Part shown: one piece after another, positions 1 through 64,000 of the stretch
Numbering within the stretch: position 1 is the stretch's first letter
How the letters are laid out: every line of letters starts with the position of its first letter
Assembly: GCA_019044685.2 (NCBI GenBank)
Contig: JAGTXX020000006.1
Span: 2,499,501 to 2,563,500, forward strand
From: Nannochloris sp. 'desiccata'
Lineage: Eukaryota; Chlorophyta; Trebouxiophyceae; Chlorellales; Chlorellaceae
Length of the DNA stretch: 64,000 nucleotides
Direction: 5' to 3'
The notes under the pieces: generated by a model
Databases searched by the model: none
What the model was told of the DNA's origin: nothing
Seen by the model: the letters and a program-made list of their open reading frames with translations, nothing else
Position numbers and translations under genes: made by a program

Positions 1-1
1 T

Positions 2-328
2 GCCACAGGGGCAGATTGGACTGTACGAATTCAAAGAACCTTATCCAATACAGGTACTGAGAATTCGGAATTGACTGTTTTCTTACTGAAAGAAGCTGCG
101 TTGACCGATTGGATTGCAGAATGTAAAGGAATATGCACTCCTCCTGCTGAGATGGCTTTGAATGGGACTCTTTGCACCGGGAAAGAATGCAAGGGCTCGG
201 TGCGAGGTCTTGGCGCCAAGAACTCAAAGTACTATTTATGGGTTTCTTTTACTAAAGCATGGGGTCCATTGTTCAGTGGAACGTACTCGAATAGTGGACC
301 TCTTCGCTCTCCATATAATGCTCAGCAA
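2..328 (+). CDS. partial gene, 3' part of an unknown probably secreted protein
   Basis: The reading frame is open from base 2 and has no start in the window, so this is the 3' part of a gene that begins upstream. The visible peptide is rich in Cys, Gly, Ser and Thr (for example the short cysteine-containing blocks AECKGICTPP and LCTGKECKGS), which suggests an extracellular or wall protein, but I recognise no family. The frame would run to a stop at 371-373. A good donor (GTGAGT) at 329 and an acceptor (TTGCAG) ending at 628 could instead splice to a short last exon from 629. The terminal structure is therefore uncertain. Confidence 0.35.
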
Positions 329-373
329 GTGAGTGTTGTTATCGACCCCAAATTTTGGCTATTTTCCAGCTAA

Positions 374-767
374 GCTAAATTAATTTTTATTATGAGAGCT
401 AATTAGTATTACGAGAGGCGAGAGAAGGATTAATTTCCTTGATTCATAGGTACTGCTAGTCACTAGTCTCTGTTTGCTCATGTTAATTTACTTCGTTGAT
501 GTGTTTTCTACCTTTCTCAGTTATTTATTTCTCTATTTATCTTAAGATATATGAACAGTAACCTACCAATCAACGGTGTCACTATTTGACTCTCACCGAC
601 CACGACCTATATCGATATGTGCTTGCAGGACAAGAACTTAACTTATTTTTTCATCTTTTCTGTTTATAAATCTATTGATAGTTCTTTTTTCTCTTTAACA
701 TTATAAACCTTCTCAGTAAATCGTGTATTGCAAACTCTAGAATACAGAAAGAGGCATTATAATATCT
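374..767. other. AT-rich stretch with no confident gene
   Basis: This 394-bp AT-rich segment lies between the partial gene at the left edge and the 3' end of the LON-domain gene on the minus strand. It probably holds the last intron or the 3' UTR of the left gene and the 3' UTR of the LON gene. I see no RNA gene or repeat in it. Confidence 0.5.
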
Positions 768-2732
768 CTAATTTTCAAGATTTTCGTTATTTTCACCACC
801 ACTGTCACCACCACCACCATTGTCACTCAAATTTCGGACAGCAACCACCGCAGCCAAAACATCCCTATGCCTCCTCAACGCGGACAACCCTAATCGTAAC
901 CTCCCCGCAACAGAGTGCACTTCAAGCCACGCTTGCCTTCCCTCAGAAGCAGACACATCACCTAACGACGATGCCAGTGCAAAAGATAATCTTTGAACTC
1001 TACGTAAATTGGGAAAGGCAGGATGCGCCCCTTGATAAATACCGCGAAGATCTTTCCCCCCGGCCATTTCTTCTAGATGATTTTCTTGATTCCTTAGCTT
1101 CCATTCTGCCTCTTGCTTCCTGAAAGATTCTAAATCACCGCCAGTGCCGGGGGGGGTGGAAGCGCCTGAAATGTTTTTAAAAGAAGGACGTAGACACGTC
1201 AACCCATCTGCTAGGGGCGTGGCTCTGCCTGCTATTTTCTCTGCTAGATCGCGCACAGCGTCTATCTCGTGCCATATCTGCTGCTCTAGTCTCAAACAAT
1301 CGGCCAATCGATCAGTGTCACGAGTGCTTTCTCGTTGATTCATCTCTCCTTTGTCGATGTCGCCATGTTCCTCATCCATTCTTCCCTCATCATTAAAAGA
1401 AGAATGAGGAGCAAGTCGTCCTCCAGCTCCACTACTCGCAATAGGATTGATGCCACGTTCTTTCAGACTATTGATTGCGCTGTATCTATTGCGCAAGAAA
1501 GTTTCCAATTCTTCCCACAATGAAGAATCTGGTGCTCCTCGGGTTTCTTCGTTTTCTTGCTGCCGGTATTTCAACAGCCTTTGAATCATCTCTTCTGCTG
1601 CTTCATCCGCTGCTATCTCCGCCTTGATATTGACATCAAACAACGGGGCTTCTGATTCTTCCTCCCCATCACTATCATAACTTGCCGGCGGTGTTTGCAT
1701 CATTGAAAAATATTTCTTATTCAAATCATCTGAAGCCCACGGTAATTCCATGATCTCGTTGCTTCCGATGTTGACGAGCCTTCTTCCAAACTGCATTGCA
1801 GCCGTCTCGTTATCGCTACTATCTATCACTGCAAGCTTTTCGTGGACTCTACAATGCATCAATTCGTATTCCCACCAAGATTGCGCTGCAGCTGCTGCGC
1901 TGTGCTGGGTGGCAGCGTCGGCAGCGTGCATGGCGCTCATAACTGACAACTCCTCGTCTTTGGTTAAGTTTTCCAACGCCTTTGTGGCGTTTTCCGAAAC
2001 AGCTTGAAGCTCCTCTTCATCAGGAAGCAGCATCACGTCTGCTCGTGATGCAGGGACAGTTTGCAGAGTGTTTAAAACTTTAAATCTCCCAACACCAGCA
2101 GCAAGAATTAATAGGCGTCCATCGGGAAAGCGAACAGCCTGCACGATTTCCATGAGAGTACCTACTAGCGGAGCATTAGACCCGTATTGCAAAGCGTATT
2201 CTTCAGCTCCTAAACTTGCGCTCCCATTTGGTAGGTAGAGATGGCCAAAACGCCAAGGTCGTTTTTGAGTAAATAAGCGGGAAAAGAGATCAACGTAGTG
2301 AGGCACGTGGACGTGGAGAACTTCTTGGTAAGAAGGCAAGACTGCCCATTGAACCCTCCATAGTGGTAAATCTGGAATGACACCAGGGAGGGATAATAAA
2401 GCTGCCCTAGCAGGGTCTTCAGGAGCAGGGTCTTTGCCACGAGGAGGAGCGCCGTCAAAATCTTCAGAGGTCGAGGTCGAGTAAAATAGCTGGTCTAAAG
2501 CCTTTGCTTTCTGTCGTATCGATGCATCGTCATTAGAAGATGCGCTGCGACAGATGAAGCGAGAGCTAGAAGGGGAGATTTTCTGTCTTGAAAGATTATT
2601 ATTATTATTAAAGCGATCTGGTGGTGATAGCCATGTGGCTTGAGGAGGCCTCGAGAGGGGCCTCGCGTGCATCGTAATATTTCGAAAATTTACAGAAAGA
2701 ATTCTGTCGCGACATGTAGAAGAATGTGTCAC
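768..2732 (-). CDS. LON substrate-binding (N-terminal) domain protein, probably plastid-targeted
   Basis: Single exon, 654 aa. Residues about 115-340 resemble the PUA-like N-terminal LON domain (blocks such as VLHVHVPHYVDLF and LPNGSASLG, then GTLMEIVQAVRFPDGRLLI and GRFKVL). No Walker A/B ATPase motif and no Ser-Lys protease domain follow. It therefore belongs with the stand-alone LON-domain proteins of plants and bacteria, not with the full protease. The first ~70 residues are rich in Ser, Arg and Asn and lack acidic residues near the start, which fits a transit peptide. The middle and C-terminus are long, acidic and predicted coiled coil. Family knowledge suggests substrate or adaptor binding; the actual role is unknown. 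The start is the first ATG. The gene is divergent from the SDR gene. Confidence 0.75.
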   Translation of the reverse strand: MTHSSTCRDRILSVNFRNITMHARPLSRPPQATWLSPPDRFNNNNNLSRQKISPSSSRFICRSASSNDDASIRQKAKALDQLFYSTSTSEDFDGAPPRGKDPAPEDPARAALLSLPGVIPDLPLWRVQWAVLPSYQEVLHVHVPHYVDLFSRLFTQKRPWRFGHLYLPNGSASLGAEEYALQYGSNAPLVGTLMEIVQAVRFPDGRLLILAAGVGRFKVLNTLQTVPASRADVMLLPDEEELQAVSENATKALENLTKDEELSVMSAMHAADAATQHSAAAAAQSWWEYELMHCRVHEKLAVIDSSDNETAAMQFGRRLVNIGSNEIMELPWASDDLNKKYFSMMQTPPASYDSDGEEESEAPLFDVNIKAEIAADEAAEEMIQRLLKYRQQENEETRGAPDSSLWEELETFLRNRYSAINSLKERGINPIASSGAGGRLAPHSSFNDEGRMDEEHGDIDKGEMNQRESTRDTDRLADCLRLEQQIWHEIDAVRDLAEKIAGRATPLADGLTCLRPSFKNISGASTPPGTGGDLESFRKQEAEWKLRNQENHLEEMAGGKDLRGIYQGAHPAFPNLRRVQRLSFALASSLGDVSASEGRQAWLEVHSVAGRLRLGLSALRRHRDVLAAVVAVRNLSDNGGGGDSGGENNENLEN

Positions 2733-2857
2733 TTTAAAAAAACCTTCCTCCTATCGTCGTTAGGGTCCACAAGTTGAAGGAGGGTCTGCTTGCTAACTGC
2801 AGAGATAAAATTAGAATTCTAATAATCTGTCATTTCGTGCCTGACACGAAGATCCCA
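2733..2857. promoter_or_regulatory. short divergent promoter between LON-domain gene and SDR gene
   Basis: About 125 bp separates the LON-gene ATG (minus strand) from the preferred SDR start at 2858. Both promoters and 5' UTRs must fit here or overlap neighbouring exons. An alternative SDR start at 2774 would shrink the gap to 41 bp. I see no clear TATA box. Confidence 0.4.
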
Positions 2858-3988
2858 ATGCGGGCGGCGATGATGTTTCAGTGCCATAAAGGCAAAGCTC
2901 TTCAGATCACCACAAGAGCCTTGTCCTCCATTAATCCAGCTGTTGTTGATACATCTGCAGACAAAGTTTCGCTTGTTCAAGGTGCCAGCAGAGGTAATAA
3001 TGCGGGATCAGAAGTCCCTCTTTACCAATGCGCAATCCTTTTATCTACATTTGCCAACATATCATTTTTGTTCCCCACCACCGCCTCCAACGCCAAGTTA
3101 TTTTCCCCAGTAATTCTGTTTCTTAGTTAACTTTTCATTACCCCCTGCAGGTCTCGGCTTAGAGTTTGTTCGCCAACTACTAGCCCGTCCAGGATCTGTA
3201 ATAGCCACATGTCGAAATCCTAGTGCAGCTACAGACCTACAACTTCTCAAAGACCACCATCAACACCGCCTCCACGTGGTTCAACTCGACACAGGCAATG
3301 AGGCTAGCATCCACGCAGCAGCAGAACAGGTCTCAGAAGTTCACTCACACATAAATTTACTGCTAAATGTCTCTGGTGTACTACACATACCTGGAGTTAT
3401 GAGCCCTGAAACAGCACTTAATAGAGTTACGATGGAAAATCTCGAGCGAGTATTCAGAGTAAATACATTTGGACCGATTTTGGTGTGTAAAGCGTTTGCA
3501 CCACTGCTTATAAACGCAGGAAAAACTGCAACTGAGTAAGTCAAAACAGAGAACGTAGATTTGAGTTATTCGAGTATGCTTTGTAACTTTTTTATGTATG
3601 TTTTTAATACTGACGATGTATGACTCCTGTCCTGTTTTCCAGTGAACACCCTGCCGTGATTGCTAATCTATCTGCCCGTGTAGGCAGTATTGGGGACAAC
3701 CGTTTAGGTGGATGGTACAGCTACCGTGCCAGTAAAACGGCATTAAACCAACTCACAAAAACTATGAGCCTTGAGCTCGCAAGAAAGAATCAAAAGGTAG
3801 CCGCCATAGTGCTTCACCCTGGTACGGTTGCCACAGATTTATCAGCGCCTTTCCAAAGAAATGTAGCTCCAGAAAAGCTATTTACAAAAGAAAGAGCGAT
3901 TAAGCAGTTGCTTGAGGTTGTTGATAGAGTGCAGATGAAAGACACTGGGAGTTATGTTGCATGGGATGGAACGCCAATTGTGTGGTAG
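2858..3988 (+). CDS. short-chain dehydrogenase/reductase (C-factor/sniffer-like)
   Basis: Three exons, 2858-2993, 3151-3535 and 3643-3988, give 288 aa with canonical GT-AG introns. An in-frame ATG at 2774 would add 28 residues. The exon 1/2 junction rebuilds the Rossmann motif VQGASRGLGLEF (TGxxxGxG class, with V-Q replacing the usual TG). Further on are LNVSG (NNAG equivalent), the catalytic Ser in NLSARVGSI and the Tyr-x-x-x-Lys in YSYRASK. The family uses NAD(P)(H) to reduce carbonyls; substrate specificity cannot be read. The N-terminal ~40 residues before the Rossmann fold are basic and rich in Ser and Thr, so an organelle leader is possible. The gene is transcribed divergently from the LON-domain gene. 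Confidence 0.85.
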
Positions 3989-4212
3989 AAAAAATCACAA
4001 TCAAGTGTATGATGAAGGTATCTTTCAAAAACCTTTAACTGCTATACATTGTTAAGTTATTATTCAGTATCAAGTTGGAGATAGTTACACTGTTTCTTTG
4101 GTACTTAACCAAGGAAACAATTAATAAAAAGTGAAAAGGATGATAGCCTCTGCCTTTCGGCCAAGACGGATAGAAAAAAGAATCCAAATGATAATCCTTT
4201 TCTTCTCCCTCT

Positions 4213-6866
4213 TTAAGGTGCCTTTTTATGAATTAATCCTGCTCCATGCTCCTTGTACTCTTCCTTTGACATCCACATTTGTTGGAATGTTCCCAAAGAT
4301 GCCAAAATAGAGCCACCTATCCATGTAGAATATCTTCTTTCCACGGAATTCGTTGCGGCAGACACCTTGACCTTCATCATCGCTGGGGCAGTCTCTGTCA
4401 TTTCCCTTTCCAAACGATCTCTTAGAGAAGCAAACAAAGACGTTCCACCTGTAAGTACCACTCCAGAGTATAAATCGCGCCTCACATCGACATCACATTG
4501 GCCAATGCACTCTGCAACGACTGCAGGTAACGCTTGAAGTTGAGCGGCAGCCCCGCCTTTTGTGCGAGCGGTGGCTTCGACGTCTCCAAATTCAGCTAGT
4601 AATGAAGGATTAAACATGATTTCAGGGACAGTGAAGCGTGCAGCACCTACTTGGATCTCTTGTCCATCTGGAAGCTCGTACGCAACAGTGGGTAGATTCG
4701 AATTTTCCTCTGGGCTGAAGGGTGTTTCTGAAACCCGACAAACACTGTGTTTGATATCTTGACAGATACTTTCTACCTGGTAGGCTTTGTAACTCGCTGT
4801 AGTCTTAGGAAATTTAGAATACTCGACCTTGAATTTACCAGGGGCGGATTCAGCGCGGCGGAATTCGTAGCGAGGGTGGATTTCTTTGCCTCCAGACTTG
4901 ATGGCGTGGTGCATGCAACGGGTCAGGAGATGGCCAGCAATGGGGGAGCGGACGATGGATTTTTTAAGGACATAGCCGTCATGGACAGCAGCCACTGCAG
5001 GTATAGGGGAGACGAGAGAGAAAGAAAAATGTTAGGAAATATGTCTGGAAGGAAGAATTTTGAGTACCTAGAAAGTTGGCAAATATTGGGATGAGAGCAG
5101 AAGGGGACAAAAGAGAGGCTCCCCAACGGAGAAGTCAAGTTTTTATTTCAGCTTCATCTATATATAAATTTCCATTCCCCGGGTTGTGATCAGCCAGGGA
5201 TCGAAAAGATGAGTGAGGCTGTGAACCCAAAAGCCTATCCTTTGGCCGATGCTGAGGTGAGAAAAATTATGATTGATTCGAAGAACAAACGTGCATGCGA
5301 GCACCAACAATATGAAGTTAACCCAAAACTATTCCTTTGCAGTTGACGAACAAAATTCTGGATATTGTCCAGCAAGCGTCCAACTACAAACAGCTCAAAA
5401 AGGGTGCCAATGAAGGTAAGCGAGCATGCATGCGTGATGCAGAACCAAAACCAATCGATCATGAAGCAAATGTATTGCATACTAATTAAGCAACCCATTC
5501 CATTTGCCTAATGCAGCAACCAAAACTCTCAATCGCGGCATCAGCGAAGTCGTTGTGATGGCTGCGGACACTGAACCAATTGAAATTCTGCTCCATTTGC
5601 CCTTGTTGGCAGAAGACAAGGTAAGCAAAACTCAAGATATAACTTGAATAAAAATCCCCAAAATGGACAAAAAAATCTAAAAAGCTCACATCCGCTTCTC
5701 CATCCCCATCCCGCAACTGTTGCAGAATGTCCCCTACGTTTTCGTCCCTTCCAAAGCAGCTTTGGGCCGTGCTTGCGGTGTCACCAGGCCCGTTATCGCT
5801 ACCAGCGTAACCACCAACGAAGGAAGTCAGCTTAAGGACCAAATCCACACCCTTAAGCTCGCCATCGAAAAGTTGTTGATTTGAAACCCCGCCGAAGCAA
5901 AAAAATATATAATAAACATGACAAAGGTGGCATGGCTTTCGAGGCTATGACCACGCACTCCCCAATAATGTAACAAGTATCCCATCCCAGCTAGAATTTA
6001 GACTTACCAACAGTGCTTTCGTGGCCAACATCCACGACCAGAGATGTCTGGCGAGCAGTTGCAAAAGAACTTAGCACAGCATTTTTAGCCAAAAACACAG
6101 CTGGTGCATTATATTTCTCAAACATGAGCTCTACCATCTTCTCACGAGCAGCAGGAGTATTATGAGAAGGCTCGGCGAGGAGCATAGGGTGCTCTTCAGT
6201 CGTCAAACGCATTTGATTCCTGCAAATAATAAAAAAGTTTGTCAAACCGGTAGATAAATGGCACCCAACAAGTACCTCAGACATTAATGATGATGTAATT
6301 TTCTCAATACAGCCCTTATTAAATAACGTACTTTAATGCGTGATCCCACAGTGCTTCCAATGCTTCCCAATCAGATATAATTCCATCAACAAATGGAGAA
6401 AGTACCTCCATCCCGTCCCTACGGAAATTCATAGCCTGAGTGCCGACGTGGATCTTACGGCCAGAAGGGGTATCTACATCCATCGTATCAGATCCATTGC
6501 TGAGAGATTCACCGCCAGCGCCGACAGCCTGCAGAGAAAGAAAGAAAAAAGTTTGAAGAACAAAGCTTGAGTTTTTAATTCTTCACTGCTGCAGCCGACA
6601 ATAGGAACTGATCACTCTGCTCCAAAGTTGAGTAATGACTTACCGATGGGAATACAAATTTGGGAGTATCCTCTCCAGCATATCCGGATTTCACTTGGTA
6701 GGTACCAACGTCCAAGACGATGGCGTTCACCTCATCTGTAATAGCAATAAGGATCGAAATTAATCAAAAGCAATCTTAGCGATGTGTCCTGATCAGACCT
6801 GGAAAATAATCTCATAATTCCAGACATCCATCAATTCGCACCTCCTCCTATTAAAGTTCCCGACAT
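4213..6866 (-). CDS. ARP4: actin-related protein 4 (ARP4/BAF53 type)
   Basis: Five exons on the minus strand: 6842-6866, 6644-6735, 6332-6528, 6008-6219 and 4213-4994; 435 aa. The 25-nt first exon reads MSGTLIGG and splices to [23 protein letters not shown], the characteristic N-terminus of ARP4/BAF53. The actin fold continues with [36 protein letters not shown] and the C-terminal block [13 protein letters not shown]...[20 protein letters not shown]4 is a nuclear actin-like subunit of INO80, SWR1, SWI/SNF and NuA4 chromatin complexes. The last intron (4995-6007, 1013 bp) is about ten times longer than the others (106-115 bp) because it contains the whole SNU13 gene on the other strand. A Ser/Asp-rich insert follows the first exons, as is usual for ARP4. 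Confidence 0.93.
5209..5884 (+). CDS. SNU13: SNU13 / 15.5K kink-turn RNA-binding protein, nested in an ARP4 intron
   Basis: Four exons (5209-5256, 5343-5415, 5517-5620, 5726-5884) encode 127 aa, the usual length. The protein is nearly collinear with eukaryotic SNU13/NHP2L1: [75 protein letters not shown]. It binds the kink-turn of U4 snRNA and of box C/D snoRNAs, and so is shared by the U4/U6.U5 tri-snRNP and rRNA-methylation snoRNPs. The gene has its own three introns and lies entirely between the last two ARP4 exons in antisense orientation. Its promoter is therefore inside ARP4 intron sequence. The start is the only ATG giving the conserved N-terminus. Confidence 0.95.
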
Positions 6867-7166
6867 AGTTTATATCCTATATTTCAGCAAGGCCAAGACA
6901 ATATTTAAACTCAGGATGGGCACTCAGCTGCCTTTAACAATGCTTCTAATGCGACTTTTGGACTCTCTTGGTGCTTGATGGCGTATTTATGACAAAATTT
7001 GGATGCTTAGTTGTCTAAACTGTGCTACTTTTACCCGAAACTTAACTTCAGCCATCTCTGCTGTGAAGGAAAGCACGCCCAACAGCTCTTGATACAGCTT
7101 GATCTGGGGCTTTGGCCTCTAGTATGCATCATATTTTACATAGGTTGTATCATCACAGACAGCGAG
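6867..7166. promoter_or_regulatory. divergent promoter region between ARP4 and Rab GGTase alpha
   Basis: 300 bp between two divergently oriented start codons. It is moderately AT-rich and holds no supportable gene. It presumably contains both 5' UTRs and a bidirectional promoter. Confidence 0.4.
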
Positions 7167-8313
7167 ATGCACGGCAGGCCACGTGTGAAAGACAAGAGAG
7201 TTGATCCAGACAAGGTCCGAGCAGCGGAGCAAAAGGTATTTACTATTATTTATTAGACTGATGTCTGCTAGATGCTGTAGATAGTATACATGGCATACTT
7301 GCTCTCACATGTATTTTTATCGCACCATAAAATTGCCACCAGACAGTGCACAATGAAATTTTTGATCACATTATTCATTCAATTATTTAATTTGAAACAT
7401 TCCCGCAGGCTGCTCTTTTTGGCCAACTCTTGGAAAAAGTCCTCACTGCATGCAGCTCAAAATCTTTCGATCCTCTCCACATAGAACTCTCTTCCAAACT
7501 CCTTGAACTCAACCCAGAAGTCTACACAGTATGGAATTATAGACGAGAAGCTCTCGGCCCAATTGTCGACGCTGGCGGAGAAGATGCCGTCACCACAATC
7601 GCAGGAGAACTGGCATTAACCGAACGCGCGTTAATGAAAAACCCTAAATCGTACTCTACATGGCATCATCGCCGATGGGCAGTTGGTTCTGGCTTCTGTT
7701 CTTTGGAACGAGAGCTTATGTTGGTAGAAAGGTTGCTGGAGGCCGATGATCGAAATTTTCATGGATGGGGCTATCGACAGCTTATAGCAAGAAAAATGGG
7801 ATTGCCTGTAGAAAGGGAACTAGCATTTACACAAAGAAAGATAGAACAGAATTTCTCGAATTATTCTGCTTGGCATTATAGAACTGCGCTGCTACCTGCT
7901 TTGTATTCACTCCCGGGGGAGCAGGAGGAACAAGAGCTTGGTCGCACGTCGGTCACTCTACCAGCGGCAGAAGCTCTTGCGGCGGAGGAGAAAGGAGAAG
8001 AAAAACATCAGACTAAGCAGCATGAATACAGTATGGTAGAACAAAATAAAGACGTTGAAAATCAGACTTTAGTAGAACTAGGTGCCCCCACCAGTGCCAG
8101 TGCCGCCGTCCCTGCTGAGGTCCTTGACCAAGAATTTGATTTAGTGAAGCAAGCGTTCTATACAGAGCCTGAGGATCAAAGTGGTTGGTTTTATCATAGA
8201 TGGTTGTTAGGATGCTCTTTGGCTAGGTACCAGAAAGCTAATAGGGCTAGCACAACAGGCAGCAACATTACTAATGCCGAAAACGGGAAGAGCACCTTGG
8301 AAGAAGCAAGTGC

Positions 8314-8377
<64 letters not shown>

Positions 8378-8662
8378 CGTGTGGCTCTTATTAACACCCT
8401 AACAACGCAAGCAGCAATGTGCAAAGAGCTGCTGGAAATAGAGCCAGATGCGAAGTGGCCGTTGTTGACACACACACGTCTGTGCCAATTACTAGCTGAA
8501 CTGGGTACTGCTGATGCTGATGCTGGCGGTGATAATTTGGATTTTGATGCAGTCGAGGCGTACAAAAAGTTAGAAGAGATGGATCCTTTGAGGAAAGGGT
8601 TTTATAAAGATGCAGCGCAGGGTGCAGCACATGTCGTGGCACTCCCGCTGCAATCTACTTGA
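7167..8662 (+). CDS. RGTA: Rab geranylgeranyltransferase alpha subunit
   Basis: Exon 1 (7167-7235) encodes MHGRPRVK..., typical of this subunit, and splices in phase 0 to 7409-8662; 440 aa. Five prenyltransferase-alpha (PPTA) repeats are visible: NPEVYTVWNYRREAL, NPKSYSTWHHRRWAV, DDRNFHGWGYRQLI, NFSNYSAWHYRTALL and EDQSGWFYHRWLLG. The protein forms the helical alpha subunit of RabGGTase, which with the beta subunit and REP attaches geranylgeranyl groups to Rab GTPases. Between repeats 4 and 5 lies a ~60-residue Glu/Gln-rich insert, and after repeat 5 a 20-residue alanine run encoded by (GCT)19 GCC. No C-terminal LRR domain is present, unlike the animal and plant enzymes. Confidence 0.92.
8318..8374 (+). 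repeat. (GCT)19 microsatellite coding polyalanine
   Basis: Nineteen uninterrupted GCT codons followed by GCC, inside the Rab GGTase alpha coding sequence, encode a run of 20 alanines. The purity of the codon repeat points to recent slippage expansion rather than selection for alanine alone. Confidence 0.98.
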
Positions 8663-8776
8663 ATACAAATAGTGTTGCCTTGAATTTCTATTTCTCTATT
8701 CATAGATATATAGACTCAAATACATGTACTTCATGTATGTGTAATGTTACAGAAAGTAGTCAAGAGGGGAGTTACT

Positions 8777-9618
8777 TTACCCCACCATATCATCTCCTTG
8801 TTGTTCAGCTTTAAGTTTCAGTTTCTTCAATTTTTTTTGATGTTTTTTCTGTTTTGCGTCCATCGATAATTTTGGTGGCGGTGGCGGTGGTGGCATGGTC
8901 GCCTCTAAATGGGTTGCAATAGCAGCTAAAGGATCAGCTTGAAACGTAGGGTGTTGAAGAACCTGTTGCAGACGCTCAGACTCTTCGTTTCTGCAGAGGA
9001 AAAAGCTCATTAAGTTAGTCAAAATTAAACCCGAGATGTGGGTTTCCTTTATTATAGAGATATAATAACTTACGCTATGCGTGATCTCGCTTTCAATGTG
9101 CCTACTGAAGCTCCTGGTAGTTTCTTAGAAAGACTGCCTTCCGCTTTCTTTGCTGCTTCTTTTAAACTTTGTGCAAGCGACCCAAAATTACTGAGGGCTA
9201 TGGACGGTCGCCGTTTTTTCTTCTTCTGAACTCCAGCAGAAGTCGATTTAGCAGGCTTATTTGCAGTAAGTTCTGTAGACAGAAGAACACGAATTATAAT
9301 TCCACGTGTGAGAATAAAGAAAGTCATTATTACCACGAGCTAAGATGAACTTACTCTCTAAAAATGCTACTTTTTTTAGCAACTTGCGTTGCAGGCGGGC
9401 GGGAGTTTGAGACCCATCTCCTTCCTCGGCTTTTTTCCTCTGCAAGAATGAACCGTGTTGAATATGTCAGTTCCTATATACTCATGCAGTTCATAATTTG
9501 GCAGTAACCTTGGAATTTCATTAAAATTTAAATTCATGTTTCATGCGAGTTTTAAGTTTGTTTTTACCTTGATCTTATTCAGGGCTTTCTTTGCCGTGTC
9601 TTTGATTTTACGAACCAT
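8777..9618 (-). CDS. SLX9: SLX9-like ribosome biogenesis protein
   Basis: Four small exons on the minus strand (9568-9618, 9355-9439, 9074-9272, 8777-8990) join in frame to 182 aa. The protein is very basic, starts MVRKIKDTAKKALNKIK, and has an AKSTSAGVQKKKKRRPS segment and a conserved-looking core SLAQSLKEA. The C-terminal block SRIANEESERLQQVLQHP, followed by FQADPLAAIATHL, matches the signature end of the SLX9 family (R.....E...F..vL.hp.fq.dPlaai..hl). Family members act in the nucleolus in 40S pre-ribosome maturation and export. A proline run and a Lys-rich tail end the protein. No exon is long, so a single-ORF scan misses the gene. Confidence 0.75.
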
Positions 9619-9914
9619 TTTATATATGTTTGATATGCCTGACTGGCTTGGGCTGGTCGCCATTTGCACCGGAGTAGTTGTTGTGGGCGAGTGTTTTTCT
9701 TACGTTTTGAAGCGCGAAGACCGATGGGAGTTAGGCGATTTTAGGCTTAATTGGCAACCTAGAGCCTTAGTTTCGTGACCTAAATCGATCAAGATCATTG
9801 AAAGTGACCAAATACAGGTTATCAGGCAGAAGACTTACCGTAGACTCTCACACATATATGGCATGTCCTTAAACTAATTTCAAAAACATCTTCGGTGTTT
9901 TCAAAAGTGAAGCG
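9619..9914. promoter_or_regulatory. divergent promoter between SLX9-like gene and first subtilase
   Basis: About 296 bp between two opposite start codons. A + strand frame from 9536 to 9778 is a shadow overlapping the SLX9 first exon. Nothing else is recognisable. Confidence 0.35.
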
Positions 9915-12071
9915 ATGAGAGAGGCACAGACGTATATCTTCATCTGTATGTGTACCGCATTGGCAATAACAATATCTATTCCCAACGTCCATGGTGCGAT
10001 TGGTCTCGCTGGCGGTGCCGCCAACAAGACGGTGAGCTCATTATAATGGGAAAGAATGGCGAACCAATCAAACAGCAATGATTTCTATGTTAGGTAATAT
10101 AATAATATTAAGTTTGTACTCCTTATTATACAGGAATATGCAAACAACAGCGTTATAGTTCGCTTTAAATCAACTGCTCGGTCCACGTCTGTATTTGCCA
10201 GCGGTCTTCAAGCTGCCGACCCTGTGCTTTCCAGATCCCTAGCAATGTCCAGCAACATGCGTGGGGGATCTCTGTCGACTCCTTCTTCCATCTATAAACG
10301 CACCAACCTCTACAGAATTACAGACGGAAGCAGCGTGGAAAAAAAAGTAGCCGAGCTGAAAGCATTGCCGGACGTAGCCCTGGCGGAACCAAACCGTCTT
10401 GTTACAATTATGAAGACTCCTTCAGACGGACAATATATATATCAGTGGCATTTGCCTAAAATTGCAGCTCCCGTAGCCTGGGATACTGTCACTGGATCTA
10501 AACATGTTAAGGTGTGTGTTATCGACAGCGGTGCTCGTATAGATCACCCTGATCTGGCTGCCAATATTATCAAGGGGTGGAATGTTATGAAAAGTGAATC
10601 TGATCCTGAGTTTTATAATTTCAACGATACACTGGGTCACGGGACACATGTGGCTGGTCTGACAGCAGCAGTCGGCAACAACGCTCGCGGAATCTCTGGT
10701 GTTTCCTGGCAAATCGGTCTATTAATCTGCAAATTTATTTCAGACAGCGGAACAGGTGCAATTTGGGATGCTATATTCTGTATGCGATTATGTGAAGAAG
10801 AAGGTGCTTTGATTTACAATAATTCTTGGGGAGGCCTTACAACGCCCGACTCCCTTGGTGACGAAATCGCAGCATTGGAAGCTTCTGGAGGTCTATTTGT
10901 TGCTGCTGCAGGGAATAATGCTTCTAATCTAGATTTGTATCCGCGGTATCCGGCATCTTATGATTCGCCCAACCAGATAACAGTTGCCGCTACGACCCCA
11001 TCGGACAACCGAGCTGGCTTTTCTGACTACGGGCCTAATACTGTGCATATCGCCGCACCAGGGGAAGGTCTTTTAAGCACAACGCACGATGGAGGCTATG
11101 GCCAGCTGAGTGGAACATCAATGGCTACTCCGGTTGTGGCAGGTGCTGCAGCACTCTTGCAAGCCATGTCCCTCAACGCCAACGGCACGCCATTATCACC
11201 TTCTAGAATTCGCAGTATACTAATGGAAACAGTCGATCCCATGCCTTGGGGAGGTTTGTCAACTATTAGCAAAGGCAGGTTGAATGTAGCCAAAGCGGTG
11301 ATGCAGCTCAAGGCTGAGCTCGGCGGGTACACTGCCCCACCAAAGCCTGCTGCTGTGGTACCTCCAGCTCCCATGCTCCCTCAAGCCGCGCGCAATCCTC
11401 CTAGTCCACCTGCGCCCGAAATTCCTTCTTCTAATCTTAATACCACGGTATCTACCCCAGAGTGCGGGACTTCGGCTCTCCGTGGCCAGACAGCTTTCCA
11501 GTCCAGCGTTTCTAACAGTTATAATGCCAGCTACGCTTTGAATGGAGATTGCCGAAATGACATGTCGGAATATTTCTCTTCGTGCGCTGTCACCGATCCT
11601 AGTTTAAGCAACCCTTGGTGGACAGCTCCACTGCCGGAGCGGACAGACGTTGTGGCTGTCAGTATTACAACAAGAGCAGATTGCTGCTGGAATGCGATTG
11701 GAGGAGCGATTATCTATATTGGCAATGGTGCTTGGACTAGTGCTGATAGCCGGGCGTCGTTTACAGAATGTGGTAGGGTGGCAGCAGAAGGGATCCCCCG
11801 AGGCCAGCGGACAACGATAACATGTAATAGCCCTACAAAGGGATCATCCGTGGCAATTTATTTGCCTAAATTAAAGACATCTTTGATTTTATGTGAAGTG
11901 GATGTTACTTTAGCTGAAGCTGGTGGAGACAGCATTGCGTCTCTACCAAAGGCGGCAACCGCAGCGGGGGTGTCGGGACGCGGGCCCAAAGCCCAGGCCC
12001 CGGCAGTAATGAACAGTGAGCAGGGATCCGCCAAACGTAAACGCCTTCGAAGCATTTTAAGTGCAATTTGA
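9915..12071 (+). CDS. secreted subtilisin-like serine protease with C-terminal F-type-lectin-like domain (copy 1)
   Basis: Two exons, 9915-10031 and 10134-12071; 684 aa. Exon 1 encodes a hydrophobic signal peptide (residues ~1-28) and ends shortly after it. Residues ~40-120 resemble an inhibitor-type propeptide. The S8 catalytic triad is intact: Asp in CVIDSGARIDHPD (~169), His in GHGTHVAG (~207) and Ser in GTSMATPVVAG (~365), with the oxyanion Asn in AAAGNNASN. A Pro/Ala-rich linker leads to residues ~481-633. These resemble the F-type lectin (fucolectin/FTP) fold: LNGDCRNDM, SCAVTD, NPWWTAPL, ITTRADCCWNAIGGAIIYIGN, and a C-terminal LCEVDV. The tail is basic. It is probably an extracellular or wall protease. 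It is a tandem paralogue of the next gene, with the intron in the same place and phase. Confidence 0.9.
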
Positions 12072-12838
12072 CCTTGTTCCTATTACATTTCCCTCTCAAT
12101 GAAAGACAATTGTGACTACAGTTTTGGCCATCAAGGAAAAGCTCAGAGTAAATAATCGCAGCTGATTTTGGGTTGTTTTACAATAATATATTTCTAATAA
12201 CATATTTGGCATGGTCCGATCTCTTCAAAAAAGAGTAGATTGAATTTAAGTTATTGAATCTGAGCATTCGATTTTATTGAATCTGGGGTTCTTTCAGATC
12301 AAGAAGCCCCAAAAGAGATCTCAACAAAATTGGATTTTATTCCAATGCAGGACGAGGCATTTCAACTGCATTTTTAAAACATCTTTTGCCCAACTGACTA
12401 GTAGGGGACGATAGATCGATTCGGACGGTGCAGCCGAAGCCGACCGTCTGACCCCTTTTGTTTTTAACCCTATAAGCCACAACGATACCTTCATATCTAG
12501 TATTTTTTTTATATAAATTGGATTTAGAGGCACGTTGGGTTGCCATCTATATCCTCTCTACCTTCTTATAGCCATATTGCTGATACAAATCAAGTCCACT
12601 TGGAAGAGATCTTATTGTCTGGATGACTGAAAAATTTCTCTTGAAGCCCAAATCAAATAAATCAGACTCGGAGTAAAGACCCTTTCGATGTGCCTAAGTG
12701 CGACAGGACTGCGTTTTCCTTTAAGATAATTGTAGATTGGTCTCAAATCACACATTGGCATCTGTGTGAGAAGCTGCTGAACCAGCACAAATAAAAAAGC
12801 TAGAACAGAGGGACTTTCGCTTGTTTCCCCTCCTAAAC
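12072..12838. other. intergenic region between the two subtilases
   Basis: 767 bp, holding the 3' UTR of copy 1 and the promoter of copy 2. A 69-codon minus-strand frame (12337-12546) is present but has no recognisable homology, and an overlapping frame of similar length lies in the same place. I do not call a gene here. Confidence 0.5.
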
Positions 12839-14989
12839 ATGATAAGGATCAAAGAAAAGGTGCAAAGCGCACTTCTGCTACTCGCATTGCTACACATCTG
12901 CTCTGGAGCTTCAGACCGGTCAGCGGTACGTCTCTTGCCTGCCTTTTTAAAAGATTAAAAATAAAACAATACACGCTCACTACTTTCTTCGTTAATTTGA
13001 ACTAAGCGTATAAAACAAAACCATGTTATTGTCTGTCTATTGCAGGACTACGCCCCGTCACGAGTACTTGTTCGGTTTAAACCATCAGCGCCTGTCGGCA
13101 TCGTCCAACTCACCGGCCTCCAGCGAGCTGAACGCATCCCTCCCCTGGAAAAAGTTACCAGCAGACAAGCTAATGTTGATACAAATGTCCCTGACGTAGC
13201 TTTAGAAACCCGTATCTACGAAATCACTGATGGTGCGAATGTTTTATCCAAAGTTGCACAACTCCGGTCATTGCCCCATGTAGAAATAGCCGAACCTGAC
13301 TATAAAGTTCATCTCTTTAAGCTTCCTACCGACCCTGGATTCAATCGTCAATGGTATTTACCTAAAATTGGTGCCAATGTAGCTTGGGATAAGGCCACAG
13401 GGTCAAAAAAAGTCAAGGTCTGTATCATTGATAGTGGTATTCGGATGGATCACCCAGACCTTGCTGGCAATATTGAAACAGGCTGGAATGTAGTCCATGA
13501 GGACGATGTGCCCTCTGCAAATCCAAATGATCGTACGTTTAGAAATTATAATGATACGCTAGGTCATGGAACCCACGTGGCTGGAATTTTGGGAGCGATG
13601 GGCAACAATGGCAAAGGTATAGCTGGTATGTCTTGGAGAGTGAGACTTCTGGTATGTAAGTTCATAGCAGATTCTGGTTCTGGCTATGTATCAGATGCAA
13701 TTAGTTGTATGCGGCTGTGTCGTGAGAAAGGTGCACATATCTATAGTAATTCTTGGGGTGGTGTAAAATTCCAAAAAGCGCTGGAAGTTGAAATTAAAGC
13801 TATTCAAGATGCTGGAGGCCTCTTTGTATCTGCAGCAGGGAATAGCGCAGCAAATTTAGACGTTACCCCTTCATATCCTGCTTCCTTCGACGCTCCGAAT
13901 CAGATTACTGTGGCTGCTTCTGACGCAACAGATCGCCTTGCTGATTTCTCTAATTTTGGCGCCAAGACTGTCCATGTGGCTGCCCCTGGTGTGAACCTCC
14001 TTAGTACGACATCTGAAGGTGATTATGGATATATGAGCGGTACTTCTATGGCTACTCCTGTAGTGGCCGGAACAGCAGCGTTGCTACAGGCTGTGGCAAT
14101 GAATGAATTCAATAGAACTCTAACTCCGATGAGATTAAAGCGTCTTTTAATTCAAAATGTGGACAGAACTTCATGGGGACCGAATAAGTTAGTGAGTACA
14201 GGGCGTATTAATGCGGGAAAAGCAATGGCAGCAATGATTGCTGAGTTGCAAAATGGGGCTATTCCTGCACCACAACCTCCAATGCCCAAGGTGTCACCAC
14301 CATTACGAGCACCGCCAGTCAGTGTCAAGGCTCCCCCTCCCCGTTCTCCTATCGGTGCTACTACTAGCCCGCCCATTATTGGGACTGTTATATCACCTGT
14401 ATGTGGTGCGTCTGCTATTAGGGGCCGTCCTGCGAATCAATCAACTAATTTCGGCCCCAAGCGCCATGCTGGAAAGGCCGTCAACGGAAATTGCTTCAAC
14501 GACATGATTGCTCGTCCTTTTACCTGTGCTGCCACCGACCCCGCAAGCAGTTTCCCCTGGTGGACTTCATCTCTTGAATCCCCTGCTGAAATTTCAGGTG
14601 TTCGTCTTACTACTAGAAGGGAATGCTGCTGGTCATCTATTGGAGGCGCGATTGTTTATGTTGGCAACACTCCTTGGACCAATAGGAAGAACGCAACTAA
14701 TTTCACCGAATGTGGTAGAGTACCTAGCTCAGGTATCTCTGCAGGACGACGCATGACAATCAAATGTAGTAGACCTGTTGTGGGTTCTCATGTGGCGGTC
14801 TACTTGCCTAAAACAAGAACTGCGCTGGTGCTTTGTGAAGTCGACGTGATGTTGAAAAATCCAGCAGTCCCCTCTTCACCAAAGCCACCAATGGTACCTC
14901 CTTCTCTTAAGAAAGTGCTTGACCCACCTCCCAAGAATGGTATTCCTCCTCGAAATAGAAAAAGGACTCCTGCTCGACAGACAAAATGA
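12839..14989 (+). CDS. secreted subtilisin-like serine protease with C-terminal F-type-lectin-like domain (copy 2)
   Basis: Exons 12839-12925 and 13046-14989; 676 aa. Exon 1 is a signal peptide (LLLLALLHICSGAS) and, as in copy 1, ends in phase 0 before the propeptide that starts DYAPSRVLVRFKPSAPV. The triad is intact: Asp in CIIDSGIRMDHPD (~155), His in GHGTHVAGILG (~201), Ser in GTSMATPVVAGTAALLQ (~361). A proline-rich linker joins residues ~481-632, the lectin-like domain (NGNCFNDMI, TCAATDPASSFPWW, TTRRECCWSSIGGAIVYVGN, LCEVDV). The Cys pattern is the same as in copy 1. The tail is Pro/Lys/Arg-rich. The two genes are clear tandem duplicates that have diverged strongly, so the duplication is old. 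Confidence 0.9.
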
Positions 14990-15758
14990 TAGACCTTTCC
15001 AGCAGGCTGTTTTTTCTACCCCACAGAACAAATTTTGCTCTAACAAACATCAATCGATCAATAAAGACGTGTTTGACTTTACTGTAATCCTTCAGAATTG
15101 CTTATTCCTTCTCCAAGTGCCTCTATTTACGCTTTGGTTCTGTGTTTACTTGTACTTTTATAATAATACTTACCTTTATTCGACTTCGAAGGCTGCTAAC
15201 TTGGCTTCTTGCAGCAAGACCTTTTCTTATTTCAGAACGCCTACGCAGCAAGTGGCTTTAGATATTTCAATCTTAAAAGTATTGCTTATTTTAATCGTTG
15301 TCTTTTACCAATGTTCTAATTCAGTAGCATCGCGTACATGTCTAAAGTGTCCCCCAAAAACGTAAATTGCTGTCCCGCCACTGCCAGTGGCAGTGCTGCC
15401 TTCAGGTGTTATAAAAGGCGCATTGTCTGGGTTCGGCTTGTAAATAGAGGGGAAAATACACAAGTGCAAGTAAAAACTGAGAGTGTAAAGTATGAATAAA
15501 AAATGTCGAAGTCAATAAAAAGAGGCAGACTTGCCAAGAAATAGAGCTAGAGCTGGATCTGATACATAGGCAGTGGAGTAGCAAAAGAGCTCAGTAAGGT
15601 AGAGCCTGAGGAGCACCGGCGGACGCTAGCTAAATTCCAGCATCTACTGTTTCTAAGATTAATTTAGCTTTTCCGCCCCATCAAACTTTTCTTCATATTT
15701 ATTGTGACTTTTTCAAGGTTACTAAGGCATCAATAGTTTGTATACCCAAGTCATTGAA
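14990..15758. other. intergenic region with a short perfect inverted repeat
   Basis: 769 bp with no supportable gene. The longest frame here is a run-on overlapping the subtilase end. It contains GCCACTG-C-CAGTGGC at 15377-15391, a perfect 7-bp-arm inverted repeat. It presumably holds the subtilase 3' UTR and the promoter of the armadillo gene. Confidence 0.5.
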
Positions 15759-17119
15759 ATGTCAAATAAAAGAGGAAGGGACAATATTGAGGATGATGAC
15801 GTCTCCACAGCAGCAATGGAACTTGGGGCGACATTGGGGAGAGGATTAGAAATGAAACTAAGGGTATGTTGTCGTGAACACGTATCAATTGTCACCTAAT
15901 TTTGAACCAACTTCATTAGTAAATTTTCCCCTTACAGGCTTTGAATCGTTTGCGAGGACTGATAGATCGTCATGATGATCTATACATTAATCAAAGGGCA
16001 CTTGCAGATGCAGACTGCGCCTTTCATCTCGTTGAGCTGTTACAAGATGAGAGTGATGCAGTCGCTGTTCGATCCGCTCGAGTGATCGCCTCTATGACCG
16101 ATCACAGTGCCCCAGCGAAAGCCAAACTCCAAAACGGGCCTTTGATTGGGTTAGAAAGCAGCGTAGCTAAAGTGATGCTTAATCCAGTGCAAGAAGACTT
16201 TTTACAAGCAGGTGCTATCCCTCTGCTCGTCGGTTGGCTGCCCCTCCCTGTGCCACAAAAAAATGAAGTTGCCCTTCAAGCTTTAACGAATCTCTCAAGC
16301 TATAATCACGAAGGTAAAGTCGCCTATTTGGAAGCTTTAGTTGACGTTGTGGCCTCTGGGAAATATCATTGTTTAGAGCATCTTGATGACTTGATAGATG
16401 GCCTGCATTCAACCTTTTCCGGCGGCAGCAGCAGCAGCAGCGGCGATGACTCCATCTTGCAATTATGTGAGAAAGTTTCTCAGTCTGTCATCCAAGCGGC
16501 TAAACTTCCAGGTCAGGTGGGAGAAAAAGCCGTTGCAGTCCTTGGAACGCTGTGTGAACATGTACCTGAGCTAGCCAAAGAGCTCAGAACAACTACTGCG
16601 GGAGGATGTAGCGAGTCTGGTATAGTAAGCCTGGTGGCAAAACACTTGCTTTTAGGATCTATACAAGCTCAAGACACTGCAGCACGTACCTTGTGGTATC
16701 TCACTTTAGGAGATGAAAACATTTTCGGTCCTGATGGGCCACTGGCGTCTCAAGTAGAGGCCATTGCGAGTGTTTTAAGAGCCTTGGTAGAAAGAAGCGC
16801 AAAAGACGAGGAAGAAGAAGATGCAAGAATTGATCTTCGACGGAATAGTGTTGATTATCACGATTCTAACAAAGATGGAGGCGAAGATGATAGAGGAGAA
16901 GTAGGAGGTGGTAGTTATCATTCTAGAAGGTCTTCTTATGGTGGTGGAGGTGTAGATGGCTTTGGACCAGGACTGGCAGCTGCGGCAGCAGTGATAGAGG
17001 AAGTATGCTTTGCTGAAGAAGCGCAGCGTCTGCTAAAAGCTGTGATAGCGTGCAACCCGGAGTTGAGGATTGAATCGGGTGATATTTCAGATAAAGGAGC
17101 CTCCTGCTGTATGATGTAA
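15759..17119 (+). CDS. armadillo-type repeat protein with C-terminal CCMM
   Basis: Two exons, 15759-15863 and 15938-17119; 428 aa. The short first exon is charged (MSNKRGRDNIEDDD). The body is helical, with ARM/HEAT-like units such as VELLQDESDAVAVRSARVIA, LQAGAIPLLVGWLPLPV, NEVALQALTNLSSYN and AQDTAARTLWYLTLGDENIF. Low-complexity inserts interrupt it (SGGSSSSSGDD; a Gly/Asp/Arg-rich segment around residues 320-360). The protein ends SCCMM. The last four residues fit a CaaX-type box, so prenylation is possible but unproven. Armadillo folds usually mediate protein-protein interaction; I cannot name a specific orthologue. Confidence 0.7.
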
Positions 17120-17337
17120 AAATATGTTGCTTTGGGTGTTATGCTACTATCTAATCAATTCATGGGTGTCGCCGTTCTTTCCAGAGAGTTGACTGAATGG
17201 AATTTGCTAAATAAATCAAGGTATCCCAGATAAATAACCACTTTAAAGAGATTCATAATTCTTCTAGAACAAATTGCTAATCATCTGAGAGGTTTTCTCG
17301 CTTGAATATTCGATATTTTATTGCCTAAATAACGATC

Positions 17338-20300
17338 ATGGTCAGCATTTCAGAACTTCAGCTCAACGGCGCAGAAGAAAAACCACCTAAACCATTCAAA
17401 GCATGCATGGTAGATGCGAAAAATGAGACAAATGGGCCTGGGACTCCTGATGCTGCGGATGAACAGGTTGATGAGCCATCTTCTTTTGAGAATGCCGATC
17501 TCATTGAAGAAGAGAGGAAACAGCGTGCTGATGAGGTATTATTGGCATATTGATGGTCATAATATTTGATATGTTTCGTTCCAACGCCGATGCTTTAGAC
17601 TTAATGACACTTTTAGAAAAAAAAACCATTTTAATCTTGCAGGTCCGTGCCCAGATCGATCAACGAATTACAGAGCTACTTGCAGCAAACCCTTCCATGC
17701 CCAAGCGTTCTCTCTCCGACCTCAACTCCGAGGCCACTAAAATGTGCAGCGATGGCGATCATGTTGCAGCTGTAGCTATTTATCGTATTCTTTTCACCCG
17801 TGCCGCCACACTCAATCTCACGCACCCGGAGTTGTATATTTGCTATTCAAACTCATCTGCTGCATGCCTTAAGCTGGAGTTATATGAAGAAGCACTTGAG
17901 CATGCAGGTCACTGTGCCCGCCTGGCAGAAGCTTCTTTAAGACGGTGCGTTTGAATACAACATTCTATTTTATTTCTGCCTTCCTCTCTTAGAATACCGT
18001 TCTCTTACATACTATACATTATACATATTCTCTTTCCTTCTCCCCTGCAGTAATTTCAAGGGTTCCGCAAGCTATATAAAATCCTTTGTCCGCAAAGGCC
18101 AAGCTCTCCTTGCGTTACGTCGCAACAGAGAAGCCGTCATCACGTTCGAAAAGGGTCTTTCCCACGACCCATTCAACCTCGATCTCAAACTAGGCCTTGA
18201 GAAGGCCAACCAGGGGGTCCTGCAAGACCTTGTAGAGGGTAAAGGGCATGAACATAGATCTATTACATACCCAGAACCAGCTCAACGTATCACATATCAT
18301 TCTTATTCTGCTCCGCTTCATAAAGTCCGCACCGAGGACATGCTCCCTGTGAAGTTATTAACCCCTTTTCAAGCAGAAAACGATCACAATATCAAAGATA
18401 CATACAACTATATGACTGTTCAAGCTGATATTCGGATGCCAACACGGCAATTGACGGCTCTTGAGGACCCTTATTTCAATTCTGCGTGGCGCCGAGCAGT
18501 GGAAGGAGCTGTAAAAGAAATTGAAGCAACTGAAACTGATTGCAGAGTACTCAATCTTGGTTCTGGAGCTGGCGTACAAGCTGTCACGGCATTGAATGTA
18601 GGTGCCCGACATGTGACTGCTACAGAAAGATGGCTGTATCTCGCTTTGGCTACTAAAGAAACACTGACAGAGAATGATATCAAAGAAGAAAGGTACAGCG
18701 TTATTTACAAACGACCGACAGATTTAAAAATCAAAGAAGACGTTGCTGTGTGCTGCAACCTTTTAATAGCAAATATTTTGGATGAGGGTTTACTTACCTC
18801 TGGTATAATCCCTGCTGTGCGACATGCTTTAGGAAGCTTAACAACCCATGAAGCTATCGTTATGCCCGCCTCGGCAACCGTCTACATGCAAGCAGTGGAA
18901 GTCCGCACAACTGACGTCTGTGGCCTTGATATGAGCGCTGCTAATTTGTACAGGTGGCATCCATCCTACGCTACAGGGCCTCCTTTAGACCAAAGTAAAA
19001 TAAAAACATTATCCGAGCCAGTGCCAATATGGTATTTCGATTTCAAGTCGCCTCCAGAATCCAGTGACGTAAAGAATGTCGATGTGGAATTTACTAAAGA
19101 AGGCAGATTTAATGCTGTTATGTATTGGTATGATTTACACTTGTGGGGCGATGTCCATATCAACTCCGGTCCAGAGGTCGCAAAAAGTACCACTACCGCT
19201 GCTGCTTCTGCAAAAAGCGATGTTGCAGGTAGAAAGCGGTACTTACAACCTGCATTGCAATACATTGCCGGAGAGTTACGGGTTGGCCCTGGTCATATTA
19301 TGCCGGTCATTGCATCACATAATACTGTGGGAATGCGATTCGATATTGAAACTGCGGAATATTTGCATTTAATGAAACCTGATGCGTCGTTTCCGCACCG
19401 CCACTTTAATATGCTGGCAGATCAAGGTAAAGGAACCGACTTTTCTCTGTTATTAGCTCCGGTGTATGAACTCGGTATACTACTTAAAACTATTTGAAAG
19501 TCGAATTAATCTATTATTTGATCCCATACCTCACCCCATCCCCCACCGCCCTCTTTTTATCAAGGTCGTCTCGCTGCCTATGATCGTGCAATTGCCAGAG
19601 CCGTCGCTCGCCGAAAGGCCACAGATGGTGAAGCACACGTTCTCGATCTTGGCACCGGTACAGGAGCTCTTGCCTTGATGGCAGCTCGCGCTGGAGCTAC
19701 TTCTGTCGTTGCATGTGATTTACACGAGTCTTTATGTGACATAGCACGCAAAGCAGCTGCTGCAAATGGCTTTTCAAAATCATCATCTCAAAACATTTCT
19801 GTAGTTCATAAAGACGTGGCGTTGCTGCAACGAGGTCATGAAGTCCGACCTCTTGGTGTCAATATAGTTATTGCAGATATGTTTGACGCTGGATTGACTG
19901 GAGATCAGTTTCCGTACCTCTTGGACTTGACGAGAAAGAAAGTTGTACAGCCTGGCGCCACGGTTGTACCTGCAGCTGCCACTCTGTACTGTATGGGCAT
20001 TGAAGCTTTGACAACTGAAGTAGAAGGTGTAAAATTGTCTTCATTTAATGCGTATAGATGGGATGCAAGCTATCAAGCTGTTAATTTAAAAGATATGCCG
20101 CATCGGGTGCTTACCAAGCCTACAAAAATTTCCGAGACGTTTTTTGATGGAGAGAAAAGACCTCGGCCGAGAGATAGTCTTGTTAAGCTAGATATTATTG
20201 CACAGGGAATGTTGAATGCGGTTGTATTTTGGTTTGACTTACATCTTGATGATGTGGAGTCTATCACAAGTGGTGAGTGGAGAGAAGCATCGGGGGGAGA

Positions 20301-21065
20301 GGGGAGGGCAGCCAAGATGACGATTTGGGTAATTAGTTTAGTGGGGTTTGTTAGGTGTATATATTCTTTCCTTGACGATTTCACCAGATTACGAATATAG
20401 ATTAAAGTTGCATTCTCCTTTTTTGCAGCCCCAAGAGGTATTGGCCTTGAAGGAAAGGTCCTGGAAACTAAAGAACAAGGAGACAAGGACAGCGTCGGTG
20501 CCCAAGAAGAACACCAACCAGACGAACATTATTGGGGCCAAGCTGTACAGTATTTGGACCGCGCTGTTGCGGTTGAACCAGACAGGAAAAGTAAGTTTAG
20601 GATTGCTTGATTTGGGCTTTCCCAGCATTATAGAATTATATTATACACTAATTCTAATTTCTAAACATTTTTCTATTTTTTTCAGTCACGTTGCTTGCCA
20701 AACGAGAAGGCTCCCAAACCAAACTCGCTTTGCGCCCTGGAGTCGGTGACTGGGTTGGCCGTGCCCCCTGGAAGATTGAATGGGGTGGCGGCGCCTCTGT
20801 TGAAAACCCACATTATCAACGAGTCCATTATTGTGAGTTGCTGGTCAGAGATTTCTTAATGAGATGCAAATCCAAAAGATTCCCTTCTATCCAAAAGGAT
20901 ATCAATATGGTGTTGGCGCATTGCGGATCGTTGTTTTTAGACCCCGTGTCGTTGGAACAAGCAGGGCATGAACTTGTTGTGCTTGAAAAGTTGCATACCA
21001 ATCCGGAATTCTCGCCAGGAGCGAGCTTGGAAGCATTAACACGACCTCCGTTGAACCGTTGCTGA
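17338..21065 (+). CDS. TPR-containing protein arginine methyltransferase, PRMT9-like, two MTase modules
   Basis: Six exons (17338-17535, 17643-17944, 18051-19426, 19565-20272, 20429-20590, 20686-21065) give 1041 aa. Residues ~70-220 carry TPR-like helices (YSNSSAACLKLELYEEALEH; YIKSFVRKGQALLALRRNREAV). Two SAM-dependent methyltransferase modules follow. Module 1 has motif I RVLNLGSGAGVQAVTAL; module 2 has VLDLGTGTGALALMAARAGA. Each ends in a PRMT beta-barrel segment (LNAVVFWFDLHLD in module 2). TPR plus two modules and a D-x-G-L loop (NILDEGLL; DMFDAGLT) matches PRMT9 rather than PRMT7, the other two-module type. PRMT9 is known to methylate the splicing factor SAP145 (SF3B2). The glutamate that begins the double-E loop is replaced by Asn in module 1 and Asp in module 2, so activity is uncertain. 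Confidence 0.8.
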
Positions 21066-21239
21066 AAAAACAATTTCTTTCTTTCTCTCGATTTTCTTTC
21101 TAGTCTTTTTCTTCTTCTTTTATTCCTTCAATTTGCAGAGCGCTAAATAGATCAAATGCACTTTAATTATGTGACATATATATATATATAAATCTACAAA
21201 ATAAAGGAAATCGAGTCTCAAACCAGCTGTGTTGCTACT

Positions 21240-22337
21240 TCAAAAAACATGTTTCAAAGGAATCTTAAATCCTCGAGGCCCTTCCACCACTTTTGTTCCA
21301 AATTCTGCAGAAAGCGTCTTTACTTTCTTCCACAGCCACTTTTTATCCTCCCCTGTAGCTCTATTTACATATGAAAAATACGGTGGACGTGCTGAACCCA
21401 ACGGTTGCCTCCATTCATGAGTAATCTTGGTAGGTATAAGTTCAAGCTCTCTCGGTATCAGGGCGGCAGAAGAAGTAGTTTGGTCATCTAAATTAAGGCA
21501 GTACATAAAACCCAGATCATTACGGTACACCTCATCTAATGCATAATCGTCTATAAACCCACCGGATCCATAAATAATAGGTTTGCCGGCTCTAATTTCT
21601 ATTCCTTGAACGTGATGCGCACTGTGACCAAAGACAGCCGCAATTTTGTCACCACCAAGATCGATAAAATCGTGAGCAAGCTGTTGTATAGCTTGACTAG
21701 GACGCCATGCCCAGTTAGGTCCCCAATGAATGAATATAATGACCATATCTGCTTGATCAGATGCATTTTTAAGCTGGTTTTTAAGCACAGTAGGGTCATA
21801 ATTTTCTGGGTTGATAAATTGGACACCAACTTGATTTTCCGTTGCAGCCCACTCTTTGTAATGATCGCTATAACTTAGAAAGGCGATCTTTGCACCTAAT
21901 TGTTCAATTACAGCAGGTTGCTCAGCTTGTTGAGCTGTTCCAGCACCTGCCCAGGCTATACCGTGCTTAGATAGGACCGTTTTTGTTTCCAACAGCCCAC
22001 TAGGAAAAAAGTCGAGTATGTGGTTGTTTGCCAGGGAGACAAATTTGAAATTGGCTTCTTTCAGGGCACCGATATTTTTAGGGGAAAGCTTAAAATTAAA
22101 TGTTTTGGGTGCTCGTTTAGGGTAATCAGTGACAGCACACTCTAAATTTCCAGTGACTAGGCACCGTTCAGGATCAACCCCATTGCCGTCTGGAGTGCAG
22201 ACACCGCCACAGAGCAATGGAAGCGTATCTCCCCAGATAGCAGCTCGGTTAGGCATCACAGTGAGCGCTTCATCTACAATGCGGCCTAACATGACGTCAC
22301 CGAGCATAACGATGGTGGCTAGACTTTTCTTGGCCAT
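21240..22337 (-). CDS. CapA-like (PGA_cap) metallophosphoesterase-fold protein
   Basis: Single exon, 365 aa, from the first ATG at the 22335-22337 end. It shows the order of motifs of the CapA/poly-gamma-glutamate family: MLGDVMLGRIVDE near the N-terminus, NLECAVTD, SLANNHILDFFPSGL, WGPNWAWRPS, VFGHSAHHVQGIE and IIYGSGGFIDDY. The Asp, Asn and His residues are those expected to coordinate metals in the calcineurin-like fold. In bacteria the family serves capsule or polyglutamate synthesis, but most eukaryotic members are uncharacterised. No signal peptide or membrane anchor is visible, unlike bacterial CapA. The gene has no intron, whereas most neighbours have introns. It is convergent with PRMT9. 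Confidence 0.85.
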   Translation of the reverse strand: MAKKSLATIVMLGDVMLGRIVDEALTVMPNRAAIWGDTLPLLCGGVCTPDGNGVDPERCLVTGNLECAVTDYPKRAPKTFNFKLSPKNIGALKEANFKFVSLANNHILDFFPSGLLETKTVLSKHGIAWAGAGTAQQAEQPAVIEQLGAKIAFLSYSDHYKEWAATENQVGVQFINPENYDPTVLKNQLKNASDQADMVIIFIHWGPNWAWRPSQAIQQLAHDFIDLGGDKIAAVFGHSAHHVQGIEIRAGKPIIYGSGGFIDDYALDEVYRNDLGFMYCLNLDDQTTSSAALIPRELELIPTKITHEWRQPLGSARPPYFSYVNRATGEDKKWLWKKVKTLSAEFGTKVVEGPRGFKIPLKHVF

Positions 22338-22570
22338 TTAAAAAAACAAATGTGATCTGAAGATCTTGGAAAATTTCCAACTTGGTAATATGCACCCTAG
22401 GCGCCTTGGATGCCATCTGAAATAATCAATCTGCAGTTTAAGACCTAAATTGGTGGCTATATGCTCGTCAATTGCAAAAACAATCGGGGTTGACGTCATC
22501 AAAATCGGAGTACTGGAGAAGTTTAGACAAACGATTGCAGCGTTAATTATACTTCGTGAATTAAAGAAAA
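22338..22570. promoter_or_regulatory. divergent promoter between CapA-like and TIP30-like genes
   Basis: 233 bp between opposite start codons, with no other feature recognised. Confidence 0.35.
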
Positions 22571-23370
22571 ATGGTGGAAGCAAGTAAACCTCTCAGCGCT
22601 GTAGTCTTTGGCAGCACGGGTGCCTGTGGTGGGTTTTCAATGATCAAAACGTTTTTTATTTTCTCGAACCTGAATTTTAGACCTAGAATAGCCTTCCAAT
22701 AGCTTTAGCATGTTCATAATATAATGTAGGAAGGGAGCTTGTCGCCCAAATTGCAGCCAGCCCTATATGGGCAAGCGTAACGACCATTGGCCGCCGCCCT
22801 CTCTCCCCCCCACCGCCTGAATCCTCCCCTGGCAAGCTCAAACAAATCACAGTCAACATGGATACCTTGGAATCGAACCCGCAAGTCAAATCTGCTCTCT
22901 CAGGTGTTGACTCAGTATTCTGCGCTCTCGGAACGACTCGTGCGGTCGCGGGTTCAGCTGAAGCATTTAAGAAAGTAGATTATGAATACGTCGCTGCTGC
23001 TGGGCGTGCTGCAAAGAAAGCAGGTGTCCCTCACTTTGGTCTAGTCAGCGCCCAGGGTGCCAATGCCAATTTATGGGCCAGCGACTGGAAACCCTTCCAC
23101 GGCCTTCTATATGCAAAAACAAAAGGACTTGCTGAAGAGTCGATTAAAGGCCATTTCACTTATGTGACTATTATGCGGCCTGGTCTCTTAGATCGAGGGG
23201 ATTTAGACCGCCCGCTTGAAAAAGTTTGGGGTAAATTCATGTCTAGTGTCCCCGTCTCAAAGGTGGCCGCAGCGCTGATTGCAGATGCTGAAAATTTTGC
23301 AAATGGCGGTGCGAGTGACGAAAAAGTGAAAATATGGAATATGAAGGAAATTTGCAATTTTGAAAGTTAA
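22571..23370 (+). CDS. NAD(P)-binding oxidoreductase, HTATIP2/TIP30-like
   Basis: Exons 22571-22628 and 22730-23370 join to 232 aa. The junction completes the dinucleotide-binding motif AVVFGSTGACGRELVAQIA. This is followed by TIGRRP (cofactor-binding arginines), DSVFCALGTTR, a HFGLVSAQGAN strand with the serine, and YAKTKGLAEE, which supplies the Tyr-x-x-x-Lys pair of atypical SDRs. The late RPGLLDRGD block is typical of HTATIP2/TIP30-type proteins. The family binds NADPH; in animals TIP30 affects nuclear transport and transcription, while in algae the role is unknown. An in-frame stop upstream of 22730 rules out a single-exon model beginning before the intron. Confidence 0.85.
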
Positions 23371-23614
23371 TGTTGATTAGCAATGGGTGAAGTGAAACTG
23401 AAGAGAAGGTAACCCTGGCGGGGTGAAGTGATAGTGCTAGTAGAAGTGGAGGAGGTCGTTGCAGTGCCTCTGCGCTGTGCACGGTGTCTTGGAACACAGC
23501 CACAGAAAGATGAGTATTTTATTCAATAAGTTGTAAAATGTGCGTTTGTTACCTACTTAGTTGAACATTTGGTAACCATTTTCTAGAGAATAACGATCAA
23601 AAGCCCTCAAAGCC

Positions 23615-24329
23615 ATGTCTACTGTTCGCATTTCTGGCAATCTCCAGACTCTAGCACCTCAGAATGTGCGTCCGTTTCTACCCTCTATTCGCCAGCAAAG
23701 GAACGGAACAGTGGTGACCACGAAAGCTGCATATGATGGCGCACCAGGGATGCGTGAGATAGATCCACAGAGCAGTGGGAGCGTTGCACAAATCTCCTCC
23801 TTGTCACCAGCATCGACCTCCAAAAGTACTACCCCTGTTTCCTATCGCGTTTCTCTTTTTGGTAAGTATTAAAAGAATTTTAGTTGCTGTCATGGTCTAT
23901 AGTTGTGGTATTTTTTACAGAATTTGAAATTAATTCCCAAACTCTTAAAAAATCACCAGCCACCGCTACCCACCCGTCAACTCAAAATTTTATTTTCTTC
24001 CTTCTCCAGACGCTATGAAATTCAATGGGCCAGGCCCTGAACGCATTAATGGCCGTCTTGCCATGGCCATGTTCGCCTTAGCAGCTCAAAATGAAGTTTC
24101 AACGGGAGCAACATTTTATCAACAACTAACCAACCCAGATTGGAAACTCGTCATTGTCGCTGTTGTCTTAACGTACGCCACCATGGTGCCAGTGTTGAAG
24201 GGGGTTAAAGATGAAGATTTCTTCATGTTTAGCGTCAAAGCTGAGAAATGGAATGGACGGCTGGCGATGCTGGCGTGGGTTGGATTAATGTATGTAGAAG
24301 AGTTTTATGCCCATGCTTGTTTTTTCTAA
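23615..24329 (+). CDS. ELIP: early light-induced protein (ELIP), chloroplast
   Basis: Exons 23615-23861 and 24010-24329; 188 aa. Residues ~1-60 are rich in Ser, Thr, Arg and Gln without acids near the start, consistent with a chloroplast transit peptide. The mature part has helix I with the chlorophyll-binding motif ERINGRLAMAMFA, a middle hydrophobic helix (LVIVAVVLTYATMVPVLKG), and helix III with EKWNGRLAMLAWVGLM. Two ExxNGRLAM motifs around a central span is the three-helix ELIP arrangement rather than a one-helix HLIP. ELIPs sit in thylakoid membranes and bind free chlorophyll under light stress. This gene is the best evidence that the organism is photosynthetic. Confidence 0.9.
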
Positions 24330-24621
24330 AAACTAAAACTTTGACATGATCCTTTCGATTTTTTTAATATCCGTATGAGCGGATTGCTTGATTCTTCTTT
24401 CTGATTGATTGACAGGATGCACCCGATGTACTATATAATTACTTATTTCATAGCATATGATCCAATTTCATAACGAAACTATCATTGTATTAAAAAAAAC
24501 ATTAGGAAAAAAAAACCAACCGATGTCCCACAAAAGTTGAAACAAGAAAAAGCAAATCAAATTTCAAAAGTTAAAAAATACCATGATACTGCAATTATCA
24601 ATATCTACTATTCCTATCTAT
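24330..24621. other. AT-rich 3' region between convergent ELIP and HAD genes
   Basis: 292 bp of AT-rich sequence with A-runs, holding the two convergent 3' UTRs. No gene seen. Confidence 0.5.
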
Positions 24622-25424
24622 TTAAACCAATTTAGGGTATCCTGCCCACTCAGTCACGTCGATAGCTTTCAAGAAACCAGCAGCCTTGATCGCCTCCATG
24701 CCCAGCTGCGCATCCTCATACCCCACACAGTGCTGAGGCTCCACACCGATAAGAGCAGCTGCTTTAAGGAACGTTTCTGGGTGAGGCTTGCCGTGCGTGA
24801 CATCCTGCAAGTATTGTTTGTAGTATAATAAGTAAAAAGTACTGAAGAAACGGTGAAGGCAATCATCGTCAGTTGAGGGAGAAGAACACAGGCTATCTAC
24901 TTACATCGCATGTGACCACGGCATCAAAGAATGTAGAAATTCCTGCTGCTGCCATGGATCCCGTGACTTGTCTCTTACTACCTCCAGTCGCAATGGCAAC
25001 AGGGATACCCTGAGCTTTGGCGGCTCTAGCAACCGCCATGACAGCCTCAATCGGTTGTGTAGTGACAGCAAGCTCGCAATACAGATCCGCTTTTCTTTTC
25101 ACAGCGGTATCAATGTCTATAGTAAGGCCCTGCTGCTCGCATAGCAGCCTCATGATTGCAGTGGAAGGTTTGCCTGCAAGGCTCAATAATTCCGGAGCGG
25201 TGAGAGCGATGCCATGCTCGCGTGCAGTCTGGTCCCAAGCAGCCCAATGGTGCTTCATGGTGTCAAGCACAGTTCCGTCCAAATCAAATACCAGGCCTGA
25301 AAAGCATGATTTGATGAGTTGGAAGTGATCTTTATTTTAAAATTGAACAGATTTGAATCAGAGTGAAACACCTACCTTTGGCACCTGATGGCAGCCAGCT
25401 CTCTGGAATCTCAGTAATCGTCAT
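24622..25424 (-). CDS. HAD-superfamily sugar-phosphatase-like hydrolase
   Basis: Three exons on the minus strand (25376-25424, 24905-25296, 24622-24804) give 207 aa. Motif I is LVFDLDGTVLDT (nucleophile Asp and acid/base Asp). Motif II is in IATGGSKRQ, the lysine of motif III in THGKPHPETFLKAA, and motif IV in CVGYEDAQLGMEAIKAAG. A helical cap lies between motifs I and II, as in the beta-phosphoglucomutase/GS1-like subfamily I. The substrate is probably a small phosphorylated sugar or nucleotide, but it is not readable from sequence; riboflavin-pathway phosphatases belong to the same group. There is no leader peptide. It is divergent from MsrA, only 136 bp away. Confidence 0.87.
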
Positions 25425-25560
25425 TTTAATGAAATAAAAATAAAAAATGCGCCAGAAATAAGCTTTTCTTCGACTCGTAATATCCATGTTGTTGGAGGAC
25501 CACACTTTTATTTAAAACCGAAGCTCCATACCACATATAAATTCATTATTTTGTTGCATT
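25425..25560. promoter_or_regulatory. compact divergent promoter between HAD hydrolase and MsrA
   Basis: 136 bp separates two opposite start codons, a likely bidirectional promoter. It contains an AT-rich block TTTATTTAAAAC that could serve as a TATA-like element for MsrA. Confidence 0.4.
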
Positions 25561-26476
25561 ATGCTCGCTAAGTCCGCGTGTTTTACTCACGCTCCCAAAG
25601 CCAGGGCTGTTGTGAGTGTCAACAGGCGATCATCCCCTGTCCAGATCAGAGCCATGAATTTGTTATCCGGCTTATTCGGCGGTGACAAGTCACCTAAACG
25701 CGAGGTATATTCTTACAAAGTTATCCACATATCCTCGTTCAATTACATTGCGCAACTATGGCTACTTAGCTGGCGCTCCAACATTATAAGCATCTAGAAG
25801 CGTCCGAGCCACCGCTCTCTCACCTCCTCTCTCATTTTTAACATCATTTTTTCTGCAGGGTAAGAACGACGAAGTGCTTCAGTTTGCTCGCACTGCCAAA
25901 CCTGTAACAAAGTTGGCGCCAGCGACCGCTCCTGAAGGCCTTGAAATGGCGACGTTCGCGGGCGGATGTTTTTGGGGCATTGAATTAGCATACCAACGCG
26001 TCCCTGGCGTCACCCAAACCTGGGTTGGGTATACTCAGGGCCAAGTTGAAGGTCCCAGCTACGAAGCCGTGTGCAGGGGCAGTACTGGTCACACAGAGGC
26101 TGTCCACATGCATTACAACCCAAAAGAAGTGTCCTACAAAAAACTACTCGACGTGTTCTTTGAAAAAACCGACCCTACTACTTTAAACCGCCAAGGTAAT
26201 GACGCAGGTACCCAGTACCGTAGCGGTGTGTACTATCATACCGACGAACAAAAGGCCGACGCAGAGGCTGCTTATGCTGAAGTACAAGCTCAGCTTGATG
26301 CTGGAAAATACCCTCGTCGTGTTTCCGGGAAGAAGGTGGTATCTGAATTGAAGCCTGCAGTTGAGTTTTGGATGGCGGAAGACTATCATCAGCAATACTT
26401 GGCAAAGGGTGGACGTGGTGGAAGAGCACAGAGCGCTGAAAAGGGATGCAATGATCCTATTAGGTGCTATGGTTAG
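25561..26476 (+). CDS. MSRA: peptide methionine-S-sulfoxide reductase, probably plastid
   Basis: Exons 25561-25704 and 25859-26476; 253 aa. The N-terminal ~45 residues are rich in Ala, Ser and Arg and look like a chloroplast transit peptide. The catalytic motif GGCFWGIELAYQ is at about residue 80. It is followed by GVTQTWVGYTQG, the CRGSTGHTEAVHM block and GTQYRSGVYYHTDEQ, all hallmarks of MsrA. The enzyme reduces methionine-S-sulfoxide in proteins using thioredoxin, protecting against oxidative damage. The C-terminus has KGCNDPIRCYG, giving the usual resolving cysteines of plant MsrA. It is head-to-head with the HAD gene. Confidence 0.95.
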
Positions 26477-26663
26477 GAAAGGTTGAAGGGAGAAAGACCG
26501 GTAGATGTTTCTTAACTTTGCTTTTCTCCTTTTCTTTCTCTCTTTCTTCTTTTTCAAATTTTAAAAGATGTGTTCGTTGTAAAGTAAGAATGAATACCAT
26601 TGAAATTGGATGGATAGTATATACCGACAATGATCCAAAGAATAAACCAAATTATCTATCTCC

Positions 26664-29600
26664 TTATACAAAAATCTTGGCATGCACTCCCGAAGGGCTG
26701 CCACTACTCTTGCTTCTCGCTCCACAAACTATTACTGGCACAGAACACAAGGCACGAAGCTCAATCGGCCACTTCACCTTTTCAATATGCTTTGGATTAT
26801 GTAACTTACTCATATTTTCAACGTCATCATACACAGGCAGTATAGCGGAAACATTGTTGGTAGAGGCTGCTTCTACATTGACGTCAATTTTCAAATTTTT
26901 AATTTCATCATTCCAGTGTAAATTCAAAGCAGCTTCTCCGCCTTTTAGGATTCTATCAGTATGAACCCTGACGTCGATACCTAAATCAGGGACGTAGGCG
27001 TCAAAGAACCGGGAACCACCAAGCCCGACAACAACAGCATGAAATACACCGGGTCTGTCGAGCAATAAGGAAGCTAAATACAATTTTAAAGCTCCGTCTT
27101 GCGCTGCTTTTGCTGCGATTTTACGCTCATTTGCATGTGATGCAATCTCTGACACCTTGTCACCATCGAAGAGCACGTTTTTCTGCTTATTATGTGTGCC
27201 TTTTTTCCCCTCGATCTCTTTCTCCTTGTCCAGCGCTGCTTGTAACAAGCGATGCACCAACACATCAGGGTACCTTCTAATCGGAGAAGTAAAGTGCGTA
27301 TAATGGCCTACAGCCAGTGCATAATGCCTCCATAAACTGCGATCTTTCTCAAAATCTCCAGTACAGAAATACTGTGCTGTTTGCATGGGTTTCGTACACA
27401 TTAAAGTGACGACCTCGGCAACTTCTGGTCCCACTGCATTCCTTAAATCTGACAAGGATTTCTGTAAAGTACCAGCAGAGGAAACATCCAATGGCGGTGC
27501 ATTCGGTAATAATCTAGCGATTGTAGTTGCTAATTCTCGGAGTTTGGTGCCGTTAGGGGGCATATGACGACGTAATAGCGCTCGATCTGGAAAGGCGGCA
27601 GAAACTATTTTTGCAGCAGTCATGTTGGCTGCGAGCATAAATTCTTCTACAAGCCGATTCGCTTCTTTTTGTTGATATGCTCCATACTCTACAGCTTTAC
27701 CCTCATCATCTAGCTCAAAATACAACCGGACGTTGTCTAATCGCAACGCGCCATCAACTTCAAACCTCCGGCGCCTCATTTCTGACGCCACGCTGTGCAG
27801 CTTCAACGCATCACGGGCTACCTCTTTCCAACTATGCGCTGATCCGTGCAGTTGTACACCTTCTGGTAAAGGTCCTTCAGGGGTAGAAGTGCCATCAATT
27901 AATTCTTGAACCTGTGGATAAGACAATTTTCCACAAGAGCAGATTATCGTCCGTCCTGCCCATGTACTTTTGATATTCCCTTTTGAGTCCATTTCCCAAA
28001 TAATAGAAAACGCCAGCCGATCTACCCCTGGATTAAGAGAACACAGCTCTTCACAGAGTAACCTGGGTAACATGGGTATTACTCGGTCAACGAGGTACAC
28101 AGACGTTGACCGTACCGCAGCTTCTTCATCAAGAGGAGTGGCCGGGGTCACGAAATGTGATACGTCAGCAATATGGACTCCAATACGGAATACTCCATCT
28201 GGTAATGATTCTATAGATAAGGCATCGTCTAAATCACGGGCTGTAGGGGGATCAATAGAGAAAATTCTGAGAGATCTCAAATCCCGGCGCTGGGCGATGT
28301 CAACCTCTGAAATGCTCCATGGCACAGCAGGCAAGCATGCTAGTACCTCTGGTGTGAATTGATCATCATCATGAACACGTTCTTGAAGTAACAATGCTTC
28401 AATTTCGACATCCAACCCTCCGGCTTGACCCACGATGCGATTGATTTCGACCAAAGGATGGCGGTGGTACCTCTCCCAAGAAGTTATTTTTGCCGCTAGC
28501 AAGGTCCGATAGGTGACCTCTTCTTGCCTAGCTTCTTTTAGTAATGCATCCACAGTCGCTTTATCAAAACTACGTCTCAGTGTGCCGTGTTCTAGGAGGC
28601 ATCGAGGTAAACGAGGGTCTCTCGGGATCAAACAAAAGGGGCTGCTGTGCCCGCTGCCAAACGTCTTTAAAACACCTACTATGGTATTTCTTCGTTCTGA
28701 TCGTTGCATGATACCTACGACCTCTGCTGTAGCTCTCCAACCCTGGAATTCATTGTTCAATAAAGACGAAATAAGGGTAATTGCTTGGTCAGGGGAGGTA
28801 GCATTTGACCAAGGTCGTTGCTCTTCACATTCATTATTAATGGAAAAAGGGGCATGGGGTGTTGTTGCTGCAGAGGTACCTAGCAAGGTGGCTTTTTGTA
28901 ACTTTTCAGTGACAAATCCTACCATACTGACATCATGCTCTTCCTCTTCTTCTTCCAAGTCATCCACTCCTTTTAATCCCAAAGGGGGATGCTGGTCCAT
29001 AGAAATAGACAGCTCACCGCCACTCGGGGAGGACATCAACGCAGGTGCCGCTATAAGCTCCGACACCACTTCACCCTCTTCAGATTCACTGTCTTCTTCG
29101 TCTGCGGCACACTGTGATTCGTCGCCAAGAGCGATTTCAATAGTAGCGGGTGTGATAGGTGTTGAAATAGGCATTCTAGATGTGACCTCTTCCTTCTCTC
29201 CTCGATTCCCGTTGCCGCCACCACCACCACCGCCAGTAACCTCTGTTGGTATAGTCATACTAGCGCTCATTTTGCTTTCTCTAAATGCACTGCCAAATGG
29301 TACGATATTACTAGTAGCTGATTGCGAAGGTGTGGCACTACTTTTTCTCTCTGTCCGTTTCGTTTTCCAATTGCCTCTACCTCCAAGAGGCGTGTTTTGA
29401 TTCCTCCAATCCGACATCGGCAGCAACTGAATAACCACTTCATCACCTTCAACTGCTCTATTTTGCGGTTTCCAGTCGGGAATAAAAACATCATGTGGTA
29501 ATCCTGGAATAGTACAAAAGCCTTGAGATCTATCTCCAGGGTTACAGCGTAATTTGGCGCGGAATAGAGTGCCTTTTTCAAGACCAGAGACCAAGGCGTC

Positions 29601-30119
29601 GAGGCCAAGGTGCTCCTTAAAAATGGGTTTTCCTGGGGTCAAGGTGGGTGGGTTCAGGCGACAGTTTCGTTGTTGCTGCGCTGCAGAGGAAGCTACCTTA
29701 GTACCATTCGAGGGAGTTTTCTGATATTTTCTAGTGCTGCTGTCCTTGCCTTGTTGTTTCTTAGAAGAAGAAGCGCTGCCTGTTTTCATCCACCCGACTT
29801 CCGCTTGTTTTTCTTCAGTAGTAATATTGGTAGCAGGAGGGGGAGTAACAATAGATCTACTTCTTGGATTTCTAGTGCGTTGTTTCCTATTACTAGACGA
29901 CGCTTCGGCTTGCGCTTCCGCTTCGCTTCCACCTTCGGCATTGGTTTCAGCTTTTGGTTTCTTTTTGACGCGGGGGGCTCGACGGCGAAGATGTTGATTT
30001 CGAGGTTTCGAGTTCTTTTCCGCGCGACCTTCCGCAGAACGAGTTACATCGCCGTTTGGAGCAGGTGACAGTTCGCGGTGTAGCCCGGGAGGAGGGGCGG
30101 TAGCGCCACTAGGACTCAT
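26664..30119 (-). CDS. DIS3L2: RNB-domain 3'-5' exoribonuclease, DIS3L2 type
   Basis: Single long exon, 1151 aa, start ATG ending at 30119. The N-terminal ~150 residues are Lys/Arg-rich and disordered. A cold-shock domain follows around residues 170-240 (GTLFRAKLRCNPGDRSQGFC; DVFIPDWKPQNRAVEGDEVVI), then a Glu/Ser-rich insert. The RNB catalytic domain spans about 610-960, with the metal-binding cluster FSIDPPTARDLDDALSI and later HYTHFTSPIRRYPDVLVHRLLQ. There is no PIN domain, which excludes DIS3/RRP44 and points to DIS3L2/SOV. The cytoplasmic enzyme degrades oligouridylated RNAs independently of the exosome. The C-terminal S1-like part is short (YVPDLGIDVRVHTDRI). An intron-free gene of this length is unusual for this window. 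Confidence 0.9.
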   Translation of the reverse strand: MSPSGATAPPPGLHRELSPAPNGDVTRSAEGRAEKNSKPRNQHLRRRAPRVKKKPKAETNAEGGSEAEAQAEASSSNRKQRTRNPRSRSIVTPPPATNITTEEKQAEVGWMKTGSASSSKKQQGKDSSTRKYQKTPSNGTKVASSAAQQQRNCRLNPPTLTPGKPIFKEHLGLDALVSGLEKGTLFRAKLRCNPGDRSQGFCTIPGLPHDVFIPDWKPQNRAVEGDEVVIQLLPMSDWRNQNTPLGGRGNWKTKRTERKSSATPSQSATSNIVPFGSAFRESKMSASMTIPTEVTGGGGGGGNGNRGEKEEVTSRMPISTPITPATIEIALGDESQCAADEEDSESEEGEVVSELIAAPALMSSPSGGELSISMDQHPPLGLKGVDDLEEEEEEHDVSMVGFVTEKLQKATLLGTSAATTPHAPFSINNECEEQRPWSNATSPDQAITLISSLLNNEFQGWRATAEVVGIMQRSERRNTIVGVLKTFGSGHSSPFCLIPRDPRLPRCLLEHGTLRRSFDKATVDALLKEARQEEVTYRTLLAAKITSWERYHRHPLVEINRIVGQAGGLDVEIEALLLQERVHDDDQFTPEVLACLPAVPWSISEVDIAQRRDLRSLRIFSIDPPTARDLDDALSIESLPDGVFRIGVHIADVSHFVTPATPLDEEAAVRSTSVYLVDRVIPMLPRLLCEELCSLNPGVDRLAFSIIWEMDSKGNIKSTWAGRTIICSCGKLSYPQVQELIDGTSTPEGPLPEGVQLHGSAHSWKEVARDALKLHSVASEMRRRRFEVDGALRLDNVRLYFELDDEGKAVEYGAYQQKEANRLVEEFMLAANMTAAKIVSAAFPDRALLRRHMPPNGTKLRELATTIARLLPNAPPLDVSSAGTLQKSLSDLRNAVGPEVAEVVTLMCTKPMQTAQYFCTGDFEKDRSLWRHYALAVGHYTHFTSPIRRYPDVLVHRLLQAALDKEKEIEGKKGTHNKQKNVLFDGDKVSEIASHANERKIAAKAAQDGALKLYLASLLLDRPGVFHAVVVGLGGSRFFDAYVPDLGIDVRVHTDRILKGGEAALNLHWNDEIKNLKIDVNVEAASTNNVSAILPVYDDVENMSKLHNPKHIEKVKWPIELRALCSVPVIVCGARSKSSGSPSGVHAKIFV

Positions 30120-30937
30120 GATCGCTAAATTTGCGTGATCACAGTTTTTCAGATCAGTGCCCTATCGGAAGACGTATGGTGGCCTCTACAGCGACCTTGA
30201 CAATTTCAGAAGTAATTGAAGAAACTATAAAAATTTATTTTACTTTGTTCGCTACGATTATGTTGTTACTTTTCGTTGTCAAGGTGGCTTGCCCTCGGGG
30301 TTCAACGGTTGTGGTGGTGCTCAAGCGCCGCTCTGCTGCTGTGTTCAAACTGACCTGGCAATAACAGGGACTCTCAAAAACTACAGCTGCGATCCTATTT
30401 AGGCTCCAATATAATGTACGTGTTACATACTAGCTAAATATAAACATAAAAAATACAGGACCCCTCCGGCGATAATAACCCGTCGTCGTTACGCCGCACA
30501 GTTTTCAAAAGAGAGAAGCCCAGGTAGTTTCATAATATAAATAGTTGGGCTCACAAATAAAATACAATCTAAGAGAAGAGCAGATATCAAAATATTAGTG
30601 AAAGCAATAGATTATAGACCATGCGTTGCTAAACAAAGGATTTTGCCATAAAGAAAACCAGTCCACCGTGCCGGCGGTGCAGCTTTCGCATTGGACTAGG
30701 GTCCTTCTTCTCCCTGGTGTTCCTAATAGAAGACCCTGTAGCACGCTTCTATGACAGAGTCGAAACGTCGGTGAACAGGAAAACACAAACAAAATACAAT
30801 AAAAGCCCAGGGATTTTGAGTTATGATTTTTTTTTTTAATTTCTGACTTTCCTTTTTTTACCTGTCTAAAGCTGGAAAGAAAGCAGTGCTGAACCAAGCT
30901 ATAAAGCAAGACTGGAAAAAGGTAAACTTCCTTAAAA
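30120..30937. other. intergenic region with stacked inverted repeats
   Basis: 818 bp between the DIS3L2 start and the alpha/beta hydrolase stop. No protein gene is supportable. Within it, 30658-30737 contains consecutive hairpins: AGTCC/GGACT arms at 30660-30664 and 30693-30697, an inner ACCG/CGGT stem, and an imperfect 10-bp stem pairing 30698-30708 with 30728-30737. It lies ~200 nt beyond the hydrolase stop codon, so it may be that gene's 3' UTR or a separate structured RNA. Confidence 0.4.
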
Positions 30938-32258
30938 TCAACATGCTGCCGCAACAATGGCGGCAACCAAAGTCCCCAAAGCCTTCAAAGACGTGGCAGA
31001 GGAGGAAGGACCCGGAACGGGTGCAGGGCTTGGGGACATAGAAGGAGAAGGAGAAGCACTCTTCTTATCTTGATAAATCGCCCCAACAGACCCAGCAACC
31101 TCCGCCACAGCGTCATTAGGATCATCACTCGCAGAGAATGCATTCAACAACTTTGCAAACGTATCATCTCCATTTGCCGAATAGCTAAATAGACTCCCGT
31201 GGCCACCTTCTGGTAATTCTACTAGAATTGACCCAGGGATCTGATTGAATATCATAACTGCAGCTTCAGGCGCCATAGAGACATCCTCCTCGCCGTTGAT
31301 AATCAGTACTGGGTTGGTAATATTGGCCGCACGGTCGTAGATGGCAGAGCTGTTGCCAAAGGCTGACTCAGCCACTCCTTGATTTTTGATTGCTTGGCCG
31401 CTGGCAGCGTCAAAGGGCAGGCTGTAGAACGAGGACATCAAGTTGCAGACGCCGATACCGGGGAGGTCAGTGTCATTCAGCCAAGCAGGGAAGAGGGCAG
31501 CAAGGCGCATTAAAAACGCTTCATCTGAGGCGCTTGAGTTACTCAGAGCGTTCAGCACAGGAACGTATTGAGGTGCGTTTTCAGATATATCAGTTGGGCC
31601 ACCAAGGTCACCTCCAATAGTCATAATCTTCCCAACTTTGTCAGGGAAGAGAACAGCCATGGTCAACGCGATCTCTCCACCCATAGACCACCCAAAGATG
31701 TCAGCTTTACCCAATTTTAAGGCGGCAATAAAGTCTACGGTGGATGAGGCCATTGTTTCCATAGTGAGCTCAGAAGCAGGGGCAGAGTCAATGGAATAGC
31801 CGATACCTCGATTGTCGAAAATCAAGACTTGGCGGGTGGCAGCAAGTTGCTGGAGCAAGGGTACAGGCCAGTTTTGAATCGTGCCGGTCCAACCCGGGAT
31901 TAACACAACAGGCGGCAAATCAGAGGAGTCATTCCCGAACAAGTAATACCCATAATTGACGTCGCCGACTTGAATGAAGGTCAGATTACCAATAGTGGCG
32001 TTGGTATAGTCATAAATAGTGAAATTGTCGCTTTTAGGGTTGCAGTTGGCTCCAATAAAGGCACCCAAGTTTTCGGCAGAGAGGTCGAGCTGAGCTTGCA
32101 CTAAAAGAATAGGGAATGGGGTCGTGAGGCACGATCTAGAGAAGACAGATGGTTCTTTCCTTTAACTTACTCTCTTCTGCAGTCTGAGGTTGGGGCACTT
32201 GGGCGGAAGCACTTCCAACCAGGAAGGCAATTAACACGGGTGGTACAAAAAGTCTCAT
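30938..32258 (-). CDS. secreted alpha/beta hydrolase, probably GPI-anchored
   Basis: Exons 32171-32258 and 30938-32100 on the minus strand; 416 aa. Exon 1 encodes a signal peptide (MRLFVPPVLIAFLVGSASAQ). The hydrolase fold shows the oxyanion segment VVLIPGWTGT, DNRGIGYS, the nucleophile elbow GWSMGGEIAL, the acid in INGEEDVSMAPE and the base in PEGGHGSLF. A Ser/Pro-rich stretch (SPSPSMSPSPAPVPGPSS) and a hydrophobic C-terminal tail ending ALGTLVAAIVAAAC follow. That is the expected layout for a GPI-anchored, O-glycosylated surface protein. Several N-glycosylation sequons occur (NATIGN, FGNDSS, NDTD). The substrate is unknown. Confidence 0.85.
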
Positions 32259-32710
32259 TGCAATAAATTCGTCAGCTTCTAAGGAAAACGCCTCTGAGTC
32301 CCCTAATTGGATTTAGTGTCACATACGGTAAGTTTAAATTGGTAGAGTGCTTGTAGATGGCTGTGCTTTTATGTGTGATACGACACAAATCAAAATCACG
32401 TGCCGAATCCTGGGCCTGCCAGTTCCATTTTTCCTTCAAAGGAGCTAGAGATACACGACTGTACAACGGTATAAAGATATTCTAAATATTATTTTACTGT
32501 TTTCATCTGGAATCATTGCAAGTTGCTCCCAACTTTATCGATGTTAATAAAATGATCACTTTGCGAACAATTAATGCCTAGTTTACAACAAATAAAGGCG
32601 TATTCCCAGCCAAATAAATGCCGAATAATATTCTAACGCAATATCAATAGATGAGAATTCGTGAAGTTTTTTAATTAAGCTTGATTCAGCTGTGGTTCTT
32701 TTGCAATTTA
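32259..32710. promoter_or_regulatory. divergent promoter region between alpha/beta hydrolase and SNAPC1-like gene
   Basis: 452 bp, AT-rich toward the right. No gene seen; presumably holds both promoters. Confidence 0.4.
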
Positions 32711-34947
32711 ATGGCAGAACCGACTGAAGCTGTCCCAGAGCAGGTTACGCGCGTTCGACAGGACCGTCGAACCATCAAAAGACCGATTGAATACACAGCG
32801 CATCTTGATACTCTCCAACTCATCGTTCGGTTCTTGATCAGCGCTCGTGACGGTGCTCCATTTTCTTTTGCCACTTTCAAAAGTATTTGGAAGCAAATTG
32901 GCTATTCTCATATATTCCAGGTAGGAATCAAACATCTTCATAGCAATACGATTGATAGCAGTTGGTGTAATGGAGGGCTGCCCCTTTTATTTCAAAAAGA
33001 AAAAAGAAAAAGCGCCGCTCCTGATCCCCCGTCTTTTCTCACTCGTCTTTGCAGGCTTGCCCTTCAGGAACTGGTCTCCCAAGCTTGATTGACTCCCTAA
33101 ATAACTTTCTCTTGGGCATAATCAAAGCAGATTCACTCCCTTTTCGAGAAGTATTCGAGCTAGCCAACCCATTTTCACCTCTCAATCAGCAATCTATTAC
33201 AACAGCAAACGGAGATAAAGACGATGCCTCTCAAGAGAGGCTACCTTGCCTCACTCCAGAAGACGTAGCTTGGGCAACTGCTCCTGCAGTCCAAGGCCCT
33301 CCCGTAGTTGCTACAGCTGTTTATTGTCTTTACAGCATATATTACGCTCAACCTGGGCCTATTACAACTAAGATTAGAGTATCTAAAGAACAACAAGAGA
33401 CCATCACTCACCTAGCGACTTATTTAGCCCAATCTAACGCTCTTGATGCTTTGTCATTATTAGCTCAGCTTGTCAAAGAAAAAGCGCTGCTACCAGGTTC
33501 GTCTCTGCAGCCTGATACGAGCCTTACAAATGTCAATATAAATATAGCGACAACACCTGCTGGTGGTGTTGAGAGTGTCGTTGTAGGGGGACCACCAGCT
33601 TCTAGTCTAGCTCCTGGCATCGGTGCTTCGTACATCACACCAGGTCTACGAGGTGAAGATGCTGCCACTCTACGTGAAGTCCATTTTCATTTAGATTCTA
33701 CATTAACTGGGTTGGGGACTGGTCATTTGGATCCGCTGTGTCGGGGGTATGGAGAAAAATTGAAAAAGTTATGGAGAGCTTTAGGACAACAAACGCGTGT
33801 TGCTGCAGCTGGGCCATCTAGAGCTGCTCCTGGTGGAGTCTCTGGTTCTGAAGAACAGCAACAACACCTGGAAGGTATTGCAGATTTATCTCTTGGCAAA
33901 TATCTACATGAGTATGCTACAAAAAAGCGGGAAGAGCTGCAGTTGAATTTACAGTATGGCCCAAATTGGCGAGAAAAGATGCTAAAAAAGGAGAAAGAAT
34001 CAGCGACAAGAGCAACAGAAACTGAGATCACTACCACTGCTCTCGATGGCGGGTCACAGCCGTCAAAGACCACTAGAAAAAAAGCTCCCCGATCACGCAA
34101 AAAAGCTCAAAACAACAGGCTTTCAGCAACCGCCGCCGCTGCTGCCGCCGCTGCTGCACATACCATACCAGGCGTCCCTGGGAACGTCTCTCGTCAATTG
34201 CTAGCTCGCGAGAAAGCTCGCCACATTGACATCGCTCGTCGCTCTCAACCTTGGGCTGAGTTGATGGGTATTGATAATGTAATTGAAAAAGAACTGCACG
34301 CCACAACCACCGCTCCCCCCCAAGTTGCTGGATATTCTACTGGATTAGGATTAGGAATAGATTCTGATGAAGATATGCCATTTGTCCCTGGATTGCAATC
34401 TGAATTCGAATACCTGGCTGGTCCATCAGATGTCGCTGGTGGTGGTACTGGCACTGAAGGTGGTGGTGGTGGTGGTGATGGGTCAACAAAGATGACCGAC
34501 ACGACTATTCAAGGTAAAAGAGGGAAAAGGACGAGAAATATAAGTAGCGATACTAGTAGTGATGATGACTCTACGTCTACGGCTACGTCTACTTCCCCTT
34601 CAAGTAGCAATAGCAGTGGCGAGAGTGATCCCTCTGATGGGGAAGAAGTTAAAATGGTGGAGCAGGCAACTAATAAACAGCGGCAGGGAGCAGCCGGAGG
34701 TCGTGGTAAAAAAGCTGCAGCTGCTTCTGGAGGGCGAGGGAGAGGGGGAAAGGCGACGGGAAAATCTGCTTCAGCTGTATCTGTTGGGTCAGGGATGCGT
34801 GGTGGGAAGAAAGGAAGAGGAGGAGGAACGAATAAATCAGCTGGTAAGATGGCAGTGGGAGAGGCTGTTGAAACCCAGGCTGATGTCCAGAATATTCTTA
34901 GGGAAATAGATATGGCCTTAGAAGAAGATGCTCGAGTTCAGATTTGA
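32711..34947 (+). CDS. snRNA-activating protein complex subunit 1 (SNAP43)-like
   Basis: Exons 32711-32920 and 33055-34947; 700 aa. Residues ~28-180 resemble the SNAPC1/SNAP43 domain: FLISARDGAPFSFATFKSIW, IGYSHIFQ, and VATAVYCLYSIYYAQPGP leading to TKIRVSKEQQETITHLATYL, matching the F..F..IW....F..IF and LY.LY.......KIRV pattern. SNAPc binds the proximal sequence element of snRNA genes and recruits Pol II or Pol III. The C-terminal half is disordered: Ala run, Gly run, a Ser/Asp/Glu segment and Arg-Gly-Gly-type repeats (GGRGKKAAAASGGRGRGG). It is much longer than human SNAPC1 (~368 aa). Assignment rests on the N-terminal domain only. Confidence 0.6.
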
Positions 34948-35160
34948 TTATAACAATGTTATGTAATATTTTATTTATCTGTACAGAGGCTCAGAAGCAA
35001 AGGGCAGCGGGCCGCTGAGCGGCGTTTCAATGAGGGCAGAGTTTTCTAGCAAGGCCCTGGTATGAAAAATAACCCTGATCAGGCCAGAGACGTATTACAT
35101 TAGTTTTATATAGACCTTATCTATCATACGACCCGATTTATATCTCTGATCAGCTTCATT
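34948..35160. other. short intergenic region with a GC-rich hairpin
   Basis: 213 bp with CAGCG-GGC-CGCTG near 35005-35020, between the SNAPC1-like and PSMA4 genes. No gene called. Confidence 0.35.
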
Positions 35161-36235
35161 ATGAGTCGCAGATATGATTCGAGAACAACAATTGTGAGTT
35201 TTTAGGGACTCCCATTACGTTTCTTTGTTACAACCAGTCTCTAACAATGCTAATGATCTTCTTTTCTTGAAACTGCAGTTTTCGCCGGAGGGGCGCCTTC
35301 ATCAAGTAGAGTAAGTGCACAGATCAGTCTTAGTTTCATCTTCGAAGAAGGAGGCTTCTATGTTCAAGCTAATAATAATTCTCTAATCCCGTGTAGATAT
35401 GCAATGGAAGCTATTTCTAATGCTGGATCATGCATCGGCGTCCTGACAAAGGAGGGTGTCGTTCTTGGGGCAGAAAAGCGGATCACATCAAAGGTAATCA
35501 GCAATCATGTGTTTTAAATAGTGGCCTTCTAAATACAATCTTTTCCATTTCTAATACTAGAAACATACTAAAACTGATCATCCACACCTACTCCTGCAGC
35601 TTTTGGATACTAAAGCAGTCGGTGTGCGCCGTGAGAAAATGTACAAAATTGACGATCACATCGCCTGTGCAGTGGCTGGCATCACCTCTGACGCCAACAT
35701 TCTCATCAACACAACCCGTCTTCAATCTCAGAGATACTTACTGCAATATCAGGAACCCATTCCCGTTGATCAGCTAGTCAAAGGAATCTGTGATACAAAG
35801 CAAGGCTACACTCAGTTTGGTGGCATGAGACCCTTTGGTGTCTCGATGTTATATGCAGGCTGGGATAAACACCGCGGTTTCCAGCTCTATCAGAGTGATC
35901 CTAGTGGTAATTATGGTGGATGGAAGGCAACGAGTATCGGTGCAAATCACTCTTCTGCTAGCAGTGTGTTGCAAACTGATTATACTGAGGATGCTACACT
36001 TGAGGATGCTGTCAAGTTGGTGATTAAAGTATTAAGTAAGACGATGGATAGCACGACTTTATCACCAGAGAAGGTAGAATTAGCAACGGTTTCAAAGGAT
36101 CCTGTGACTGGTGCAGTCATGTTTAAAATCTATGAGGATGCTGAGTTACAGCCTGTTCTTGACGCAGTCAACGAGCAGCAGTCAAAGGAGAAGGAAAGTG
36201 AGCAGGCTGGTTCTGGTGGTGGTGGTGGTAACTAA
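35161..36235 (+). CDS. PSMA4: 20S proteasome subunit alpha type-4 (alpha3)
   Basis: Four exons (35161-35193, 35279-35310, 35397-35493, 35600-36235) encode 265 aa. The start [20 protein letters not shown] is diagnostic of alpha-type subunits of this class. QVEYAMEAI, the [20 protein letters not shown] block, [16 protein letters not shown] and [14 protein letters not shown] are conserved PSMA4 sequence. It forms part of the alpha ring that gates the 20S core. The C-terminus is Glu/Lys-rich, as usual, but ends in a glycine run (SGGGGGN). The first two exons are only 33 and 32 nt, and splice phases were needed to find them. Confidence 0.96.
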
Positions 36236-36428
36236 ACTAGAATACTGCTTGGTTTTAGTTTTTAGTTGTATACTTCTCTTTTTCTCCCTCTGTAATGCTA
36301 AATATACGTTTATACGTAGAATTACATGTAGAAATAATAATAACACGTCATCTAAGAGTAAGACGATAGACGGTTTGCACAAAAACAACATTTTGATTTC
36401 AGTTTTAGTCTTCCACTTTAAACCGCTC

Positions 36429-39400
36429 TTAAATTCCCAATAATGCCTTTGTCTGACCCGCTAATGCTACTTGGCACTGCGGAGACTTTGCATACGCAGC
36501 CAAATTAGCCTTCATCTCTGCCGGTGCATTGCTCAAAGCCTTTTCGAGCACCGCCGATGGCAATTGCAACCAGGTGGGAAATGACTCTGGCACAGTTTGC
36601 TGAGCTGCAATTACCCATCCTTGCCACTGTGTGGTATCATTCCACACCTGCTTTGCAGCCAGTTGGCCTAAAATGCCAACTACATACGACCGTAAACGTG
36701 GAGCAGCAGCCAAGCTTTGAATCACTGTACGCATAAAGAGCGGCGGCAACTGGCTGCGGGTGAGTAGCTGGTTGATTGTCCTTGCGAGTTCCTCTCCTGG
36801 GAACAGCTCAGGAGAACTAATACATATGTGGATTGCACCCATAGATTTACGTATGATAGAAGCATCCCCGCCTGTTTCCAAAGTATGCAGCGCTGCCAGG
36901 AATTCTGAAGGGGAAAACAGAGCCTTTACCACAGAAGCAGCTGGGACTAGAGCAGCTGCAGCACCTCCACCGTCAGCACCACCACTAGAAGTAGTCAACC
37001 TCGCGATTGTTTGCTTCAGCATTTCCGTAGGTAAATCTAGTATGCTAGGTAATAATTTCAACACCGTTGTTCTATCCATTCCAGGCAATACCGGGGCGAG
37101 GACCCGAGAATCTTTACTCGATTTGTACAACTGCATGCACGCATTGACAAGCATCGACGGAGGTGTTCCAGACTGAGTTAAAACACCCAGCATAACTAGA
37201 ACAAGGTCTAAGCTACCTGGAGGCGGGTCTTGAATGACTTTTATTAATGCTGGGGCAGTCGGACCGAGTGTTTTGGCCAAACCTGGAGCATTGGAGAGGA
37301 CAGCGGCTTTGGCATTCGAGCTTTTCAAGGCGGCAAAGGAAGTGAATAAGTCGCGCAAGAGTGAATGTTTTTTAGTACACAGAGCGCAGTATAACGCACA
37401 CCGACGGGAGGCTTCATTTTCATCGTTTTTGGCTTTCTGTTCAGCTGCTAAAGCGAGTGCTGCAGTTTTTGCTGCCTCTTCTTTTGCTGCAGCCTCTGGA
37501 TCATGGATCGCTTCCTGTATTTCGCCATCCTTTTCTTTTACCTCGTCTTCTTTCTCATCCATAATCTCATCTTTCTCTTCCTTGACTTCTATAACCCCAT
37601 TTCCTTGTTTTTCTTTTTCCACTGCTGCTTCCATCTTTCCCAGTTGTTCTTTAGCAAATGATTCAATCAACGCTGTCATTGAACTTTCAGGGTAAAGTCT
37701 ATTCGCCAACAGCCGCACCGCCATCGTCCTCACATCGACATCTTCGGAGATTGAGGCCTCTAACGCTACAGCTACTGCCCTCTGGCGACTCGGAGGTCGT
37801 GTTAACGCGACATCACGCGCTGCAATCAACGCCAGGGTAGCCCATTCCCCTCCAGCAGCGCATAAAGAAGAAAGAAATTCATGCACCCTTGGTTCGGGGA
37901 GCGCTGGTGCTTCAGTCAATAAAAAGACAATCGTTCGATCTGAAGGAGGTACCTTGTCTTTTAAACCTTCTAGAAGTGATAGAAAGACGTCTTCGTAACG
38001 AGATCCTGGTAAATTATTCAGATTCTGTAGAGCTACATGCTCTTCATCGATATCAATGGCATCGGTAGTGCCATCATCAACACCGTCACCGCCCCCATGA
38101 CCCGTGCCGACAACTTCAGTGAACAATAAATACAACCACGCCAGAGCGACATCTCGCCCACCTCTTCCATAAAAATCTTCAAATAAATACTCAAGCACAG
38201 CATCAGTTACTCTATCCGAGTCGGGAGAACATGCAGCAAGTCGGGCAACTAGATTTACTCGTATTTCATTGGCTGCCGTCTTTTGTGTTTGTAAAATTCG
38301 AACAACTGCATTTTTTCGCATTGTGGCTTTCTCCTGTTCAGTAAGAGCAATAGGCTCGAAAATATCATCAGGAATAGGCATTGGTGGTAACTTTGGAGCT
38401 GCGGCTGCCGCTGCTAAGCGAGGATCCTGAGGAGGTGCAATTGCAGTAGGAGCGGGAGCTCCGTCACGAGCCGCCAGGCGGGGATCTTGAGGAGCACTAA
38501 AATTCGATGGCGGTTGTTGTTGTTCTTGTTGTTGTTCTAGCATTGGCGGCCAGAGTTGGGTCATTAGATCATCTAGCCACGGCATATGTGGAGCATGGTC
38601 TGGGGGTAATAGATGCCTTGCAGGTAAGTTTGGCATATATAAAGCAACTAAATCAGCCAAGACGAGCGGCGGTAAAGTGGAAATCGTACTTGCTATCCCT
38701 GTTGCATTTTGTGTTGCTATATATCCACGTAAAGTTGAATCTAATTGGCGTAATGCAGCGATATCAGGACCGGAAGATGGAATACCGCCTTGTTGCAGGA
38801 GCATCGGAGCTGCTGCTGCTGCACTTTCTGTGCCGTTGTAGCCGACTGCTGCTTGCTTTGTTGGGCGTTCTGCTGTTTCAATGGTATCTCGAGCTCGTTT
38901 TGAAACTCGATTTTTATTACTATCTTCTTCTACAGGCTCTGGAAGTGTCTCTCCCAGTGCCTTTAAGGCGTCTCCTACTTTATTCTTCCATGCTTTCGCC
39001 ATTGCGTGTGTTGAATTCCAGGCAGCGAGCAGAGCTGCTTTCAGCGCTGAAACCACCGCTGGACTGGGCAATGGCGTTGTCGGTGCTGCTGACGCCTCCG
39101 CTCCCCCATCAGCTGGTTCATTCTTTTGTGGGGCAAAGCTGCTGTTTTTAGAAAGCGCTAATAGAGTAGGTAATATTCTGCCTAGGAACTGTGGCCGTTG
39201 CTGTACTAGATTCATCGCAGCACGAATGCAGGTAATAGCCAAAGGCCCGGCAATGTCCTGCTGCCCGTCAGTATTTGTTGCTGCCTTTAATAGAGTATTT
39301 AACGCACCTACCAATGCTTCCCCAGTTCTCACAAGATCCGATTTCGATACTATTGTATTATCGGAAGGGAATGCGCGGGGTGCAGGCAGCACAGCAGGCA

Positions 39401-40055
39401 CAGCAGGGACGATATCAGCGGTGAGGAGCATGGCAGCTTGCTCAATAAATTTGCATGCGCTAAGTTTAACTGCGCTATTTGAGATAGGTTCTAACGCTAA
39501 AGAGACTACGGAATCTTTTAGTGCTAATCCTGCGTTCCACATCTGCTTGATTGCATTCTCATCTTGTGTACCAGCAGCAGCGCCACCTGAAGGGCTGCCT
39601 TGAACTAAAGTGAGCGCCAGGGATGCTCGGAAAGTGGGGTAAGCTGAAATAACAGCTCTTTTTACTGTAGCAGCGACTGAATCTTGTAGTAAAATCTGAA
39701 TACACTGCATGCCGCTTGTAAGGGTAGCTGCAGTAGGGGCTGTTTGCATTGCGGCATCGAAGAAGTCTAGGAGGGTTCGTCGAACAAGCGGTGAAGGATC
39801 AACTTGGAGCTCGAGAATTTCAGGGATAAATGTGGGAATTAAGGAAGCATCGCGCTTGACCACAATTTCCTGAAGACTCTTGAGTAATTGAACCTGTAAC
39901 GAAAGAGCGATGGGTGAGCTTCGAGTACAAAAATTCTATAATCTATTTGCATGTTTAAAAATGTAGAGTTTAAGATGGCGATTTACCTGTTCAGCAGCGC
40001 TTCCGGCAAGCTTGATATTATTTAAAATTTCGATAGCTTGTTCCTCCGCCGCCAT
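36429..40055 (-). CDS. symplekin / Pta1-like mRNA 3'-end processing scaffold
   Basis: Exons 39987-40055 and 36429-39893 on the minus strand; 1177 aa. HEAT-like helices begin at the N-terminus (AIEILNNIKLAGSAAEQVQLLKSLQEI; VVKRDASLIPTFIPEILELQVDPSPLVRRTLLDF), the typical symplekin opening. Middle segments contain APQDPRLAAR-type repeats seen in CPSF scaffolds. The C-terminal part (AAPRLRSYVVGILGQLAAKQVWND; WQGWVIAAQQTVPESFPTWLQLPSAVLEKAL) matches the symplekin C-terminal domain. Symplekin scaffolds cleavage and polyadenylation factors and contacts the Ssu72 phosphatase. A Glu/Lys-rich insert lies around residues 760-800. It is divergent from SEC6. Confidence 0.88.
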
Positions 40056-40528
40056 CTCGGAATTAAGCTGGGAATTTGATAAATATAGGATTATTTATTG
40101 ATCAGTCATTTTCCGGCGTCAAGGAGCTCCTTATGAATAATCCCTGTTTACTGTACATTCACTTATGTTTTAGGCTAATTATGGATTTATACACATGATA
40201 AAATGCTTCGATTATGAATTTGCCTCGGTAAAATATATCATTATTGAATCGATTTTGCACCCTACCCGCTTGAACTTGTTCCTGGCCCTTCAGTCGTCTA
40301 AAAAAGAGTTTAAACACAACTGACTCCATATTTGGTATTAACCTGATTTTATTTATACCATATGAGACCTGCGTTCAGGCTTCCAGGTACTATAAATACA
40401 ACTTTAAACCTTAAATTAGTCCAAACGTGATCACTTTTCTGTGCTCGATATATATAAGCTACATCTAGCCAGTTCAACTGAAAACTGATGATTTGAGTCA
40501 CTAAGAACGGCTATAGTCCTGGTTTGCA
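40056..40528. promoter_or_regulatory. divergent promoter region between symplekin and SEC6
   Basis: 473 bp, AT-rich. It includes a perfect 12-bp palindrome AAGGAGCTCCTT near 40120. No gene seen. Confidence 0.4.
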
Positions 40529-43071
40529 ATGACGACTGCTCAGCAGGTGAACTTTTCCCTCATTACCCTTTCAAACCAGATCACAGCACTGCCTTGCCTC
40601 CTCCCTCAAAGTAATTTCATTCTACATCTTTGCAGGCTGTTTTTGCTCGGCATGAGGCTGTGGAACACTTAGAACGCCTCCTACACACCTCTGAAAATCT
40701 CCGTAACCTCAGCCTCCTTCTAGAAGAATACGAATCTGAACGGCACGCCACAAAAGAACAACTCAGCTCCGCCCTTGCCGCCCATATGAACGATCTCCGC
40801 AGCGGATTAGACGGTCTGGACCGCGCCCAAGATGCTTTAGCTGCCTTTGAATCGAGATTTGCTTCAATTGAAGCGCTCTGCGCTGAATGTGCCTCTCTGG
40901 TTGATGCTAAAGAAAGTATTCGGCGATTAGGAGCAGTACATTCAAATGTCCGGCAAACCCTACACAGCGCCGAAACGGTAGCTACGTTACCCCGACAAGC
41001 TGCAGAAGCAGAAAAGATACTTAATACCAGCAATGACAGCGCGTCAAGCTTGCTAAGAGCGTATCTATCTTTAGCCGAGTTAGAAGCAACGGTGGTCAAA
41101 GTCAAACACGCTTTGGATGCATTTAAATCACAGCAGGCGACATCTACCTTACAAGTCCCTAGCTTAGATTTCTACTTTACACAGGTACATAGAGCGATGA
41201 CAAAAGTGGAAGAACGGGTGTGGAGCACTGTCCGTTCTTTTAGAACCGTTGCTGAAAGAAACCCGGCCATGCTTGTCGCTGCTCTACAAGTAATAGAAAT
41301 CCAAGAAGGCGTCGATAGAGAGCTTCTTGCTGCAGGACAGGGCGGCAGTAAACTCCGTAAAGGCTGGCGAGCACGATGTATGCAACAGTTGGCAGCTTCG
41401 TTACAGGAAAGCTTTGCTCCACTGCTCCAACGGTGTTCCAAGATCATGGCCGAGGATGCTGATGTGGAACAACTCCTTCGGGAAGTGCTAAATGAAGCAA
41501 ATTCCCTTATTTTGGAATTGAAAAAGACACGAAATGTTGTAGTACCCTGCTTCCCACCTCATTACGCTGTTCTTTTAGTTATTTGCAGCGAGTGCAATCT
41601 CCATGTCGGGAGTATGTTGGATTTGGTCGGTCTTTCTGCAAATAGACTTTCTAATGGAGATATCCTGCTGTGCATGCGGTGGGTGGAGGAATACAATAAG
41701 ACGATGAAACTTATAAATAGCAGCAGCAATTCAAAGGTGTTGTTAAACTCTGATAGTACAAATAACTGTACTTCTAATGGTACTAATAATTTCTCAGGGG
41801 TTGCTATGTTATTAGAAAAATATAGTAGCAGGGTAGCAGAAATTTTAGGGTCTTGGCTATCTAACATAGTCGAACAAGATTTCAAAGGGGAGCCTGCTAT
41901 TTCTCAAGCAGGAAAGCTCTGGACACCTGGTCCGGTCGATTTATTTCGTATTTTAGATGAACAGCTAGGCGTCGCAGCGACAGCTGGAGGTGTTTTGATC
42001 AGAAGAGTAGCAGCCGAGGCGGCGAGGATGTTGAGATCTTTCCAGCAATTGACACGCGGCAAAGTAGCAGCCAGTGAACATCCTTTAGAAATATTGTGTG
42101 CGGTGGCGAATAATAGTCAACGGTGTCATTCCTTGGGGCTGGAATTCGTGGCCAGAGTAAAAGACTTGCTTGAAACGTGTGGGGGTGGCGGTGGAGGACC
42201 ACCTGGGGGTGAGGCTGGTGGTATTCATAGTGTCTCTCCTGCATCACAACAAGGAACACCTGGTTCTCATACTACCGCCACCACCCTTTCTAATACTATC
42301 GATGATTCTGAAGCTGAAGCTGATTTAAAAGATGCCTGTTCCTCCTTTCTAGACATTGGTGACGTTGCTTTGTCGTCATGTGTTGAAACAGTTTTTGGAG
42401 ACCCTGGTTTTGCAGATTTGTTCGGTCGAGTTGGCTTCTCTGACGGGTGGCTTTCAGGAACAGTGACCGACAGTGTTTTAGCTACGTTGGACGATTTTAT
42501 GCATGATTTTGAGACGTGGTTGCAACCTCAACTTTATCGTAAATTAGTAGATTTACTTCTTGGAGAGACCACGGCGCATTTTGTGGCTGCCGTAACGATG
42601 CAACTCCGGTCGGTACAGGAACGAGAACTGAAGGCGTTACGAAGAGATGTAGCGAAAATTAAATCTTTCTTTGGAGGGTTGGTGTCTTCAGATCGTGCTG
42701 CACTGGAATGTCAGCCACTCATGGACACAATCGATTTTTTGGCATCGGATAGCGTTGAATCATTTACGTTGTCGTATTCGACTCTATTAGAGACAGCTCC
42801 TGGTATCAGTCCTGTGTTGTTGTCGAATTTATTGGCTGCGAGGGTAGCATCTGATGAAGATATGACCAAGGCAGATGCAAAGGAGGTGATGGAAGCCTGC
42901 AGGCAAGTATTTGCTGGTAAAAAACAGCCGAGTAGTGGCAGTAGTGCTGGTGGTGCTCCAGTAGCAAAGAGGAAGGCTACTACTGGCAGTAGAGCTTTGC
43001 CTGGAAGCCGCGATGCTGCATTTATGGCTGCTTTGAACGCCGCCCGAAGACGACCGGATACTGCCATGTAA
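40529..43071 (+). CDS. SEC6: exocyst complex component SEC6 (EXOC3)
   Basis: An 18-nt first exon (40529-40546, MTTAQQ) splices in phase 0 to 40636-43071; 817 aa. Collinear with plant and animal SEC6: DLRSGLDGLDRAQDALAAFE, FASIEALCAECASLVDAKESI, FYFTQVHRAMTKVEERVW, ALQVIEIQEGVDRELL, VVPCFPPHYAVL, LWTPGPVDLFRILDEQL and ETVFGDPGFADLF. SEC6 is a rod-like helical CATCHR-family subunit of the exocyst, which tethers secretory vesicles at the plasma membrane. A Gly/Ser-rich insert (CGGGGGGPPGGEAGG) interrupts the C-terminal half. The tiny start exon is typical of this genome. Confidence 0.9.
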
Positions 43072-43146
43072 TTTCGATACTATTTTAATTCTTACGATTT
43101 ACGATATCACAGGGATTTTCCTTTGACAATAAATAGAAGAGTACAT

Positions 43147-44558
43147 TCAAGTAATAATTTTATGTAATTCTGCTCTTGCAATAGCAAAGTAGCTGATATC
43201 CCCATGTTCCACACCTGAATACCGCACAGGAATCCCATTTGAAGCTTGATCTGCTGCATTATTGCCTAATAAGGAGGGGGGTGCCCCGCCCTCACACACA
43301 GATATTGAATAGAGAGGTACGCCAGGTGCTTTCCTACTAAATTGACTATTTGCAGCGAACACATCAAAATGAAGCATCCCAACCCCATCTTTATTCACAA
43401 TACCGAGATCTACAACTTCAGAAGGCTGTAAATGGTGGAGTGGTTGCATATTTGGGAACAGTGCAAGTGCTCGGTGAACAGCTGGTTCACGGACGGTGCA
43501 GCGGGGGAGGGTTGTTTGATCTATTAAGCCTGCCCAAGGGTTTTTAGATGTAGTAGTAGTAGTAGCAATCGTAGTTGTTGTTGTGGCATCAGCAGTAGTG
43601 TTGCTGCCAGTTGATCCCCACCAAGGACTCTTTCTGCTTTCTTTGTGACTAGTTCGTTTTTCTGTGGCGGTAGCAATCGATGTCTCTCCTTTTCGTTGTC
43701 GCTTAGCTGCCCGCTCCTCTTCCTCCACTCCTTCCCCTTCCGTCAATTTTCTCTCTTTTACTTTTACTACTGATGAAGCAGAATTAGGAATAGCGGGTTG
43801 TGCGAGTCTATTGCTTTTGCTATTATATGAACTGGGTGGAAAACTCCAAATTTGAGTCGGTGACTCAGAATTTTTAACAACCCAGGTAAAAGGGTGTCTT
43901 TGCACTATATAACCCGCTCTCATAAGCTTGCAGTAGACTAGATACATATCCATAGAGACGCCATTAGCTACCATGAGTTCTTGGCATTCTTGAAGAGAGA
44001 GTAAGTGTTTACCAGAGGCAGAGGTATCCTCGAATAAAAGCAGATTGGCTCTATCAACTAAATACAACGCTTCTTCTGGGTGGAGGAATAGTTTTTTGCC
44101 CCACATAAAGCCGATGTGGTTGAAGAGTCTGCCTCGTTGAAGGACCACTTCTGCTGTGTTGTGTTGAGGTCGCCAAATAGCCGCCGCCAAGTCTTTCCTG
44201 GAGAAGAGAACCAAAGGAAAATATTTAGAGATCAGAGGGTTCAGCTTATAAAAATGCATGTGTAAAGGTCAGTGACGATGAACGAAGATTGAGGTTTCGA
44301 TGTGAGGTCAGTGACTGCTAGGTCCTGGCTGCCGCCATTTTTTTTATTTATTAATCTCAAGATGAAACAAAAGTTTAAAAGCGACATTATGGGTTCGCTA
44401 AATTCTTACCCTGCCCGTGGTAAACTCCATACATCTAATAGTTCATCAAGCTTTAATTCAAGCTCTAGGTCTCCTTGATTATCATCACCATCACCAAACA
44501 ATTCCTGTTTCTGACCTCGCCGGAAAATGGCTGCGGAAAATTTCTCGGCATCCACCAT
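43147..44558 (-). CDS. SEN54: tRNA-splicing endonuclease subunit SEN54
   Basis: Exons 44410-44558 and 43147-44197 on the minus strand; 399 aa. The N-terminal domain has the SEN54 features: ATWxP-like IWRPQHNTAEVVLQRGRLFNHIGF, the block LFLHPEEALYLVDRANLLLFED, SLQECQELM, and YLVYCKLMRAGYIVQRHPF. A Lys/Glu/Thr-rich linker precedes a C-terminal part (GMLHFDVFAANSQFSRKAPG) that fits the C-terminal SEN54 half. SEN54 is a structural subunit of the SEN complex, which cuts pre-tRNA introns. It is not a catalytic subunit (those are SEN2 and SEN34). In organisms with permuted tRNAs the same enzyme is thought to cut the permuted precursor, and such a gene lies 5 kb away. Confidence 0.82.
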
Positions 44559-44911
44559 GGAAAAAGTAAACTTAATAATTTAGCCAAATAGACAATCATT
44601 ATGTTGTTTCAATTTATCTTGCAAGGCGCCGACAGCGCCGACCTCCTTGCCGACCTCCTCTTGCCAGCCATCTTTTAGTCCAGCACAGAGAGAGTTCGAC
44701 AGCTGTGTCTCATACTTAACATTCGTATACGTGTCTGTTCAGTACCTCTGCAAATTGATTACCATCAATAGTTCTAGCTGGCCTTTATTTTTAGTAAGAA
44801 GCAACCTTCACCGCCAGCTCAGCTGTACACCTTAAAATGTATATACGTAGGGCACTGCACCTTCCTTAACAGCAATATTTCATAAATTTCAAATTTAATT
44901 ATAGTTTTAGA
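44559..44911. promoter_or_regulatory. divergent promoter region between SEN54 and alcohol oxidase
   Basis: 353 bp between opposite start codons. A small + frame (44647-44835) is unsupported. No RNA gene recognised. Confidence 0.4.
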
Positions 44912-47773
44912 ATGGATACGAGAACCGAGAGTTCCAGAGAGCGAGTAGTCCTCGCTCTCATGGACACTTTTTTCATTCGATCGAAACCTCCAACTTCAAT
45001 AATATCGACCATTCTGACCGATTCTGAACTTGAACGGTTCTATGCATACCAAGGCTCAGACAGTAACGGCATTGCGCTAAAGGTTTTGGAAGCAATTGAG
45101 ACCCGCCTCTCGTCTGACCTTCGCAGAGAGCTCTACACGCTATTCTGGCTATTAAACACCCGTTTCGGTACAATCATTCTTGGTGGTCGAGCTGCATTTC
45201 ACCCTATCACGCCTGCAGCGTTTCCAGATCTTCCTATGGCTAATAGAGAGCGTATCTTATTAAATTGGTCTCAGTCCTCAACAACTAAATTTAGAAAGGC
45301 ATTTGTCGGTCTTAAAGGACTGCTTCTATCTACTTTGTTTACTTTGATAGATCCAGATGGCAGATCCCCGCTGTTAGAAACACTAAAATATCAAGTATCA
45401 GACCCCAAACGACCTGTCGACCCTCTACCGCAAGCAATCGAAGCAGAACAATGCATCACAGCTGCCCTCGTCGATCTCAGTTCCATCTCACTAGATGGCT
45501 CCACTGCTGGAATCGCTCGTGCTGCTGCTCAAATATCTGCAAAAGGTCTTTCCATTCACTGGCCTGGACATAGCACTACTAAAAATGAGAGTAGAGGTAT
45601 CTCTCCAGTGGTCATTAAAACCCGGCCAGCCTTTATAGTCTCTACTGATGCCATTGTCATAGGCTCTGGCGCTGGTGGAGGTGTCAGTGCAGCTCGTCTT
45701 GCACAAGCGGGTTTGAATGTCATAGTCCTCGAAAAATCAAGTTTCATCCCTGCGCAACAGATGTCGCTACAAGAAGGCGAGGCCTTTGGCTCTATGTACG
45801 ATTACGGCGGCCTTTTGACCACGGAAAACGGAACCACCTCGGTGCTCGCAGGAAGCACTCTCGGTGGTGGAACTCGCATCAATTGGAATGCGAGTTTTAA
45901 GACCCCGTTGCATGTAAGGAAAGAATGGGCTGAAGGGTATGGACTCCCAGCGTTTGCTGGTGAGCATTTTGATCAAGCGGTAGAGACGGTGTGCAAGAGG
46001 ATTGGGGTTAATACCGGGTTTGCTCACGGAGGGGCGTGTAGTGCGCTTGCTGCTGGTTTAGAAGCTGCAGGAATGCATTGTGGAGACGTACCTAGAAATT
46101 GTCTCGATCCAGAATGCAGTGGACATTGGTAAGAACAAGAATACTTCGCTTTTAAACTTTTTATTGTTATTATTATTATCATCCCTTTATTTTCTCGTAT
46201 TATTTTTCCGGCTCTACATTATTTATTGTTTCTTCCTCATTTCTCTCTCTCTCTCGTGCAGCTGCTTTGGATGTGCCCGTGGTGCAAAACAGGATAGTGT
46301 CAACACTTTCTTAGCAGACGCATGCAGTACAGGCACTACAAAAATAATAACTGGAGCATGGGTTGAATCCATCATCCTTGAAAAAACCAAGAAAAATAGC
46401 GATGCTCGTAATAAAGGCCGTTTTAAACAAGCTGTTGGGGTAGTCGTCAAGGTAGGACCCGCTTGTAGCCCTCTGAAAATCTCCTTTTCTGCTCCGATTG
46501 TTATTTGCTGTGCTGGAGCTATTCAAACGCCTGCCGTGATGCTGCGCTCAAATATTTTTAGTGGCGGTAATGTCGGCGCAAATTTAAGATTGCACCCCTG
46601 TACTTGTGTTGTTGGTATATTTCCTCCCGAGGTGAAGATATCTGCATATTTAGGAGAGGATGGATGTAGCAGTGGGAGTGGTTCTGGTTTCTGTGGAGCT
46701 ACCCCTAGTGGAAGTATTCGGTAAGTTTTTGTTTTGTTTTGTTTTTTCTGTTTTTGTGGGTGGGTGGGTGGGTGTGGGGTGGGGGCAGGGGTGGGGGCAG
46801 GGGGTTTGTTGTTGACATGTTGCTATAAATCTGAACAATGTGGTCTGTTCTTATTCTACTCATTTTTTAATGATTTTACAAATGTTCTAACAGGTGCTCT
46901 GAAGGTCCTATTATGAGTGTCTTCTCTCGCCACGGCGCCAATTGGGAATCATCCGGCTACGGTTTTATCTTATACACACCTGCAACGCACCCAGGTCTCT
47001 TTGCTGCAGCAGCCCCTTGGTTGGGTGGCACCGCCTACAAAGATCTTCTCATCCAGTACCCTAATTCCGTACCTGTATTGGTATTAGTACGGGATTCTGG
47101 CAACGGCGGTACTGTTGCAGTGGATAAAGAAGGCAGACCCCGGTTGCAATACACTATGAGTCAGCAAGACAGAGAAGTGATGGTGGAAGGAATGAAAGCT
47201 GGGTTGCAGGCATTGATTGCTGCTGGGGCGAGTTCTGTTATTACGTTGGCTAATAGTGAAGAGGGTAGGTATGATGTAGTTGTTGATGTTGATCATAAAA
47301 ATAATGCAGGCGCCACCACCGTGACAACTGCTGCTCCAGACGCTGATACAATAAAGGTACACCAAGAGAGAATTTCTGATCCTACATTTCAAGCATATCT
47401 CCAACGTGTACATACTAGAGGTGTAGTAGATCTCCAAATGGCTACATTTTCAGCTCATCAAATGGGCACTGCTAGATTAGGTGCCACGGCAGAGACCTCG
47501 GTGTTGGATCCAACTGGGGAGAGCTGGGAAGTGGCGAATATGTACTGTTGTGATGGGTCTACATTACCTACATCGCTTGGAATTAATCCCATGGTGACGA
47601 TAGAGTCCGTGGCGTACATGCTGGCGGGGAATGTAGCAGCAAGAGAGCGGGAGAAAAGAATGAGCCTTGAAAGGAGCAGTTCGAGTAGGAAGAGTAAGAG
47701 AGGACCTGTGAAAGTTGAATATGATGATGGTGGGCAAGAAATAGTAGCTGCACCTGCAAGTGCGAAGCTTTGA
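44912..47773 (+). CDS. FAO: FAD-dependent long-chain fatty alcohol oxidase (GMC family), PTS1-like C-terminus
   Basis: Three exons (44912-46128, 46262-46720, 46894-47773); 851 aa. An N-terminal helical region precedes the FAD-binding motif AIVIGSGAGGGVSAARLAQ (~residue 250) and VLEKS. Further GMC hallmarks are GSTLGGGTRINWNASFKTP, CSGHCCFGCARGAKQDS, GAIQTPAVMLRS, and the C-terminal HQMGTARLGA and DGSTLPTSLGINPMVTI (catalytic His and FAD contacts). Plant and yeast FAOs oxidise long-chain alcohols to aldehydes with H2O2 release. The protein ends A-K-L, a variant peroxisomal targeting tripeptide, which would fit an H2O2-producing oxidase. Intron 2 carries a dense G-run array. Confidence 0.9.
46757..46804 (+). 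repeat. G-run array (potential G-quadruplex) in an intron of the alcohol oxidase gene
   Basis: Four GGGT units followed by GGGG, GGGGG and further G4-G5 runs separated by 1-2 nt, about 37-84 nt after the intron-2 donor on the sense strand. The spacing satisfies the G3+N1-7 quadruplex pattern several times over. Confidence 0.85.
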
Positions 47774-47918
47774 TTTACATTGATTTTAATTTTGAGCGCT
47801 AAGAAGGACAGAGGAAGCTGGTTGGATTTAATGCAAAGCACTTTAATGATATTGCAAAATAGATTTTAAACCCAAATATACCCTTATACAAAGCAAAATA
47901 ACTAGTATCCAAGGCAAT

Positions 47919-48676
47919 ATGAGTAACGAGACATCCCAGCCACCAGCCTCTGCCTTTGATAGCGCGAACCCTCAAGAAAACAAAACTGCAGCTCAAATAA
48001 ACCCCGCGTCTGCTGAAGCCCAAGAGCTGCGAGAGACTGGAATGCGTCCAATAACAGTAAAAGGGAAGGTAGGAAGTGAAGAGAAAGCTTTTGAAGGGGC
48101 TCCTGAAAAGAGCAATGCAGACAAAGGAACAACGACTTTAGAAAATCCACAAGCAGCAACGCCAGAAGAAAAGCCTGAGAAGAAATCAAGTAACCAAGTA
48201 GGCAGTGGTGATGAGATTGCAGGCTTGACCCAGCTCGCTGCTGAGCGAGCTAGTGCTGCTGCAACTCACGCCAAGGAAGCCGCCGTCATTGCTGCTGCCA
48301 CTGCTGCAGCAGCCACAAAGGAGACTGCTCGCAAGGTACTGTCGTTATTTTTTATTCAGCAACACAGTCATAATTTGCAAGTTTAACGTACAATTTTAAA
48401 CCTTTTCTAGTATCTTTTTTTTTTATTTTCTAATTGTAGTATGGTGCCGCTGCGGTAATTGACGCTGAACGGATGTACGGCGTCGGAAAACAAAGAGTAG
48501 CAGGGTGGGTGCAAGGGAGCCAGAACGCTGTGAAAGGAGCAGCACAGAGTGTGACAGCTAAAACTGGGGAGGCGTTGAAAAAAGTTGGGGATACGTTGGT
48601 AGCAGCAGGCACAAAGCCACAGTCGCCACCGGAAGAGGAGAAGGAGGCGTGTCGAAACGAGGGGAATTCAGGTTGA
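47919..48676 (+). CDS. LEA-like hydrophilic protein (long paralogue)
   Basis: Exons 47919-48335 and 48440-48676; 217 aa. Composition is dominated by Ala, Glu, Lys, Ser, Thr and Gln with very few aromatics, as in late-embryogenesis-abundant and other stress hydrophilins. The N-terminal half has AAQINPASAEAQELRETGMRPI. The second half has Ala-rich 11-mer-like amphipathic helices (ERASAAATHAKEAAVIAAAT; KGAAQSVTAKTGEALKKVGD). LEA-type proteins protect membranes and proteins during drying or freezing; that role is inferred here from composition only. The shorter gene just downstream is a paralogue of its first exon. Confidence 0.6.
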
Positions 48677-48833
48677 ATGGTGAAAGAAGGACGTTGGCGC
48701 CTGGGCGAGACCCTAAGCATAAATCTATTTCTCTACTTTGCCAATGTAATGATACCCTAATTCTACCTTTTCAATAGCTTTAGAACTTATAAACAACAGC
48801 TCCAAGGCAATATAGAACTGTTCCAAGGCGACT

Positions 48834-49133
48834 ATGAGTAAGAAAGCACCGCCCTCAGCGATATCCAACTCTGCTGTCAGAGCTCAAATAAACACCGCCT
48901 CTGAAAAGCCTCAAGAACTGAGCGGGCCTGGATTAATTCGCCCTATCGATGCATATAAAGAGAGGGAAAGCGATTTTCCAGAGAAACTCTCTGCAGGGTC
49001 TGAAAAGCCTCAGACAGCTAGAGAAGGCGCTGCTGAAAAGAAAAATACCGACGCGGAGAAAATTTTGCAGACTCCTGAAAAGTCTGCAGATACTGCACCC
49101 ACAGAAGTAGCACCTAAACAGATATGGTCTTAA
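48834..49133 (+). CDS. short LEA-like hydrophilic protein, tandem paralogue
   Basis: Single exon, 99 aa. The block RAQINTASEKPQELSGPG followed by LIRPIDAYK matches the block AAQINPASAEAQELRETG/MRPI of the preceding gene, and both then become Glu/Lys/Thr-rich with EGAAEKKN versus EGAPEKSN. It lacks the Ala-rich helical second half. The sequence just before both start codons is also alike (CCAAGGCAATATGAG versus CCAAGGCGACTATGAG). This supports a tandem duplication followed by loss of exon 2. The function is unknown; it is probably a stress hydrophilin. Confidence 0.6.
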   Translation: MSKKAPPSAISNSAVRAQINTASEKPQELSGPGLIRPIDAYKERESDFPEKLSAGSEKPQTAREGAAEKKNTDAEKILQTPEKSADTAPTEVAPKQIWS

Positions 49134-49667
49134 GAGGAGATTGGGTGGGTAGTAGCTCCTAGGAGATTGAAAGTGGTGGCTCTCGCCTTTCGTTTGTCTT
49201 TTTAATGGAACCAAGCAGCTCTCTGCGTATTCCCTTTGCTTGATCCTAAGAAATCTGGTTTACTACTAGATGTGATTTGTGGGATATAGGGGTATTTTTG
49301 TTGCGGAAATCATTTTGAAATGTAAAAGGAATACAGAAAAGGTATATAAAAAAGTAGACACGAAAGAAATGCTACCGCCGCCGTTACCTCCACAAGAGCA
49401 TAAAAGGCCATGAAAATGCAAGAAAGTCTTCAAGGGAGCTTGATATTGGGTTTACAATTTCAAAAAACAGCGATTTTACAGTCGAAAAGAGCAAGAACAA
49501 TAGTTGCTGATGGTGTCGTATTGTCCTGCCACCGTGGAAGAAATAGTGAATGGAGATGGTTGTAGTTTTTGCAACTAGTGGTGTCGAGTTGACCTGGGAA
49601 CGGTGTCAATCGATCGCAAATGGGTGTAAATATTGAGAAAAATGCAAAAAGATAACTTCACTTTGGA
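49134..49667. other. intergenic stretch before the permuted tRNA
   Basis: About 530 bp without a supportable protein gene. It contains two related short stretches beginning TGGTGTCG at 49514 and 49576. The second continues TTGACCTGGGAA...TCGATCGCA, which resembles TTGAACTGGGAA...TCGATCGCA near 59406-59437, beyond the LINE cluster. Confidence 0.4.
49646..49650 (-). terminator. Pol III T-run terminator of the permuted tRNA
   Basis: Five consecutive T residues on the minus strand, 16 nt after the end of the 5' half of the tRNA, a normal distance for RNA polymerase III termination. Confidence 0.7.
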
Positions 49668-49744
49668 TGGCAAAGTCCAATGTTACCACTACACCAATAA
49701 CGCTTAGGCTGCGTTATCCGAGAATCGAACTCGGGGCTAGACTA
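49668..49744 (-). tRNA. circularly permuted tRNA-Gly (anticodon GCC)
   Basis: Read on the minus strand, the 3' half comes first. Anticodon-stem 3' strand AGTCT (49743-49739); variable loop AGCC; T arm CCGAG-TTCGATT-CTCGG (49734-49718); acceptor 3' strand ATAACGC (49717-49711); discriminator A (49710). A 6-nt spacer GCCTAA (49709-49704) follows. Then comes the 5' half: acceptor GCGTTAT (49703-49697), TG, D arm GTGT-AGTGGTA-ACAT, T26, anticodon-stem GGACT, loop TT-GCC-A(T). The acceptor stem is 7/7 Watson-Crick, the T stem 5/5, the D stem 4/4 with one G-U, and the anticodon stem 5/5 with one G-U. The rebuilt molecule is 71 nt, the usual length for tRNA-Gly, with standard A-box (TGGTGTAGTGG) and B-box (GTTCGATTC) elements in reversed order. 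The break lies in the anticodon loop at 37/38, where position 38 (T) is present on both sides. No CCA is encoded, as in eukaryotes. Maturation would need ligation to a circle and recutting. Confidence 0.9.
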
Positions 49745-50203
49745 AATTAAATTAGCTATGTAGCATCCTGATTGACTCAGGGGGCTCGATTGACTTATAA
49801 CTGATGTGTTTTCCAGCCTTACTTAACCCCCAAAAATTTAAAATTTTTCCATTTCACAAATTTTTATGTTTTTTATCGACTTTTTTATTTCTTCGAAAAA
49901 TTTAGCGCTCTAAAAAAACTAAAAATCAATTCTGTAACACAGTAGAGCTGTTAGAACACTATAGTACTTTCTGGAGGGGATCAAAGAGCACCTGCTGCTT
50001 TTTGATTTTTTTCGCATCTAACATCAGTGAAAAATTAAAAAAATAAAAATTTACGCGCAATTACAGTGCTCCGCACTCAATATTGCTCTAGAAATAGCGC
50101 TTGACTTCTCCTGAGTGGTTATCTTCAGGTGCTTGCTGGGGTTTGAACAATTTCACTCTGTTCAAAATTTACTGTCCCCCCGAGACTGCATTTTTTCTTA
50201 ATT
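49745..50203. other. AT-rich region between permuted tRNA and LINE ORF1
   Basis: About 450 bp with no protein gene. It probably includes the 5' flank of the tRNA (minus strand) and the 5' UTR of the LINE (plus strand). The LINE 5' boundary cannot be placed without other copies. Confidence 0.45.
49767..49781. repeat. short inverted repeat upstream of the permuted tRNA
   Basis: CCTGA-TTGAC-TCAGG, perfect 5-bp arms, about 23 nt upstream (in the minus-strand sense) of the 3' tRNA half. A TATA-like TTATAAGT lies a little further upstream at 49793-49800. These may be part of the tRNA 5' flank, but this is untested. Confidence 0.35.
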
Positions 50204-51754
50204 ATGCCTCCCCGCCGTCTTGTCATCCTTACGGACCCTCCTCCCGGTCTTTACCAAGACGTGGACTTGGACTCCCACCCAATTTTGCGGGTCTCTGCTA
50301 AGGCTCGCTATGCGCTCGAGCCTCAGCACCAACGGGCTCTTTTTACCCGTGCTGTCGCCAAGGCAATTCACGCCCATATTCCCTCGGATGCCCCCTTGCA
50401 ACCGAGTGAATACCTCACAGAGCATGCTTCTTACACCACTGTTGATGGCTATATGCGTGTGGGTTTTACTATCAAGCACCCTGCGGCCGTCCCCAGCCTC
50501 GAAGCTGCCACTGCCGCCACGGGCACCCTGCCTTTGCCTGCTGAAGTTGAAGGTGGCATCACTTTTGTTGATGCGCGTGTCTCCTGGGAAAACTATTCTG
50601 CAGAATATACCCGTGAACTGATCAACGTGCCTGCCAATATTAATCAGGCTGATCTGGCTTCTTTCCTCTCAACTGACCGTCGCCGTTGCACAATTGTCCG
50701 GCAAATTTCTGGTCCCAGCAACAGCTCCCAAGAGGGCCGCCTTATTGTCAAATTTAAAGCTTCCTCTCTTGCTGATATTCCCACAGACTTCCAGCTCCCT
50801 GGTCTTGCAGGTAAAACTCACCTTATCCACGTCCGTATGCCTTCCGCTACTTGGACTGCTGATGCCATTGACCAAGACTTGTTGACTCTTACTCCCCCTC
50901 TTGTTGTCTCGTCTGCCTGGAACGTCCCTCGTCGACCTTCATCTACTTCTCCTGTCTCCCAGCCCCCTGCTAGCAGGAGCGCTCCTGCTGCCGCTCGAGC
51001 CGCCCAGCCACCTGGCCCTTCTACCGCCAAACGCTCGAAAAGAGTGCAAGTCTCTGCCCAAGAGGCCGCGGTGGAAACCAAGCGCCAAGCGGCCTTACAA
51101 AAATTGGCTGAACATGCTGCTAAGAAACGCGAACGAGAGGCAGAATCTGCTGCTATTGCCAAGGCTGCTAAGGAAGCGGCTGAAGCGAAAGCACTTGCTG
51201 CTGCTGCTGCTGCTGCGGCTGCTGGTGTCACCTCTGCCAATGGAGCCGGCCCCTCTGGACAAGTACGCACACGCTCTTCTCCTCTTTCCACTGTGGCTGC
51301 CGCTGCCAAATCAGCTGCAATTCATTCTGCTACTGAACCAGCTGCTGGACATGTTGCTGGAACCACTATTGTCACCCCGGGTGTCCATGGAATTCTTGCT
51401 GGCACCTTTGCTGGTATGGCTGGTGCTGCTACTATTGATGCTGCTGCAGCCCCTAGTGGTGCTCTTGATCTCCCACCTCTTCGCATTAATCCCGATCGTC
51501 AGGCCCGGGCAGCTCCTACTGCAGCCACATCCTCTGAGGCTGCTGCCACAACTGGATCTGAAGATGGTACGGACGACGATGAAGACTATGATCCTATGGC
51601 TGAAGACTCGGATCTCACCTCAAACGACGATGACTCCATGTCTGGCGTCAGTCTTGCTGCTGAAGATTTTGACTTGGAAGACCCTCCAATCCACTCACCC
51701 CCTGCCCCTGCTGATGGAGAAACAAATGGAGGTGCTCCTCCTTCTCAACATTAA
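50204..51754 (+). CDS. LINE ORF1 protein (possible RRM-like domain, Ala-rich coiled coil)
   Basis: 516 aa, starting MPPRRLVILTDPPPGLYQD. Residues ~145-215 (RELINVPANINQADLASFL; GRLIVKFKASSLADI) have the spacing of an RRM-like fold, as in many L1-type ORF1 proteins; this is an inference. Residues ~280-345 form a charged Ala/Lys/Glu helix (ETKRQAALQKLAEHAAKKRE), likely a coiled coil for oligomerisation. The C-terminus is acidic (EDGTDDDEDYDPMAEDSD). No CCHC knuckle is present. The expected role is to bind LINE RNA as a chaperone. Confidence 0.8.
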   Translation: MPPRRLVILTDPPPGLYQDVDLDSHPILRVSAKARYALEPQHQRALFTRAVAKAIHAHIPSDAPLQPSEYLTEHASYTTVDGYMRVGFTIKHPAAVPSLEAATAATGTLPLPAEVEGGITFVDARVSWENYSAEYTRELINVPANINQADLASFLSTDRRRCTIVRQISGPSNSSQEGRLIVKFKASSLADIPTDFQLPGLAGKTHLIHVRMPSATWTADAIDQDLLTLTPPLVVSSAWNVPRRPSSTSPVSQPPASRSAPAAARAAQPPGPSTAKRSKRVQVSAQEAAVETKRQAALQKLAEHAAKKREREAESAAIAKAAKEAAEAKALAAAAAAAAAGVTSANGAGPSGQVRTRSSPLSTVAAAAKSAAIHSATEPAAGHVAGTTIVTPGVHGILAGTFAGMAGAATIDAAAAPSGALDLPPLRINPDRQARAAPTAATSSEAAATTGSEDGTDDDEDYDPMAEDSDLTSNDDDSMSGVSLAAEDFDLEDPPIHSPPAPADGETNGGAPPSQH

Positions 51755-51756
51755 AT

Positions 51757-54700
51757 ATGCCCCTAAATGCCCTCTTGCTGCCTGGTGATGTTGCTCGATG
51801 CCCTACTTTACGGTTTGGTACCCACAATGTCCGAGGCTTGACTCTTGACAACATTCCCCGTTTTACTCAAATGTGGGATGAATTACATTTAGGAATCGTA
51901 TTTATACAAGAACATTGGATCCCCTCTGTGGTCCACTCTGTACCTTTTGCAAATAAATTTTCTCGCCGCCCGCACGGCCGTGGCTGGACTGTGTTTTGGC
52001 GCTACAAAACTACATCAATTTCTGCCTCTACTGCATCTTCTTCAACTGCTACCCCCTCTGAGGAGCTGGATGATTCTACTATTTCTGCTGGTCGCAGCAG
52101 AGGAGGCGTTGCCATAGCTATTAGAACATCCCTTATCAGAGATGGCACCGTTCGCCTCGTGGGTGACGCTGCCAGTGTCGGCCCCGAGGATGGGCGTGTT
52201 ATTTCCCTCAATATTGATTGGGCGGGTCATAAACTATCTATGGCTTGTCTTTATCTCCCAAATCATGCCCCTGAGCGTGCTCAGTTTCTTCAGGACCGCC
52301 TTGTACCCCTTGCTGCCTCTGCTGTGGCTGCTAGGCGGCAGCTGGTGTGGGGAGGTGATTTCAACTTTGTCCACAATCCGTCTTTAGATAGATTAACTAC
52401 TGTTGGAGGTGAAGCTATGGTGCCGACTGCCACTACTGAGGCTACTGCAAATGTTTGGGCTGCTCTCCCAGCTTTGGCTACTCTGGTTGACGTGTTTCGG
52501 TTACAGCACCCGACGTCCCGCCACATGACCTGGCTCCAACCTAATGGTCACTGTGGTTCTCGATTGGACCGCTTTTACACCTCCGACACTCTTTCTACTC
52601 AAGTTGTCTGCCCTTCTAACCTTCTCAGATCAGCTCTGCGTCGTTGTGTTAATGATTCTGATCACACCGTTGTGGTCTGTCACTTGGCGCCGCTGTCCCT
52701 TGAACACTCTTCCGCTTCTTCTTCTCGCCCTCCTAACGCACCTCCTCGTCTTAATATCTCTTTTATGAAAGATCCTTGTCTTTCACGAGAGTTTGAAGAG
52801 TGGCTGGACTTGAGGCTAGCAAGTCTCCCTACTACTGACGAGGCAGTAAAACGCTGGTGGCTTAAATTCAAGTCTAAAACATTGAAGTGGAAAATCAGGA
52901 GTTTGAATCGCGATTTCTTCTTCAAAAACCAACATCGTGCATCTGTGGAGGCGCTTCGTGATACATTAGCAACGCTCACTTCCCAAGTTAATGGGAACGA
53001 CACCGTCTCTATCCGAGCTGCTCTCGCTGAAATTCCGCATGTCAGGGCTGAACTGGGTCGTCTTGAGAGGGAATTAGAAGCTTTTTACCAGACTAAAACT
53101 CGTAAAGCTTGGATTCATTCCAAAGAACGCCCCTCGATCGGTCTTACTAAAATCCTTGGCGCAAGCAGACACGTCAATATCCCTGCTCTGCTTGATAGCT
53201 CTGGTACTCTCCAAACTTCTGCTGCTCGTTGTGCTAATGTAGTCATTGATTACTGGGCTGGTATCTCTGCTGCTCCTACTACCACAGCGGCTGCTCAAAC
53301 TGCCGTTCTAGCTGCTGTTGAGGCTCAAGGAGTGCCTCAGCTACAACCCCAGACAGTGCAACAACTAGGCTCGTCTGATGTTACTGAAGCTGAAATTCTG
53401 AGTACGCTACGTAAATGCAGCCCTCATACGGCTTCTGGTCCAGATGGTATCCCTATGAAGCTGTACAAGACTTTTAGGCGGGGTTTTGCCCCACTTTTTT
53501 CACGCGTGTTCACCGCCATAGGTAAGTCCGGCTCAGCGCCCCGTTCTTTCCTTAAAAGTGTCATTACCTCTATTCCTAAACCAGGAAATAGTCTATTAAT
53601 TGCAAATACTCGCCCTATTTCCCTGACTGGTACTGATTATCGCGTCCTCACTCGCGCTTTGGGCTCCCGCCTCGGTGCCGTCCTCCCGACAATCATCGAT
53701 CCGGTGCAAACGGCGTTCTTGAGAGGGCGGCACATAGGAGATACGGCTATGCTAATGCAGTTCCTGCCCGCTTGGCTCCAGCAGCATCATCGCTCTGCTC
53801 TCATGGTCTTTTGTGATTTCCGCAAAGCATACGACACCCTCGATCGCAACTTCTTGTCTGCTTTAGCCCTCAAAATGGGACTTGGTGAAGATTTTGTTTC
53901 GTGGATGAAGCTATTGCTTACTGACACTCGCTCTGCTGCCATTATTGATGGCTATCTCTCTGATTATCGTCTTCTTCTCGCTGGAGCCAGACAGGGCTGT
54001 CCGCTCTCTCCGCCGCTCTACCTCCTAGTTGCTCAAGCAGCTTTGATGTGGCTGAGAGAGAAAGGCTTTGGTGTCGAGATTGATGATGAGACTCTTACTG
54101 CATTACAACACGCTGATGACACCAAAGTGTTGCTGAATGGCCCTGAAGACATCCCTGCCTTCCTCGATGCTATGACCATTTTTGCCCAAGCCTCTGGCCA
54201 GCACTTGCAGCCTGCCAAGACACGTCTTCTCTTCCTAGGCACTCCTCCAGAGCAGCCTCTACCTGAGTCTATTCACGGTTTGCCAGTAGTCTCTTCTGTC
54301 ACAGCGTTGGGCTTGACATTCTCTCAATTCACGGGAGCGATCTCGGTGGACTGGGTGGAGTTGCTAACGCGAGTGCACTCTAAAGTGGATATGATTGTTA
54401 AATGCAAACTCTCTTCCTTTGGCAGAGCATTTGCTATCAATAGCTATGCCCTTTCCAAGATTTTATACTTTGCTCAATTCACTGGGTTGCCTGAGGGTCG
54501 TGACCTCCACTACCTTGAGCGGCTGCTTCCTGCAGCTGTAGATCGCGATATCTGCCTCCGGCTACCCCCATGGATCTCTACCTCATCGGGTCCCAGCCAA
54601 AGAAGGTTTTCAGGAATCTCCAGAGCTCTGATGCCTGCTCACCCTCGCTTTGGTGGTCTTGGACTGCTTCCGTTGCCTGAGCACGTCAACTCTAGAATAG

Positions 54701-56319
54701 CTTGGTGGGCCTTGCGCCTGATTACTGGTTCTGCCACTACACCATGGATACGCGTAGCTCGATCTGTTCTCTCGCACCTTCTATCCACAGTCAAAAGCGA
54801 TCCTGGACAATATGGTGTCGCTGTGCCTTTCCCATGTCCTCAGCTGGTCCTGTTGACTCGCCCTGCCACTAGCCTCGCTGCTCATCTAGGTGTCGCAGAG
54901 GTTCCTGTTGTTCTTGAGAGATTGTGCTCTGCGCTCAGAGCTTTACCGCGTCCTTCAATCGTTGCTCCAGTGCCAGCTGGTCCTTGGTGTGCTGCTCTCC
55001 CTCTCTGGAGTAACCCTTTGTTGTTGGATAACGGAGCCGTCGCCTTGGAGCACAGCCAACGATGCCCTAATCTTGGGACTATTGCCTGCCCTGCTATTAT
55101 TACTTTCGGAGATTTGCTGCGCCTAAGATTGGATCTGGAGACTTGGGCTCCTGGTCAATATGAGCAGCGAAGGCAGTTTCTGAAATTCCCTGGCCAACAT
55201 GGCATCCTCTCTCCCATTTCTCCACATGTAGCTGCTACTACTCGCTCTCTTTCTGATCTCAAGTTATACGTCGATGTAGCAATACACCATGTGTGTACTC
55301 TTCTTCCTGAAGGATGGCTGGAAGCTGCTCAGGGCACCCCTCTCCAGCCCATCACTACTGTTACGCCGCCAGTTGTTTTATACGACGGCTCCACTGTAGA
55401 GATGGCTGGTGCATCCACAACAGCTGCTGCTATTGCTGAAGCATCTTCTACATCTGCTGCTGCTGCCGAAATGCTGATTTCTTGCATGGGATGGAGGATT
55501 GGCCGCCGCACTATTAACTTGGCATCTTTCCAAGTGAAAGTTGGCACTATCCTCCAACTTGCTAGTCGCCCCGCTCCTCAGGTAGCACCTATGAGCTCCT
55601 TCTCGGTACTGGTATCTCCCACTACTGAGCCTTCTCCAGGTGCTGTACAACGCCTGCTCTCCAGAATGTGGTCTCGCCCCTGTGATGGCCGCAGCCTTGA
55701 AGTGCTTTGGCGGTTGGTTCTTAATGGCATTCCTACTGCTGACAGCCTCCCTCTTCTACAGTCACGCCAGTGTGGCTGCGGACTTGCAATTGGACCTACC
55801 CGTATCCATCTCTATCACCAGTGTGCTATTGTACAGCCAACATGGCTCGCGGTGCAACAGCAATTGTGTGATGACTTTTCTATTCCAACACCTGGGTTAC
55901 TGCAGCGCCGTCATATTTGGATGGGTATTAGGCCACACCCTAGGCTTCATCAAGGTATTTGGGACATTGTAGCAATCAAATTACTTGCTGCCTGCGAATC
56001 AGGGCGCAAGAATTGGTTTGACCGGGTTCTTAAACTTCAGCATGCTACTGTTTCAGCTGCTCGTCGCAGAGGCGGCGGTAGAGGTCGTGCTCGCTCCTCT
56101 CGTACTACTGGCTCTATCCACCGTCCTCCTATGGCTCCTGGACCTGCAATGATAGCTTCAGTCAGTCAAGTTGTCTTGGCTGAATTCTGGTCTGGCCTTA
56201 CTGAAATTGCTTCTCTTGGTGTCTTACCGCCTGCTTGGTTACAGGTGGTTCCCCTCAACCACCCCTTTTTGCACCCTGATAGTACTAGATCTCATTGGGT
56301 CGTCTCTTCTTATGAATAA
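51757..56319 (+). CDS. LINE ORF2: AP-type endonuclease plus reverse transcriptase
   Basis: 1520 aa. Endonuclease residues ~1-310: FGTHNVRGL, FIQEHWIPS, WGGDFNFVHNPSLDRL and the catalytic NDSDHTVVVCHL. Reverse transcriptase ~560-850: ASGPDGIPMKLYK, SIPKPGNS, NTRPISLTGTDYRVLTRALG, FCDFRKAYDTLDR (first catalytic Asp), GARQGCPLSPPLYLL, and ALQHADDTKVLL (catalytic DD, with His in the usual Tyr/Phe position). A C-terminal Cys-Cys-His-Cys element (QCGCGLAIGPTRIHLYHQC) matches zf-RVT. No RNase H domain is obvious. The ORF has no stop or frameshift, so this copy may be active. Start TAAATATG: ORF2's ATG is 2 nt after the ORF1 stop. Confidence 0.93.
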   Translation: MPLNALLLPGDVARCPTLRFGTHNVRGLTLDNIPRFTQMWDELHLGIVFIQEHWIPSVVHSVPFANKFSRRPHGRGWTVFWRYKTTSISASTASSSTATPSEELDDSTISAGRSRGGVAIAIRTSLIRDGTVRLVGDAASVGPEDGRVISLNIDWAGHKLSMACLYLPNHAPERAQFLQDRLVPLAASAVAARRQLVWGGDFNFVHNPSLDRLTTVGGEAMVPTATTEATANVWAALPALATLVDVFRLQHPTSRHMTWLQPNGHCGSRLDRFYTSDTLSTQVVCPSNLLRSALRRCVNDSDHTVVVCHLAPLSLEHSSASSSRPPNAPPRLNISFMKDPCLSREFEEWLDLRLASLPTTDEAVKRWWLKFKSKTLKWKIRSLNRDFFFKNQHRASVEALRDTLATLTSQVNGNDTVSIRAALAEIPHVRAELGRLERELEAFYQTKTRKAWIHSKERPSIGLTKILGASRHVNIPALLDSSGTLQTSAARCANVVIDYWAGISAAPTTTAAAQTAVLAAVEAQGVPQLQPQTVQQLGSSDVTEAEILSTLRKCSPHTASGPDGIPMKLYKTFRRGFAPLFSRVFTAIGKSGSAPRSFLKSVITSIPKPGNSLLIANTRPISLTGTDYRVLTRALGSRLGAVLPTIIDPVQTAFLRGRHIGDTAMLMQFLPAWLQQHHRSALMVFCDFRKAYDTLDRNFLSALALKMGLGEDFVSWMKLLLTDTRSAAIIDGYLSDYRLLLAGARQGCPLSPPLYLLVAQAALMWLREKGFGVEIDDETLTALQHADDTKVLLNGPEDIPAFLDAMTIFAQASGQHLQPAKTRLLFLGTPPEQPLPESIHGLPVVSSVTALGLTFSQFTGAISVDWVELLTRVHSKVDMIVKCKLSSFGRAFAINSYALSKILYFAQFTGLPEGRDLHYLERLLPAAVDRDICLRLPPWISTSSGPSQRRFSGISRALMPAHPRFGGLGLLPLPEHVNSRIAWWALRLITGSATTPWIRVARSVLSHLLSTVKSDPGQYGVAVPFPCPQLVLLTRPATSLAAHLGVAEVPVVLERLCSALRALPRPSIVAPVPAGPWCAALPLWSNPLLLDNGAVALEHSQRCPNLGTIACPAIITFGDLLRLRLDLETWAPGQYEQRRQFLKFPGQHGILSPISPHVAATTRSLSDLKLYVDVAIHHVCTLLPEGWLEAAQGTPLQPITTVTPPVVLYDGSTVEMAGASTTAAAIAEASSTSAAAAEMLISCMGWRIGRRTINLASFQVKVGTILQLASRPAPQVAPMSSFSVLVSPTTEPSPGAVQRLLSRMWSRPCDGRSLEVLWRLVLNGIPTADSLPLLQSRQCGCGLAIGPTRIHLYHQCAIVQPTWLAVQQQLCDDFSIPTPGLLQRRHIWMGIRPHPRLHQGIWDIVAIKLLAACESGRKNWFDRVLKLQHATVSAARRRGGGRGRARSSRTTGSIHRPPMAPGPAMIASVSQVVLAEFWSGLTEIASLGVLPPAWLQVVPLNHPFLHPDSTRSHWVVSSYE

Positions 56320-56625
56320 ATAGTGTTCAGACTCTTTTTTCTCTTTCTTTCTTTCTTTCCATTCATCATTTTACATGATTAGTTAAGTTCTCAGCAAGGT
56401 GTGGGGCTTCATTGTCGATGACGGCTGTGGGTTAGAGGTCATGTCTGGTGGCGTTTTGCGATCCCCTGGGACTCCGGTGTCCTTTGGCTTATAGTATCGA
56501 TGTGCAGTTCCCTTCTTCTCCTTGTTTTCCATCCTCCTTTTCCCATTTTGATGCTGCTCTCTCCTTATCTATACATTTCTGGTCCATTGACGTTGTCTCG
56601 TTGACGGCGGCAGCTCACCGGTGAG

Positions 56626-58911
56626 GTGGGTCGGGCTATATGTAAAAATCTCAGCTCAAATTTTTTAAAATGGATGAAACTCCTTCACCGCAACACAAAA
56701 GCGTGTGCTGTCGTCCGAGGTTACCTCGGCGACGCGGCCAGCATCCTTGCTGGAGTACGACAAGGCTGCCCTCTTGCGAATATGCTCTTCTCCTTCGTTA
56801 CTCACGCCTTGATTCTCTTTTTAGAACCTCTAGAAATTGGTATCAAAATCAATAATAAAGTGGTTCCAAATACTTTATTCGCCGACGATTTACGAGCTCT
56901 TGCGGCTCTCTTTGAGAACTACCAATGCCCCAAAGCAACACAGTTACTCAACGCTCTGGTCATTTTTGGAAACGCCTCCAACTTACGTCCCTCTGTACCA
57001 AAGTTGGAGTGCTTGTTGCTTGGAGCTATTCCAGCAACTACTCCTTCCACTGTCACCAGCATCGGCAATTTTAAGTTAGTACCGCTAGCGCGCTCCCTTG
57101 GCCTACAGCTCCCTGAAGGTACAGCCTTTCCTTCAAACTCATGGGATCTTCTGGCAACCAAATTTGACAAGAGATGCAAGCTTATCAGTCAATGTGGCTT
57201 ATCCATGTTTGGCAGAAGCAGAGCTATCTCTAGCTACAGTAATTCAGCTCTCTACTATGTAGCTGAACATGCCCCACTTCCCACTGCGGCTGTTCTCAGT
57301 AGACTTTCAAAAACTACCTCCAACCTCATTAACCGAAATGTCGGTCCAGTAGCTCCAGGACGTGGTTTCTATGGGATTAAACCAGCAGCACTAGCTGGTC
57401 CACCAACAAAAGGCGGCTTCGGCCTAATTCCTATTGAATCACACATAGTTGCTCGTCATGCTAAAGTTGGTCTCAGGTTATTATTTGATCCAGCTGATGT
57501 TACTTGGATCCATCTTGGTCGTCAACTCCTCGCAACCACATGTCCTTTCCGTGACCATGGTGGTGGCAATTCGCGTCTGGCGGCTGTGTCCTTCCCGACC
57601 TCGGTTGACCCAGCAACTTTACCTAGTCCTCTTTCTTTCCTTTTGAAAGCGCTTTACCAATTACCCCCCCTGATTGTCAATCCCTCCTTAGCTCCAGGGC
57701 CCTGGTGTTATGGAGTACCTCTGTGGAATAATAAATTCATTGTCGCCACCAACCCCGCCACCGGCACTTCTCTTGGCACAAGTTTGAATTCTTTAGATTC
57801 CGCAGCTGGATTTTACTCTACAGTGTCAACATTACATACAATTGGTGATGCATTAACTTGCTATGGTAGACTAAGCGCTATTCCTCTTAATTTAGCAACT
57901 AGTCAAACACACGCGTTGTACCGAGCAGTTGCAAATGACTGTTTTGGACCAGAAACTTCTGGAGTTTGGACTAACCCTAATAGCAGTGGTTTACCTGAAC
58001 TATCAATTGCAAAACCTCGCCTCTTTGCTCTATTAAAATCAATTCGACCAGATTGGCTGAGCGCTGCTCATTCTCTCCTTGCCGAAGACGAACACGCACC
58101 TGTTCCAGCTCCAAAACCATCAATGGACGATGCTTTATCTATTCTCCTTGGTAATCTTGGCTGGATGCAAAATCAAAAATTCATTCCAACAGCTGAGTAT
58201 ACAGTAAAATGGGGCACCCGACAACATTTTGAGACCACGGCGGCGTTCACCGCTCAACTCAACAAGTTTAAAAATTTCACTCATATTGCTACTCCTGTTG
58301 GAAATGACACCACACGCCTTCAAAGGCTTTATTCTGCTTTTAAACGAGCTTGGTGTATCCGTTGGGATCGCAAGCACACGGAGATATTATGGCTCTTGGC
58401 ACATGATGCTCTGCCTACAGCAGCACGCCTTCACACAACAGACACGTGCTCCTGCTGCCCTACTATCACCACCCCAGGCCTTCTTCACCACTTCTGGTCT
58501 TGCTCTGTATCTGAAGCTATTCGAAATGAATTTTGGCAGCAGCTCAGCTCCTTAGAAGGCTTCTCTCAAAGTACCCTCCGCCGCCACCACCTTTGGCTCT
58601 TGGAATGTCCGCTTCCCTCCTTCTACCAACCGCTCTGGCCCGTGGTTGCTCTGGCTGCCCTCAATGCAATGGATTCTGGACGTAGATCTCTATTTCGTTT
58701 ATCACGTAACAGCTCTACAGCATCCATCCCCACTGTCGAACGAGCGGCTATCCGCAATGGCATTGCCGCTTTTTGGAAGCTCCTTGCCCAATTTGCAGCC
58801 AACCCACAAGCCCCTCAACGATGGTCCTCTCTCCCTGAAGACCATCCAATCATCCACTGGAACTCTACTGCAGCAAAACTTGAGCTGTCACCCAGGCTAT
58901 TGCAGCCATAA
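56626..58911 (+). pseudogene. 5'-truncated LINE ORF2 of a second family
   Basis: An open frame of 761 codons beginning in the middle of a reverse transcriptase. SSNFLKWMKLLHRNTKACAVV is the palm segment that in the neighbouring LINE is FVSWMKLLLTDTRSAAII. It continues with LAGVRQGCPLANMLFSF, the catalytic TLFADDLRALA, and a C-terminal C-x-C-C...H...C zf-RVT (CSCCPTITTPGLLHHFWSC). The endonuclease, the first RT Asp and any ORF1 are missing. This is the standard outcome of incomplete target-primed reverse transcription. The remaining frame has no stops, so insertion may be fairly recent. Confidence 0.88.
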
Positions 58912-59430
58912 ATTCACCTCATCTTCACCAGCACCGTTATTTTTCCGCTTTTCATTTTCTCTTTTACTACTTTTTCCCTCTCTTTTCCTCCCTTTTTTCT
59001 TCATCCCTTTTTCTACATGTCTTCTTGGTGCTTTCTACTAGCCTCCGCATCTCGGACTAGCAGATGTTTTTATTTTTTGGTTGAAAACTTTCAGTTACCG
59101 TATCACCGCTGCTGGCATTTTCTTTTTCCTTTGTTAACCAGCAGAATTATTGTGACCTAAATTGGTGCCTATTAATAGTTCATTTCACGTTGGTTTACTT
59201 TTCTTATGTCAGACTTTGATTAACTGTTTCGTCTCGCCTCTTTTCTGTCTCCAGGTAGCCTATTCATATGTCAACGCTCCAGAGGAGCTTAATCATGTAA
59301 CCCCTTCAGTTCAGTTCAAATTTTTTTGGTTTACAGCTTTAATTTGCCGTCTAAACTGCCTTCTTCCATTTAATATTGATATACTGCGGCATTGGTCGAC
59401 TAAGAATTGAACTGGGAAGGCTTGAGTCGA
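56626..59430 (+). mobile_element. 5'-truncated LINE insertion directly after the intact LINE
   Basis: Includes the truncated RT ORF and a following pyrimidine-rich region up to roughly 59430. The right boundary is approximate because no poly-A or target-site duplication was found. It shares strand and overall design with the upstream element, but the proteins are clearly of a different family. Confidence 0.6.
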
Positions 59431-59874
59431 TCGCATCGCGCTCATCGCCAGTTTTACTTTGCCCAAATCGCAAACTGTAGTAACTTAATGCGCCACTTCT
59501 TAGATCTACGGCCTTTTGGTAATGAATCAATTAGCTTTGCATAGACCAGAGACCATCTCGATAGACTTTTCATATTCACGCAAATTTCAAATGTCTGTTG
59601 TGCATAGAAATTGTTGACAAGTATCATTCCTTACAAGTACATCGGATGACTAATATAGCATGGCCATCTAACATCTATAATGTGAAAGTTTAAATGACGG
59701 GCAGAATAAAGAGTCGTCACAACCACCTACCCAACGCAGAATGCCCCTTCCAACAAAGAAGGAGAAGGAAAAAAGAGTATCCATCCAATAACAAATGATA
59801 ATAAAGAAATAGCCTTCGAACCTAATAATGGAAACAAAAATAGAAAAGAAAGAAAAAGAAAGCATAAATCCTGC
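58912..59874. other. LINE 3' UTR and AT-rich intergenic sequence
   Basis: About 960 bp. The left part (to about 59100) is pyrimidine-rich, as expected for the LINE 3' UTR. The rest has no supportable gene and reaches the TPS stop codon (minus strand). Confidence 0.5.
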
Positions 59875-62819
59875 TCAAGTAGCAAAAGACACGCTTGGTG
59901 ATGGCGCCACCGCACCACCACCACCACCATCAACCTCTGTCAATTTTCCCAAGGTCGCCACCACATCAGCTGGATCATTCACATAAAACGGCGCTTTCGA
60001 AGGCTTCTGCCCTACAGTACATGCAAAACAGAAACCTTCCTTTGACGGCATCGCATTAAACATGTCCTCATCACTTCGATCGTTTCCGATACAAAGTACG
60101 AAATCATTCAATGTATCTTGATTTTCCGCTAAAATCCTCTCTGCCGCTTTCCCCTTTGAGACACCCTGTGGTTTCACCTCCACAATAGTCGCTCCGGGAA
60201 CGACTTCAACGGGTTCATTAGCCAAAACGCCCTCCAAATGGTCTAATAATTCTTTCGCTTGCCACGAACCAAAGTCCGGATCGGCATCTTTATAATGCCA
60301 CACCAGTGCACTTTCTTTAGATTCAATACTACTACCATCTGTCGATTCAGTGTATAAACGTAAAATAGGTAAGACAATATCCTTCCAACCGAAACCCAGG
60401 TCAGGATCCAGGACAGACCAGTTGGTAGCACCAGGGCGACGCCAGTAAAAACCGTGCTCTGCGGCAAGACCCAGTCTTGGAACTCCCGAGAACCACTCAT
60501 CAAGCTCCTCACGTGCTCTTCCAGAGATGATATAGACACTGTTGTGAGGATCAGCGGTTAATGAACGCAGCACGCGTAGCACGCCTTCGCCAGGTTTACT
60601 TGTGATAGAACTTTGAGGCACCAAGGTGCCGTCATGGTCCAACAGAAAGACTCTCTTTTTTGCAGCAGCATACGCTTTCATGACCACCTCAGACTGTAAT
60701 TTCCTGAAATCGGAGGTTAAAGCAACCATACGGAAAGTATCCAGTGCAAATCCAAGATCAAAACACTGTAATTTTGAGTGATCTTTAGTAAATCGCTGTA
60801 AATCTGCCACGTAGGATTTTGCCCAAAATTTCACCGTGTGAGAAGAGACATACTTCCAGTGTTTTTCATGGCGAATAAGACGTTCAGCGTGAGGTAACCG
60901 AATAGCAGCGTATATAGCATCACGGACAGAGTCTATGCTCCATGGGTTGACACGTAACGCACCGGACAAAGAAGGGGAACACCCGACAAATTCAGAGACA
61001 ACAAGCATCGAGGCATGTTTCCTGAGAGGTGTTGGTCCAGTACGAGGGGACACTGCCTGTACTTGTGTTGGTAGGAAGGCTGCAGTACCATCTGCTCCTT
61101 GTGCTCTTGATGCAGGGGAAGAGGGAGATGGAGGTGTCACAGGAGTAGCGTTGTCTGCACCACCGCCACCGCCACTTCGTGGTGGCAGCCCCAACGCCCC
61201 GCTTGGTGTTTCCGCAGCATTAGGCCCTTGTCTGCAAACGATATACTCATACGGCATCAAATTCATACCATCGCGTGTTGCAGTCACCACTGCTACGTCA
61301 GCAATGCTATACAAGGCAATACGCTCGTACAGTGGGACTGGCCTTTCCAGCCACACTACAGGTTCGTACCCTGGTGACCTGTACTTTGCATTAATGCTTT
61401 CCACTAAAGCAATCACGTGGGCATGGAGATCGTCGACATCTCTCCCAGGAGCACGGGCAGCAGAGGTTACTTGAATCAAGACCAATTTACCCTGCCATTC
61501 AGGATGGTGCGTCAGTACTTGCTCAAATGCAGCAAGCTTTAATTCAATCCCTTTAAAAACATCCATATCGTCAACTCCAATAAGAACAGTTTTACCTTGA
61601 AACTGAGCTGCAAGTTCACCACGACGCCATGCTGTATCTGGCCAGCTACATGCTGCCAAGAGGCGTTCAGGCTTCACTCCAGTCGGCATTATTTTGATAC
61701 CAACATCTCGGCCGTAGTACTCAACAATGATAGACCCCCTGCTGGTTTTATGTTCTAAACCCAGCATACGGGAACAGCAAGATAAGAAATGACGTGCATA
61801 ATCGAATGTATGGAACCCAACCAAGTCTGCATTTAATAAACTTCTCAGAACTTCTTCTCTTCTTGGAAATGTTCTGAAAATTTCTGACGAAGGAAAGGGA
61901 GAATGCAAGAAAAACCCGCATTTAATGCGATGGAATCGTTTCCGGAGTAAAGAAGGGAGTACCAGTAAATGATAATCGTGAATCCATACGAAATCATCTT
62001 CCAAAGAGCCGAGTACTTCAACTAATTTCGAACAAAATGCCATATTGGCTCGGACGTAGGCAGACCAGAGACCAGGGTCGAATCGGCCAGTGGAGTTGGG
62101 ATTGAGTGGAATAAGGTAATGCATCATAGGCCAGAGCTGCTGTTTGCAGAATTCTAGTGAAAAGAGGGGAGAGAAAAGGAAAGGGGGGGGGGGGGAGGCG
62201 TTAGGTTTAAAAATAAATGAAAGTTTTCTCGGACTCAGGTTCGGAAAAGTTTAGAATTTAGAGCTTACTTTTATAATAGTTATTCTTGAGTTCAGCACCC
62301 AGGAAGACAGGATGGCAGTTAAATTGGGTCATTAATTGCTGAGCTACCTCTTCCTGTTCATGGCCTTCCACCTCAACTGGGAGACAGCCAACATAAACAG
62401 CCTCGACCTCATCTGGGAGACCCTCTTTTGCTTGAGTGATAAGAGCATCTTCATCAAGCTCAAATACCCATCCCTGGACCTCGTCACGCTTCACTATAAG
62501 TGGTAGATGGTTGGACACGAAAATTAATCTGTAGAAGAAGGGTTGCGGGTTCAGTTAGTGAGGCAACAGAAGGGGGGAACAAAAGACGCCAGGGGTGATA
62601 CTGATCAAAGCTTTAGTTTGAGAAATGTAATTCTTCCGGAACAACTCACCGCTGTGTTCTTTTACCGACATCGCCATCTAAAGAAGCTTGTGATCCTAGA
62701 TTAGCAGCTGCACCAGCGTGTGACAAGGGACCCCCACCCTGAAGTTCCGACATTGAACCACCGAAATCCCCTTGAGCTAGGGCCGCTAAGTTAGAAAAAG
62801 ATTTACGTGAAAATTGCAT
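59875..62819 (-). CDS. TPS: class II trehalose-6-phosphate synthase/phosphatase
   Basis: Exons 62650-62819, 62269-62528 and 59875-62153 on the minus strand; 902 aa. Residues ~57-560 are a GT20 glycosyltransferase: LIFVSNHLPLIVKR, KKFCKQQLWPMMHYLIPL, DDFVWIHDYHLLVLPSLLRK, GFFLHSPFPSSEIFRTFP, LVGFHTFDYARHFLSCCSR. A Gly/Pro/Ser-rich insert lies between EYIVCRQ and SMLVVSEFVG. Residues ~610-870 are a HAD phosphatase (FLLDHDGTLVP; IISGRAREEL; VLCIGNDRSDEDMF). The architecture equals the plant class II TPS5-11 group. As in that group, the GT active site is altered: SNH replaces SNR, and the UDP-glucose Gly-Gly loop is absent. A regulatory role in sugar signalling is as likely as trehalose-6-phosphate synthesis. 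Confidence 0.93.
62183..62195 (+). repeat. G13 homopolymer (C-run in a TPS intron)
   Basis: Thirteen consecutive G on the plus strand, read as C13 on the TPS sense strand, about 30 nt upstream of the intron-2 acceptor. It may act as an unusual pyrimidine tract and is likely length-variable. Confidence 0.9.
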
Positions 62820-63279
62820 CGTTATCTATGTGTTGATATAAGTTTAAACTAAGAGGTCAGCGTTGTCAATTATGCCATTGATGGCATCCGAAATGCGCCA
62901 GAGCGCTCCAAAGAGGGTCAAGTGTCCTCTGCACTAGGACGCAGTGTAAACAAAGCGTTACTATATCTCAAATCTTTACAATGTGGAGGTGCATTGGTAT
63001 CTGTAGAGTTTTATCCCCATATTTTTGCACCCATCTGTGCTGGCACCCCCTTTCGCCTGATCTTCAGTTCAGTCACAGCAGCAGCCTGACTAGTGGCATT
63101 AAAAGAATATAATTCTAAACCCAGCTTTGTATGTTTACAGACATCTTACAAAGAATAGAACGAATATACACAGAACAACTGAAAAGAATAAACGAATACT
63201 AAAACAAAATTTGAACATTTCCGTCAAGGTCGCCACCGCTGCCGCTGCTGCTGATATACAACACAGAGTTAATTTACAT
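62820..63279. other. TPS promoter region and 3' flank of CX9C gene
   Basis: 460 bp between the TPS start codon and the stop codon of the next minus-strand gene. A 66-codon + frame (63127-63327) overlaps the end of the CX9C gene and is unsupported. No RNA gene recognised. Confidence 0.45.
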
Positions 63280-63812
63280 TTAATTATTCCTGGGATCTAC
63301 TTGATGCGCTGCTATACACATTTCTAGTTTCAGTGCTTGTTTCCGGCATCGATCTGGGACCAAAGGTGGCCCTACAGGCATTTTGCTACGTTGATTAACA
63401 ACACCGACACACCCTTCTAAATCTTCAACTGTAAAGAAAAGTAGAATAATTATAATAAAACAGTCATTGATTCTATTCTGCGAACGCAAATGCATCGGAA
63501 CTTCAATACTACTTGGCATTAGTAATAGCATAAATATTCCCAATTACTCTTTGTACCTTGAACTGGGCAAGCCACTCGAATTAAACACCACCCTGCCGCT
63601 CGGTGCAAGTGAGCACAGATAGTGTCTTGCTGCGTTGGATGTTTCTTAGCACAGTCTTGAAGAGACGCCAATATTCTATTACATTGCAGAGCTGAAAGAG
63701 ATTTTGGTGGGTTGATTGGATTGCTATCATTACTCCCAGAAGTACCACTTTTTACAGGAGGAGCAGGAGGTGGACTGGCGCCTCCGTCGCTGCTTTCGCT
63801 GCCAGAAGTCAT
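63280..63812 (-). CDS. small tandem twin-CX9C (CHCH-type) protein, likely mitochondrial intermembrane space
   Basis: Exons 63557-63812 and 63280-63428 on the minus strand; 134 aa. After a Ser/Gly/Pro-rich N-terminus, cysteines are at 44/54, 66/76, 82/92 and 113/123. All four pairs have exactly nine residues between them (for example CNRILASLQDC, CAHLHRAAGWC, CRKQALKLEMC). The third pair spans the splice junction, which confirms the intron. Twin CX9C motifs form CHCH helical hairpins imported and oxidised by Mia40/Erv1 in the mitochondrial intermembrane space; such proteins often assist respiratory complexes. Two twin units in one small protein is less common. I cannot name the orthologue. Confidence 0.75.
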
Positions 63813-64000
63813 TTAGTACAGTCTTTCCTGGCTTTAATCTCGGCCTGAAACATAAAAATAGCTTCCTTTAAGTATCAAGAGCCTATTCATTTATCCGCAT
63901 TTGTCAATATTGATTCTTTAACCACATTGGATTCGGCGGGAGATTTTCAAAAGGAATTGCACAATGAACTCGTTTTAGAAGACAATGTACCGGCCTGCTC

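Follow-up and report, generated by a model that had tools for sequence, protein, structure and literature searches.

The gene at positions 49744–49668 of the window, the 64,000-nucleotide stretch of Nannochloris DNA analysed here, is supported by its sequence as a nuclear gene for tRNA-Gly(GCC) that is circularly permuted at 37/38 (type II), so that the 3′ half of the tRNA precedes the 5′ half. It is very probably a working gene and belongs to a set of at least 20 permuted tRNA species in this trebouxiophyte genome. The parts of the locus, in the order of its reading, are the following:

49745–49750, minus strand: end of the leader; bases −3 to −6 were compared with anticodon-loop bases 32–35
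49744–49710, minus strand: tRNA-Gly(GCC) 3′ half, positions 38–73 (sequence; covariance model match of 59.3 bits; identical on contig C13)
49709–49704, minus strand: intervening spacer GCCTAA, 6 nt, between the acceptor ends (sequence)
49703–49668, minus strand: tRNA-Gly(GCC) 5′ half, positions 1–37 (sequence; covariance model match; ARAGORN on the joined molecule)
49650–49646, minus strand: T5 run followed by GC, probable Pol III terminator (sequence)

The 3′ half contains the 3′ strand of the anticodon stem, the variable loop, the T arm with the B box, the 3′ strand of the acceptor stem, and discriminator A. The 5′ half contains the 5′ strand of the acceptor stem, the D arm with the A box, the 5′ strand of the anticodon stem, and the anticodon GCC. 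When joined, the two halves form a molecule of 71 nt. Direct reading gives an acceptor stem paired in seven of seven positions (GCGTTAT/ATAACGC), a D stem of 4 bp with one G-U pair, and an anticodon stem of 5 bp (GGACT/AGTCT), also with one G-U pair. The T stem has 5 bp, the T loop is TTCGATT, and the anticodon loop TTGCCAT contains U33 and the anticodon GCC. The covariance model, ARAGORN, and the bases as read agree on a canonical cloverleaf with U8, G18G19, U33, and TUC. The earlier note had described the reversed order of the halves with a 6-nt spacer, and its coordinates are correct to the base; the four stems, the anticodon loop, the T5 terminator, and the reversed order of the A and B boxes that it listed can all be read in the sequence. 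Because there is a T at position 38 and another T directly after position 37 in the trailer, the 37/38 junction is indistinguishable from a 38/39 junction by sequence alone.

R1, a covariance model for tRNAs in permuted order, was derived from five other permuted tRNAs of this genome together with six ordinary ones that had been permuted in silico; the Gly gene was excluded. In the 64-kb window R1 matches the Gly gene with a score of 59.3 bits (E = 1.2e-18, E-values of the tool being rough), and the second-best match has 7.6 bits. Loci of ordinary tRNAs in this genome score no higher than 21.4 bits with R1; six of these tRNAs, in permuted form, belong to its training set. No tRNA is detected in the window by ARAGORN, nor does Rfam (cmscan) match anything there at gathering score, whereas the joined 71-mer is identified by ARAGORN as tRNA-Gly(gcc). 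A reading of the locus as an ordinary or intron-containing tRNA gene was rejected on these two results and on the order of the halves. The scores agree with the statements of the earlier note that standard searches miss such genes and that a chance match is very unlikely; the permutation-aware search and the search of the joined sequence, which it had proposed as checks, both recognise the gene.

One BLASTN-type search of the 21.55-Mb genome with the joined 71 nt found two places, the window and C13:218747–218824. In both copies the halves are reversed, and the copies are 100% identical. When C13:200001–240000 was compared with the window, the segment C13:213940–240000 was collinear with it over two blocks (99.53% and 99.42%), with a retroelement between them. 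The C13 copy therefore looks, from its flanks, like the other haplotype and the two copies look allelic; an independent second gene on C13 was rejected since the flanks are collinear with the window at 99.4–99.5%. Nannochloris is named among diploid assemblies in an excerpt of PMC12633428. The comparison of the alleles is uninformative on selection, as about 0.4 differences are expected over 77 nt at 0.5% divergence. The retroelement is a non-LTR element that forms a 9.45-kb insertion at 49864–59316, 119 bp upstream of the tRNA 3′ half. It is flanked by the 7-bp repeat AAATTTG, is absent on C13, and leaves the tRNA unaffected. Its open reading frames are:

50204–51754: retroelement ORF
51757–56319: retroelement ORF with endonuclease and reverse transcriptase (RT) domains
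56626–58911: further retroelement ORF, RT-like by eye

Elsewhere in the window, which has a GC content of 45.6%, two neighbouring ORFs of 615 and 649 aa within 10224–14989 have similar translations, subtilisin-like by eye, and may represent a tandem duplication. The window also encodes a trehalose-phosphate synthase, which matches a protein of Nannochloris sp. 'desiccata' with 100% identity across 69% of the query.

The permuted copy could be a dead relic that arose by tandem duplication and is silent, with the real Gly(GCC) gene located elsewhere, and the earlier note had named many ordinary Gly(GCC) genes and a poor covariance score among its marks. An ordinary gene could be missed, as RF00005 scored 63 of 825 candidates; however, neither that scoring nor the BLASTN-type search with the joined sequence found one, the covariance score is high, and the four stems, the invariant bases, and the terminator are all intact. 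Moreover, the single-anticodon species Trp, Tyr, Cys, and Phe show the same permuted layout. We therefore consider the relic improbable, and the Gly gene is better explained as functional. The codons GGT and GGC make up 379 of 9123 codons in 15 raw ORFs of the window, so a Gly(GCC) tRNA is needed.

A genome-wide census counted 20 permuted tRNA species and nine ordinary ones; the census is incomplete and the ratio provisional, because R1 detects 37/38 junctions only and some ordinary genes, those whose introns are unusual, may have escaped detection. The permuted species are Gly-GCC, Gly-TCC, Ala-TGC, Ala-CGC, Arg-ACG, Arg-TCG, Arg-CCG, Ile-AAT, Ile-TAT, Lys-CTT, Tyr-GTA, Cys-GCA, Phe-GAA, Glu-CTC, Trp-CCA (three loci), Ser-AGA, Ser-GCT, Leu-TAA, Leu-CAA, and Thr-AGT. 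The ordinary genes are Val-TAC, Gln-CTG, Met-CAT, Ser-GCT, Ser-TGA, His-GTG, Pro-TGG, Asp-GTC, and a gene at C2:299748, which ARAGORN calls Pro(cgg) and we read as Ser-CGA. Among the candidates scored with RF00005, only ten places lie above the gathering score, or nine once alleles are merged, and four weaker matches are the 5′ halves of permuted genes. The search for ordinary copies covered Gly-GCC alone.

Loci for the census were collected with a B-box pattern and D-arm patterns, scanned with R1, and then read. The B-box screen, which is neutral to the order of the halves, used one pattern and gave 91 sites, compared with 109 in the reversed control; all 91 fall in loci scanned with R1, ARAGORN, or both, or in known tRNAs. 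Thirteen of these sites are in permuted genes and seven in ordinary ones, and of the latter two are alleles and one (L019) is doubtful. The D-arm sites inspected were, by pattern, 26 of 26, 2 of 2, 3 of 3, 5 of 11, and 2 of 11, and for a pattern with 65 sites the loci already collected and L148. Two of the D-arm patterns gave fewer sites than their reversed controls (65 versus 122, and 11 versus 37).

Besides Gly-GCC, 14 permuted species lie outside the training set of R1, and 13 of them match the model at 34.2 bits or more. Arg-CCG reaches 19.2 bits, because its spacer has 73 nt and the scanned locus ended short, and its identity comes from reading and ARAGORN. Thr-AGT was identified by its R1 score of 67.7 bits and by reading. 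ARAGORN called all 21 joined molecules it was given (19 species, without Thr-AGT) as tRNAs with the expected anticodons; for Leu-TAA and Leu-CAA the joined molecule was without its true position 38 and a portion of the long variable arm, and for the third Trp copy the call began at base 2. In the joined molecules both Ala tRNAs have G3:U70, Tyr has C1:G72, and Cys has U73, which are the expected identity elements of these tRNAs. The spacers of the permuted set are 5–73 nt long.

Several loci met in the census deserve separate mention. The three permuted Trp(CCA) genes (L099, L100, and L101 at C8:321685, 551564, and 552570) are near-identical; the third, with bases inserted in its T-arm and acceptor region, is possibly degenerate. 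For the ordinary Ser(GCT) gene (L051 and L052 at C6:2472079 and C13:296400), a check on L051 showed no T4 within 30 nt; this gene could be a relic or an insert from an organelle, and the permuted Ser(GCT) gene (L092) has a T-run. The locus L156 (C6:412908) was rejected as a tRNA. Four places (L005, L109, L110, and L141) carry a repeated element with the B-box-like sequence GGTTCGAGTCC and near-identical flanks, which by reading is not tRNA-like.

Considering the census as a whole, we lean towards the view that the permuted layout is the default for nuclear tRNA genes in Nannochloris. Most isoacceptor families, including the sole carriers Trp, Tyr, Cys, and Phe, would then be encoded in permuted form only, protein synthesis would depend on the circularisation of tRNA, and a retained TFIIIC-type factor would have to recognise A and B boxes in reversed order, unless it is bypassed.

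The structure of the permuted set was compared in an alignment of 21 R1 matches with 19 distinct rows (A4), which is without Thr-AGT and Arg-CCG. Pairing is found in 96.0% of 396 cells, compared with 59.9% in shuffled and 40–46% in slid alignments, and two-sided changes occur in 145 cells, compared with 43.1 in shuffled ones. Pairing is complete (100%) in the acceptor stem and weakest in the anticodon stem (91.3%), where mismatches were read in Ala-TGC and Cys. A4 was fitted to the model and five of its rows come from the training set, so that it is biased towards structure; nevertheless, 100% pairing of the acceptor stem across spacers of 5–52 nt is well above what the fitting bias would be expected to give. 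The aligned genes indicate that the structure of the permuted set is held by compensatory change.

In the bulge-helix-bulge (BHB, here hBH) register, bases 32–35 pair with leader bases −3 to −6. In 19 permuted genes, 48 of 76 such pairs are formed, compared with 37.0 when the leaders are swapped (P = 0.00026, or about 0.002 with all eight offsets counted as tries), and none of the seven other offsets is significant in these genes (P ≥ 0.28). With Thr-AGT added, the 20 genes form 51 of 80 pairs, compared with 38.8 when swapped (P = 0.0001). The Gly gene forms three of the four pairs, one of them G-U, and by eye its trailer can also pair with the anticodon stem in a hairpin (ACTTT/AAAGT) that competes with this helix. 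Pairing between leader and trailer alone is no better than with swapped partners (mean −3.12 versus −3.04 kcal/mol, in a test with two leaders misplaced); the mean rank of the leader–trailer duplex is 0.49 without the anticodon loop and slightly better, 0.44, with it. The same register was checked in four of the six introns of ordinary genes, leaving out L007 and L019 and placing the Pro-TGG intron one base off the call of ARAGORN. The 32:−3 pair is present in all four, which form 3, 4, 1, and 2 of the four pairs. At the level of the permuted set, the genes thus appear to have a 37/38 junction with a BHB-type (hBH) motif, as described for the permuted tRNAs of green algae (PMC3978253, section 8).

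A run of at least four T residues follows within 30 nt in all 19 permuted and eight of nine ordinary genes, compared with 15% of random 30-mers, and Thr-AGT brings the count to 20 of 20 permuted species. The run is followed by GC in nine of 19 permuted and six of nine ordinary genes, compared with 1% of random sequences, and the GC after the T5 run of the Gly gene is the same as in several other tRNA genes of the genome. None of the 21 permuted cores contains a T4. Arg-CCG has a single T4 between the start of its 3′ half and the locus end, and this T4 lies in the trailer. Because the T-runs are shared and none lies within the cores, permuted and ordinary genes seem to belong to one class of Pol III unit. 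There is no upstream enrichment of TATA-like boxes, which are present in two of 19 permuted genes, compared with 8.5% of random 70-mers; one of the two is the TATAAG about 54 bp upstream of the Gly gene. By eye, a motif like ACACCCATTTGCGATC(GA) follows the T-run at the window locus, L059, L079, and other tRNA loci.

The distribution of T-runs also bears on whether the locus consists of two half genes, or of a split tRNA the halves of which are transcribed apart and joined in trans. The halves are indeed separate in the genome, but the spacer is just 6 nt long in the Gly gene and 5–73 nt in the set, and with no T4 in any of the 21 cores and a T4 or longer run within 30 nt after them, one transcript is the simpler explanation; we regard the split arrangement as very unlikely. 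The possibility that the locus resembles a tRNA by chance or is a fragment of a tRNA-derived repeat, which the retroelement 119 bp away could suggest, can be dismissed given the out-of-sample E = 1.2e-18, the finding of only two copies, which lie on collinear contigs, and the presence of the tRNA on C13, where there is no retroelement.

A single transcript of a permuted gene would require processing, and the window encodes a candidate component of the machinery 5.4 kb from the permuted Gly tRNA:

43147–44259, minus strand: ORF with the N-terminal domain of Sen54, a tRNA-splicing endonuclease subunit (PF12928, E = 1.2e-12, 48.2 bits, cut-off 24)

Judged by its domain, this Sen54-type subunit is expected to be part of the machinery that processes the permuted Gly tRNA. 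Two matches to PF01974 are located elsewhere, at C6:1157389 and C1:82990. A B-block TFIIIC-domain protein is encoded at C1:137888 in a 988-aa frame (E = 1.1e-8), with a weaker match on C4; this identity is provisional because two of the matching control genomes are bacterial. In the pathway described for algal permuted tRNAs, the pre-tRNA is spliced to a circle, the spacer is removed, and CCA is added (PMC3978253, section 6). In the Gly gene, RNA polymerase III would produce a single transcript that stops at the T-run, both arms would be cut at 37/38 by the Sen endonuclease, and a tRNA ligase would join the ends to give a circle. The GCCTAA spacer would then be excised by RNase P and tRNase Z, and after the addition of CCA the mature product would decode GGU and GGC. 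Nannochloris probably makes much of its tRNA via circular RNA.

Permuted tRNA genes are already known but had been regarded as rare: a 2014 review counts 34 of them from six algae and one archaeon, and published spacers range from 1 to 74 bp (PMC3978253, section 4). No report of permuted tRNAs in Nannochloris was found in the literature searched, a scope that lies outside the genome paper (Sanders et al. 2022), and no trebouxiophyte reports were found in it beyond Auxenochlorella. If true, the presence of at least 20 permuted species would show that standard annotation can miss most of the tRNA genes of an algal lineage. Nannochloris would provide a culturable alga in which to study the reasons for the spread of permutation, the ability of Pol III and TFIIIC to work with reversed internal boxes, and whether tRNA can be made mainly through a circular intermediate; its genes may also serve as a training set for permuted-tRNA searches in other Chlorellales.

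Nannochloris is a trebouxiophyte, neither a prasinophyte nor a red alga. Permuted tRNA genes have been reported in another trebouxiophyte, Auxenochlorella UTEX 250-A, and according to excerpts of the reports (PMC12636532 / PMC12633428) their 5′ and 3′ halves are likewise reversed and standard searches are likewise incomplete. In Cyanidioschyzon merolae, 11 of 43 tRNA genes are permuted (PMC3978253). This alga resembles Nannochloris in gene layout, in the incompleteness of standard searches, in having a T-run downstream of the 5′ half but not within the spacer, a pattern that the Gly gene shares, and in its reported Sen2/34/54-type subunits. In contrast, the junctions of C. merolae are at several positions, whereas our model covers 37/38 only; most of its genes have TATA-like upstream boxes, which are present in two of 19 genes and not enriched in Nannochloris; and its TFC1/TFC3 homologues were reported as not identified, whereas Nannochloris encodes the provisionally identified B-block TFIIIC-domain protein. 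Type II (37/38) genes are known from the prasinophytes Ostreococcus and Micromonas and from the Bigelowiella nucleomorph (PMC3978253, Table 1), a table in which Gly(GCC) is absent. They share with the Nannochloris genes the 37/38 junction of hBH type and have spacers of 5–64 bp, compared with 5–73 nt here. However, those genomes contain two to six permuted genes each, mostly Ser, Cys, Leu, and iMet (PMC3978253), whereas Nannochloris has 20 permuted species, and it is this apparent genome-wide majority that is the surprising part.
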